Part shown: positions 1 through 64,000 of the stretch, piece by piece
Layout of the letters: each line of letters begins with the position of its first letter
Numbering within the stretch: position 1 is the first letter of the stretch
NCBI GenBank assembly: GCA_007026445.1
Contig: VDMD01000123.1
Span: 1-64,000, forward strand
DNA from: Schizophyllum amplum
Lineage: Eukaryota; Basidiomycota; Agaricomycetes; Agaricales; Schizophyllaceae
Reading direction: 5' to 3'
Length of the DNA: 64,000 bases
Program-made: the position numbers and the translations under genes
The notes under the pieces: model-generated
Database searches by the model: none
The model's input: only the letters and a program-made list of their open reading frames with translations
Told to the model about the DNA's origin: nothing

Positions 1-479
1 CTCAAAAGCCCGGCCCTCGCGGTGGGCTTGGAGGAGGCTTGGGCTCGGGCTCCCCGTCGAAGAAGCCCAAAGCCCGGGGCCGAAGCCTCGGGCTTTCGTG
101 TTGAGCCTGTATAGGCTGTAGGGCACCCTGGACGGGGCATTTGAAGGTACATTAGGGCATATCAGACTATAATTGAGGCTCACCCAGTCATGTTGAATGT
201 CAGACATGCCTCAGGTATACCCCACGACGCGCGACGGGCTGCGAAGTGCAGTTGTGACGCGTCTCAGTACACGTGACATGCACGCATCACGCGTGTTGGT
301 GACGGTTGTGGGTGTGCCGGCATCTTCCGGAAAGCCCGGGGCTCAAGCCCGAGCCTGCGCCGGGCTTGGGCTTCCGCAGGGCTGAGGCTCGGGCTCCGAT
401 GTTGGAGGAGCCCAGCCCGCCAAAGCCCAGCCCAAGCCCTCAAAGCCCGGCCCAGCCCGGCCCTCGACACCTCTATCGA

Positions 480-600
480 CGCTGCCCGCCTGCTGCCTTC
501 CTCCTTGCTGCCCGCCTGCTGCCTTCCTCCTTGCTGCCCGCCTTCCTCCTTGCTGCCCTCCTGCGCTGTACGCCTTCCTCCTCGCTGCCCGCCTGCTAAG
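480..600. repeat. Minisatellite, CTTCCTCCTTGCTGCCCGCC unit
   Basis: Four to five imperfect copies of a unit containing GCCTTCCTCCTTGCTGCCC, some with an additional GCCTGCT. Confidence 0.8.
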
Positions 601-609
601 CTCCCTGCC

Positions 610-840
610 TCGCCGACGTCTCACGCAATGGCGCTCCCGCGCCCGGTCACCGTGGAATTGATCGTCCTCGCGGAATGGACCGCCTCCCCGCCTCGCCGAC
701 GTCTCACCTCCCCGCCTCACCGTGGAATGGACCACCTCCCCGCCTCGCGGAATGGACCTCCTCCCCGCCTCGCGGAACTTTGGACCACCTCCCCGCCTCG
801 CCGATGTCTCACCTCCCCGCCTCGCGGAATGGACCGACGC
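610..840. repeat. Minisatellite, CCTCCCCGCCTCGCGGAATG unit
   Basis: About eight copies of a 24-29 bp unit alternating between a GGAATGGACC form and a CGACGTCTCA form after the shared CCTCCCCGCCTCGC core. Confidence 0.85.
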
Positions 841-879
841 CTCAACTGCACAGGCCAACTATCGGGAGTCTCGCTCGCT

Positions 880-1140
880 TGCTAGCCGCTTCGATCCGCT
901 CGCATTGCTTGCTAGTAGCCGCTTGACTCTCAGGCTCACCCGCATTGCTAGTAGCCGCTTCAGACTCGCTCGCTTGCTGGTAGCCGCTTCACTCTCGCAT
1001 TGCTGGTGGCCGCTTCACTCTCGCATTGCTGGTGGCCGCTTCAGGCTCGCTGGCTTGCCAGCCGCTTCAGGCTCGCTTGCTAGCCGCAAGTTCAGGCTCG
1101 CTGGCTTGCTAGCCGCTTCAGGCTCTCTTGCCAGCCGCTC
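880..1140. repeat. Minisatellite, GCTTGCTAGCCGCTTCAGGC unit
   Basis: Around nine imperfect copies of a 25-35 bp unit with core GCTAGCCGCTTCAGGCTCGC. It is followed directly by two-copy arrays with GACGAGCCCC cores at 1140-1235. Confidence 0.85.
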
Positions 1141-1289
1141 TCCTCGCCTTGCCCGCCGGATGAGCCCCTCGCCTTGCCCGCTGGACGAGCCCCGCTCGTC
1201 ATACACGGACGAGCCCCGCGCGTCATACACGGACAAACGGCACCCATCTTCGCGCCATGGCTTCGGCAACTTCGCGTCCCCAGATGCCC

Positions 1290-1450
1290 GTATCGCTGCC
1301 CACGCCCACGCCGCTTGGCACGCCCGTAGTGCACGCCACTTGGCACGCCCACGCCGCTCACGCCCACGCCGCTTGGCACGCCCACGCCGCTTGGCACGCC
1401 CACGCCGCTCACGCCCACGCCGCTCACGCCCACGCTGCTCACGCCCTTGC
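1290..1450. repeat. Minisatellite, CACGCCCACGCCGCT unit
   Basis: 12-bp and 18-bp alternating units (CACGCCCACGCCGCT with or without TGG), more than ten copies. Confidence 0.85.
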
Positions 1451-1479
1451 CCTCGTTCCGCTCAAGTCCATTATTCGCG

Positions 1480-1765
1480 TTCATTCGCCTCCCTCCGAGC
1501 TCGCCCCTCACGTCCCTCAAGCTCGCGCTCGACGTTCTTCACGCTCGCGCGGACGTTCCTCAAGCTCGTGCTGGTTGTCCATCACGCTCGCGCTGAATGT
1601 CCATCACGCTCGCGCTGGACGTCCATCACGCTCGCGCTGGACGTCCATGACACTCGCGCTGGATGTCCCTCCGAGCTTGCCAAGAGCTTGCCCTTCACGT
1701 CATATCCCTCAAGGCTCGATCCATACGTCCATCACGCTCGCACTCAGGGACGTTCCTCAAGCTCG
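1480..1765. repeat. Minisatellite, CTCGCGCTGGACGTCCATCA unit
   Basis: Repeated units of about 24 bp containing CTCGCGCTGGACGTCCATCA, degenerate at both ends. Confidence 0.8.
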
Positions 1766-2029
1766 AGTCCGACTCCGTGCGGGGCGCGTCCCTAGCGAGC
1801 TCGTCCCATACACCTCAGAGTCCTCGTACCATATCATACAACGCTCCCTCACAACTCCCCCCGTACGCGTTCCCCAACGAGTCCATCAACCTCGCTTCTC
1901 ACGTCCCTCGAACACGTTTCTCGAGATTGTCCCGAGAACTCGCGTTGTCTCCTCCGAGAACTCGCGTCGTCTCCTCGACCTCGTCCCTCTAGCTCGTCCC
2001 ATACATGCTCCTCACCACTCGCGGGCCGC

Positions 2030-2215
2030 CATACGCCTCTTTCAACGAACACGCTGTATGCCTTTTTCGAATACGCTGTAGACCTCTTTCGAATACGCTG
2101 TAAGCCTCTTTCAACGAACACGCTGTAAGCCTCTTTCGAACACGCTGTAATCCTCTTTCGAACACGCTGTATGCCTGTTTCGAACACGCTGTAGACCTCT
2201 TTCAAACACGCTGTG
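2030..2215. repeat. Minisatellite, CTCTTTCGAACACGCTGTA unit
   Basis: About eight copies of a unit of about 22 bp (CTCTTTCGAACACGCTGTA plus 2-4 variable bases), with some units carrying CAACGAACAC. Confidence 0.9.
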
Positions 2216-2329
2216 CGAACTTGCAATCGTACTACGCCTGTGCGGACTTGCATCGTACTACGCCTGCCTTCGAATTCGCGCCGTCCGTCTGTCTTCGTAT
2301 TCGCCGTACACGTCCTCGAAGAGTCGCAC

Positions 2330-2570
2330 CCTCCGTGCCTCTCTCCAAGCTCGACGCCTCCCAAGTTCGAGCTCAATGACTCCCTTCGAGCTCGACACCT
2401 CCCTTCAAACTCCCACCATCCTCCGGACTCGCGCCTCCCCTCAAACTCGCACCTTCCGTGTCTCTTGAAGCTCGCCGCCTCCCTTCGAGCTCGACGCCTC
2501 CCTTCGAGCTCGACGCCTCCCTTCGAGTTCGACGCCTCTCCCCAAGCTCGCGCCCTACGCGCTCTCGAGC
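2330..2570. repeat. Minisatellite, CTTCGAGCTCGACGCCTCCC unit
   Basis: 20-bp unit CTTCGAGCTCGACGCCTCCC with three near-perfect copies at 2478-2540 and more diverged copies on both sides. Confidence 0.85.
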
Positions 2571-2619
2571 CCTCGTCCCCGCAGGCGATGTCGAACTCTC
2601 TCTATAGGCTGTCTTCCAA

Positions 2620-2725
2620 CTCGTGCTCCAACTTATGCGTCCTCCGACGAACTCGCGCTGTACGCGTCCTCCGATGAACTCGTGCTCTATGCGTCCGATG
2701 TCGAACTCGCGCTGTAGGTCCGTCC
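2620..2725. repeat. Minisatellite, GACGAACTCGCGCTGTACG unit
   Basis: Three to four copies of a unit of about 28 bp (GTCCTCCGACGAACTCGCGC and variants). Confidence 0.75.
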
Positions 2726-3329
2726 GCGAGAGATCCCACTTGGAGTACTCGAAGCTTCCAGGTGAGAGCAAAAGGCCAAGTGCAAGTTACACGATGGCGC
2801 AGTGTGAGAGAACTTCATGCTGATGTATAAGGCTTCTCTGAACATGGGCGCTCGAGCAGAGAGAGAGAGAGAAAGCAATCACAACTGGAAAGCGCGACGC
2901 TGTGGCGGCATGAGCGACTCCGCTATGGCGGCGGCACATGAGCGACTCCGCTATGGCGGCGGCAGGAGAGATCCCGTGATTCAGGCGCCCAACTGTTGTC
3001 AACAAACGCCACGCGCCATCAACAGACAAACGCCACAAATACCGGCCCGAACCCCGAAGTTCAACATGTTGAACATTCGAACTGGGTTTGCTTCCGTCCA
3101 GCTCCCGTCTCGACTGCCCCAAGCTATATCTGCTCCCGTCACCCAGTATATCTGCTCCCGCCACCTAACCCAGTATATCTGCTCCCGTTATGGCAATCTT
3201 CTTCCGGCTTACTCCCGCGGAGGGGATGTGCCGTCTCAACACTCGTTCGCGCATTCCCTTCATCCAGTTCAGAAGGTGCATTATTCGGCGACGGAGTCAG
3301 CGCGAACCTATACAGGAGATAACAAGACG

Positions 3330-3470
3330 TACAGTACGACAGACAACAAGAAGTACGCCAGACAACAGGAAGTACGCCAGACAACAGGAACGTACGGAAG
3401 ACAACAGGAAGTACGGAAGACGATAGGAACGTACGGGAGACAACAGCAACGTACGGGAGATACAGACATC
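3330..3470. repeat. Minisatellite, AGACAACAGGAAGTACG unit
   Basis: Roughly seven copies of an 18-20 bp unit, with AAGTACGCC and AACGTACGG variants alternating. Confidence 0.85.
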
Positions 3471-3504
3471 GGAAGTCATCTAGGTACAGGTTTCTGCACC
3501 GTAT

Positions 3505-3600
3505 GTGGATATGAGGGGGCTGACGGCAGTCTAGGATACGGAGAGGTTGATGGCAGTCTAGGACACGCAGAGGCTGATGGCGGTCAAGGATATGGAGGGG
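3505..3600. repeat. Minisatellite, 30-bp GGCAGTCTAGGATACGGAGA unit
   Basis: Three copies of a 30-bp unit around GCTGATGGCAGTCTAGGA. Confidence 0.8.
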
Positions 3601-3959
3601 AACTCGAGAACGGCGAACGGGTTGGAGGGGAAGTCGGGAACGGGGAACGGGGAGAAGTGAACAGGCAACGACGGGGAGTCAGGGATGAGGGAGCAGGACG
3701 CTGGAGAACGGGCGTCAAGTAGCCCTCGGATATCGGTGCGCCAAGCACCGCTCTCTTCCCAGCCTCCGCTGATGTTGTTGATAGTCGTCGGGCGGTGTTG
3801 TGTCGTCGGGCGGTGTTGTTCATGGTCGCCGAGCTCCAGCTTCAACACTCGTCGGGCTCCACCTCAACGTCCCTCGACCTCCAACGTCTTCGTCCCTCCA
3901 CCGTCGTTTAACATCCCCAAACCCCCAATGCCCAGGCGAGGCCAGCAAGTCGTCACTCA

Positions 3960-4165
3960 CCGGCCCCGCCCTGCAGCACCAGCAGGTCGTCACCCGCGGC
4001 ACCAGCAGGTCGTCACCCGCTGGCACCGCACCCTCGCCTCCGCCAACACCCTCGCCTCCGCCAACACACCGCGGCGTCCCGCAGCGTGTCAACAGAGGGC
4101 GAGGAGGGCAAGAGGGTCTGCCGACGCGCCCCGGCGTCCCATAGCGCGTCAGCAGAGGGCGAATG
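3960..4165. repeat. Minisatellites and a segmental direct repeat of about 74 bp
   Basis: Two to three copies of GCACCAGCAGGTCGTCACCC, then two copies of CTCGCCTCCGCCAACAC. These are followed by a direct repeat of about 74 bp (CGGCGTCCCGCAGCGTGTCA-type start) seen at 4071 and again near 4131. Confidence 0.75.
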
Positions 4166-4577
4166 GGTAGGGGACAGGAGATGGGAGAGGTGAAGAGATG
4201 GCGACGTCGTGGTCTTGGGCTTCTGGGTCGAGACCATGGCGGACTGTCCTTATGGGCAGAGTGATCGTGCACAGAGCGCTCCCCTTTGCGGTGCAGGGGA
4301 GTAGTCGAGCGTAAAGAGCTGCCGGGCGTGGGGGAAAGGGCGGACAGTCGGCTCGCAGGTGTGTGGTCAGCTCCAGCAGCGCGGGCGGATACTGACGGAG
4401 CTCGCAGTCGGCTCCTTCAAGTGCAAGAGCTGCATCTCAGGCATCTCCAAGAGCTGCATCTCCGGCATCTGCAGCACACTGTCAGCAAGCGCTCGATATT
4501 CCCAGGCTCCCCAGACACCACTCACCATCGTCAACATTGGGTCCGCCACCGGATGCCATTCACATCTTCCGCGCCAT

Positions 4578-7087
4578 TCACATCTTCCGCGCCCGCATCT
4601 TCCCAAGCTTCGGCGCATGCGGCGTCCTCGCGGGCTTTTCCCTCATCTCCCGCTGCTTCCTCTGCTGCTGCTTCTCCATCGGCGGCGCCCGCCCCGCATC
4701 CTTGCCGCCAGCGCCAGCCATGTTATTCGCGCCAGCCATGTTATCCGCGCCAGCCAAGTTCTTCGCGCCAGCCTTCTTCCACCTAACCTGTCGCATGATT
4801 CTCGACCACGCCCGCCCCGCCCACCTCGCCGCGCGCCATGGCGACGCAAGCACGCGTACAAGTTGCGATGGCCGGAGGGCCTCCCGGTGGTCGAAGATAC
4901 GATCGAGCAGCGCGCGGAGGACGGCTTCTTCGGTGAGGCCGCGGCGGAGGAGGGCGAGCCGGCGCTGCGCGTGCCCGGGGGAGAGGCGGCGCTTGAATAC
5001 CTTCCAGACGAACGTGGGGCGGTCTGCGAAAGATGGGTGTCAGGCGGGGGAGGAGTGAGGGGACGGAGGACGTACCGTGCTCGTCGGCGAGGAAGAGCCA
5101 GAGCTTCAGGGCCAGGAGCCTTGCGGCTTCGAGCTAGGGGCGACTTTAAGCATCGGGGACGACGATCGAGAGAGGGAAAAGACGTACTACGGCCAGGAGG
5201 AGTCCGATGCAGAAGCCGGGGGTGTGGAGGAGGATGAGGAGCGCGAAGCAGAGGAACGTTTGCAGGAGGTCGATGAAGATGGTGGTGGGCTTGCGGCCGA
5301 CGAGCTTGACGGTCCAGTCGCGGCGGGAGAGGACTGTGATTCGAAGTCAGTACGGCGATCGGGGTAGAAGCTGAAGTGAGTCATGAACGTACCGCGCGAG
5401 TTCAGCCATGCTGACGTGCGTTCCCAGTCGGCGGCGAGGGCGAGGAGGAAGCTGGCGACGCTGTGGAGGATGAGCTCCATCGTGTCGAGCGACACGTCCG
5501 GCCAGACGGCGATCATCATGGGTGCGACGAAGCCGGCGATGTGGAACAGGGCCGTGTGTGCGGTGGCGAAGTTGGTGATGGTGTGTTCGACGAGGTGGAA
5601 GGCGATGTTGAGGACGAGGCGGACGGGGATGGTGGCGATGATAACGAGGTCGATGAACGCGCTCCGCTGCAGAGAGGATTCAGTCAGTCAGGCACGTGAG
5701 CTAACCATGAGCGATGTCATGTACTCACCAAGGTGGCAGACGCGGAGGGCGCCGAAGGGGTAGGAGGTGTAAATGATGAGGGTGTAGCCTGCACGATATA
5801 ATTAGCATCCGTCACATAAGAGAGAACGCGAGCACAAACGTCGGGGATGGTGCCGAGGGGCGAGGAAAGGGTGTCGGTGTTCAAGGTGTCGGGGATGTGC
5901 GAGATGTCGGCGTCGGCGTCGTCGGCAGATGGAGAGTCCTTGACATTGACCACAGCGTCGGAGTGGGCATCGGGAGCAGCGTCGTCAGTAGTGAGCGCGT
6001 CGACCAAGGTGGTCGCTCCGACATCAGTGGTCTCAGTGTCGTCGGTCTTCTTCGCGGCGTCAGCGGCGTTCTCGCCGGGTACCGTAGCGTCGGGCGCGGG
6101 GAGGTCGTTCGTCGACGGACAATCCTTCGTCGATGGGCAGTCGTCCGCGGGCGGAGAAGCATCCGCAGGCGAAGCGGGCCCCGCGTGGGAGCCGCTCGTC
6201 TCTTTCAGGGCCACCGTCGAGGGAACATCAGAGACATGCTCTTCCTGTGAACCGGGTTAGCTATCACGCGCGCGATGCCATCTTGCAATGATGCCCACCT
6301 CGTCGGCGTTACCACTGGCGGACAGAGGAGAATCGGATGGCCAGAACACGAGGATGGGCTCGCGGCGGATGGGCATGGCAAGGTCGGGCTGGAAGGATGT
6401 CAGCTTCATGGTCGCCCCTCGAGGGCGATGGGTACTCACGGTGATGAGGAGGAATATGCCGTAGATGAGGAGGGAGTCGAGGATGAAGCTGGCGAGGAGG
6501 ATGATGAGACTGGAAATGTCGAGCTCGCGGGCGTCGATGGTGCGCGCGGCATGGTCGATGTAAACGGCGGCGATGGCGTTGTTCGTGGCGGGGCAGGCAT
6601 CGATGACCTTGACGATGATGAGGTCCATGGTCTGGAAGACGAAGTTCTCTGGCGCCTTGACTTCGCTCTCAATGAGATCGAAGCCCGGCGCGGTGCACAT
6701 GCCCGCGATCTCCGCGCCCTCTGCGGCCTGCGCCAGAAATTCGGCGGAGTCGACCGCGGGCAGAGCCGTCTCGACGGCACGTCCAAAGAAGTCGAGGTTC
6801 GAGTATTCGATGTTGGAGAGATCACAGCGGTCCGTGCGTGCGATGAGCGCCAGGACGGCGGGGTCCTGTGTCTTGAGCGGAGGGCGCTCGAGCGCCATGT
6901 CGAAGATGTCGCGGCTGGGGATGATACTGCCGGGCGCGAGACACACGCCGTTCGTCTGCTCGTGCCAGCTGATGAGCGTATTCTGGGCGATGCGATCCTG
7001 GTAGCGCTCCAGGAGCAAGGCGTTCCCGCCGCCGTCGCCGGCGAGCGGAGCCTGCATGAGGCCGAGGATGAAAGGAGAAACGAGCAT
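4578..7087 (-). CDS. Polytopic membrane protein, family not recognised
   Basis: Start ATG at 7087, beginning MLVSPFILGL (signal-like), followed by about 190 residues with scattered cysteines and a membrane segment (SSLIILLASFILDSLLIYGI) near residues 205-230. After two short introns comes a region rich in Asp, Ser, Thr and Pro, then further hydrophobic stretches in later exons (YTLIIYTSYPFGALRV; SAFIDLVIIATIPVRLVLNI; FIDLLQTFLCFALLILL; LLALKLWLFLA). The basic C-terminal exon starts DRPTFVWKVFKRRL, contains three copies of a six-residue GAxNMA-like unit encoded by an 18-bp repeat, and ends RARKM. Introns are about 45-65 nt with clean GT...AG sites; one has a GCTAAT branch site. I do not recognise the family. 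The layout suggests a membrane protein with an ectodomain, a disordered acidic loop and a cytoplasmic basic tail. Exon limits are my own splicing. Confidence 0.7.
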
Positions 7088-7192
7088 TATGGTGTGCTCG
7101 AGGATGAAGAGGCGATACTGTGTCCTGTCGATGTTGCGTATGGGGGAGGAAAGAAGGACGATATCGTGGCGAGTTTGGAGAAAGAGGGCGCC

Positions 7193-7198
7193 TATATA
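7193..7198 (-). promoter_or_regulatory. TATA box of the membrane-protein gene
   Basis: On the minus strand CTATATAGG lies about 105 nt before the ATG at 7087, a reasonable distance for a fungal TATA element plus a short 5' leader. Confidence 0.5.
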
Positions 7199-8366
7199 GC
7201 TGTGTCTGTTGGGCGTTGTTTGGCAGGCTCGTTATCATTGCATCCCGGTATGGGTCTTTTTGTTCTCTGGTGATGGCGGCGCCGGCGTCGATTTAGCCGA
7301 TTGAATTGGTGCGCCGCTTGCCGCTGTTGGTGATGACACATGGTGCGGTCAAGGGCGTCCAACTGCGAGGTAGGCCGATACCGCTGTAATGCAGGGCTGA
7401 CGTGTGAGACGATACTGGAGCGACAAAGACGTTAAGACTCTAGTGAGGCCGTGGTCATACCCACAGTCGATCTGGGGCGCACGACGCTGCGAGCAGCCGG
7501 CAGTGCCTAGACACCGGGTCACTCAGAGCACAGAAGGACGGCCTGCATGAGGATTAGTGTACTGGGGAATCCGGACTTCTTCGCCACACCGCTTGCGCCC
7601 CCGTGATCTTCGCCATCTCGTGCGGTCCAGCAGAAGTGATGGACGCACCTGCACTTTCCAGACGGGTGACCTGCGCTCTCGGCAGGCGGGCTCCCGGTGG
7701 GCGGACGCCGCGTGGATACCGCGTAGCACGAGAAGGTTCTCAGAGTCACAGATAGCAACACGGCGTACCAATCGGGTGAGATCGCAAGAAAGGCAGGTCT
7801 TCTCGCTCGCTCGGGGATAGTACAAAAGGAGCGCCGAAAAGGGCTGGAATTGACTTGTTGAGCGTATAGCGGTGCAGCGTGCACACTAGTCGCCCTGTAA
7901 GTAACATGAGATCATCGAGAGAGAGGGAGTGAAGTGAGGCCACTACGGCGTCCAATGTCGCATTATAACTTGCCTGATTACCGCGTGTTTTTGTTGATGT
8001 ATGCGGTCCTTGTGTATTGTCTGGCCGCACTCGTCTGTGGAAGATAGTGTCTTGTCATGCTCCATAACATTGTACATCCGCGGACGATGATTAATGCCCG
8101 TGCAAACTCAGAGGCAGCGGCTGGCTACGGTTCAAGCCACGATCATCGCGGTGATGAGGCCCGCCGAGCATTCCACGTGATCATCTCCTGATCAGGCAAA
8201 CCTAACAGGGGTGAGGCCTGGTGAGGACCTGGTGAGGACCAACTTGAAGTTGAGCCACTTCACGCCGAGCACTCCATTCGACCTAACGCTGCAGTTTGAA
8301 CTTTGAAGTCACATATAGAAGATTAAATCCGGGATGCGTGTTTTGAACAACAGCCCTCTGCTTCAC
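7199..8366. other. Intergenic, weak coding fragments only
   Basis: Between the two minus-strand genes I see only short open frames. One at 7746-8030 (-) contains SLHSLSLDDLMLLTGRLV, which could be an exon of an unrecognised gene, but no supporting neighbours or splice pattern convinced me. Confidence 0.4.
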
Positions 8367-9255
8367 CTACGCCCCAGCCTCTTTCACCAACACCCGGCTC
8401 AGCACGACGCGCTTCCAGGCCGGCATCGACGGAAAAAGATCTTCAAGCACGCGGACAGGCCTTCTTCTGTCTAGGCGACAGTCACGCGCGAGCTCGAGGC
8501 AGTCGCCCCCCGTTCGAAGGCCCTGTGTGTGGAACATATTCGCATACGCCTGCACGCGGAATTGTTCGAGGTGGTCATGCTCCGCTTTTATGATCCCTTT
8601 CTACGATAGGTCAGCCCTTAGGCCTTAGGAGCGATATCCAGCAAGCATCCCTGCCTTCGTATCAGGAGCGGCGCGGCGCTCGAGCTTGGGCTCTTGATGT
8701 GCGCAAAATGAGTGTCAGCACGAAGGCAACACTGTTCAGACACGCACCCTATCTTCTGGTACCCGCTTGTCAATCACATCGAGCTCGTTGTCGCTGTCCG
8801 TATCCTCCGTGCCGAACTCGGACATCTGCAGAAGCATACAGGACCAAGTCTCCTCAAACTCTTTGTTGGAGGCGGCTGCTGAACGTCCACCTGTCGATGA
8901 CGGGTAAAACATCCAGCGTTCACTCAATGAGTTGTACACGCACGAGCTTCCGCGGTGTTCTCACACCATTTGTCATGTCCAGCTCGTCTTCATGTCGTCC
9001 ACGCTGAGTGTTGACACCTGCACAAAATTATGAGACTGATTGTCGCGAGCGAGGAGTTAGCTAGGTTCATGCCATTCGTCTCTTCCTGATCAGAACGCAC
9101 GAAGTACGCTCCGTCGGAGGACGTGGAGGAGGGGCACAACATGTCTTGCAAGTCGGTGTCGCCAGACAGGAGCACTTCTGAAGCCGTACTGAACGACGCG
9201 TCGGCATCTTGGGCGTCTTGAGCCGTTTAGGCGCCCTGGGCGTCTTGCAGGCCAT
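8367..9255 (-). CDS. Possible small multi-exon gene, unknown function
   Basis: Weak call. On the minus strand, a frame around 9200-9070 reads ASFSTASEVLLSGDTDLQDM and continues with STSSDGAYFVRSDQEETNGM, which has protein-like composition. Later pieces are an exon-like frame at 8939-8736 with EFGTEDTDSDNELDVIDKR and a terminal frame ending at 8367 with RRPVRVLEDLFPSMPAWKR. Introns with plausible GT/AG ends could join them, but I could not build one continuous frame, and a TAA interrupts a QDAQ-rich repeat near 9230. It could equally be a decayed gene. No family recognised. It lies tail-side of EMC1, on the same strand. Confidence 0.25.
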
Positions 9256-9739
9256 GCATTAGCTCTTAAGTGTTGTTAACTAAGCAGCCTTGAGCGCACC
9301 AACAAGTCCGTTCCATCCATTGGCGTCGACACTCTGCAAGGATCAAGGTGTGGAGAGGAAGACACTTAAGAGGGGGGCGCGAAAGGTCAAGGTCTCGCAT
9401 CGCCTCCGACACATATTGCAGAGCAAAAGTTTGAGTAACAGCAGCGGAGATGAATACCATTCAGTCGCCATTGAGCACATCGAGCAAGGAGATGATCGCC
9501 GTGATGTCCAGGTATGGCTACCATCGAGTCACCATTCAGTCGTTGCCAGTTCGCTGCGCGCATGGGCATATCGAGGTTAGTGAGCTGTACGCGCCACGAA
9601 ACGACGGAAGGGGCACTCAAGTTCGCGCCGAACATCCATATCACAGTTGTGCGCTCCGTGCATTCTTGTTCAGCGAACCATCGCGAGCGGCAGCATACGG
9701 AGTGTGTCGCATGCATTTTGGATTTCTGTACGATACTCA

Positions 9740-12700
9740 CTACGAGTACCATCTCTCCCGCAGCTTCTTCCTCCTCACCATCGGCCGCGTAATCGCCAGC
9801 CCGACCACCAATGCCATTATAGTCAGCACGAGTTGGATCTTGTTGAAGCCCTCGCTCAGCACGTCGAACGTCCCCGACGGAGACACCCGCGTCAGGAACA
9901 TATCGAGCCCGTAAGCGTAGACGAGCGACGTCGACTCGAGCAGCGCGGGGCTAGTGATGATCTTCGCCGTGTCCGTGATCTGGCCAATTGTCAGCAAATG
10001 GAAAGGGTGGATACAGCAGTATGCACAGACCTCGTACTTATGGGACAGCACCCTCTTGGGATCGTCCGGCAGCGAGGGATCATACTGGATCAGCATCTCC
10101 TCTGCATCCTGTGCCGTCGGCTTGCCCTTGGGCCTCCGCGGATCCAATAATCGACGCTGAAGAGAATGGATCTTGCCATCCGCGCGCGCCACTGCAAGAA
10201 ATTGGTCAGCATCATCGCGCTCTCACTCCTGCTTAGATCATCTACGCACCAATCAAATCCTTCATCGTGATCCCAAGCTTCGTCCGCGTTGTCGCTAGCG
10301 CGCTCACGGCCTGCGGGTACACATATGCCTGCTCGAACACCGTGTAGTTGAGCATTCCGGTATCGAACGCCGAGAGCTCCGCGCTGCATGACCATTAGAA
10401 ATCGCTCTCAGCGACCCTCACACTTATCCCACTCACCTTCCCGTCTTCTGATCCGGCGCGCCTCCCTCGTAAAGCTCGACAGTGACCAGGCGGTAGCCCG
10501 TCGCGCCGCCGCCCGCCGCCTCGCTCTCATAGTAATGATACGCCAGCCAGTTCTCCGTCAACGATGCCCGCACCGCGCACACTCCAGCCACAGCCGGCAC
10601 GCGCGCGTGATAGATCACCGTGCCCTTCGCGGCATCTAGAACGTAGACGCCGCATCCGGACGTGCTGGAGGTGAGCACGCCGACCATGCGCGGGTTGAGG
10701 TACTTGTACAGCGTCTGGCGGTCCGCGACTACCTTGCCCAGGCTTGCTATGGGCCCGCGTGAGAGGGGGATGAGGGCATCAACGCGCTCGTTGGTGAGGG
10801 CGGACACGGTCCAGGCGGGCACGGCACCGTCTTCGGAGAGCTGGTAGCCGGAGACGCGGCCATCCTCGAGGACAGGGAAGTAGATGGATGAGGCGACGGT
10901 GCTGAAGGCTTGCTGAGCTCCGGCGGTCTCCGGAAACACAGTGTACTGCGAACATATGTCAGGGTGGAAGGGTGATGAGCAGTGTGATGGACGCACATCG
11001 AGGGACTCATCAGCCAAGACCACGACCCTGGTGTCCGCATCGAGCAGGAAAGCATCCGCCAAAGGTTTCTTTGACGCGACGTAACCCAGAAGAGGAGCAC
11101 CCTTGTCGAACTTCCGGCGCATGTCCGCGCCCGTCAGCGCATCCAGATGGTACAGCACCGTATGCGTCTGGCCCTAAACCATCATCAGTTGTCACACACG
11201 CACACATTCATCCAAAACCACTTGCCTGCGGGGTCTTCCTCTGTGCCACCACCACCACCTGCGGCGTTTCCCCATCGCTCACCGTCCTCAACGTGAACAC
11301 CTTCTCCGGCACCACTTTCCCATCCTTATCCTCGAACAGCCGACTCCATAGCACCTGCCCATTGCTCGAGTCCAATCCGAACACCACGCCCCACCGCGTC
11401 GCCGCCACGATGACCTGCCGGAACCCAAAGGCATCGCGGAACACCCCAACCTCCGATGCAGGCGACGTAGCCGACGCGTACGCGCCTGTCGCGAACCGCT
11501 TCGCGAAGCGCCAGAGCGCCTGCGGGAACTGGCGTGCATCACGGAGCTGTCGTTGTAGGCGGGGAACGCCGTCCGCGTGCGCGTTGGCTGCGACGCGCTC
11601 GGGAAGCTCGACGAACTCGGCGGCAGCAATGTGCGCGAGAGCCTCGTCGCGGGTCCATTGCAGAGTTTCTTGCTGCCAGAACTGGACGGCACCGGTCGAG
11701 GTGGTGAGCACGAGGCGCGTGAGGACGGTCCAGCCGCTTGGGATGGCGGAGTCCATGTGGAACTGGGAGTGGGTGATGTTAGCGCATGTTCCATATATGA
11801 AGATGAATGGGGGAGACAACGATGAATGAGGGGACAAGATGTTGTAAGGTGACTAGAAGCTCTGGCGGAGCATCGGAATGTCGTGCAGTAGAATTGGATG
11901 CTTCACAGACTCAGCACTGGACTGAGCTAAGGTAAATGTAACGCGAGACGGTGATCCAGAGTCGCGGACATGTGGCCTATGACGGAAACCACAGTGCCTA
12001 CATATGGATGGTGAACGCACGTGTTTGATAGTGCCGTAGTGGTCGGTGTCGAAGGGGAGTGTGTAGCCGGTGACGAGGGTAAAGTGCGGTGTGAAGACGT
12101 CGACTGTAATCTTCTGCGTGAAGATGTCAGCGAAGTGGGAGAAGTACAAGAGTAAGACACACCTTGAAGGTGAGTGACCAGTACAGGCGTGCGATGTAAG
12201 GCTTCCCGTCCTTGTCCAATCCGCCGGAGTACATAGCGTCGCCGGACGGGACCTGCAGAGAGGATGTCAATAACTAGACATACGTAAAGGTGGGAACCAC
12301 CTCAAAGTCCCATACGGTATCCGCTACACCCAAAGTCCTTCTCGCTGAGCTTGACCACACGGCCCGCACCGTTGGTTCTCAGGAGGACGGCCATACCGTG
12401 CTGTTCGCCCAAAGTGATATCCAGGATTTTGTCGACCTTGGCGTCGTTAGCGACCATGGGCCGGGCAAGCAGCGTGGGCTCGAGGGGGATGCTCTTCATC
12501 TCATTCTGCTGCAGCCAGACGACGGCCCTGCGATCGCCGAGGGTGAGCGTCATGACCTGGCTGAGATCCGCAACGTCGGAGGGGACGCGTCGCGATGCGA
12601 GCTCTGCGCCGGTGATGGGGTCGAGGCGGTCAAGTGTAGGGTGTAGGATGCGAACTCTTTGGCGAGGCCGATCGCGTATACGGCTTCTGGTGAAGATACT

Positions 12701-13414
12701 AGCTTGAAGTAGGATACGAGGGAGCTGAGGGGGGGAGGTCAGCGGCTGCGTCTGCGTCAAGGGATGTAGGTTGCACTCACCCTTGGTCTTCAGAGTCCAC
12801 GTCCATCGCGTCTTGCCGCCGTTCTTGCCGTCTAGGCGCGTCACCGTGTGTCCTCCGGTCAGGGCAGTCAGCTCCGCCATCTCGGGCGCGAAAGCGACGT
12901 GTGATCCAAGTCGTTCTGGGGGCTTGCAGATCATCGTGCAACTTCCTCTCGAAGAGTACGAATCCTGTCAAGGACTCGAACATCCGTATAGTCGAACCGC
13001 CAGGACCGGACAGCGCCACAACCGCTGTAAGCCATGTAGCAATGAGAAAATAGCTGTAAGGCCACGCACCATCATCGTGCTTATAGTACGAGACTACGGG
13101 GTCCTGAGGCTCGAATACGTGCCTCCAAGCTGTCGCGGTCTCAGCATCAGCCCTCGGCATCCCTTCCGCCACGCACCAAGTCCCCCCATTCACTGGGTCC
13201 ATCGCTGACAGGTATTCTTGTCCGTCACCGACAGAATAACAGTCCTCGAGGTTTTCCCCTTCACTCTGTGCATCGAGGGCGCCGTCGCTGAAGAGCCCAG
13301 CACCGGCACGCCGACGAGGCGCTTGTGCCAGTCGATGACGCCGACGTCGGTCTCATGTAGGGCCCATGTTATTGTTGAGAATAAGAGGAGGACCAGCGGC
13401 GAGAATAGCCGCAT
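9740..13414 (-). CDS. EMC1: ER membrane protein complex subunit 1 (EMC1)
   Basis: Large subunit of the EMC insertase, which places transmembrane segments into the ER membrane. The ATG at 13414 starts MRLFSPLVLLLFSTITWA, a clear signal peptide, followed by LHETDVGVIDWHKRLVG, the EMC1 N-terminal signature. Middle exons hold the luminal beta-propeller (WRHVFEPQDPVVSYYKHDD; DPITGAELASRRVPSDVADL). The C-terminal domain has LLDPRRPKG and LESTSLVYAYGLDMFLTRV. One membrane helix (IQLVLTIMALVVGLAI) is followed by a short basic tail ending ERWYS. About ten exons; the last intron (about 50 nt) separates HKYE from ITDTAKII. Odd: three single-base frame breaks sit between conserved codons, one missing base near 13213, one extra G in the six-base run at 13182-13187, and one missing C near 12626. 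They look like consensus errors. Family assignment is secure. Confidence 0.93.
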
Positions 13415-16400
13415 ACCGGGTGAATCGAGATGATGGGAGGAACCAAGGAGCAACTCCGCGCTCGGAGCGCGCGGCGCGAATGAACGCGTCGCGTCACATG
13501 ATACTGGATAGATGGACCCACAAGTTGGGTTTGGAAGTGGAGATCAGTCTTTTGGCCACAGCATTGCCAGACTTTTGAGGAATCATGAGGTTGAGCGAGC
13601 TTGCTGATGCTAGCGCGAGCTCAAGGCGACCTCGCGAGGCAGCCGGAAACGTTTGCCGAGCTTGGGAGCTTGTTCCGAGCTTGGGAGCTTGTTCGAATGT
13701 TTGGCCGAGGCATGGACGGTTCCCAAAATGCTTTTTGTGAGCTTCGCATAACGCGGAGTGCTTAGCATGTATGTGAAAACGGGCGGGGGATCTCGCGAGC
13801 CACGGAAATAATTCCGGTGTCCTTAGTGTCCTTGATACGTTGTATAAAGGCGACAGTGATAAGTAGTAATAAGTACTGTAGCTGATCATACGCCGCTGTC
13901 GCCCGGCAAATCCTGCGCCTTCCTACACGCTAGGCTCGATGTTTTACCGCTCTCTTAGTTCGCACCCTGCGCTTGACAGTATTGATCTAGCTGAGTTCAG
14001 CAATGGCGAAGACCTGTGAGTGCAGCGCCTGCTCGGCGAAGGAGATGTTCAGTCAGGCGTGGCTGAGATTCTGGGGCAATTTAGTATCCTGCGATGTGCG
14101 TGTAGATAGATTCACGCATCTTGACCGCAGGAGATTCGTCGCGGTTAGCGTCAACCCAAACGTCGGTATTTATCTAGGAAGTTCTTATGAGAGGTACTTA
14201 GTGACCGCCGAGCGGCGATATGGCTCCTAGATGGGCTGTAAGATGTGCTCTGGATCATTCGATCTCCGGCCATTGCATTGTTTGCGCTCAGAGTGTGAAG
14301 CGAGCTTGCAGGCTGCATGGAGTTGACGAGAGCAAGTTCGTGCTGGACGGAGGTTCTTGACGCGATACTTAATGCTAGCTCTCGCCCTGATAGAGTGATT
14401 AGCGACGTTGAGATCTTTTGCGCGCGGTGATTCCGTAGACCAGTACTCCTCTTGAGCATGTGCCACTAGCAGTGGCTGATTTTCTCCCTCAGGTTTCCGA
14501 GTCCTGCCGCCTGCGTCGTCTGAATCGGAGAACGTGCCATCTCACTGATGCATGAGGTGCGACCCCGTACCAAGTAGTGTCACCGCCGGAAGGATCCGAT
14601 GAACGTAGTAGACATTCTGTTAGGATATGAATGGCTGAATGAGTTTGACCACAGTGAGCGGCGCGTAAGTCGCGTCGCGCGCGTCGGGCAAAGCGGGTCA
14701 GCTGACGTCATTTATCGCGATCGGACCAGGCGCGCCTGAGGTTGCCGGCGCCGTCTTCCATCTCCCCCCATCTTCTTCCCCACATGCCCTCCTCCTCATC
14801 ACGGCACCAGGAGTATCCAGCCTCATCTCGTCGAAAGCTCCAGCGTACTGGCAATTCCGAGGCCCAATACACAGCTCACAGTGCACTTGCCGGACCGAAG
14901 TCGTTGGACGCAGCCCGTGAACGGTAGAGACTCAGAACACATTGCAAGCGATCTCTGACGTCTCCCCGGCAATGAAGCCGGACTCAGCCTTGAGAAAATG
15001 CAGCAGCAAGCCAAAGATGATGGCCGCTGGTGTGTCCGACACTACGATGGCGCTATCTAATTCAGCACTTGACTCTTTAGCGATGCACGCGAGTGTTCAA
15101 GAATCATGGAGAAGGGCAAGACCCCGCCGCATAGCTTGTGCGTCACCGCTTGTACCTCCTACACCGCTCGCTTACATTGCACTCAGATACCGCGCGCACG
15201 GGATTGTCGAGAGACTGATCGACAATCTCGAATGGCTAGAGGAAGACGACTTGTACATCTTGGAGTCCGACTCGAATCCGATTCGAGAGTAGAAGGACAA
15301 GCCTCACAAGCTTCTGGCTGCACCGGTGAGTACATATATGCACACATATAAGAGGCAGTTACGGAAATGCTCATCTCACATCAGCTCAACACTGCGGCAT
15401 GTCAGGCGCGCAGCGCGGATGGAAACAAGATCAAGGACGCTCTTCCAACGCTCATCTTGTTGATACTACCTCCTGATCGTGACTCCCATCCGGATCATCG
15501 TCGTTCGCCCAAGGATCTCCGTAAATCGCTTCCTGCGAACAAGTCGTCTCGTGGAGACTCACGAAGCGTCCGCACGCGCGGTTGTGCCCGCCTCTGACCT
15601 GGAATGTTATCATAGCGACACCGCAGAGTGAGTCACGCCCCTAGAACCATTCCCCTCGTTACTTAATAGTTTTTAGATATCGCGCGCGTTCCCTCGAACC
15701 TCCCGAGCGGCATTCGTCTTTGCTAATCTATGATAGACGCGTTTTCGGTCGCAAACCGTCAGAGATGCTAGGTCCTTCAAAAGCGAAGCCTCTTTCGACG
15801 AAGGAGCCATCCGGCAGCGCTCCGTCGAAGAGATGCGCGATGCGCAGTGTGAGGGTGAGCGTGACGCTCGCCCACACTGTTAAGACCCGTGTTTACACGC
15901 TGAAGCCGGCATGACATAGGACGATGCTACACCGCCTTCACTTACCACATGCTGAGCCCGTCGCCCCTCGAAGCGACGAGAACTCGGTCAGACGTACCTT
16001 ATGCTTATTCGCCGCAGAGACATATTCAACGCCTGAGAGCTCGTCACCTCCTCGGCTCACATCAGGAAAAGCCCTCCCACTATTTCGCCCTCACCAAGAA
16101 TACGGTGAACGACGTAGTCGTGAGGGAGGCGGAATAGTTAGCGTAGTGCGGGGTAGACGTGTGGGGGTGCAGCGTAGCTCCTGTAGTGTGCGATAGCGGT
16201 CAGCGAGGTTGTTGTAGACTGCGTAGTGACCTATAGTGATCGCGTTAACTATAGGCAACTGTATAGTCAAAGCCTCACCTATGCTGGACATTCCTGCAAC
16301 TATTATTGGGTATGTAGTTGTCCGTAGCCAGAATACGCACCGGGAAAGCTCACCGTAGAGCATTCGCGAGAACGTCAGCGCTAAGCCGACAAAACACGGT

Positions 16401-19400
16401 GAACGATCTTTCAAGATGTACATTCCATGTGCTACTGTCAAACAAGGTAAACATTGATGTATTGCCAGGACGAGCCCACGTCTGTAGCCTAAAATTGTAC
16501 GAGCGATGACAAAGGAATGGCAGGGGCAACGTCTCCCGTACAAGGTCGGCACATAAGGGGAGGATGGGAGGACGAGAGATCATTGACATAGCTCTAAGCA
16601 GGGTGGCCAAGCAGCCTTTGCCATGGGTCCTCCACCCGTGCCCGATAGTCGCGAGCAAGCGGCGCGGCGCGCGACACGTACACTAGTTGCGAGCGCGCGG
16701 ATGTCGAGTCGCCCTCACGCGGGCGCGGGTGCGCGTGGTGCACGTATCGCGCGGGAGGAGCGCATCGTCATCTCGGCGCCTCGAGGACGACCAGACGGTG
16801 CAGGAGCCATGGTGCAAATGAGGATATTTGCAAGCGCGCGAAGCAGACCCTCGAAGCTCTCCGAAGGATACGCATGTAGTGAGGGCGACAGCAATCGCGC
16901 GGGGTTCCGCTCGCGTTCGCGCTCCTAGGCCGGCGGCACCGCCCAAGGGAAGGGCAAGGCCGCGCGGCGACTCAAACAACGCTCGTCCGGGGAAGCGTCG
17001 CGCCAATGGTACGGGGCTCCTGGGACACCGAGGCATAGTCAGACGAATCCAGTCTTGGTACTATGGTAGATGACGACACACCTAGTCCGTTTCCGATAGA
17101 CCGACGAATCCCGTATGAAGGACTGCGAAAGTCGGACAGCACCATGGCTCGTTCGCGCATCCGCACGGCGAAGGTGAGGGAATATCGCGTGGCATTTCCT
17201 GCACGCATCCCTTGGCGATCTTGAAGCTTGATCGTCGCTGCGCCAGAGATGGACTTAATGAATTGTTCATCCGATGACGAAGAGAGACTCAAGAGGCAAG
17301 TCGCAATGACGAAGAACGATGAAGTCCCAATGATGCAAAGTGCGCGAAGCCTAGGCGAAGGAGACAAGCCGGCCCTCAAGTATTTCTCACGTGGTCGTCG
17401 CGTTCTCTATGCGGCCGATCTCGGAACACGACTTGTCCAGTTCCATCATCTCTCACTTGGCTCCTGTACTGCTGTCCAGACGTCCGCGTCCACGACGTCG
17501 GCCGCGCATACGCCGCCAACCGCGCGCGCGCGCGCCCGGCGTCATGGGCGGCGCGCTCGTCCACGTTCACGTTCACGGCAGGCTTCTGGGTGTCGACTGT
17601 CTAACGTCTCCGGACTGTCGCGTGTACACTGATTGGGTTGGACTGCCGATAAAGAGGAGATTGACGACCAGCCCCCGTGGAATGGTGCGTGCTCAGATTC
17701 TTATAACCGTCGCATAACTGATCAGACGTATGCCTGACGCGACCAGGAGGTGCTCAGGAATAGGCTCGCGCAAGCGTTGATCGACAGCTCTATGGCCTCT
17801 GTGTGTGGTCGGCTTTCAAGCACGAATGCACCGCAGTCAGTCCGTATCTTCCTTGAGGTAGCGAAGGACAGGCGCTTGCCTATGGCTGCAGCTGCGCCAG
17901 TTGCGACCCGTGCGGATACACGGTGAGCCAATTATCCATGAGTTTGCTGAGTAGCCAGTGCTATAGCTATGCTTTCGACCAGTCCGATGCGGCGTAGATG
18001 ACTCACCGACAGTACGCTACGAGCTCTTCACAAGGTGAGTACGCCTTCAGCTATGCTCTTTCATTGTCTAACGGTACATATCTAGGGCTCTAGCTTGCGA
18101 CCACTGCATCACGCTACAAGCCTTTCAATCATCCTGCACTGCTCGCGTGATCCATGGCGTGCATCTCTGGTACGTTTCGTGCGTCCGCATGAGTATCTCG
18201 TATGTGGCTGGCTGGATTGTTAGATACGCTATGACCGTCGGTACTGTTTCTTTGTATAGCAGTAGCTACATCGAATGACATTTGCTTTCCTTCATTTTGA
18301 ACCGTGTGCCTGCATCGAGCAACTGTACAAATAGTTCAATCCAGGTTCAATCGTTAGCATAGGGTGGTTGTCGGTGTAGTTTGCTTCAAGTCTATGTAGT
18401 TTCCTTCAAAACTATGGAGTGATTAGCAGTGCTATCTACTCTACCCAGTACTATGTCGCTCTACCTGGACTTGGCCTGCTGCTACGCTGTACTACCTCGA
18501 GTTGGCTGATTACTATCCAGCACACCGTATAGGGGGACTTGTCTACCTGGCTATATGGCTATGGGTGCACCTGTAGTGCGCCGTAGTCATGTCAAATTTT
18601 CCTGATGCAAGCGTAATCATCGTCAGCTCGCGCCTTCTGATATGACTTGCGTGCAGCCTTTGGCATCTCATCAGATGGCCATGCTCAACGACATTCCGGT
18701 ATCGCCACGGCGGTCCTCTCTCCGTACCCGATTGCCGCTTTAGTCGCATGGCATCGCAACCCTCGACTACCCTTGGACAACGCCGTGCTGACGCGGGAGA
18801 TGCCATCGACGCCGTCGGTGGTCAACTCACGGATCTAGAAGAGTCCCCAAGGAAGCGGAATGAAGAGACGCGTATAGAAGTCGCAACAGACACCCACAAA
18901 GCGCGCTGTTGTGTAAGTCTGCCCGTTTGAAGCGCTGGTGAGTCGGTTGACCGTTTATCTGTTTTCCTAGGCTGACTTGTGGCTAGCAGACTCGCCGATG
19001 AACGTGAACCTCAACAATCAACCGCAACGGCCCTATGATTGTTATGCTCTCGATTCCATTTCTCTCACATTCGCTGCTCTCGCTACTGCTGCTCTCGCTT
19101 GTTCTGCTTTGATTCACGGCTTTGATGATGATTGATAGTTTCTTGCTCGTACTATGCTTACTGCTGGCTCTAGCTGATTGATATGGTGCTCTCGACTTCT
19201 GTATGCTACCACCCCAAGGGACACCTTACATCGTAGAATCTTGCTGACTATACTGTCATTACACCAACGACCGCAATTATTGGCTCGAGAGGGCCGTGAG
19301 GAAATACTGCGCGACCTCTGAAAAAAACTTACTGCATCTCCCAGGGCTCCCGAGCACAGGGAATCTTCTGAACCTGCCAAGCTTTGACATGGCGAGCTTC

Positions 19401-19713
19401 GCGTAACCGTGGACCTACCGTGGACACGTAGTACACAACTATCAGTCTTCATAGACATTACGAACCTCTGGCAAGCCTCCGATGTGTGGCTAGTGATCGC
19501 AAGCAGATATGCGCGCCTTGGGCAGCGTCGTATAGATAGGGCGGTACTAGGCTACAGCGAAGTGGAGTTTGAAACTAGGGATACAGATACAGAGTAGACT
19601 TGAAAAGTACGACCGATAACATGAGAAACAAGAAGACGACAGGGAAGTAACCATCGTGTCCTTTGTCCGCTGTTGGTGCTACATCCTTCCCTTATCATCC
19701 CACGCGGTGGGCC
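13415..19713. other. Gene-poor interval of 6.3 kb
   Basis: I read both strands and found only short, domain-free open frames: no coding-like splice chains, no transposase, reverse transcriptase or integrase motifs, and no clear terminal repeats. Composition is visibly less GC-rich than in neighbouring genes, with AT-richer stretches near 18.2-18.5 kb. The largest frames (16972-17379 on -, 17228-17632 on +) overlap each other and look accidental. It may hold old transposon relics, non-coding transcripts or regulatory DNA that cannot be recognised by eye. Confidence 0.5.
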
Positions 19714-22700
19714 CTACATCCATGACGGTCGACCGCGACGCGATGAATAGACAAACAGACTGTGGTCCTTATTTCTGTGCGCATGCACGCGGTCGCGCAC
19801 GATGTCGTACAGCACGGACCGGCCTCGATATGGCTGGTGACTGCGCATGAAGCCAGGTGACGACTGACGAATGTCCTGCAACGCGTCGAACACCGCGCAA
19901 AACACCGTGCGGCATTGCGGGTTCCAAACATTCTTGGCGGGTACCTGCCCCCGCCGACGCCTGTCTGGATTGCCCTCGCTGCTGAGCACCTTGATGTAGA
20001 AGCAGTAGAGAATGTCGTCGAGTGGCAGGTACGTGGAATCCTTCTGGTCTTCTAAGTTCCAGCGCTCGTCCGTCGTTCTGAGCAACGCAGTGTCGAACCG
20101 GCGCGTGTAATGCGCGATGCCGATCTCAAAGACGGTCATCCAGCGCTCGGAGTCCCAGATCTTCTCAACCTTGTCTTCCTCGCGCGTTGTCATCATCCAC
20201 CATCCGAGCTCCCAGGCGTCGAGGTACAACCCCCCATGGCTCGTGGATGGAGCATCCTCGCATCTAGCGTACGCCGCATTCATGCCATCCGCGAGCCCCT
20301 TGATGCCAAATGCCTCGCACCGGACGAGTTTATCTAGAAAGGCGGCATTATCCGGATGGCTGTCGAGCATCCGGCTGACGCCGGAGCCAGCGGCCGCGTA
20401 CGCATGGATGGTCGTAAACTGTGGTGCAGGCGTATATGTAGGCGGCGGTGGTGACGAAGACGGTGTCGAAGAGGTAGAAGACGGTGGTGTGGCAAGCGCG
20501 GCCGCAGCAATCGATGCGGAGGTGAACGCGGATGACGGAGTGAACACGGGCGCGGTAGCAGACAAAGATGTCGATGCGGATGGAGTCGGAGATGCAGGCG
20601 AGATCGAAGAAATGGAAGGGACAGCCTTCAAGGACGCAAGAGTCGGCGGAGAAGTCGTCTTTTGCGCGACTGCAACACAAAGTCGGTTACACTATCGAAA
20701 GCATCTGTCGTAGGAGACTCACCTCCAGCCCGCTCTTTTTCCTTTTCCAAGTTCCTGAAGACATCCTCCACCCCATTCTTCCTCAGATTCGGTGCAAGGA
20801 ACCCGTGTGCCACCTCATACACGCGCTGGTCGCACGTCGACGTATCCAATGGCGCCTTACTCACAGACTCCCTCAACGCATTCATGACTGCCAGCTCCAC
20901 CGCAGTCCACTCCATGACCCTGTTATCCGGCTCCCCAAGCAGACCTTCGCAATACTCCTTGTGGCACTTCTCCAGATGATAACGCGCCGCCTGAGCGATA
21001 TGCTTGAACGCATCGTGCCATATCGAAATGTCCATTTCCATGTGAATCGCCCCGATCTGCTCGCCCTCGCTGCCGTAGCAAAAGGTGCCGCTCAACTCGA
21101 AGGTGAGATACCTGGTCCATTTAGCGATGGTGAACGGCTGTGACGAGAGTTTGGAGCCTGGCTGCTTCATCTCGCGGACGGTGACTGCAAACGCGCTGCC
21201 GAACTGGTAGCCGTGTATGTAGTCCATGGTGCGCAGGCCATCGTCCAATGGGGTAGCGCGCATCGCGTGGAAGATGATCGTATCGTCTTGCTGCATGTCG
21301 CTACGAACCAGAAAGCCGTCGCAGAACCCGTCCTTGTAGTCCGCAGAGGCGCCAAGCATGAAAATGGCGAGCTCGCCCAGTAGCGGGGATATCACGGGCT
21401 CGAGGAAGTGGTCCATAATAGGCTCGAGGAAGGCTGCATAGTTGAATGAGACAATGTCACATATTGGGTGCGGGGTCAACTTACCTGCGTTGTCGTCGTC
21501 CTCGCCCACCTCCCAAGCTGATGCGGCCGAAAGGGTGAGCGCATCGGGCGGGGACGTTGAGACATCTGGATTCAAAATGTCAGCCGATCCGTGCACTCCC
21601 TAGCAGCTCTCAACATACCAGGGTCATCGGGGATCTCGTCTGTTCTACACGTCGCCTCCGGGATGGCATTCCCCCAGTCCGGCTCAATCCGCTGCTCGCC
21701 ATCGGAGGCCAGCAGCTGGTCAACAGCGTTGGCATCGTCGGAGCAATCTTGTACGAACGCGTGTATTGCATGATACACCGCCTCCGGCATACGCTGAATG
21801 TCGGTGCTATCCGCGGCCTCCTGGGCTTCGTCGCTGTTTGCCATGAAATACTTGATGGAATTAACGACGGCATGCTCGAGCAGAGACCGAGCGCATGGCC
21901 TGCCGCTGTAAACATCGCAGAAGCGCCGTAGGTCGTCGCCAGTGAAGTTCGCGTTGTGCGGCCCAAACGCATCGTTAAGCCCCACCGCCTCTGCTATGTC
22001 GCTCTCGTGTTGATTGAAGGGTTGTCCGCCACCAGCTTCGAAAAGGCCATAAAGGATCGTGTAGGCATATGCATGTAGCACCGGTACGACGCCGAATTCT
22101 TCCTCTTCGTGGTCGGCGGCGCCCTCGCGATGCACGTGTATGTACACGGGTGCGTACTCCTGGCCCAAGGCAAACCCGTCGCGCCACTGCGCAAGGGCAT
22201 CGTCGCCTCCGTGCGCCCAGGCTAGACCAAGGCCAAGCAGGCGGGTGGTGAAGGTAGGCTTGCCGAATATGCCATGGGACTCAAGGGCGCCGAAGAAGCC
22301 AAGGCGGTATGCAAATGGGACGGTTTGGAAGAACTGGTCGGCATCATGGGCGCACTTCGAGCAGAGGCGGTTGCGCATGATGGTCTCGAGGAAGATGAGG
22401 GCGCGCGTGTCAACAGTGTCAACGTTCGCGGTTGAGGACACGTCTGCGACAACGTCAGCCGATGAAGGTAGAGAGAAGAAAAGTAGGACACGTACCTTGA
22501 GAAGGCCCTCGTCCCCGAGCACGGGTGAGGGTCCAGGAGTGTATTCAGGCTCTGCAAATACGTCAGGCTATGAGGGCAAAAAGAGAGCAACAACGCACCA
22601 GTCGCTGGACGCGACCAAGCATCCTCCGGGTCAGCGGCAGCAGGATTCGATGCTTCGAAATCATCGCAGGATGTTGCGAGAGTGGATAAGCCACCGATGT

Positions 22701-25527
22701 TGCGCTCAGCTGGAACGTCGGATTTGCTAGGCTCTGAAGTATAGTGTAAGATAGCGAGCAGCAGAGACAGGTAGGAGCGCACCAGTTGCTAGATGCGATG
22801 AGGCATCCTCCGGGTCAGCGGCAGCAGGGTCCGATAGGAAAGGCGTCCTCGTGGGACGGAAGCGGTGGATCCATCATGTTCTTCATTGCGCTCAGCTGGC
22901 ACTCGGGGCGTGGTGTCGCGGTCAGTAGGCTCTGAGGTCAGGTGAGGAGGTGATTGCGTAAATAGAGAATTATCACACACCATAGTCCAGGGAGGGGTGT
23001 GACAGCCACGGTGGCGGCAGCAGCGGCCAGCATATGAGGTTCGCTAGCGGCGATACATCTTGCTCTTCATGGTCGGTGGCCACGCGCTCGGTCGTGCCGT
23101 GGCTTGAGGTGTCTTTGGGTTGAGGTGAATAATCTGCAAAGATCAGACATGTTTGAACGTAGAACTGGTAACCATCCAGTTTAGGACACGAGGCAATGAG
23201 AGTTGAGGAATTTCAGGAACTTGTTTAGAGTCCTCGGATGACGATACGGCAGGCCCATGTTGCTCTTCAGCCCATGGGCTACTGCGGGCTGGGGGTACTC
23301 TGCGGACGAGTCAGATACGCCGAAAGGTGAGAATAGCGCCGTACCAGTCGATACTATCGACGAGGCAGTGACGGGTTGACGGATGCAGGATCTTGGTTAA
23401 AGTCCTCGGATGACGATACGGCAGGCTTCATGTCCACAGTCATGTCTTGGTTGTGGGCTCTGCAGGTTGGGGCGGGTACTCTATGAACCGGTCAGACATC
23501 GCTCCAAAGGCGAGGCTCGCGACGCACCGGTGGATACAGTGATGAGATATTAGGGCTGAGGGGTTGCAGGAACTGGGTTAGAGTCCTCGGATGGCAATAC
23601 AGCAGGTGCATCTGCTCTTCCGCGCGCTCAGTGGTGTGTGGGCACGGGGGCTCTTCGTGTTGGGGCGGATACTCTGCAGACGAATCAGTCACCGTTCGAG
23701 GGAAAGACCGGAACCACCAGTCGATGGGAACGACGAGGCTATGACGGGTGGAGGAGTGTTGGAAAGTAAGATGGCGTCGGTAGAAATGTTGATTGTCGAG
23801 GGGGCTGTTGATGCCACTTGCGTGGCCGGGTGAGTGGGAGGTTCGTCCGCGGAGCCGTGGCTCTCGCTGTCCTTCTTTCCCTCGGTTTCGTACGCAGGCT
23901 TGACATTCGTGAGGGTAGTGGAAGAGTCGTCAGACGTATCGGAGCCGTTCACCGACTGCGAGTCCGACCCTTGAGCCGACATAGCATCTGAGCCTGCCGA
24001 ATACGTTAGTAAACCCAAGCACGCACAACAGGCCTTTAGCACACACCGGCATCCTCACGACCGAGGGGCAAAGAGGGGGAGTGGGGTGAGTGGATGTTGT
24101 TCGAGTTGTTGGCGGTGTCGGTATGCTCAATGTTGTCAACCTCGTCCGCGTCGATAGTGCAGCCCTCCGCATCCTCAGGCGAGACTTGACCGACGACTGG
24201 GGCGCCCTGAGCATCGGCAGCCGTCGAGGTCGCCTGAAGCAAACATGTTGGAAAACCGTGGGAAGGAATCAACAGGCGAGAACGACTCACCCGGAACCGG
24301 AACAGGCGGAAGCATGCTTTGATGACGGTCCATGAGGCGCTGATGAGTGTACGTAACAACTTGTAGACAGCGGAGATGGCGATCTTGATGGCCCACAGCG
24401 TCCAGCGGGCGACGACGTGCTGTGGGCGGGCGTCAGCGAGCGGTCCACGGGAGATGGGGAACGAGGAAGGCGAGCAGCAGCGCAGCATCCGAGCCTCCCA
24501 GAGGAAAACAAAACCGAACTCACCAACATCGTCCCAACCTGCCCCGCGACCGCAAGCGCCACGAAGCGCACTGCGAACCGCGCTACATCGTGCACATCGA
24601 GCTCGAGGTGCTTGGCATGCTCAAAGACCCGCGTGACACAGCCGACGGCCGTGCGCGCTAAGGCGCCAAAGTCGACGCCGTCATAGACGTAGGGGTAGAT
24701 GGGTACGCCGTGCGGGTAGCCATATACACCGTCGGCGAAGATGGGCATGACATCGGCCAGGTAGTCGGGGTAGGCGAGGCCCTCGATATAGAGGACCTCG
24801 ACGCCGCATCGGCGGACGACGTGGTTATCGAGTAAAGCACCGTCGGGATGGAAATTGGAGAACCCGCCGCAGGCGGTGAACATGATGTGATGGAAGACGG
24901 CTGAGATGCCTTTGAGGATGCCAGAGATCGCGTCGCGGGGGATGACATAGACGCCATGGAGGACGGCATATGGGACGTCGAGGAGACTGGCATTACTGCC
25001 CAGATGCAATTTATGCAAGATCGGGACAGGGTCGAAGTCGTTGACGAGGGGGATCTAAGAGGGGTATGAGCATGACAAGCAACGATGTGTAGGGGGAGGG
25101 AGCTCACCAGAGTAAAGACGATGGCAGCGCAGACGGCCGCAGTCATGGTATTGCGACGCGGACCGAAGAAGGTTATGGAGCACTGAACAACGGTAAGCGT
25201 CATTCGTAAGCGCCAAGTCGGCAAACGTACCATGATCAGGGCCGCGACAAGCATCGGCCACAAAACCGGGAAGATGGCATACACATCGTTGAGGGTTAGC
25301 GTGGTGGGGCTGACGGTCCGGACAGCGCCCAAGGCGCGATCAACGTCTTTGACGTAGTGGAGGGCGGCGAAGACGAAAGATTCAAAGTAGCCAAAAACGG
25401 GCTGTCTTGGGATGAACACGGGGATACGGTTGACGACGCCTAGCCGGGTAAGGATGCTTTGGCGAGCGAGGAACATGATATGCAAGTAGTACCGGACGCA
25501 GTCGACGACAGCGTCGACGAGCGCCAT
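19714..25527 (-). CDS. Giant multi-exon membrane-anchored protein with repeated modules, unknown family
   Basis: ATG at 25527 (MALVDAVVDCVRYYLHIMFL). N-terminal exons carry hydrophobic segments (VYAIFPVLWPMLVAALIM; TAAVCAAIVFTL; FVALAVAGQVGTM; WAIKIAISAVYKLLRTLI), so this half is membrane-embedded. A Ser/Thr/Asp-rich stretch follows (SDSQSVNGSDTSDDSSTTL), then a run of short, tandemly duplicated exons (22.6-23.8 kb). Two alpha-rich modules come next: A (about 22450-21620) and B (about 21540-20700) share F/YC-x4-G-x-P-x2-R...AV and VY-x3-H-x-F...V motifs and an LLG...DGF motif. A Ser/Pro linker leads to a third C-terminal part (20630-19714) that may be more diverged. Introns are about 50 nt. 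The exon EPEYTPGPSPVLGDEGLLK joins the repeats to module A, supporting one gene, but two adjacent genes remain possible. I recognise no family. Confidence 0.6.
22600..22960 (-). repeat. Tandem duplication of an exon-intron unit (type A)
   Basis: Two units of about 190 bp. Read on the minus strand, each has an exon of pattern EPxxxD...VPAERN...(N/D)PAAADPEDA followed by GTGCG at the donor site. Conserved blocks include CATCCTCCGGGTCAGCGGCA and TTGCGCTCAGCTGG on the plus strand. The copy nearer 22.9 kb appears frame-shifted in its middle. Confidence 0.7.
23000..23760 (-). repeat. Tandem array of an exon-intron unit of about 175 bp (type B)
   Basis: Three clear copies and one diverged copy, marked on the plus strand by AGTCCTCGGATGACGATACG (near 23230, 23400 and 23585) and by GGGTACTCTGC/GGATACTCTGC at the exon start. 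The best-preserved exon reads EYPPQHEEPPCPHTTERAEE on the minus strand; the diverged copy near 23100 reads YSPQPKDTSSHGTTERVA. Confidence 0.7.
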
Positions 25528-26379
25528 GATAATGGTCAGGAGCGGACTGCAGAGTCGGCGCCTAACGCGGTGTTTGGCGTTCTTGGAGCTGAGAATCTAA
25601 AGACTCAATCAGCAGGCGGTTGGGGGACGCAATGGTGGGTGTCAGGAAGAAAGCTGTGGAGGCGAGTGAAAGAAGCTTTGGCCTTTTATCATGCGGTGAC
25701 CTCTCTGTGGGAACGTTGGCTCGTGGTTCCGTGGGCGCCAGATTTTAACAATAAAAAGCCGGGCGATTGCTCCGTTTGGAAACCCCCATGTTTCCGCGAT
25801 GGGTAGCTGCATGCCAGATGGGCGGAATGTCCTGCGGTAGTAGCACCATGGATACGAAGAGCTTAAGCACCTCCAGGACAAGCTCGATACCTACTCTTAA
25901 CCTGAAGGGGGCTGTCTGAGACGCGCCCACTACTGATAACATTCATCAGTGGGAAGAAAGCGCGGACTTCGAATTCTGTCACTCACAGGGTGAAGATCAC
26001 GGTCTAAAAAAGGAGGGCTGTATTGCTTGGGAAAAACCTGCATAATCAGGCGGTGCGGAGCCACTGCTCTGCAATCGGATTGGCTGACCGCCATCGCTGC
26101 GCCGGTCACGCCTCGTGGAACATCTGACTCCAAGCGCGAAATTGTGCAGGAATCCGTATATTAATTTCGTCATTGAAACAGCATCAAGTGACTGTGAGCG
26201 CGCGCCCGGACACCCGGACATCCGGTGCCGTGACCCGTCGAGAACAAGAAGGAGTTGACGCCTGTTTGGTTTCCATTGTTCTTGTACATAAGGTCAAATG
26301 TGGCGTTCGGGCCGCGCTTGCCGTCGCGTCGCCGGTCGTGCACGGCGGTGATCAGCTCTGCTTTCTCCCACCACCCGCC
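25528..26379. other. Divergent intergenic region
   Basis: About 850 bp between the minus-strand giant gene and the plus-strand phosphatase gene, presumably holding both promoters. I saw no convincing TATA element and no additional coding exon. Confidence 0.5.
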
Positions 26380-27789
26380 ATGTCTCTGTATAATCCCGAC
26401 CGCTGGATCGACCAACTGATGAGCTGCAAACACCTATCGGAGCCAGAAATGAAGATTCTCTGCGAGCGCGTTCGCTCCATTTTGCTCGAAGAGTCGAATA
26501 TCCAGCCCGTCTCCAGCCCCGTCACATCTGCGGCGACATCCACGGGCATTCTGGGACCTGCTTGAGCTTCTGCGCAAGGGAGGTGATATCCCAGACACCA
26601 GCTACATCTTCATGGCACGTACGTGCTCTTATGCTGTGCAGGCGGGCAAGCTGAACGCTCACCAGGGCGACTTTGTCGATCGCGGACACTATAGTCTCGA
26701 GACGGTCTCCCTGCTACTTGCGCTGAAGGCAAGGTACTCTGCTCGAGTGACCCGACAGAACACACTCATGACGGTACGCAAGATACCCAGACAAGGTGTC
26801 ATTGCTGCGCGGGAACCACGAGAGCAGGCAGATTACGCAGGTGTATGGGTTCTACGGTGTGTGGCATGCGCCGTGTGCGAGAGAAGGCTAGCTAACGTGC
26901 AATTCCAGATGAGTGCCAGCAAAAGTACGGTAGCGCGACCGTCTGGAAGGCATGTTGCAACGTCTTTGACTACCTAAATCTCGCTGCAGTGCGTCCGATC
27001 ACGAAGCCGTCTCCTCCTTCTCACCATCGCTTAGATCATAGACGGGGAAACATTATGCGTACACGGTGGCCTGTCCCCAGACATCCGAACCCTGGATCAG
27101 ATCCGCGTTCTCTCACGAGCGCAGGAGATACCACACGAAGGCGCCTTGTGCGGTGCGTTGTTGTCCACATCTCCGAGCCACTATATCTGACTCCATGCAG
27201 ACCTGATGTGGTCCGACCCCGACGAGGTCGACAACTGGGCTGTCAGCCCCCGTGGCGCAGGATGGCTATTCGGTGGCTCCGTTACACGAGAGGTGCGGCG
27301 CTTGCGGCGACAATCTACCCTCACGCCGACTGACGACGCCCCCAGTTCAACCACGTCAACTCCCTCCGGCTCATCGCCGCGCACACCAGCTCATCCAAGA
27401 GGGCTACAAATACATGTTCGACGACGGCCTCGTCACCGTGTGGTCCGCGCCCAACTACTGCTACCGGTGCGGGAACCTCGCGTCCATCCTCACCATCCGG
27501 GAGGACGGCGAGCGGTGCTTTACGGTGTACGGCGCCGCGGAGGAGAACGAGCGCGATGTGGGGATGCAGGCAAAGAAGATGGTGAGTGGATGCGACTTGT
27601 CATTCGACGGATCTTGTTGCGCGAAGACGATGATGCGCAGTGCAAAGACAACGATGTGTGGTGGTGCGAAGACGATGATGCGCTGGAGTGAGGGGATCCT
27701 GTTCTTCATTGTTCTCGAGTGATCCGTCACGACTCTATCGATGCCATTGCTGATGGTATGCACAGAATCATACACCATACTTTATGTGA
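26380..27789 (+). CDS. PP2A-like serine/threonine phosphatase catalytic subunit (PP4/PP6/PPG1 type)
   Basis: PPP-family phosphatase. The ATG at 26380 starts [19 protein letters not shown], then [15 protein letters not shown], as in PP2A, PP4 and PP6. Metal-binding and catalytic motifs follow in order: [28 protein letters not shown] (over a splice), HGGLSP, and later [12 protein letters not shown]. Seven or so introns; the last (27583-27765) leads to a tiny terminal exon (27766-27789) ending TPYFM, the equivalent of the methylated PP2A tail. The intron at 26615-26665 seems to have a GC donor (ATG|GCACGT). Three single-base deletions interrupt the frame: near 26526 and 26548, flanking GDIHG, and near 27377, before HQL. 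All flanking codons are conserved, so consensus error is more likely than a dead gene. I cannot assign the subclass surely; the loop sequence leans to PPG1 or PP4. Confidence 0.88.
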
Positions 27790-28253
27790 AGGATTCTTCT
27801 GCGGCGCGTACTACAGCTGTATATGCAGTGATCTCTCCCTAAGGCTGTATTTGCTACTCATCACGGGACTGGACCTGGTGGGCTCCCTGGACTGGCCCCG
27901 TACCCATCTTGACGTCGTCGCTCAAGTGTTCACGGTCTAGAGACTTGGCTCACGCCCTCTGGACGTCGTCCTCCGGCGAGTACTCTGCGGATACCGTTGA
28001 TGACGCCTGAGGCATGAGGAATTAAGCGCGCGTAAGCAAGAATCGAGACCCTTAGACTCGGGGTTTAAACTTGTAGATGTGCGGGTAAGACGCATTGATC
28101 ACGTGCCACGGACCGGATGCCGTGTCACTGTCAGATCCACGCGCTGCGCTCATTTTCCTCCTGCGGTCAAGCCAGTCTCGGTTGCTGCATTTCCAGTCTG
28201 TTGTCCCTCACACAAACAAATGTGCTAGATTGAACTTGTTTTTCAGAAGCAAC

Positions 28254-29956
28254 ATGCATCGGTGTCTTACCGTACCCGAGATTTGGCACCTGATCTGCGA
28301 GATCATTGCCTACGACGATACCAAGCGTTCTCGAGACTTAGGATCGCTATCCTTATGTTGCAAACGCTTCTATGCTCCCGCTGTATCAGCTCTCTGGAAG
28401 GATCTGCTCAGCCCTCGGTCGTTGTTACGCACTTTACCGTCCACCGTCTTCAAGGAAGGAAGCGAACAATCTGTAAGACATGAGCTGAGGGATACGAGCC
28501 TTACTCAATGACCGCATAGGAGATCATCCCGAACATTGAACCGAATGACCTTAAGCTCTTTAACTTCTACGCGCCCCTGGTGCATTCCCTGCGCATGATC
28601 TCGTTCCCAGATGCCATATGTCTCGCATCCCTCTCCGCTAGCTGCCCACGCCCTCTTCTGCCTAATCTTCGGAGCCTCCAGTGGATCGGAGTTCCAGCCA
28701 GCCTTCTCGACCATATCCTACCCTTCCTCCACAAAAATATTGTGGAGCTTCAGATATATCTGGATTCCGATTTCTATGACGAGACGGTGTTGCCGCTTCT
28801 TGCGCGCCTACACACTATCTGTCCTAACGTCCGCGACTTTTGCCTGACGGGTGTCCGCCCCGACGGCAATAAAGAGCATGATCGCATTGTCTCCGAGCTC
28901 GCCACGCGCTGGGAGCATATCCAAACTCTCAGGATCCCACTACTCAACGAGACGGACCTCCGCAAAGTAGCGACACTTCCTCGTCTTCGATCCCTCGACA
29001 TTCAGATGCCGTGCAAAGAGTCCTCGTCTCCGTCACCCATTCCAGGACCGGCATTCCCAGCTCTGCGTCGTCTGACCATGCAAGTCCCCTCAATGGAGTA
29101 CGGTGCTCGGTTCTTGAGCATTGGACAGTCGAAAATTGACCTTGAGGCGCTCAGTATCGGAGTCTTCGGCGTCGGGCTGAAGTGCGAATGGGCCTCATTG
29201 CTGCCAGTGGTGGCACAGTCTTGCGTGGCGCAGACGCTTCGCGTCATCACGCTCGAGGACTCTTCCTTCGGCGCCCTCGAGCAGGTCTCCCAGGACGGCG
29301 CCGAGTGGCCTTACTCTCTCAACTTCGACGCTCTGCACCCGCTATTCACCTTCTCCATTCTCACTCACCTGACTCTTGGGTGCCGTCAGGGCTTCCTCCT
29401 GAACGACCTTCAGATGCGGGAACTAGCGATGGCCTGGCCACTGATGGAAAAACTCGTGTTAGGGACCACCCATCACGAAGCTGATCATGAGCCGCCCGAG
29501 CGCCCACATACGGCAACCATTCAATCGCTCGTCTCCCTCGCACGCTACTGTCCACGCCTGCGCTACCTCGCATTCGACTTCGACGCCACGTCCGTTGTGT
29601 ACGACGAAGACTCTATGCGCGACGTGCGGCAGTTTAGCCTCACTGACCTTACGGTCGAACTATCGCCCATCAAGAAAGCGCGCGTTGTTACCGCGCTCCT
29701 CTCTGCTATGTTTCCAAATCTCCGATTGGTATGCAGCGGATCGGCTTGGGGGGAGGATGGACCGAACGCGGGAGTTGACGTCGATGCAGAACTAAGGCGG
29801 CAGAGCAAATGGATGCAGGTGACGCGCCTCGTACGTATGCTGTGGAATCACCGCGCACAAACTCGAGGACAACAGGGAGATAGCGGGCAGAGTTTGACTG
29901 TCGAGAGCGCGCTGAATTCTCTGGAGGAGTACGATACGGATGATTCAGACATGTGA
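28254..29956 (+). CDS. F-box protein 1, expanded basidiomycete family
   Basis: Likely substrate receptor of an SCF ubiquitin ligase. Exon 1 starts at 28254 (MHRCLTVPEIWHLICEII) and holds the F-box, ending ...LCCKRFYAPAVSALWKDL. A phase-0 intron at 28473-28519 (47 nt) precedes one long exon of 1437 nt with leucine-rich, LRR-like repeats (PLLPNLRSLQW, ILTHLTLGCRQGFLL, CPRLRYLAFDF) and an acidic end, EEYDTDDSDM. Total about 551 residues. The same two-exon plan, with the same boundary, recurs in the genes at 34.3, 46.8 and 54.9 kb. Convergent with the RBR gene that ends at 30163. Substrate unknown. Confidence 0.88.
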
Positions 29957-30162
29957 TTGGTATGGTGAGTCGTGCACGTATGGAACATGAATCTTGCGAC
30001 GTTGTCTTGCTATGCAAGCCTTTTTGACCTACACGCTATACGATACCATACTGCGATGGTTGTTCGTGTCAGAAAGAGACATTTACAACTTGCGTATTCC
30101 TTGTACGAAGGTATACAGCCGGCCGCCTCAGCAGGGCCAAGAAGAAGATGCTATGTACAGAA

Positions 30163-31675
30163 TCACAGCCTGTTCCTTGCACATCTTACGCAGGCCATCA
30201 TCGCGCAGTCCTTGCAAAACTAGCGGACGGTGAGTTGCGACCAACAGGACTCCGACAAGCAATATCCGACTCACCAAAAGGTACTGATCCAAGAAATGAT
30301 AGCAAGATTCACAAGCACCCCCTCCGTTACGCCTCCTCCACCGATGGCCGTCCGCGCCACAGTCATGGTTATAGCGTAACCTCTCCACCCTCTGCTGCAC
30401 GCGCTCCCGGAAGACGGTAGGCGCCGCTTGCTGCGCACCCGCCCCCAGCTCGTTCTCTACTCGTAGTCTCGCAGTTTCCAACAGCCGGTTCTCGTCCCAC
30501 TGGCGGCACTGGCAGCCCTTCCACGGCACGGCGCAGAGGTAGCAAAACTGCGCGCGGCAGCGACACGTCATGTGAAAACAGCCCTGGCTAAGCTCGACGA
30601 TGTTGCGGCACTCCGGGCACGTCTGCCACCCCTGCGCGGTCGCGAGGTCGCGCACGGCTGCCGCGGCGCGGTTCTCTGCGCAAGCAGCCCCCGGGTGCGC
30701 GCGTTGCTTGCAAGACGCGCAAGCCGGGTCTCCACATCGTGGACAAAGGACCTCTTTCCCCGCGTCGTCCGTCGTACCAAGGAAGTGGGAGCAGGTGGCG
30801 TTGGGACAGTAGAGCCGGCGCATTGCGGGCGTACCGAACTCAGCGGCCTTGGCATCGAAGGTGCGCTGCATCTTGCTGTCGAGCAAGCTACGGATGGACG
30901 TGAGGGGAAGGGGCCGGCCTTCGCAGCGGAGGGGCCATAGGGATTCGTCCATCATGGCGGACGCGACGAGAGCGCGGGTGCAGCCCTGACAGTAGAAGTG
31001 GCCGCAGGGGCCTTGGACGCGTTGTTGGTTGCCGATGTCGTCCATACAGACGATGCACTCGATGACGATGTCGACACTAAAGATTGACTTGTGTAAGCAT
31101 GAAAGCGATTGTTGAGTTCCAGCTCACCCTTTTTTGCCAGAGGTTCCGCTTGACGATGGGCCGGCGCGAAGCACAGCTGGTACATCAACGGGGACCGCTG
31201 CATTTCTGACTCTGTCATTCACAACCCACGAGTAAGCATCCTGATCATGGACGTTCTCCAAAAACAACACTCACCCCTCCTCACCCCTCGCAGCCCTCTC
31301 AGCCATTTCCTGCGCGCGCGATCGCGCCGGTGGCGGTCGTCCATTCGACAGCGCTTCCGCGTATAGATGGTCGTCCAGCGCCGCTTGCTCCGCCGCTGCC
31401 GCTGCGCTCAGCACCTCCTGGTCCGCCTCTAACGCCTCGTCCAAGCTCTCCGCGAACCTGAAGTCGTCCATCGCGCTCAGCAGCGCCTGATAGATAAGCG
31501 CCTGCTCCACCATCGCCGTTTCTTCATCCGTGGGCGGGGCATCAGCACGCGCCTTGCGCTTGCGACGGCTGTCGATGTCTTCGATGTCTTCGAGGGCGAG
31601 CTGCGCGACCAGCCGCGCGGTGGCGCGATCGAGGTCCATGGAAAATGGTGACGAGACGGTCAGTGCGCTATTCAT
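30163..31675 (-). CDS. RBR (RING-IBR-RING) E3 ubiquitin ligase 1, intact
   Basis: Start at 31675 (MNSALTVSSPFSMDLDRAT) with the LVAQLALEDIED motif shared by its paralogue at 33.7 kb, then an Ala/Glu-rich helical region. After two introns, RING1: CIVC...CGHFYCQGC...LRC. The IBR follows: YCPNATCSHF...CPRCGDPACASCKQRAH. RING2: CPECRNIVELSQGCFHMTC, where the Cys after SQG matches the catalytic thioester cysteine of RBR ligases, then CRCRAQFCYLC. The C-terminal zinc-binding extension (CESCYHFLDQYLL) continues over an intron into a terminal exon (30163-30219) reading CKDCAMMACVRCARNRL before the stop. All metal ligands expected of the family appear present. Substrates unknown. Confidence 0.88.
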
Positions 31676-31983
31676 GGCAACCGTGGGCTAGCGCCTGCTT
31701 ATCGCCCTTGTCGATGGCGAGCCCATTAAGCGCCGCCAGAGGGGAGGCCGGCGCCTAGATGGGCGGATCCTAGGATACCCGCTCATAGAGGAGGCTTGCG
31801 CTTCTATCTAGGGTCCTCGCAGGTGGTCATGACCGCCGAATTCCGCCAATCGATATCGAGGATTATCGGGAATTCATATGCCTTAGGAGCGCTAGATGAG
31901 TAGTACTGAGAACAGGATGCTTGAGACTGACAGCGACCCCGCTCACCCGTCAAGTGCTCACGAAGAGGAAGAACAAATTGGGT

Positions 31984-33734
31984 TCAAATTACAATTTTCC
32001 CTGCGCTAAACCTCTGCAGCTGTCTGGTCTGCCTCCGTGCACAGACATGTCCCCCGGCATAAGCACCACCGCACAAGTAGCAAAACTCCGCTCCGCATCT
32101 GCACTGCATATGCGGGCAACCATACGTACGATCCACCGGTAGCCCCGCACGACGGACAACGCTGCCACTGGTTCTCCTTCACCAGCGTATCGAATAGCGA
32201 AGTCGCCTGCGCCACACAGTCCGCCCGTCGTGGCCCCTGCCGACACCGTGCCGCGCACGTCCTGATGCCGCATGCTGTGCACGTCAGAGAGCGGAAGGCG
32301 TTCCGCCAGCACCGGTCCCCGCGTCCGAGCCGAGGAAAGCAGAGCAAGGCGCCGTTGCACAGTACACTCGATCGGCGGGAGCAACGGCATATTCGTTTGT
32401 TTCTCCTGAAATTGAGCGAGAGATGGGCCGGAAGCAGCTGTTCCACAGCGTTCAGCGAGAGCGCGTGCTCGCAGCACCGCAGGGGGAAAAGGCTCTCATC
32501 CATGAGTGCGGAAGAAACGAGTGTCGAGAGGCATTCACTACAAAAATGGTGTCCGCATGGACCGCCGACGCAGTCAGTAGAATTCGTCAGGTCGTAGCAA
32601 CCTTCACAAGTGTTGCGAGTCGGATGTCTGTAAGTAAGATGAGTGAGTGCGAAATTGGCTAGAAGACGAAGCGAGCACGTACTCCTCCCGCTCGAACTGC
32701 TCCGCTAGGTCCAGCGTTCTCTCCGCGCGAGTCACGGCTTCTTCTGCGACGTCCATAGCTTGAATCAGGCTTTCAACGACGAGTTTACCACGCCGCGCAA
32801 CCTGCTCCGCAGACAGCGGCGAATCAGGCTCTAGTGAGCTCTGCTGCCCGTGAGACGAAGGCGGCGAAAATTCGAGTTCTGGGGTTATGACCTCTTCGGC
32901 TAAGTCAAGACTGTGGTCCGAACCCAAGTTGTCAGTCGCCGCCGCGTGACCAGCGTCGCTTTCATCGTACTCGAGATCAGAGGCGTCGTCGGCTGGAGCG
33001 TCGGTCGTCCTGCTTTCCGGTCAGCCTACATATCTGCGACGCGCGGATAATTGACGCACGCATATTGGTAAACAGGAACCAGGTCTTCAAAGCCCTCCAT
33101 GAACACGAATCGAAGGCTGCGCTGCCCAGGCGCTTCCGGCTGTGCCTCTGGTAGCAAGTTGCTCGACGACAAAGTTCCTTCATTGCGCGCGGTTGAGGCT
33201 GAAGCTGACGAAGAGGCCGAGGAAGAGTATGAGGATGAGAATGGTGACAGCACCGGGGATATCACAGCTACCGCGCTCGCCTCAGCTATGAGACCAATCG
33301 GAGCTGATCCTGACGATCCGGCACTTGCACCGTACTGAACGAGAGTGGGTGCGTCACCGTGCGCTGAGCCGGCGTCATCCTCTGGTTCCGGCGTGGGCGC
33401 GCCCGACATGGCCGCTCTCGCGCTCGTTGATGCAGCAGGTTGCGCTACCGTATTCGCGGTGCTATATTGATAGTCAGCATGCGCGCACAACGTAGTGACA
33501 TCCTACGCACGACGTAGTTGGCTCTTGCTGCGTCCTGGCTCGCCGGGTGGGTGTTATGCCAAAGTCCCTCAGCATCGTCTCGAGCACCTCCGCTTGAAGG
33601 TCAAAGGCCAATTGTTGATCGCCGAGATCATCTGCGGCCTCGTCGAGGTCTTCGAGAGCGAGCTGGGCGATGAGCGATGCAGTCTCCTGATCGAGCGCCG
33701 TAGGGGAGGACGGGAGGGCCAGGAGCATCGACAT
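31984..33734 (-). pseudogene. RBR E3 ligase 2, frameshifted copy
   Basis: Paralogue of the gene just downstream. It starts at 33734 with MSMLLALPSSPTALDQETAS and LIAQLALEDLDEAADD. The middle exons are low-complexity (SSSYSSSASSSASAST), then a helical stretch, AEEAVTRAERTLDLAEQFER. RING1 is good (CEGC...CGHHFCSEC...PLRCC). Beyond it the frame changes: LAQFQEKQ lies in another frame (about 32400), the IBR start (VLCNGALLCF) is back in the first frame (about 32340), and RING2 breaks at about 32142, where CPSCGA and GCPHMQCRCGAEFCYLC are one base out of register. Many IBR cysteines are missing. Probably decaying, though base errors of the kind seen elsewhere here could contribute. Confidence 0.75.
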
Positions 33735-34316
33735 CGGAGTGCGCGCTGGAAGTGTCAGGAATAGGGAAGTATCAAGAGTGGCGCGGGTGAACGCGGACGG
33801 GCTGAGTTATCGAGCGAAGGAAAGCAGGTCAGTATGCCTTTGCCAGCGATGTCTCAAGGCGACTTGGACGAACTCAAAAGGTGTTGTGGTGCGAGGACAG
33901 GTGGTGACGCACGCTATCTGCCGCGGAGTGAGCACTGAGTTACGATGGAGATAGCGGGGATCTGTCGAGCGTCTATCAAAGTATGGGCGTCCATCGGGAC
34001 GGGCCTCGAGCCCATTGCTTCGATATCCATCTTACAGCATACGGGCGCTACTTCTCAATACTGCCTAGGTTTCAGCTGTTTACAGAAGTCAAGTTGGCAA
34101 TGAGGATTGGATGTGTCCAGCATGAGGGGGAGAAAGACAGAATATCTTCGGCAAAGCGCGAACTTTAGGCGAACAGCTACAATGTCACACAGTCACAGAG
34201 CACGTGTTTCGGAAATTCGCCTCTCTGCCTTTTACTCATTCCTGCAGTCGTGCCAGTGGAAGACAGCGTAAAGAGTTTCTTCCCAACTCGAACATCTCTT
34301 GATTATAAACTACCAG
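33735..34316. other. Divergent intergenic region
   Basis: About 580 bp between the divergent RBR 2 and F-box 2 genes, presumably both promoters. No further gene seen. Confidence 0.5.
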
Positions 34317-36037
34317 ATGCATCGCTGCCTCGCTATCTCCGAAATAATTGCCCTGATCTGCGAGTTCGTCATCTCAGACGGTTCACATCGAAAATGTCGC
34401 AAAGACTTGGGATCCCTGGCGCGGTCCTGCCGAACGCTGTATCCTCAAGCAGTTGCAGCTCTCTGGAAAGTCCTGGATAGCTTGCGTCCTCTGCTGCGCA
34501 GCTTGCCGGCGGACACCTTCATCCGGAACAAGAAAAAGAAATTAGAATATGTGAGTCTTCGGATCACAATTTGCGCTTGAAATTCTTATACCTTCCTCAG
34601 GCGATGGCTCGCCACATCTGCCAGGAAGAACTTACGCGTTTCATCTTCTTCGCGTCGCTCGTCAAGGAATTATCCCTCACGTGGGTCCCAGACAAAACGT
34701 GCCTCGACGCGCTCCATCTGAGCTTGCCAGCACCCATTCTCCCGAATCTACGTGTATTCGAGTGGCGGAAAGCGAGGTCTGATAGCTTGGGCTACATTCT
34801 GCTATTCCTGCACAGCAGAATAGCGCGTCTTGTCATCCAGACATCTTACTCGGCCCATAATTCCAATGTGCTGACGTTGCTGCCCCGCTTGCGCGCATTG
34901 TGTCCTGCTGTCCAATCTTTCGAACTCTCGGGAGCTTTGGTGCTGTCTCTATCACATCTGAGGATAGTGTCAGACGCTGCCACTCGCTGGGAGAATATCC
35001 AGTCGCTCACTGTACCCCATGTGGACGACACGGATCTCATGCGACTAGCGACATTCCCGAGACTGCAGGAGCTCTCTATCAATGACCCCTCGCAACACCG
35101 CATTCTCGTATCGCCGATCTCGGCGCCGGCGTTCCCGTCATTGTGTGCCCTCTCCGTTCGACCCCAGAGCATGGATTACGCTATTAACCTTCTTCGCGCC
35201 GTGCCAACAACCCTCCAGCTGCATACTTTCAGCGCCGCATGCTATTTTACCGAGAAGAGGGATAGCTGGGCAACGCTCATCGTCGCCGTCACACAGACCT
35301 GCGAATGGAATACGCTGTGCGACATCACGATCAGGGAGACCTGTGATTACAACGAGGATGATATCGAGGCTGAGGACGAGGACGCCGAGTGGCCATTCGC
35401 TATTGCCTTTGACACGCTGGTGCACCTGAACGTGTTCTCCAATCTGCGTCACCTCAGCCTGGAGTGCTGGGGAGGCTTCCTCGTTTGCGATAGCGAGTTG
35501 AGCGATCTCGCCAGAGCTTGGCCGCTTCTAGAGACGCTCAGTTTGGTGGTAGCGCGCCCCGGAAATCGGCCCTACGAAGCTACCATTCACGCGCTCGTGC
35601 ACGTCGCGCAGCACTGTCCCGTCCTCAATAGCCTCACCCTCGACTTCAGCGCTCGGGATCTCACGTATGCAGAGCACGACACGCGCGGCATTCGACAGTC
35701 AAGCTTGACGCATCTTGACGTTCGGTACTCCCTGATCACAAGTGCGCCCGTTGTCGCGGCCTTCCTCTCCGCCATCTTTCCGAAACTCGCCTCAATCACC
35801 TCCTCTGAGGCTGAGGCAGACTCGGACGACTCCGACTCCGACTCGGAGCTGGAAGAGTCGGGTCGCGAGGGGAAAATACGGCAGAAGAAGTGGAGCCAGG
35901 TTGAGGAGCTGCTGCCGGTTTTCAGATTCGTGCGCACACAAGAGCGCCATGAACAAGCCGGCGACGCGCAGACGGATGACGACAAAGCTTCGCCTCTGGA
36001 AGATTGGATCTATGACACGGACTATTCCATCCTGTAG
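34317..36037 (+). CDS. F-box protein 2, expanded basidiomycete family
   Basis: Starts at 34317 with MHRCLAISEIIALICEFVIS, the F-box, ending ...TLYPQAVAALWKVLDSLRPL. A phase-0 intron at 34551-34600 (50 nt) is in the same place as in F-box protein 1. The long second exon holds LRR-like segments (PILPNLRVFEWRK, VFSNLRHLSLECWGGFLV, CPVLNSLTLDF) and an acidic Ser/Asp stretch (ADSDDSDSDSELEESG) before the end at DTDYSIL. About 556 residues, no frame break. The end motif resembles the FYDTDYSDL of F-box protein 3, so these copies are fairly close. Probable SCF adaptor with unknown target. Confidence 0.88.
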
Positions 36038-36605
36038 CAGTCGTTTTCCTAGGATTTTCCGACTGGATAGGCAATTACTGTATATGCTTTGCTGCCAAGA
36101 ATGAGAGCATATTTCTGACCTGTTTGCAGTCGCGCCCATGTGCCAGCTACTTATAGCGCGCGCCGGGTTCAAGGCTTTCTATGCTTGACAGACGCGTGGT
36201 GGGGGCGCGATGTACGGCCTTCGAGCGGAGTATGATGCGGCCTGTAACTTTATCCTTGTATATCCCGTCTTGCAACTTCTCTTGCTTCGGACGTCATTTC
36301 CATCTTGTTTGACTAAACCTAAAATTGCTATAAGTTGTCTGGTGAGTTGCTGCCTTCCTTGCCGACTCCTCTGTCCACTAAGCAGATCTCTCGAGCAAGT
36401 ACCAGGGTCCATGGCACTTTACTCGGCCGATCGAGATGCAGGCCTACCATACTTGATTACTCGCTGCAGCGTAAAGCTCGCGCGATCTGATCGGAGCGGC
36501 AAAAGCAGGTTGGAGGGCACTTGCGACGTCCGCTATGCAGAGTTCATGCGCCCATTTGAAAAGATTGAGCTAGTCCGTATTACATAGAGCTTGCGTATCA
36601 CTTAT

Positions 36606-36700
36606 TCCCTGCTAGCTCAGTGGTAGAGCGCTTCACTAGTATGTCTTAACGTGAGAAATCGTCTATGAAGAGGTCAGTCGTTCAAGTCGGCTGTGGGGAA
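36606..36700 (+). tRNA. tRNA-Thr(AGT) with a 23-nt intron
   Basis: Acceptor stem TCCCTGC/GTGGGGA (seven pairs, two wobble). D arm GCTC AGTGGTA GAGC. Anticodon stem CTTCA/TGAAG with loop C-T-AGT-A. T arm AGTCG TTCAAGT CGGCT; discriminator A at 36700. The intron, 36642-36664, sits between positions 37 and 38, the canonical eukaryotic site. Mature length 72 nt. The internal A box is TAGCTCAGTGG and the B box GTTCAAGTC. Anticodon AGT (inosine after editing) reads threonine ACU/ACC codons. Confidence 0.9.
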
Positions 36701-37419
36701 CTGATGTCGCCCCAGCATATTTTTTTTTCTTTTCGTCCAACCGACGACAAGGACTTTCTTGTCTGGGCCTGAGAAGGAGCTGGCCATTTGGATTGAACCG
36801 TCGCATACCAATTGCCGTGAGCATCGCCTGATTCATTCTTAATCATACATCTACTATGCAGAACACGATCCGTCATGTTTCTCTACTTACAATCGAGTGT
36901 AACGAGAAATACTTCAAACTAGTAAGTAGTATGAGAGAAGGCCTTCTCAACTGACCCCATATCGCGCTGCCACTCGCCACGCGCCGCCTCGACGCCCTAA
37001 CCCCTCAGCGCCGACGCTGTGCCATTCGCCGTCGATCTCCTAAGCCTTCGACGTGTCGTGAATGCCGTACGAGGGGCAAAGACTAGCTCGCCGCGCAAGG
37101 GGCAGGACTCGGCAAGGGACGGTCAAGCACACGTTTAGGACGACCGCGACGCCGCGGGTTGGTGGTAGTAGAAACGGCGCAGAAGTATAGGATGTAGAAT
37201 GACCTGAGAGTATATGGTGTAAATGTTGGAATATACGAGAGTACAGGTAGAAGGGGGGTTGTGGAAGCGTCGTGATACATGAAATGAATTTGTTCGTTAT
37301 ACATTTTTGTGTGGGGTTTGTCAAGTAGGTGTCTCCTGCAGCGACGGCTGAGGCCGCAGGTCTTCAGAAACAGCGCTGAGGCCGTACAGCAACAGCTAGA
37401 CCGTAGTCATAGCTGATTA
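36701..37419. other. Intergenic, tRNA flank and gene 3' flank
   Basis: Beyond the T-run, AT-richer sequence with no convincing coding exon. The part near 37.0-37.4 kb is probably 3' untranslated sequence of the following minus-strand gene. Confidence 0.45.
36720..36728 (+). terminator. RNA polymerase III terminator
   Basis: A run of nine T residues 20 nt downstream of the tRNA end. Confidence 0.7.
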
Positions 37420-39188
37420 TAGCGCTATTGCAAAGCAGAGTCAGCGGACGGCTAATTGCAAGGCGCGAAGCACGCACCAGTCGCCTGTGCATCAGAGCTT
37501 CGCAGCTGATGACGCGCTTCCACCATGATCTGCGCGAGGTATAGAGGGGGGAGGAGAGGACTCGCGAGATGTCGAGCCATCGCTGAAGCTGAGGAGTCGG
37601 TCTCAGAGGCATCCCGAGAGGAGTCCGCATCGGTGGCGCCCTGGGGGCGGCCATCAGCCATCATGCAAATACGGACATTTACATAGCAGGTAGACGCACC
37701 TTTCGAACGGGTTGGGTTCCTGGATGCCTTCGAGGGACGACTTTCCAGCATCGCCAGGCCGCCAGCCTCGCTCGATCGTTCCCGCCAAACGCGTTAAAGC
37801 CGCGTCAAACGGGTCCATATCCTCGCCAAACGCCTCCGGGGAAGGTAGAAGCGGCAGGACGGCCTCGTCGTCGTCCTGCAGGTGCGTTTTCACGCCCCAT
37901 CTAGCGATCTTCTACAGACTCCCGTCAGTAAAGGGGTCAGGAAAAAAGGACCGTCAGTCAAGGAGATGGGAGTGGCGCGATCAGGTCGTGGAATGAAATA
38001 GTAGATGAGATGGACATGTAATGATAGAGGGTATGGTTATGGAAGATGAAGGAGCAACGGTAGAAATTCCCGAAAAAAACACAAGGGTGTCAGGGAGCGA
38101 TGGGCGAGGTGTCGGGAAGCGACGGAACGAGGGTACCAGGAAACACGAGGATGCATCACGCACCTCGTGGATTTCATTCAAAGGGTAAGAGCGCCATTCG
38201 TCGGGTAGCTGCTCTGCAAGACCGAAGTTCAGCTCGACCTCGACGTGGTAATGATTCAAGAACGCACCGTCGACGACTTCCGGCCTCCCATGGTCGGCCT
38301 ACGTGATCCCACGGACAGTCTATGAGTTCCCATGGTGGTCTAGTACGAGGTATTCCGTCAGTGGACGGTGCGCATTCTGCGCAGGTCGCCCTGCGCGGGC
38401 CCATGGACGGTCTGCTCTGTCCCGTGGACGCATGCTCTGTTCCAGGGACGCCTTGCAGTTTCCCCACCGCCCGTCGACGGCTTGCAGTCTCCCCAGGACT
38501 CCTTCGCCATAGAATGCGCGCGCAACATGATGGCGTGTAGGGTGAGGTGGGTGCGCGCCTCGCGGAGGCCGGACTCTTCTGATATAGGGTCTCCCTGGTG
38601 GAGGGGGAGGGACGTAAGTTGGACGTTCAATGTGGTACGAGGAGGGGCTGGAACTGGGAGGGAATGTGTGGCGATCGGATGAGCAGCGCGCATCAAGGGT
38701 ACGAGGAGGGGGACATAGGATGTGGTAAAGAGACATAGGATGCGCGCAAAAAGGACATTGGATACGCGTAAGAAGGACTCGGTAGCGTTTGAGCTGGGGA
38801 CGAGAGGGATGAAAATTACATGGAGAGAATGACGCACCGGGAGGAAGACGTGCTCGGGAAAGAGGTCGACGTGGCTGGTGGGCATGCCCAGGAAGACGTA
38901 AGCTGTGAGGGCGAGGCAGCAGCCGGTCAGAGATGAGCGAGGGCGCGTCAGTCCAATCTTAAAGAGTGCGGTGCGGGTTAGGCTGGCAGAGGCAGCTGCG
39001 CTAGCTGTCAAGAGAGCAGTAGCCGAGGAAAAGGCCGTGAAACCAAGTGCGGCAAGCACATATATGTAAGGGCTGCCGATGAGCCATCGAGACGCGCCGC
39101 GAGTCAGAGAAGCCCACGCGTCTGTGATCACCTCACCTAATATGGTGGCATGGCCCATGGAAGTCGTTCGACTTGTTTGCGCAGGCAT
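37420..39188 (-). CDS. Putative membrane protein, family not recognised
   Basis: The ATG at 39188 starts MPAQTSRTTSMGHATILGEV, followed by two hydrophobic stretches (PYIYVLAALGFTAFSSATAL; SSLTGCCLALTAYVFLGM) before DLFPEHVFLP and a donor site. Later coding-like pieces on the same strand are TLNVQLTSLPLHQGDP with ISEESGLREARTHLTLHAIM; LNHYHVEVELNFGLAEQLPD with EWRSYPLNEI; DPFDAALTRLAGTIERGW; and an exon with YLAQIMVEARHQLRSS. The last two exons join over a good intron ending CCCCCAG near 37640. The middle (38.3-38.5 kb) is repeat-like and the exon chain there is uncertain. The 3' end near 37420 is my estimate. Function unknown. Confidence 0.5.
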
Positions 39189-39514
39189 GAGCAAGATGCG
39201 TCGATGCGAGAGGCCGGTCTGGGCGCGACGGGCGCCTCGGAACTTGCCACTTGCATTTCCACGTACGAAACGTATGACTGCAAGGTGCTGCGAGCTAGAC
39301 ACTCCTCTGATAACCCGAAAATGACATAAGATGCCCAAAGTCTTTCGAGACCGTCCATATGTCAACGTTCAACGGTCGTGCGTGTTGAGTTTGGATTCTT
39401 GTTTGGATTTGTTTGAGACCATCGCGGCCCGGCCGTTGGTCCCTGGTGGTTGGTCCCAAAAAGGTAATCAGTGTAAGTGCTTGCGCTCGACGCCGTCGAC
39501 GACGAGCAGCGACC

Positions 39515-41403
39515 ATGCAGTCGTATCTATCGCCCATCTCCCCGATGTCGACGATGCCCGCGATGGCGCCGTCGCCCATCTTTCACTCTGGCGGCGTTGA
39601 TCCTGTCCGCGCCTCCGTTGGCCACCTCCTGCAGCGCGCGTACTCGCTGCCGTGCTCGACGGCGGCGCAGGCCTTTGCGCATATAGTCCAGCCCATGGCG
39701 CGCTTCCAGGTCGCGCTCGATGTCCTTTTGCCGCTGCTTGAGCAGCAGCCGCCAGCGGAGGTGCGAGTACCTATATGCATCGCTTGTATGACGCTGACGG
39801 CGCCCCCGATTGCAGCCTGCGCAGCGCATCCTGGTCGCCTTCATCCTGTACTCGCTGTATGCGCCGCACCCGATCTCCATCAACCCGTTCAAGTCCGCGC
39901 TGTACGTCACGTTCAGGAGGGAGCGCGATAACGCCTGCGCGCTCTTCGGCCCCCAGGTCGTCTCCCAGGACGAGCAGCTGGTCTGGGTGCTGTGGAAGAT
40001 CCTGAAGGGCGATGGGAACGATGTCCGTTGCCGTCTTCCTCCGCATGCGCCTCTCCCCTCACCGTGTATACAGATCGGCCCATACTCGCCCAGCACGCTC
40101 GCCCGCTCGCCGCTGCCCGAGCAACTCAGGGCGTACAATCTCAACCTCGACGAGAATCAGTACATCCATATGCACGACATGTGCGTAACCGCGCTGTATG
40201 CCCTACCTCGCTGACGGTGATCCAGAGATGGCTATATCTACGCCTCCGGACCTGCCAGGCAGGCGAAGGAAGAACGACCGCCGTGGTACGACGAATGGAT
40301 GGCGGACCCGGATGACGCGCAACGCAACTGCGATGTTGGTCGAGCCTTGAAGCTGGTCGTCGCCGCGCGCGAGCGCGTCCTGACGCTTTCGGAACAGCGG
40401 GTGCGTGGAATGGCGATCGAGTCCAAGATGTGTGGCTTACTGCTCACAGGACCTCACGCGAGAGATATCCAGCGTCGTCGCCGCGGGCGTCCTCACCTCG
40501 TCCGACATCGCGCCGCTCGTGTCAAACAACCCGGTCGTCGCGCACCCCCTGCTCGTCGCCATGCTCGCTCGCAATCAGACTACCGGGAACAAGGGAGCCG
40601 ATCCCAACAACGCCGTGGATGCCAACAACACCGTTGCTTCCACCAACAACCATAACCTCCCCGCCCCCATCCTCGGCGTGATCGCCCAGCTCGCGCCGCG
40701 CCTGCCCACGCTCGACCTGATGGGCCGGCTGCTGCGCGATACCACACCGACGCCCAACGGCACTGTGGCGGACGTGGTGCGGGTGGAGGTGCTGGGGCGG
40801 TTCGTGCACGAGGCGATCAATTATTTGGACGGGGTCGAGAGGGAGGCGACGGGGGATGATACCCACGCGCAGGGGGTGCAGCATGTGAGTGTTTGGCTTT
40901 TTATATGGGGTGGTGAAGTGTGCGAGTGATCGATGAAGTGTTGGAGTGCTTCGGGATGCGGGAGGATAAAGTGCTTGTTCGATACCCCATGCCCATTCCT
41001 TCAGCATCACCCGATGTCCATTGCTTCACCTCTCCTGTCGCCCACTCCACCTATCATGTCGCCTAGTCCATCTCTCCTAACGCCCGCTTTTCATCTCACC
41101 TACCGCCCACCCCATGCCTTACTTCATCCTTCATCCCCACTAACCCCGACCCTCCCCCAGCTCTGCCGCTTCTACCACTCGCTCATCAAGCACGGCATCG
41201 TGGACCCGGCGGACGAGGTCGACGTGGCGGAGATGATGCACTTCAGCCTGCGGAACGCGCGGTACGAGGAGGCGAATGCGCTGTACCGTGTTTTGGCGAT
41301 GGGCGGGAGGACGGGGATGGGTGAAAGGGCGGTGATGGGCGAAAGGACGGCGATGGGCGAAAGGACAGCGATGGGCGAAAGGACGGCGATGGGTGGGTTC
41401 TGA
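39515..41403 (+). CDS. CNOT11: CCR4-NOT complex subunit 11 (CNOT11)
   Basis: Subunit of the CCR4-NOT mRNA deadenylation complex. Starts at 39515 (MQSYLSPISPMSTMPAMAPS). Exons joined by introns of about 50 nt give LLQRAYSLPCSTAAQAFAHI, then RILVAFILYSLYAPHPISIN with NPFKSALYVTF (compare LYLLWEMYRTEPLAANPFA in the animal protein). The conserved C-terminal domain reads DLTREISSVVAAGVLTSSDI, APLVSNNPVVAHPLLVAML and, in the last exon, CRFYHSLIKHGIVDPADEVD with EEANALYRVL. These match the order and spacing of the CNOT11 C-terminal domain. Exons appear free of frame breaks. Odd: the extreme C-terminus is four copies of a GERTAM unit, encoded by an 18-bp repeat, ending MGGF, probably a recent extension. 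Confidence 0.85.
41310..41398 (+). repeat. 18-bp coding minisatellite at the CNOT11 C-terminus
   Basis: Four copies of ATGGGCGAAAGGACGGCG and variants, in frame, each encoding a six-residue GERTAM-type unit. Confidence 0.85.
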
Positions 41404-42335
41404 GGAGACGGTATGCGAGGTGAGGGGCGTCCGAACGCGCGGAGTGGGCGTGCGAGGCGAGGTTGTTCGTGGTGGGGGTGTCCGTATTGCCTGACCATGT
41501 GCGTTTGGAACGCTGCTAGGTGCGTTCGGCTGCGGGTACATCTTGTCACTGCCGCTAACATGCTCTTTCCAGACCTGTTCCGACTTTCTCTGTATCGACT
41601 GATCGATTGCGTTCGCCTGTCCGGTCTGGGACTATCATTATTATCGCTAGGATTCGTTATCGCTTGCATTATTAGTTATGATTCTGTGAAGGCTTGGTCT
41701 TTCCTGCTTCTATTCTTCCTTCTTCTTCTGTTCTGTTCTTACCTTATCGTTCCGCTGCGGTTACTCGTTCTACCCATGAAGTCCTTTCGTGTTCTTGAAG
41801 AATCGTTGTCCTCTATACGCTTCGGCTTTCGACAGACTGGCTGCGCCTTTCGATACGCTACGTCTCTCGATACGCTACGTTTCTCCGTACGCTACGTTTA
41901 TCCATGCGCTACGTCTCCCGTATGTCGACGTCTTTTCATGCCTTGGTGTCGCACACCGCCAGTTATGCGTCTATGCTGGTATTCTTTGACGTCTGTCCCA
42001 CTATTTATTGCATCGTTTCATCGCATCACCGTATCATTATGCTACATACTTAGGCCTATGGAATACTATGAAGGATGTACAAGTTAAATTGGCTGGCTTT
42101 CGAGGCTGATACAGATTGGCGTGCCAGATACAGATTGGTGTGGTCGATGGGCGAGATGGAGGCGATGTGGGGTGGGATTTATGAGGGTGCTACAATTGGC
42201 TGGCAGCCAGTTCTTGAAGTTGCTACCGTTTCCTTCTTCTTGCTGTTTGCCGCGCCCATGATCAATCCTGTTGCGCAGGCTGATCGCCCTCACTCGAAGC
42301 GGCTGCCTGTTATTCAATCGAGATGGCGCCGCCCC
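41404..42335. other. Convergent intergenic region with a small tandem array
   Basis: Between the 3' ends of CNOT11 and RBR 3. At 41835-41910 there are about four copies of a unit of about 19-22 bp with TACGCTACGT cores. No coding exon supported. Confidence 0.5.
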
Positions 42336-44201
42336 TTACCACCTCCTACACGCATGTCTCGGCGTATACTTCTTCCCGCACAGATAGCAGAAAGCCTTCC
42401 CGCACCGGCACGTCATGTGCGGGCAGCCCTCCGTGCGCTCGACCATCGCGCCGCACGCGGGGCAACGCCGCCATTTGTGCTCCTTCACGAGAGCGTCGAA
42501 TTGCGTGTCTGCCTGCTCGGCACAGTCCCGTCCGGGGTGCGCAGGCTGTCGGCAGCCGACGCAGGTGATGCATGCGCAGGAAGGGCATAGGAGGGTCGTG
42601 GGAGTCGAGGTATTCGTTGTTGAGGTCGAGGTGCTTGTCCTTAAGGTCGACGCGCTCGTCGTCCTGGTGGTCCAGCTGGGGGCGGAGGACTCAAGAGCAA
42701 TCGCGCCCTCCGCGTGAACCGCCGATCCGAGAAATGCGCTGCACCGCGCCGTCGCGCAGTACACCCGGTCCTCGGGCTTCGCGCCATATTCGCGCTGCTT
42801 CTCGCGAAACTGCCAGAGGAGATGGGGGAGGAGCAGGTCTTCGACGGTGACGGTGGGCTGGGCGGAGACAGAGCGGGTGGCCACGTCCTCGGCAGCCCGC
42901 ACGCCCTGCTCCTGCTTCATCGGGCGGGTAGGCAGCTCCCCCACGCCACGGGAGGACATCTCCTGCACGCAGCGCATCGGCAGCGGCTGCTTACAGCAGC
43001 TCAATGGATAGACGCTCTCGTCGGTGAGCGCGACGCAGACGAGGCGAGCGAGGCAGCCGACGCAGAACGCGTGTCCGCAGGGGCCAACGACGGAGCTCGT
43101 GCGGTCGGTAGGGGAGCAGCAGGCTACGCAGTCGAGGTGGGTGGAGGGTGGGCGGCTGAGTGGTGGCGAAGCAAGAAATGATAGGTGGCGTCCTGCGGTC
43201 GAGGAGGGTACGATAAGAGGAGGAACGTTCGATGGCGCACGCCGAGCCTCCAGGACGGTGTCAATGGACAGCACAGTCGCCTCTCGGATTCGCTCGAGGA
43301 GGGCTTTGTAGTCATCTCCTTCGAGATTTGGAGTATGGTTGGCCTCGCCTTTGATGGGATTGTAAGCCTCGTTTGGGATTGATTCTCTGCCTTTGCCTTT
43401 CAGATCCTGCCCGGCTCGCGGCTTCAGATTACCAAGCCGCTTTTCAAGGAGCCGCTCTTCCTGATTGTCGACAGTGACTGCAGAGCCGTAGTGCGTCGCT
43501 GCAGGTTGCCTGGATGTCGGTGCATGACGCGCCTGGGGACGTCCGTACGTCGTCGAGGCTGCTTCGTATCTGACCGAGTTCTTCTTGACAGCATTGGCGA
43601 AAATGAGTCATGTGACGCACGTATATGGATGGGCGCTGGCGCGGCCTTCATAGGCAGTGAGGTCGCGGCCTTCATAGGCAGTGGCGGCGTGCCCGGCATA
43701 TGTAGCAGCATCGCTATCGTGATAGCCCTGCCCGGAGACATCGTCGATACACGTGTGATTGAATGAAGGCGGCGGCTCCTGCTGCCAAGTCGGTATGGAT
43801 ATCGGTGACCTGTAGCCAAACGCCTGCGCAAAACCAGCGAATGTGGATAGTGGGGATCCGCTGGTGCTTGGGCTGCTTGATGGTCCGGCAGCGCCTGACC
43901 TTGTGAAGGGTCCCGAGGGATAGGACCAGGTCGATGGCGGGTGATGCATAGGCAATGGAGGGTGGTATACAGGTCCTAACCTGGCCGTCGAATTTGTCGA
44001 TGATGCCATCGTGCTCGTGGACTGGACATGTTTGGGCGTAGCTGCACGTCGCTGGCTGATTAGGATGTCAGTTTGATATCTCGAGCGCATGCGTGAGACG
44101 TACGGTCTCCTGGAGCGCATAGCGGACGTCATGCCAGTGTCTCTCGACGAACCTTCACGCGTCAGGCGCGTGCTGTAGAGCGTCTCTGCGCGGGAAAGCA
44201 T
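42336..44201 (-). CDS. RBR (RING-IBR-RING) E3 ubiquitin ligase 3
   Basis: The ATG at 44201 starts a low-complexity Ser/Pro-rich N-terminal exon (MLSRAETLYSTRLTREGSS; WSYPSGPFTRSGAAGPSSS) with a short AYEGRD-type repeat at its end. After an intron near 43620 come DYKALLERIREATVLSIDTV and the RBR core. RING1: CVACC...CGHAFCVGC...LSCC. IBR: YCATARCSAFLG...CPSCACITCVGCRQPAH, with a Thr/Ser-rich insertion (LRTSTSTSTTNTSTPTT) inside it. RING2: CPACGAMVERTEGCPHMTCR, where the Cys after TEG is the catalytic candidate, then CGKAFCYLCGKKY. It ends ACRRW soon after RING2 and lacks the extra Cys-rich tail of RBR 1. The core frame is intact. Confidence 0.85.
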
Positions 44202-44864
44202 GATTCAACCGTTGACAATGATAGTTGAGAGGGTCGACGATGTCGTTTGATAGTCGGTCAGGGCGAGGCAGAAGACCATGCATGACGCACGAGGAGCAGT
44301 TATAGCAGTTATATACATACCGGGTTCGGGGTTGCAGTGATGTGGCGGTGTGCTCGGCTTTCGAAGGCTGCAGTAAGTTACTTGGGTGCCGGGAAGTGCA
44401 TTGCATTGACCGATACATGATCAGGAGGGGTCGGAGCGTGGCGTCAGGCGGGCAAATGGCAGGTGCAGGCAGGCTAAGAACCGAGAACTACACCAAACGT
44501 TGGACGCTACTGCAGGCCCAGTAAAGGGTGCCGAAAACTCCCAGATGCCGACGAATGAAGAACACTGAGCAGTGCTCTATCGAATATTCAAGGCGTTAGC
44601 GGAAGCCGCACTGGCAACCACGGTCCGACATAAGTGCATGCGACGCAGTTAATTGAATGGGGCGATACAGATTTTCCTGTGCATTCCGTGTGCGGTCTTT
44701 CATTCCGGACGTAATTGAGCTTCTAGGTGGAGGAACAGGTTAAAGAGCGATCGGCAAACCCCGGACGGTTAACGCCGACTCATTGCACGTGTAGCCATTA
44801 TGTGGCGCAATGCGGCGCCAGCGGGCCGGCCATTGTTTTTCCGTTCCCGTTTCTTCTTACACTC
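44202..44864. other. Divergent intergenic region
   Basis: About 660 bp between RBR 3 and the uS19m gene. Probably shared promoter space. No extra gene seen. Confidence 0.5.
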
Positions 44865-45404
44865 ATGCGTCCCTCATCGGTCTTGTTGAAGTCGAGCAGG
44901 TCTGCTTGGAAAGGTGTGTGAAGCCTTGATATAATGGAGAATATGTGACTGAGGCAGCGACAGGCCCGTACTTTGTCGCGTTCCCCAACTTGCGGCAGGC
45001 GCTCGAGGACCATGTTGCTATAAGGACGCAGGCGCGCTCGTGCACCATCTTGCCGAACTTTATAGGGTGCGTCTTGAAGATTATTCATCCAGCTATCCTT
45101 CCTGTCATCAAGCAACGACCAAAGACTCGCGTCACACCGACCTTCGGAATGTCCACGAACCTCCCCCACGCGCACCTTCGGAACAACATCGAACTGACAC
45201 GGATTCTTGCAGTATCCGCTTCATGGTACACAACGGGAAGGACTACATACCGGTGCTCGTCACGCAGGACATGGTTGGGCACAAGCTAGGAGAATTTGCG
45301 CACACGAAGAGGCGATTCATGTGGAAGTGCGTGGTGTTTCTTCTCGTTCTGAGTGCACATAGCTGACGCGCGCGACTTCCAGGGGCAACAAGGGCCGCTT
45401 GTAG
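44865..45404 (+). CDS. RSM19: Mitochondrial small-subunit ribosomal protein uS19m
   Basis: Bacterial-type S19 of the mitochondrial ribosome, 95 residues from four exons: 44865-44913, 44964-45066, 45213-45326 and 45383-45404. Exon 1 encodes [17 protein letters not shown], like S19's basic N-terminus. Exon 2 gives [15 protein letters not shown] and [14 protein letters not shown] (compare TWSRRSTIFPNMIG in bacterial S19). Exon 3 gives [20 protein letters not shown] followed by [13 protein letters not shown] (compare [28 protein letters not shown]). Exon 4 closes WKGNKGRL. Intron phases agree across all junctions and the length matches the family's roughly 92 residues. No frame break. A nuclear gene whose product should enter mitochondria. 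Confidence 0.92.
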
Positions 45405-46777
45405 TGCTACGTCGTCAATTCATATCCTTTACTCTACTCCTCGTGTGACGCATGCCAGCACCTCAATATTGAGCTTGGTTTCACGAATGCACTTTCACCA
45501 CAGTCTAATTCGCCCCAGATCAAGCGGTCTATGCCTTCGAGCCCTACAATGCGATCGTGTTGTCTTGACCTGTCTCCTTCCATCCCTATTCTTCTTGCCG
45601 TCGCCCTGTTTCACGCTCAGTTGAGATCCGGTCATACACTTCACCTCATTCGCCGTCTGCCTGCTCCTACGCAGGACCCTTCATGCAGTAGCTATCTCCC
45701 TACAACTTTTGGGCTGCCTATCATATCGTTGGTCCCCGTTCGAGCCCGGTTGAAAGACCGTCGCAATCATCGCTCCGCTGTACGGCGTGACCGCTTTTCT
45801 CATCCTCCAGCTCGCCTCGCTCCTCATTTCACAGTCTCCTCTCACTAGCCCCAGCGAGAACCAATCAACAAAGCCACGGCCGCGGATGCCCTGGTAGAAC
45901 CACGGCGAACGAACCTCCTCAAAGTGAGAACGACATCCGCTCTACTTCTCCCCGGTTCGCTGATCATTCAGCAGGGATGAACTCTTTGTATGCCCTCACG
46001 TAGCGCATTCATAGTACCTCGGTGTAGCGCCCCTTGCGGTTCATTGCGTTGGGAAAGCCGGTAATGTCAATTGGTACGTGCTCGGCGTCATTCATTTGAT
46101 GCCGACGAGCTGATAGAGGTTCTAGGAGAGTCGAGAAACGAGCAGGAATGGGTTGATGAGGGGTGTGGGACACTCACGTCGCCTAGCTCACGGCTCCATC
46201 GTCAGCTATGTAAGTGTTCTGTTTATGGACCTCTCAAGCTTCATCATTGTTTGGCTCATCATCGACATCATCGTCGCTTCCAATTGCTGTTTCGAATGTT
46301 GGGTTCTCGCTGTCGAAAGCGGTAGCTTCATGCTGACCCGGGAGATGTACTCGCCCTGGTCCTAAGCCTGGGCTTACGCTGGGCTTTCGCTGTTGATCGC
46401 GGTGGGCTCATGTTGACGCTTACGCGTACGTCGCGCACTGCAACAAGCTATCGCTCTTTCTCGCATGAGCATTTCCCGTTGTCGTACATACCATACTTGA
46501 TGATCATGGATTGCGACATACGACGGTTATAGCGCTGAGACCAATGAAGTTCACGTTCAGCTCTGACGCGAACGCCCGAGTGAACACCTAAGTACTGAAA
46601 AACAAGGGAGTCCAACTGCTCCTGGCGGCAATGTTTTGCAGTCGGGGCTCGTCACGAGGCTCCGGATCTCAATTGCTCTCTTCCTTTCGCCTGCGCGCAT
46701 GCTATTGGTTCCAGGAAAATAGGTTAGATTTTGAAAGCACTTCTAAGAGCGCGTGGGGCACCTTTTGAAGACCACCT
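45405..46777. other. Convergent intergenic region
   Basis: About 1.4 kb between the 3' ends of uS19m and F-box 3. I see short open frames only, and an irregular CTGGGCTTACGCTGGGCTTT-type repeat near 46370-46400. No gene supported. Confidence 0.5.
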
Positions 46778-48506
46778 TCATAAGTCCGAGTAGTCCGTAT
46801 CGTAGAAATCCGCGTCGAGGGGTGATATCGTCCCATCAGCGATCTCTTCGCCCGGCGCGGATGCGCCGGGGTGGTCATCATGCTCTTGCGCACGGGCGAA
46901 TCGAAGCATAGGTAGTAGCCGCTCAACCTGCCTCCACTTCTGCTGCCGCGTACGTGCTGCGTCCATTTCTTCCTCCAAATCCGGACCATCGTACTCCGCA
47001 GCGTCACCACTGCCTATCACCCTGAGGTTTGGGAACAGGGCAGAGAGGAATGCAGCGACGACCCGCGCGCTCTTGATAGGAGAGAACTCGACCGAGAGGT
47101 CGGAGAGACTGTGCTGTCGCACGCCGCGCGTGGCAGCTGGCGCGTACACGACGGACGCAGCGTCAAAGTCGAAGACGAGGGATTTCAGGTGAGGGCAGTG
47201 ACGCGCGAGGGGGACGAGAGCGTGGATAGTCGCGACGTGCGGGCGGTCATCGGCGCGAACGGTCTCCAGCATGAGCGTCTCCACAAGAGGCCAGGCCATT
47301 GCTAGATCCTGCATGGCGTTGTCATCAAGTAGGAAGCCTCCCCAGCATCGCAGCTTGAGATCGGTTAGGTGCGGGAATGCGAACAAGGGGCGCAAGGCGT
47401 CGAGCGTTAGTGTGCGGGGCCATTCTTCGTCCTCGTCGGCCAACTCTTCGGATTCGTAAAAAGCGCACTCGTTCAGTTTGAGGTCGCGGAGCGCTAGCGG
47501 CATGCACGACTGCGTCACCGCGGAGATGAGCAACGGCCACCCCGCCTTCTGGTGGACATCGTATGGACTGAGATCTTGTATATCGATACCGAGCTTGTCG
47601 AGATTAAGACCACCTGCACGTACAATGCCCATGAGGCGAGCACCGAACTCCATTGTTGGTACTTCCACGCAAAGCTCACGTAGAGCTAAAAATGCAGGTT
47701 CGGGAATAGGCGCCGAGTTTGCGAGTGTTTTGTGTGGGCTTTCGATATGGAGGCGTTGCAGATAGGGGAGAGCTGCCACTTTGCGAAGGTCCGTCTCGCG
47801 GAGGACTGAAATATGGAGCGAGTTAACATTATCCCAACGTGAAGCGACCTCAGAGGTGATGCGCATATGAACTTCGTTGTCGTAGTCGTAGAAGCCGACG
47901 AACGCGAAGTCATGCACGTTGGGGCAAATGGCGGGTAGGCGAGGAAGTAGCGACACCGCGATGCCGTGATATGAGCCAGGAGTGAGACGTATGACGAGCC
48001 GCGTTATTTTATGATGGAGGAAGAGTAAAATGTGGTGGAAAAAGTCCCCCCTTAGGTGAGCACAGTCAAGACTACGTAGGTTGGGCAAAAGGGGAGTGCA
48101 GCAGCTGAGGTGAAGGGAGGCGAGACATGTCGCGTCAGGGAGCGACGACAGGCTCAATGACTGCACTAGCGGCGCGTAGAAGTTGAATTTATCGAGGTCT
48201 TTCGGCTCAATGCATCGGATTGTTTCCTGTAAATGACTATGAGTTCGCCATATATTCGAGAATCGGCGCACGACCCACAAATGTCATGCTGCCCTTTTTG
48301 AAAACCGAGGGTGGTAGAGTCCGGAGCAACGGTCGAAGGCTGTCCAGGCTCTTCCATAGGACCGATAAAGCAGGCCCGAGGAACAATTTGCAGCACAAAG
48401 CGAGCGATCCTAGGCTTCGACGGCGTTCCAAACCGCGAGGGTTGCGATAGCCGATGAGTGCGCAGATCAGGTGCAGAATCTCAGGTATGGCCAGACACCG
48501 ATGCAT
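46778..48506 (-). CDS. F-box protein 3, expanded basidiomycete family
   Basis: Starts at 48506 (MHRCLAIPEILHLICALIGY), then SLGSLALCCKLFLGPALSVL. A phase-0 intron, 48227-48278 (52 nt), precedes the long exon starting ETIRCIEPKDLDKFNFYAPL. LRR-like segments follow (PLLPNLRSLDCAHLRG, FPHLTDLKLRCWGGFLLDD, CPHLKSLVFDFDAASV), with an acidic end, DADFYDTDYSDL. About 558 residues, no frame break. Closest in look to the gene at 28.3 kb (shared KFNFYAPLV-type and DFDA-SVVY segments). Likely SCF substrate receptor with unknown target. Confidence 0.88.
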
Positions 48507-49559
48507 TGGACTCCTTGGAGAGCCATTTAGTGTCGAATTCCTCTTAGCTTCAGGAAAGAGCCACTGACCGAAGGCCCTGGGGTGGCCGCGGAATGTCCAA
48601 TGGGAGCAGGATGAGCAGTGGTCAAATTGCATGCGTGACGATGTTCGCCATGGGTCATGTCACTGTCACGTTGAACTTTCGCCGACTATCAACAGGCAGC
48701 TTACCGTCGCGCTTGACTGACGTAGCAGCATTTTTGTTCCTCTTGAAGTCTATGATCCTTATGTGAAAGACTCAACCTTCAGCTCTACCACCGTCCTTCC
48801 TTCGACGCGAGTCATGCTCTTCGCTCCGATCCATTGCCCTCGCTCTGAGCCATGCGGCCCATGCCCCACTGCGTCAAAGGCTCCCGTTCCTCCCGGCGCG
48901 CATGCTTTTAATAAGACAGCACTAGATTGTGCTACAATGATGCTGAATTCCACAAGCTGACAGCTGTATATATTACCAGTATGTTACCGATGCAAGACGG
49001 TCAAATCGCATGAGCCTCTGACTGGCGACGGACCTCATGCGAAGTAGAGGCTGACCACGGATTTCTTCCGCTCAAGGCGCGTGCCATTGAAAACATCTGA
49101 GTGAGCAATGCGGGCGTTTCCGATGTCAAAGCTCACGCGCGGCGTGCACACTGCAATGCAGGAGACAAACACGTAGTTCTTGTCCGTGAGAATTCCAGCG
49201 CGTGCCGAGGGTCACGTGAGTTCAGTCATGTTCAACTTGAACCTGGCGCCGGCGAGTTGTGGACTGCACCAGGACTGGTCACTGGACCGAACTGTCAGCG
49301 GCCATTGTTTTGCACCATATCGCCCCGAATGGCCCTTGCAGAACGGCAAATAATCACGAGAAAAGCCACAAGGAGAAGAGAAGCGACGTATCAGAAATCT
49401 AGAAATACAGAAACCGAGCTCCAGATTGTCAAAGATATCGAGGGCGCGCGCATGTACGAATGAGCAGGCGCCTGTACCAATAGCAGTGCAGTAGCATGCA
49501 CCGGCGGGGCAGGTAGAACATAAGTAGGCTCGACACCGTGACTGGTTCGCCGACGCCGA
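48507..49559. other. Intergenic, no gene supported
   Basis: Upstream of F-box 3. Two opposed open frames of about 65 codons near 48.76-48.96 kb overlap each other and neither has family features. Otherwise nothing recognised. Confidence 0.45.
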
Positions 49560-49589
49560 GACGCCGAGTCTAAGTGGATCAGGCGGGCG

Positions 49590-49750
49590 TACAGTAAGTG
49601 GACTGGCAGTAGACGGCGGTAAGTGGACAAGTAGATGGTGAGTGCGTACGTAGACGGTGAGTGCGTACGTAGACGCTGAGCGTGTACGTAGACGCTGAGT
49701 GCGTACGTAGACACTGAGCGCGTACGTAGACGCCGAGTGCGTAAGTAGAT
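49590..49750. repeat. Minisatellite, GTGCGTACGTAGACGCTGAG unit
   Basis: About seven copies of an unit of about 20-21 bp (GTGCGTACGTAGACGCTGAG and variants). Confidence 0.85.
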
Positions 49751-49849
49751 GAGTAATAGAGATGAGATTAGACGGCCAGGAGCCTGGACCGCTGTCGTGC
49801 TATACGAGGAGTAGAGGGGAGGTTGCCTGGTCTATAGTATCCGGAGGTA

Positions 49850-50160
49850 GAGAGTCAATCGAGGGTAGCATGATCAATCGGAGAGTAGCATGGTCAATCG
49901 GAGGGTAGCTCGGGCAATCGGGGGGTGGAGAGTAAATCAAGGGCATGGTCTGCCCGGGTCGCATGGTCAATCGAGCGAGGACCGCCTGCACGAGCAAAGA
50001 CAGCCTCGCCTCGCCTCGCCTCGCCTCTATGAGAGCGGCCTGTCCGCCGCGAGCCTATCTGGCGACGGCGACGGCGGTGGTGGAGGTGGGGTCATGCCGA
50101 TCGTAGAGGCGATGGAATTCCGAGGGGTGGAGTTCGAGGGGTGGAGTTCCGAGGGTTAGG
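49850..50160. repeat. Run of short tandem arrays
   Basis: TCAATCGGAGGGTAGCATGG units (49855-49950), a CCTCG pentamer run (50005-50028) and GGGGTGGAGTTCCGA units (50110-50160). Confidence 0.75.
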
Positions 50161-50219
50161 GACGACAATGGGCGTCGACGATGGAGCGTCCAGCGACGAT
50201 GTTGGGGTGTCCAATGGAG

Positions 50220-50430
50220 AAGGGGGGCGAGCGCCGTCCGCTTCTCGTGGAGGAATGGCGGACTGTGGAGGAGTGACAGTTTGTGGAGGAGTGGCGGTCT
50301 GTCGAGGTGGGGTGTACAGAGCTCGGGCAGGTGCGGATGCACCCTCAGGCAGCTCGTCTGACCTTCGCACGTCTGACCCTCGCTCGTCTGACCCTTGCTC
50401 GTCTAATCTTCGCCCATCTAATCTTCGCTC
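50220..50430. repeat. Minisatellites, GGAGGAGTGGCGGTCTGTGG and TCGTCTGACCCTCGC units
   Basis: Three copies of a unit of about 21 bp at 50250-50305, then five copies of a unit of about 16-17 bp at 50345-50430. A further array of GAGCGTCACCGGATGTCC type reaches 50660 and overlaps the end of the next gene. Confidence 0.75.
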
Positions 50431-50621
50431 GTACGTCGAAGTCGAGTCCCCTCCATCATCGGGAATGCGCGGGCGAGTCGTAACTTGGAAGGCACAGTGT
50501 AGTCGTGATATCGTCGTGCGACCCTGTCAGGTCGTCATGCGACGCTGAGAGATCGTGGTGCATCTCCGGCCAGGCTGGCGGACCATGTCCATCCGGAGCG
50601 TCGCCGAATGTCCTGCGAGCG

Positions 50622-51315
50622 TCACCGGATGTCCCGCGAGTGTCGGGGGATGTCCCGCAGCGCCACCGGCAGCGGAACCGCCAACTCGTCGTACCTCGGC
50701 GGCCCCCCGATGGTCTCGTACGCCGGAAGCACGTCCTTGTCATCGAACGAATCATGATCGTTCTCGCCAGACTCCAGCCGGCGGCCCCTGGCGTCTGTGC
50801 CTGCACCGCGTGTCCGGCGTGAGCGTCGCGGGCGCTGGAGGGGCGCGGCGTAGACGACGCTAGAGAGGTGCGCGGAGGGGAAGGGTTCGGCGTAGACGAC
50901 ACTGCGGGGGCAGGGTTGGGAGCATGGCACGGCGCGGCTGGGGCGCGGGGGCGAGGCCCACTGCGGCGCGGCGCGGAAGAACTGGGAGATGGGCTGGTTC
51001 GCGCGCTTCATGACTGCGTATCTATTATGGTTGGGTGTGAGTACAGTGAGGGGAGGGGGAGGTAAAGAGAAGGGGGAGGTAAAGGGGTATGGGGAACACA
51101 CCTTCGAGCGAAGATACTGCAGAGGAGGAAGACGGCGATCGCGAGGAAGAGCCATTCGAGGATCGTCTGTTGTTAGGTCAGTGTCCCGTCGTGCTGGGAG
51201 GGGATTGGCGGCGGCGTACCTTCGATAGGGCGCTGGTGCCATTGCCCTCATCGCTATCGTCCTCCCTCGACTCGAACCATCTCCTCTCCTCTTCCCCTGT
51301 CCGCGCGATGATCAT
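50622..51315 (-). CDS. Small single-pass membrane protein with PY motifs (Rcr-like layout)
   Basis: Exon 1 from the ATG at 51315 (MIIARTGEEER) continues, after an apparent one-base break, as WFESREDDSDEGNGTSALSK. Exon 2 encodes a membrane helix, ILEWLFLAIAVFLLCSIFAR, and exon 3 starts RYAVMKRANQPISQFFR. The cytoplasmic tail is basic and Pro-rich and holds DVLPAYETIGGPPRYDELAV, with a PPRY motif and an LPAY motif that could bind WW domains of Rsp5/NEDD4-type ligases. This order (short lumenal part, one helix, PY-bearing tail) resembles yeast Rcr1/Rcr2, but sequence similarity is too low to claim homology. The tail's last residues run into a minisatellite, so the true stop is uncertain. Confidence 0.6.
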
Positions 51316-51939
51316 CGTTGAGAGTATGTAAGGTCGTGATTGCTCAAGCGTTCAACGCTGAGGTCTTCGTCCTGCGTTTTCCTGGTCGACGAGATGGAAG
51401 TTTGCGCCAACTTGGTCGAGACCAAGGATGTCGAGCAACTGACGAGCGAGCCGGCTGAGAATTCGGAGATCCTGTCAGCCTCAGGGGCAGCCATTCGGAA
51501 AGAGCCTAGAGGATGCCGGAAAAGCCGGGCCGGTCGGTATGATCCGATAATCGCCCTCAATGGCGCACGTGTTCTGTCATTGTTGTTTTGGTCGTTCACC
51601 ATGGACCATGGTGCTGCCCTTGCGCTCGGATCTGGATTCTGGACTCTGTGCTTTGGGATAACGGCTCACCCATCAATGCCCATGTGCAAGATTAAAATAT
51701 TTGTACATGATAACATACTGCTTTTGTCTTTCCGTCGTCGCCTCAACCTCCGTCTCCGCCTCCCCGCGCGTCATCTGGCATCGCAAGGTTACCAACATGA
51801 AGTCTGCATACCATCGATGCTCTCTCCGCACAGCCAATGCTACCTTGGTGCTTAACCTCATGCCACTCGGAGGCGGAGCTACCTACTACCATCAGCCTTA
51901 TTGTCTTTGCTCTGACCGCGCCCGCCTCGTGGTGAGTCA
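51316..51939. other. Divergent intergenic region upstream of the pheromone-like gene
   Basis: About 620 bp, probably the promoter of the pheromone-like gene and of its divergent neighbour. ATTGTCTTTGCTC at 51900-51912 loosely resembles HMG-box pheromone-response elements (TTCTTTGTTY in fission yeast); this is a weak match. Confidence 0.35.
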
Positions 51940-51947
51940 TATAAAAG
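51940..51947 (+). promoter_or_regulatory. TATA box of the pheromone-like gene
   Basis: Consensus TATAAAAG, about 165 bp before the preferred ATG at 52110. Strong TATA elements are common at highly expressed short fungal genes. Confidence 0.65.
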
Positions 51948-52109
51948 CCCGCGTCTGCTCACCGTGAATCAACTTCCCCTGCGCGCCACCCGAGTACCGG
52001 CTCCTCTATTATCTAACTCATCTGCTGCAGCGCACTTTCGTTCTCGAGGATCGTTCTTCGTCACTCTGCTACCCCCTCCGTGCATTCACTGAACACTACA
52101 CCTGCCGCG

Positions 52110-52295
52110 ATGGATCACCTCACCAGTATGCCCGACGTCGTCGCCCAGCTCGACTCCTTCGACGCAGTCACTATGGCCCCCGCGTCCTCGCGCGCCGATA
52201 TGGCGGGAGATTCAGACCTCCCGGTCAACGAGGAGCACCACGGAGGCTGCCACGGACAGAACCACGCGCAGTACTCCTGGTGCGTCGTCTGCTAG
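52110..52295 (+). CDS. Lipopeptide mating pheromone precursor-like peptide
   Basis: A 61-residue open frame starting MDHLTSMPDVVAQLDSFDAV and ending QYSWCVVC before the stop at 52295. The last four residues, CVVC, form a CaaX prenylation box, and the W just before the cysteine is typical of basidiomycete pheromone precursors (WCVV-x, YCVV-x). An E-E-H triplet lies 15-17 residues before that cysteine (VNEEHHGGCHGQ), where these precursors have the charged E-H or E-R pair used for N-terminal processing. Length, MD start, acidic propeptide and the TATA box at 51940 all fit. An in-frame ATG at 52080 would add ten residues. No intron. Expected to be farnesylated, trimmed, exported and sensed by a STE3-type receptor, none of which is visible here. 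It could also be a pheromone-like gene outside the mating locus. Confidence 0.75.
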   Translation: MDHLTSMPDVVAQLDSFDAVTMAPASSRADMAGDSDLPVNEEHHGGCHGQNHAQYSWCVVC

Positions 52296-52787
52296 TGCGG
52301 TGGCGTAGCTGCGCCGTGGCTCAACTGTTCCCCGACATGTAGGGTGAGTGTCTACGCTGTTTGCACTGTTCTCGATCTGATCATCGTCGCCAGGACTATG
52401 ATCAGAATACACCAGCCTTCATAGTTGGCTTGATTTGTTGTGGTTCGTGTCGCTAGTGGCAGTCGCGCCGACATACTCCTCTAAACTACATCCCTCTCAT
52501 ACCCTGCATAATGTTTGATGGCGGGTCCATCTATCTGTATACACATTGTACCCATTACTATCTAGTACCCATCCGTTTTGATCTCTGTATACTGCGCGTC
52601 CGCAAGCCCGTGCCGCGAACAACCAAACCGAACAGCGGAAGACGAACATTGATCATGATTGGCACGTGCCTAGAACAATGATCAATGATCATACGCAACG
52701 CTTCAAGCGCCTTGCAAGCGCCCGCCTCAAGCCCGCCCCCCACTTCACCGCCCTCCCCCATATCGAGACTAGTCAGTACCAGTCACG
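52296..52787. other. Intergenic, no gene supported
   Basis: 3' flank of the pheromone-like gene and promoter of the MYND gene. Only chance frames seen. Confidence 0.5.
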
Positions 52788-54548
52788 ATGGACGAAGGCT
52801 TCATAAGAGAGCTCGAAGATGAATTCGCCAGCCTGATCCTGGGACCCGCCGCCGCATCTCCCGAACGCGCCATTGCATCTGACCCATCGTCCTCAGCGGG
52901 AGGCGCGTCAGCGTCAAGGAACACTTCCAACAACAACAAGAACAAGAAAATGCCGTCCCGCAAGAACGACCCACCGATGATGAAGGCCATGGGCGCGAGC
53001 AGTCTCCTCAGCGCCACGCAGAAGGAGATGGCGGCGCGGAAGGCGCGTAAGAAGGACAGAAAGACCATCTGCGGGCGATGCGGCAAGGACAAGCTCGCGG
53101 GCACCAAACTGCAGACCTGCTCGCGATGCAAGTACGTCTTCGAATGCTCTAGTTCTCATATGCGCGCGCGAAGACTGACGCGCTCTCCCCCAGGTCGATT
53201 AACTAGTACGCTAGTTGCCTTCACGGTCGGGGGACTGAATCCTCACTACAAACTCCCAGCTGCTCGGAGAGCTGCCAGCGCGAACACTGGCAGGACGGCC
53301 ACAAGGAGGAGTGCGCGGCGTTTGTGCAGCCACCGTTGGCAAAGACGTTCGACCCCTCCGACCGCCCCGACGTCCCCTGGCCCGTCGACCCCATCCACGC
53401 CAGCACCAACGAGAACGGGCTCGGGATATGGATGACGACGTCCGGACACATGGGCTCGATGTGAGTGTGCGCGACCGTCCCCGCTGTCTCCCTCTAACGC
53501 ACTTGTCAGGCTCCAGCAAGCATTCCATCCCCCCGAAGGGTACAGCTCAGACTGTCCTCTCCAGGGCCCTCCCTCGTTCCGTCGCTGGGCCGGGCTGGAA
53601 GGCCCCAACCAGCGCGAGTTTGGTGTCGAGATGAAAAAGTACACCGGCCCCTCGCTCGTCACCCTCCGCATCGTCGTGCAGAACAGGCGCACCGACGGCC
53701 GCGCGATCGCCGTCTGCGCCGGCGAGACCATCATGAACGTCTTCGGATACCTGAAGAATAACCTCCTCCCCGAGGACCGCCCCAGAGTCAGATTCCAGAA
53801 CATCCAGGACGGGTAGGTTACGCCACATCGCCACAAATCGCATCTGACACGCAAATCGCATCGCATCTGACACCCATCCCGCAGGAGAGAGCTCATGATG
53901 AGCATGCCCTGGGTCGACTACAACCGCCGGCTGCGCGTCGCCATCGTCGAGGTCAACGGCGCCGTCGCGCCCAAGGGTAAATTCCTCCCCGACGACGGCG
54001 AGTACGAGCCCCCCGCGCGCCCCACCGGATATCCCTGGAACCGCGTCGTCGACTGGGAGCGCGGCCAGCTCGTCCTCGGCCCCGGCGACTACGCCGTCTA
54101 CTGCGTCCAGTACCCCCTCGGCAACGGTCACGAGTACGCGTGCTACCCGGAAATCATGACCCGCACGACCGCGGTTGCCATCCCCTGCTATCTTACTAAC
54201 GTGAAGAATACCGAGGACGGGTGGTTTAACGCGGCGCGCATGGAGCTGCGCATCGTGCGGGCCCTGCCGGGGCCGGGTCTGCCCCCGGGGCACTTTAATC
54301 CGCTCGCGCCGGTCGACTTCGAGTATGTGGAAGAGTACTATCGGCCGTATGTCGACCATGGTCTGGACCGGTTTGCGGTGGAGCGGTATGGGAAGCGGGC
54401 GGAGAAGATGAATGAGTTTTTGTTGAAGACGGGGCCGTTGCAGATGCAGTCGATGATGAGCGCGCTGCCGGCGGACCAGCGGGAGGAGGTGATGCGCAGG
54501 TCGAAGGCGATGGGTTTTGATATGGAGAGGATGATGCGCGGTGGTTGA
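52788..54548 (+). CDS. MYND-type zinc-finger protein
   Basis: The ATG at 52788 starts MDEGFIRELEDEFASLILGP. A Ser/Asn/Lys-rich linker and a basic helix (KEMAARKARKKDRKT) lead into a MYND zinc finger, CGRCGKDKLAGTKLQTCSRC, continued after an intron by CSESCQREHWQDGHKEEC. Exon 2 then has DVPWPVDPIHASTNENGLGI; later exons encode a long conserved-looking C-terminal region (RVRFQNIQDG; SMPWVDYNRRLRVAIVEVNG; HFNPLAPVDFEYVEEYYRPY) ending MERMMRGG. Four exons. Odd: only about one residue separates the two cysteine halves at the splice, where MYND fingers normally have about five, so a mini-exon or mis-set splice is likely. MYND fingers usually bind proline-rich partners; the role of the rest is unknown. 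Confidence 0.75.
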
Positions 54549-54898
54549 GGCCGAGGCGTCACTTTTGCAAGGTTCTTGATGGACTTTATTGCCAGACAAC
54601 AATCAATGTACTTACTTATGCTGTATCTTGTACTCACATTCTCGTCTTGACGTGTATCATTGCTCTGCCCCCTACACAAAAGAAACACCCCATATAACGC
54701 AACCCACATGATGTGCTTCGAGTTCACGCTCGTCTACTGGGACAAATATCAAACAGCGCTGTCACTTCACCTCCATGCGAGAGGCAGGTAAGTAAGTAAA
54801 TAAATGATTGAAGGCGAATCTGAAGATCTGCAACGGCGTCGATAACGCAACCTCTGTATCTTCAAGGCACTGCTGCAGCACGCAGCTACGTATCCTCG
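54549..54898. other. Convergent intergenic region
   Basis: 3' flanks of the MYND gene and F-box 4. Nothing else seen. Confidence 0.5.
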
Positions 54899-56660
54899 CT
54901 AATCCGTTGAATCTTCTGCGTCTTCCTCCTCGGATTCTGACATATACCACCTGTCGCGCACCTCCAGTTCCGTCGATGGCGCCTGTCCCAGGGCATCCTT
55001 CCGCTCATGATCCCGCAGCGCGGCAAACAGCTGCACCATCGACCCCACCCTCTTCCACCGCCTCTTGATCACCTCGGCCGCATCGTCGACCGTGTCCACA
55101 CCCATGAGATTGGGGAAGATGACGGAAAGGAAGCCAGCGACGACGCCCGCGCTCAGGATTGGCGACCACTGCATCGAGATGGACGGCAGGCAGTGCGGCG
55201 CGGCAGGCTGGGGCGGGTTGCTGCGGTATATCACCCCCGTCGCGTCGAGATCGAGGTCGAGGTGCTGCAGCTCGGGGCAGTGCAGCGCGAGGGGCACCAG
55301 CGCGTTCAGCGTGAGGCGGCGCTTCCACGTGGGGGCCTCTTGGGCGTAGAGTCTGAGATCTCTCAGGTGCGGCCACGTCTCCGCCATGCGCTGGACCGTC
55401 CCGTCGGCGAAATCGAACCGCCGATGCAGTCAAGGTCAAGCGCGCGGATGGCGGGGAAGGCGAGAATGGGCTCAATGTCCGCCTCTCGGAGCGGTTCACG
55501 GAAGTTGTCGGGCGACTGCGTGAGCCTTGCGTTGACCTCTAGATAGTTAAGGAGCTCGGGGCGCCGGTGCGCGTCGTGTATGGCACGTAGGAGTGTCTGC
55601 CAGTCTCCGGCCGAGGGGCGCGAGACGTGCAGCGTGAGCTCCTCGAGACTGTAGAAGTTTCTCCCTTGCATGAGCTCTATACAGCGCTCCATCGGTATGA
55701 TGTGCAGGAACAGGGTCCGCAGGGAAGAGAAAGCGTCTGGTTGCGTGAGCTTGATGGGAGCCCAGGGATTGAACGGACGATTGATGTAGAGCGTCTCTAG
55801 AGAGGGGCTTCCAATCAGATGACGGAGAGTCGCGCCGTCCAAGGCGGAGGACTTGAAATGGCGCAGGTTCCACGCACATACAGCACGCGAGAGCATGCGG
55901 TCGACGACGTTCGACCCTCTCCCTGATCCATCCGAGTGTCTAGTGTCAAACGTGAGATCGACCACAGCAGGGCATCGTGTGGGCAAATGCGAGAGAATGG
56001 CAAGCTGAGCGGTGCCGGGACCGTGAAGCAGAAGATCGAAGGAGATGATGGAGGGGGAATAGGAAATATCGAATGTGACTCAAGTTAGCGCCTCTGTCCC
56101 GCCAGAAAATGTGGCGCAAATTGGGAAACATCACATCAGAGGCAGACAAGAGAGAGCGCGAGATAGCCTTCGTCTGATAGCTCCAATGTACTTTTGTCGA
56201 CATGGTACGAGTAGGAGTACTTGTGAGAGTTGTCGGCCGCGCTACCGAATGTGAGCGTGTTGATGAATGGAGCGTAGTAAGCGAGTCTATCAAATCCTGA
56301 GGTATGATGGAGCGGTTGAGCATCTGAGAGCAATTGCTAGTCAGAAAATGCTATCAGTGGAGCAAACAACTCACAAGGCGGTCCACCTGGGAAAGAAAAT
56401 ATCTCCTCGATACGCGTTGTTTGCACCAGACGTCCGACGGCATGCAGTGCAGAAGGACAATCTCCAGGGTCAGCTCCATGTGTTTCCATAGCACCTTGAT
56501 CGCAGGTCGATGGAAAGCACGGCATGTTCTTGCATACAATGCCAACGTGCGGGTGTTTGTGACCGTGTACGGCCCTTCCCCGGCACGCGCACCATCATCT
56601 CTGACCAGAGTATCGCATATTGCTGCTATAATATCCGGTATAACTGAGAGCGCGATGCAT
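54899..56660 (-). pseudogene. F-box protein 4, frameshifted member of the same family
   Basis: Begins at 56660 with ATG (MHRALS) and, one base out of frame, IPDIIAAICDTLVRDDGAR followed by TLALYARTCRAFHRPAIKVL, the family's F-box exon. After the usual phase-0 intron comes GFDRLAYYAPFINTLTFG, then DVMFPNLRHIFW in another frame (break near 56150). A long piece follows with DFYSLEEL-like LRR segments (SLETLYINRPF, NFYSLEELTLHV, FPAIRALDLDCIGG). Another missing base near 55400 separates CIGG from FDFADGTVQRMAETWPHLRD, which runs to the end with CPELQHLDLDLDATGV and EEEDAEDSTD. At least three or four breaks against three intact paralogues. Either a decaying copy or a patch of sequence errors; the divergence from the other copies favours decay. 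Confidence 0.7.
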
Positions 56661-57300
56661 GGCTAGCGACTGGAGATAGTCTCACTACACAAGAACAGCG
56701 GCGACTATCAGGAACTTGTCAGGAGAATACTTGCACGACGTACATATGTTCTTGGAAAACAGATTTAGCAGCAATTCAGCAGCAAAGCATAGTTGTGGCA
56801 CAGTGAGGAGCGTGTCCTCCAAGTCAGTGGTGGTGATGATGGAAAGGACCAGACGCTGACGCGGACGCGTTCAAGACGCGCCGATCGGGCAACCGGCCCA
56901 TTCACGCCGCGCGCGCTTCTGCCTCGTGATACTATCGAGGAAATCGGAAGTGCTTACAGTGACAGTCTCTCGCGCTGTCCTTGCAGCTAGATGGACACAG
57001 CTGGATGCCTGTGGAAGATTTCAAGAACTACAATAGCGGCGGGAAAGTACAGATACAAGGGGTACAACTTCACAATTACAAACAAACAAAGGCACTGAAG
57101 CAGTCCAGCCGCGAGGCTGCCAGCAACTTGGCAGCGCGCGCGTCCGCTCCCATTTCAACTAACAACCCGATAGTAATAGCCCTACATCCATTCCATCTCC
57201 AAAATCTAGATGCGCTCTGATATCCCTGTAGGGAGAGCTTCGAATCCAAAGTGTCAGTAGTGAAGGATCACTAGCTGTGAGGAGGATGGGGTGGGACATC
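56661..57300. other. Intergenic, no gene supported
   Basis: Promoter side of F-box 4 and 3' flank of the proline-rich gene. Only short chance frames. Confidence 0.5.
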
Positions 57301-58952
57301 TCAACATGAGCGCCCAAGAGCCAGACTACAGGTCATGATGGTCTTTGGCTTTCGGCGAACCTTCCTCGACGGCGTGCTTGCAGCGACATCGTTCGCAGGG
57401 ATAGACGCCGCGGGTGTAGACGTAGAGATGGGAGTCTCCATGATGTCGTTTTCGATACCGACGTCGGTGATCACGTTCGCACTAGATCCAGCTGCAAGCT
57501 CTGTGGTTCCGGCAACGGCCATGTCTTGGAAACTCTTGTCGACGGCGGCAGGTACATCCTCAGCGCCGCTGTGCACGGCGTCAGCTGCTGTAAGAACTCA
57601 TCAGAAAGATGTACCTCAATTGCTCATCGACCACGTCCTTGGAGTCGTCGATGCGAGGGAGGGGTATCGGTGCCGCTATTGACACTACCTCGTCCTTGTG
57701 CGAAGCCTGCTCGCCCTCGGACAATGCCGATTCGTCGTAGGGCTCGTCCTCCTGTACCTCCTTCACCTCATTTATCTGTCTTCCCTCGACTTGCACGACT
57801 TCCTCAATCTGTTCCTCGACCCTCGCTTCCTCCGCCTGCGCCCCTGTCAACTCAACGTGACAGTCCGCAGACCCGTACGGCGAGCTCAGCTTCACTGGCT
57901 CGGCAGACCCCATACTTTGGGGCGTAGGGTACGAAAGCACTGGCGGGAGCGAGAAGACGAACATTGTCGTTGGTGGAGGGGCCATATGTGTCGTTGTCGT
58001 GATGGGAATTGCGCACACCATCTATAGGCGGAAAGTTTGGATACACGACCTCGAAGGCCCGGTCCGGGTGCATGCCGTTGAAGTGTGCAGGCGGTGGAAT
58101 GACCATGGAAGACGAGGGACCCGGTACAACGTGGTACGGCAGGGGTTGAAAGGGTCCTTGAGGGTACAACGCCTCCGGCGGACGGTAGAACACACTCGAC
58201 GGAGGCTGCATCGGGCCTTGAGGATACGAGGACCCCTGAGGCGGATACACGAGTCCCTGCGCCTGGAACTGGCCGTTCTGCATAGGGAAGGGCGGGTGCC
58301 AAAAATTTGGTGGGAAGGGGTGAGGCGGGTACGGATGAGGGTGACCGAATGGCGGGGGCGGGGGCTGGTATACGAAAGGCGAGACCGGGAATCCAGGAGC
58401 GCCGTAAGGAAATCCGAGAGGCGGATGTGCAAAAGTGTTCGGCGCGCGGCGCGTGATAGCCTCATGCGGTGGTGAGGACCCTGCAAGCCCGGCCGAGGAC
58501 CCGCAAAGCCCGACACTGGATGACCGCGGAGGTCTCGCTGCGCACGTTGCTGATGCCTGGTGGTCGAGAACCATGGAAGCCCGACCCTGGAGGTTCACAG
58601 AGACCATGCGATGACGGACGACGTTCGTGACGCATCGGTGTATGTACTGACCCAATGATCCTTTGGTTGGGCATGGCGGGAAGGGGCCGTGTGGTGGCGC
58701 TGAGAACCGCGGCGGCATCGGGGAACGCTGGCGGTGCATCAGAATTAGATGACGGGGCGTCGGCGGAGGTCGCCTATCAATTGGCGAACGCGGTGGGTTT
58801 GCCTGCACCGAACGATCGTCGGGAGGGGGCTTGCAGCTGGCTCGTCTGATGCGGCGTGCGACATGGCGCATGCATCGGTGCGCCTCGGGCTGCACACGGC
58901 CATCTACAGTGTCTTCCTGCGGCGAGAGTAGATTGTGCGGCTGAGTTGGCAT
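57301..58952 (-). CDS. Proline-rich, probably disordered protein of unknown function
   Basis: The ATG at 58952 (MPTQPHNLLSPQEDTVDGR) is the first usable start I see, but upstream coding is possible. The middle is strikingly Pro/Phe/Tyr/His-rich (PPPPPFGHPHPYPPHPFPPN; YPPQGSSYPQGPMQPPSS; LYPQGPFQPLPYHVVPGPSS). A one-base break in a GGGG run near 57910 separates FVPYAPKYG from SAEPVKLSSPYGSADCHVEL, after which comes a Glu-rich, coiled-coil-like part (EEARVEEQIEEVVQVEGRQI). A last exon reads HSGAEDVPAAVDKSFQDMAV to a basic end. The intron before it would be unusually short (about 27 nt), so that junction is uncertain. No domain recognised. Confidence 0.5.
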
Positions 58953-59727
58953 GCCGCCAGAAGCTCGGTAACCAGAGATGTTGGCTTGTCCTCGCAGACG
59001 GGCTCAGCTGAGGTCTGGGGAAAGTCAACATCCGTGGGGCTCGGCACGCTCCATCTCGATATGCTCGTTGACACCCTCGTCGACGAGGCACTCGTCCTCC
59101 GTCGAAGGATATCCAAGGAGACCTCGCGTCGGCTGGCGGCATACCGCGGGCATCCTCCTGTAAGCTCGATGATTGGTCCACGTCGTCCTCATTAGTCGAC
59201 GATCATAGACATCCTCTTGTGTTGCGTTGTATCCGGCATGGCGACGATGGTCAGACAACAGGGAGCTCAGCGTGTCGCTGCTGCGAAGCAGAGTCCGCAG
59301 GTGTCAGATGATCCTGATCTCCTTCGCGATGTGGACGAGGCGAAAGGATGAGGTCACCCAAGGATGAAGGCGATGCAATGGTGCCCAATCACTGCAGCAC
59401 ACGTAAAGTCACAAAGCTACTGAACCGGAAGTATTACGCACGAGGATGCCGAGTTTTGCTTGTTCTGCAGAGCCAGCAGTATATCTGCAGGTCCGTATCA
59501 GTAGGTCTGCGATATCATCAGACGGAGAAAAGGTGATTGACGTTTACGACATACTGGACCAGATCTGTGACCAGTCGGTCACTTTGTGTGCTTGATGTGG
59601 AGAGTGAGCTGCCTGACTTTCCTCGGCCTGAAGCAGCGTGATGGACGGGAGGTCGTCCGATACCGGTGAACGCGGACTGAACATGGTTATGAATAATGCT
59701 CAATAATCGTACTATATACGCACGAGG
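58953..59727. other. Intergenic or unresolved 5' exons
   Basis: A frame around 59.03-59.25 kb (-) could be an upstream exon of the proline-rich gene; I could not join it. The remainder shows nothing. Confidence 0.35.
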
Positions 59728-61761
59728 TTATATTGAGCACGTCGACGTCCAGGGGGATCTCGAAGTCCGCCGCAGGAAGCCTTTGTCAAGCCCCGACTGC
59801 TCGTCATTGTCGGTGTCTACGTCGGTGTCTACACCAATATCGGAGTCCTTGACCTTGGCGCCGGCATAGTTCTTCAGCATCGTAGGGCCACTGTGCACTC
59901 GTTAACATCGATGAATAAGTCCTTCATGGCATGACGTACCCCTCAGTCAGCGGTTGGCTGGCTGTCGTCCAAGAAGTGCCGTCCTCAGCATCATCCTGAA
60001 GGTCATCGGCTAGTGTGATCGCACCGGCGTTGATTGCGGTGAGGGAGGGAGAAGTGCTCGCTGTGTCGTCCTCGTCGAAGAGAGAATTATCCCCCTCGTT
60101 CTCGGCAGACGGTCTGCAATCGACTATAAGCATCGACTAAAGTACCCAAGGAGGAGCTGACGTACTCAGCGACAGAGGGATGGATTTCCTTTTCAGAGGC
60201 CTCGGGAAACTGTGAGGCGAGGGAAGAGAGAGGCACGGCCAATATATCCTCGGCGGTATCATCCGCGGGAGGCTCACTGATGATGGGTTGGCGAAGTCGC
60301 ACACAACCAAACGGCATAGCAACGTACCTCACGGCTTGCGTTGAGGAGGCTGATGGGGAGGGTTCGGTAGGCTCTATGTCGGAAGAGTGCCGTTCGTCTA
60401 CAGGAGAGGACAGTGATGTCGCGGTGTTCAAGTAGTCTTGCGTGTCGGAAGGACAATCGTCCGCGGTAAGATCGCTTATGTACCATCAATACAATGACAT
60501 ACTGAACAGCAGGACTACGTACTCGGTGGGCGGTGTTGACGAGGCGGCAGGAGGGAGGGTATTATCTTGTGTCTCGGTATCGGAAAACTCGGCGACGGCA
60601 CTGACAACGAGTCAGAAAGGTGACGACGGGCGGAAAAGGAAAACGGACAGCTTTGCGTTGACAAGATGATTCGGGGTAGAGGGACTGGGAGGGGTGTTGC
60701 TGGACTGCTCGGCGCCGAGCCTGAAGTCGACAGCGGGTAGGGCGCCTTGGATGACGGGCGAAGGGGGTGCATTGGCGAGCTGCGTCGACCCAACATGCGA
60801 CCGAGATCGTGGCACGGCGAACTGGATGTTCGGGACGGGGTTCTGGGCGGGCGAGATGTCGTTGATAGGCTGGGCGCAGGCGATGTTCGGTTCGTCAGAG
60901 TCGCTCGTATCCTTGGACTTGCCGTCGACGGCATCCTTTTCCTCGTTGCTGTGCTCGCTGTCACTGTCGTCCATCGCGTCGTGCAGGCTGCGAGTGATAA
61001 AATGGGCGAGGGGACCGGTGGGCTGATCTGATGTTGCGAACTCGCCAGGTCGGTCAGTAGGCTGAGCGTCCTGCTCGGGAATGACGTCGCGCTGGGTCGA
61101 AGCTTTGTCCTCAGAGGTGTCCGCGTCTATCTGGGGAGGCGCTTCGTCGTCATCGTTGTTGGGCAGGTCGCCAGACTCGCTGGGTGAGAAACGTCCGGTC
61201 CCATCGCTATGACCGTCATCAGCGTCATTTGTGTCGCCAATGTCGCATGGTTTGCGGACGGGAGAATAGGACTTGTCGGTCAGAACGTCGTCGCTGTCAA
61301 GATGAACCAGTATCAGCGCGAGCACGCGAGCGGGAACGAGGAAATTCGCACGTGGATGGCGGTGACGGGCGGCGGCGGCGGCGGCGGAGTGCCGGCGGAA
61401 GACTCCGCGGCGGGGCGACGCGTGCCTCTCTTCGACCGATCGCGCCACAAGTAGATAAGGCTGACCATGTTAAGGAATACGACGGACTGCTCGTACATCA
61501 GCCTGTGCCATCGAGCGCGCTAAATGTGACGCGACTCACCAGCAGGATGGTGAGAAGAATGGTGCTCAGCCACAGCTCCTCGGCTAAGGCGATCTTCAGC
61601 TGGTGGACCTCTTCCTCTGCGACAGCAATCAAGCGCTCTAGAAAGAGATTGCGTAGTTCTGCTTCCGCAGCGAGTTGAGCAATCTCCTGGGATTGCCGAC
61701 GAACGGCAGTGGTAAGCCCGAGGCTCCAGGCAAGGCTGACCACCTGAATCAGGCTGTTCAT
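59728..61761 (-). CDS. Membrane protein with an acidic, exon-rich disordered tail
   Basis: The ATG at 61761 starts MNSLIQVVSLAWSLGLTTAV, a helical stretch LAAEAELRNLFLERLIAVAE, a membrane segment (LWLSTILLTILL) and, over a short intron, a second hydrophobic stretch, QSVVFLNMVSLIYLWRDRSK. A poly-Pro run and RANFLVPARVLALILVHLDS follow in a frame I could not connect cleanly. Then comes a long acidic Ser/Thr/Pro/Asp region in many short exons (NDADDGHSDGTGRFSPSES; SDSEHSNEEKDAVDGKSKD; SAENEGDNSLFDEDDTAST) closing with KVKDSDIGVDTDVDTDNDEQ and ending TSTCSI. No enzyme motif. The plan (membrane segments, then a long acidic tail split into small exons) recalls the genes at 4.6-7.1 and 19.7-25.5 kb, without clear sequence identity. 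Confidence 0.5.
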
Positions 61762-64000
61762 GATGACGAGAATGGGGATGAGGGCAAGGTGATGGTCTCA
61801 CTAGTGGTGGGATGGTGGTGATGATGGATGAAGAGAGAGAGGTCAGAGCGCGGGCGCTTCTCTTTAAGAGGAGGGAGAATTGTATATTGAATTGTAATCC
61901 CCCATCCGGCATGAAAAAGACATCATGCGCAGGCGGTCCGACCGAACGGCTCCTTTGTCCACCCTAATGGGTTTGCCTCATCGCAACGCGGGTCCCCGCA
62001 TGGAACGTCTGCGAGGATTCGCTGACCCTGTCGCGTCGACGAGCGTCCGCCAGCAAATAGTGGCAATCCCATAAGAATCTGCCTCTCGCGAAAGCGAACT
62101 ATCGAATAGCGGGAATGCGGCGTCGCGGCGCAACTGCTGGGTCGTCTATTGTCAAATTGCTTGTAATTGTTCAAGAGCTGTAGCAAAAGCCTCGTGGTGC
62201 GCAGAGAATCTCCAAGGGATCTCCGCCGAATACAATCATTCTGTGATGAGGCGTGCGGTCAGTACAGCATTCCGAGAGAAGAACATGTTTTACTTACCGA
62301 GGTAACCACGGGATGATGGCTCTCGCGGCAGGGAATTCGACGAGCTTTCGAGAGCACCAATAGGCTCCTAGAGCCTCCCAGGATCTACAAGGCGTGAGAG
62401 CGCAATGGAATACCGCAGGGCTGGCCTGACGCGTGGTCACTTATTGTTCGTGACGCGGCTGTAGCGGCCAAAAAGTGCATTTGACGTAATGTTGCTCAAG
62501 TCCTGCTTGGTACGCGGTGCCCTTTCCCGGACGAGTGCAAAGACCAAGAGAAGAAGGTTCGTGGATTTGCATGTGGGGACGTCGTTCTTTGTTACGGGGC
62601 ACAGTTCGTGGCGCGGCCGGTCCCGGGCATGGGTGGACGCAACGTCGCGAAGTCGGAAGCGTGAGAGCAGAGCTGATAACGAGATCAGTAGGCGCCTTGG
62701 CCTAGGGTAGAGCACGCACCGTAGACTTGACAGCCGTCTCCACGTCTTCCCACCAGGGACAAGATCCTAGGCGCTCGTGGCGACGCGGCGTCGAGCGCAT
62801 CATGCGCGACGGCTTCAAGTTTCCCCATTCGTGCATTCCTTTGTGATCGTTTGTCGGTGTCTTCGCTCGATCTCACCGTGGCCTGCTCAGGCATTCAGGT
62901 TCAGCCTTTGAGTTTGTACGAACAGAGAAGGGAGAAGGGCGGATCGAGAATGGAATATACAGCCCCTCCGAAGCAAACGTACCGCAGCGTTAAGAGAAGA
63001 GCGTGAGGTTTCATCGGTACTCATCTTGGCATATATCCTAGCCTTCGTAGCTCGTTGCAAGAAAGGATTCTCTTTATGATGTCGTTCGATGTGGGTTGCG
63101 GGGAGAGATGAGCTAGAAAAGCGCTGCAGCCTCAGGGCATCCGTATGCGTCACGCCGTGTTCCGTGACGGTCCATGCCTCCGCTTGCGGGATCGTTGCTT
63201 TCCCTTGCCGTCGTCGAGACCCGCAGCATGGAGATGACCGACGACGATTTTTTCATTGTCGGATGAATGACAATGAGGGGAGAGGAAGAAAAGGTGACAC
63301 GTACGTCTGTGACATGCCTGCTGGCTCTTCGTGTACAACGTGACACTTCCTGTCAGATGACCACTGAATTGAAAGAAGTTCGAGACCGTGAGATAGAATA
63401 GGAGTAGATAATTAGACATGCGATGTTCGCAGACGAGAGGGCTAGTAGAGGGGACTCTTGACATGAAGGTTACTTGCAGGTTTGGCTAAAGGAGGAGATC
63501 AAGTCCGACTGAGAATCAGCCGGAATGCCCTGGTTCAAGTCGTCGAGATAGCGCGTTCCTCCTCCGACTTGTCATGTGAATGAGCTCGTCTTCGCCGTGC
63601 GGCCTTCAGAAATCTGACGCTCTCCTTCCCATTATGCCACCGGATTCGCTAACCCCCGCGCAAATACTCCAGAACGACCAGAGGCAGCTCGATATTTGCA
63701 TTTCTTGAAGAGGCCCTGTTTTCGAGCTGTATCGCAGCCAATATTTCCGCCAGACTTGCGCAAAACCCTCTTCGAATTGGGTGAGCAGACAGATTGTCCC
63801 CCGTCGGCGAGGCGGAGCAGCGTGTCATATACACAGTAGCCAAACGAGGTCAACGGCTGCCGTCGTATGCGCAAGGTAGATATTAAGCACCGTAGTCGGG
63901 AGGTGCGAGGGAGATCCGATTCTGGGCGCTATCCGTGTCAATGTTAATATTGAATACATACTGCAGATGCGACGATCATTGGAGACGACGAGGAGATGAC
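61762..64000. other. No gene supported
   Basis: Upstream of the acidic-tail gene. Short frames such as 62887-63153 (-) and 63632-63874 (-) have no family features and no splice chain. The end of a gene continuing beyond the window cannot be excluded. Confidence 0.4.

Follow-up and report, generated by a model that had tools for sequence, protein, structure and literature searches.

Anatomy and family resemblance of the putative precursor gene

The window examined here, a 64,000-nucleotide stretch of Schizophyllum amplum contig C28, carries on its forward strand a short open reading frame (ORF) that looks like a genuine and apparently unannotated pheromone precursor gene at the edge of MAT-B. 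The features recognized in and around it are as follows:

51940..51947, +, TATAAAAG, candidate TATA box, 170 bp 5′ of the ATG
52110..52295, +, putative pheromone precursor ORF, 61 amino acids plus stop, ending W-CVVC (protein 98% identical in the C155 haplotig)
52230..52238, +, EEH, residues 41–43, predicted N-terminal processing site
52239..52283, +, predicted mature peptide HGGCHGQNHAQYSWC with C58 farnesylated, both peptide ends being predictions, the same in both haplotypes
52281..52292, +, CaaX box CVVC
52344..52393, +, probable 3′ UTR intron, GTGAGT...CTGATC...CAG, 50 nt, by pattern match, signals kept in both haplotypes
52788..54545, +, MYND zinc-finger gene, extent and introns approximate (zf-MYND 20.9 bits, under the 22.7 cut-off, in frame 52773–53432)
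52752..64000, no strand assigned, stretch that aligns in reverse, as an allele (97.3%), to C241:297203-308549, the physical tie to MAT-B, with the overlap continuing to C28:64092

The ORF at 52110–52295 (+) translates as MDHLTSMPDVVAQLDSFDAVTMAPASSRADMAGDSDLPVNEEHHGGCHGQNHAQYSWCVVC and is laid out as MD...NEEH-HGGCHGQNHAQYSW-CVVC, with C58 as the CaaX cysteine and W at residue 57. The original prediction of a 61-codon frame starting MD and ending W-CVVC agrees with this translation; the EEH that it placed 15–17 residues ahead of the prenylated cysteine corresponds to E41-E42-H43, 17–15 residues N-terminal of C58; and the consensus TATAAAAG that it described does lie upstream of the frame, at 51940–51947, which is also upstream of its start coordinate of 52080. 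PF08015-type precursors are short ORFs of about 40–100 amino acids with a CaaX end, and the window ORF has 61 and CVVC. Charged-pair processing sites are described for such precursors in the available parts of PMC3140503, PMC5100862 and PMC8305134, and the pair lies 10–15 residues before the C-terminus in the known precursors covered by the excerpt of PMC5100862. The EEH of the window ORF stands farther out, 18–20 residues from the C-terminal residue, so the mature part is predicted to be longer than in the core MAT-B genes; it contains one internal Cys and three His.

To look for introns beyond the stop, we used a strict pattern composed after viewing these genes: a GTRNGY donor no more than about 60 nt from the stop, a CTRAY branch and YAG. 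It matched the window gene in both haplotypes, as well as 6 of 8 distinct core genes (10 of 12 entries), with a background of 450 out of 18,230 window positions. Core genes L033 and L035, which lack the strict pattern, have looser GT-AG candidates, and the gene at C269:142188 and C241:279475 fell outside this test because its examined sequence stops too early. Introns in the 3′ UTR were seen in ESTs of three of four A. bisporus pheromone-like precursor genes, according to the portion of PMC8305134 available. Upstream, TATAAAG or TATATAA was present within 300 bp of 5 of the 8 core genes scanned, while two had only CATAAG and one had none of these. We also considered whether the frame is part of a longer spliced gene, a concern raised in the original prediction, and rejected this: the frame ends at a TAG before the best intron candidate. 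The one other match in 51948–52460 may nevertheless be spliced: at 52280–52393 (114 nt), it pairs the acceptor at 52393 with a weaker donor that lies within the coding frame, and would remove the CaaX box if used.

Family searches point to a pheromone precursor, as originally proposed. PF08015 scores the ORF at 19.4 bits (E 0.0024), below the Pfam cut-off of 22 bits, and genome-wide the E-value is only 0.25, with two unconvincing places close behind at 0.77 and 0.96; for F. velutipes precursors, the part of PMC3140503 available gives Pfam E-values of 0.0013, 0.45 and 0.035. An HMM built from ten core pheromone sequences, with the window gene left out, ranked the ORF first of 602 window ORFs (E 0.0014; runner-up 0.22). 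Its score of 14.6 bits compares with a top score of 10.9 bits among 60,794 ORFs from 100 dinucleotide shuffles of the window. The low Pfam score and genome-wide E-value are what would speak for a chance ORF, a reading we regard as extremely improbable in view of the shuffled windows, the location at MAT-B and the gene anatomy. A CaaX end occurs in 2 of the 424 window ORFs of 30–100 amino acids and, combined with an MD start, in this one only, and shuffled windows averaged 0.64 CaaX ORFs and 0.03 aromatic-CaaX ORFs, none of the latter with an MD start, making chance a poor account of the ORF.

Used as a query, the ORF found no match in the protein database, where the S. amplum entries include three core pheromones of this assembly (P0085, P0086 and P0088), and the gene therefore appears to be unannotated. 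An alignment-based profile search of the same database returned 8 proteins, none of them a counterpart of the window gene. With no homologue in that database, the evidence on conservation comes from a single strain, through its two haplotypes. Genes such as this one escape notice through contig breaks and their small size. Within the part of the literature covered by our search, nothing relevant was found on CVVC together with pheromones and, judging by titles, nothing on mating in Auriculariopsis ampla, which we take to be a synonym of S. amplum.

Linkage to the MAT-B core

Schizophyllum serves as the classic model for mating types that number in the thousands. Two contigs of this assembly, C241 and C269, carry MAT-B with its STE3 receptors and pheromone genes. 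A profile search of the assembly listed 26 STE3 matches, all on C269, C241 and C1, which we grouped into five genes each on C241 and C269 and one on C1; none of the 26 listed lies in the window. We assigned the names bar, bbr and brl from where the genes lie and how far their haplotypes diverge, taking as a guide the S. commune arrangement given in the available portion of PMC8161036:

C241:272640-274631 and C269:135388-137350, bar, 71% alike between haplotypes
C241:288764-289819, bbr, within a block 98.1% alike in both haplotypes
C241:270510, C241:220476, C241:224152 and C1:2296442, further STE3 genes beyond bar and bbr

The window gene is tied to these contigs by an allelic overlap of 11.3 kb, in which C241:297203-308549, in reverse, pairs with C28:52752-64092 (97.3%; 94.8% against C155) and the final 192 bases of C28 match C241:297203-297396. 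C241 ends 457 bp before the stop codon of the window ORF, which puts bbr, as named by position, about 19.2 kb away (308549 − 289819 + 457) and the nearest core pheromone gene (C241:287397-287561) about 21.4 kb away. The gene extends the S. amplum B region to about 89 kb, from C241:220476 to the ORF. C269 ends earlier, at the equivalent of C241:293488, so linkage in the second haplotype is by extension from the first. A 20 kb similarity search under-reports, with C155, C28 itself and C241:297203 missing from it, and the linkage rests on the contig-end and overlap alignments. These place the window beside MAT-B, as had been anticipated. The accompanying suggestion of a pheromone-only satellite fits the gene, for which a part in mating specificity is no more than possible. 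A foreign or contaminating contig was rejected, since both C28 and C155 are allelic to the C241 end, and so was a third haplotype in the C241 tail, where only 6 of 445 variable ungapped columns show three states, a count in line with two haplotypes whose phase changes from contig to contig.

On C241, seven intact core pheromone ORFs (275496, 276884, 277990, 279475, 281465, 286368 and 287397) occupy about 12 kb of the interval from bar to bbr, a count that leaves out 1,979 bases of the stretch searched. C269 has at least seven (134001, 138171, 139592, 140698, 142188, 144200 and 149351) within about 16.5 kb, with 134001 on the far side of bar; the local pheromone model covered part of this contig, and further genes may exist there. 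One of these ORFs, C241:279475-279639 (+) or C269:142188-142352 (+), which begins MNTL and ends NSDKPCGYGGGYCTIA, is absent from the PF08015 matches and was found by the local model. At C269:150408-150542 (L040), the C241:287397 pheromone has a second copy that keeps its CaaX end but whose frame is disrupted as assembled, either as a pseudogene or through sequencing error. The other intact MAT-B pheromone ORFs found end in CVVA, CTIA or CSVS, and the window gene in CVVC. For five of the seven intact core pheromones on each contig, the mature end does not vary between haplotypes; it does vary in the genes beside bar. The B-beta side is nearly identical (C269:148361-156476 against C241:285351-293488, 98.1%). 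Farther along C241, 291317-293221 and 294339-296248 are 78% alike.

Haplotype comparison and possible roles of the peptide

The counterpart of the window ORF lies at C155:13000-13182, and its protein is 98% identical. Two substitutions separate the ORFs: one is silent, in the C58 codon, and the other causes N40D, shortly before the predicted mature peptide, which is therefore identical; the CaaX end, whose loss in related genomes was to count against the original prediction, is kept in this second haplotype of the same strain. The 100 nt after the stop differ by 27 substitutions and 6 gap columns. Set against the final 66 coding nt, which have 2 substitutions, the 27 in the next 100 nt give a Fisher p of 4e-5; both stretches were chosen after the data were seen, the 66 nt being counted from the first difference. 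Haplotype differences are almost absent from most of the ORF and from about 1.2 kb upstream of it, leaving only the last third of the ORF informative on constraint, and the jump in divergence could also stem from a recombination boundary close to the stop. Splice signals are kept between C28 and C155 while the intron body changes. The surroundings of the gene are 95.9% alike between haplotypes, and the bar block 71%. With a mature peptide that does not vary between the two haplotypes compared, a weak test where B-beta is apparently shared, we do not class the gene as mating-type-specific; nor is such sharing special to it, given the five of seven core pheromones that share mature ends as well.

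We consider it very probable that 52110–52295 is a working farnesylated-peptide pheromone gene at the outer edge of S. amplum MAT-B, a reading drawn from sequence comparisons. Following the known pathway, the 61-residue precursor would be farnesylated on C58, lose VVC and be carboxymethylated, and cleavage at EEH would give an exported lipopeptide of about 15 residues, HGGCHGQNHAQYSWC, acting on an STE3-type receptor. Compared with the Schizophyllum B-locus precursors (bap/bbp, PF08015), the gene shares the MD start, the charged site, the aromatic residue before the CaaX cysteine, a probable 3′ intron and the chromosomal region, but it ends in CVVC, lies about 19 kb outside the receptor/pheromone core, and its predicted mature part is longer and includes an internal Cys as well as three His. 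An allele-identical mature peptide, a 3′ UTR intron and no adjacent receptor are traits it has in common with the non-mating precursors of Agaricus bisporus, C. cinerea and L. bicolor in the excerpt of PMC8305134, though its mature sequence is not of the G-rich GGGSGN(G/N)AYC type described there and it is linked to MAT-B.

Such a pheromone could be a B-beta satellite, B-beta being common to both haplotypes, or a non-mating signal, and we lean slightly towards the latter. A B-beta mating pheromone, either relocated or left behind about 19 kb away from the core and activating foreign receptors in matings that differ at B-beta, is quite possible, if short of probable. Linkage to bbr is consistent with it, and with the B-beta side 98.1% alike an identical pheromone is to be expected even if it were mating-specific. 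Against this, the gene lies about 21 kb from the nearest core pheromone with at least the MYND gene between, the core genes are clustered within about 12 kb on C241 and 16.5 kb on C269, and its surroundings are much more alike between haplotypes than the bar block. We rate as evenly balanced the prospect of a non-mating pheromone, for example a Brl receptor ligand serving self-sensing or growth. The unchanged mature peptide would fit, as would the STE3 genes besides bar and bbr (C241:270510, 220476 and 224152; C1:2296442), and in the sections available, PMC8161036 describes Brl3 and Brl4 of S. commune as orphans whose ligands may be self-pheromones, and PMC8305134 reports that mature peptides of A. 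bisporus non-mating precursors are unchanged between varieties. However, no receptor adjoins the window gene, and the sharing of mature ends by five of seven core pheromones per contig makes a shared peptide weak evidence by itself. The narrower proposal, that the gene encodes the dedicated non-mating ligand of an orphan Brl receptor flanking MAT-B and provides a constitutive self-signal at the mating locus, seems unlikely to us.

A decayed, silent relic of a pheromone gene duplicated along with MAT-B flanking genes would be in keeping with the duplicated neighbourhood, as 54.9–63.7 kb of the window has 69–83% similar stretches elsewhere in the MAT-B region, but the open frame, TATA box, intron signals and CaaX are all intact in both haplotypes, and we think a relic very improbable. 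For the working pheromone gene that we prefer, the same mature peptide in both haplotypes and the lack of an adjacent receptor lead us to expect that it plays no part in the B difference of this dikaryon. Van Peer et al. expected pheromones that are not closely receptor-associated to be unlikely to be mating-type-specific (PMC3140503, in the part available). The gene offers a testable candidate ligand for receptors without known ligands.

Other features of the window

A Pfam search of all six frames gave the MYND finger alone at 52.5–57.5 kb and nothing at 59.0–64.0 kb. Stretches 54919–55757 and 57186–63704 have 69–83% similar, partly collinear copies in MAT-B, for example at C241:234779-242135 and C269:101027-108372, which we interpret from these alignments as segmental duplications. 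An IBR domain gene above the Pfam cut-off lies at 42339–43607 (−). Diverged related copies (63–66%) occupy 28254–29841, 35465–35788 and 46905–48506, and weak LRR_14 matches under the cut-off fall in frames 28520–29953 and 34481–36034. At 36606–36700 there is a dispersed repeat of about 95 bp, 72–85% alike at 13 or more places, those listed being on 9 other contigs. Lastly, 4001–23162 matches contig C217 in reverse, in several pieces of 67–91% with gaps, and C217 is probably a second, structurally different haplotig.
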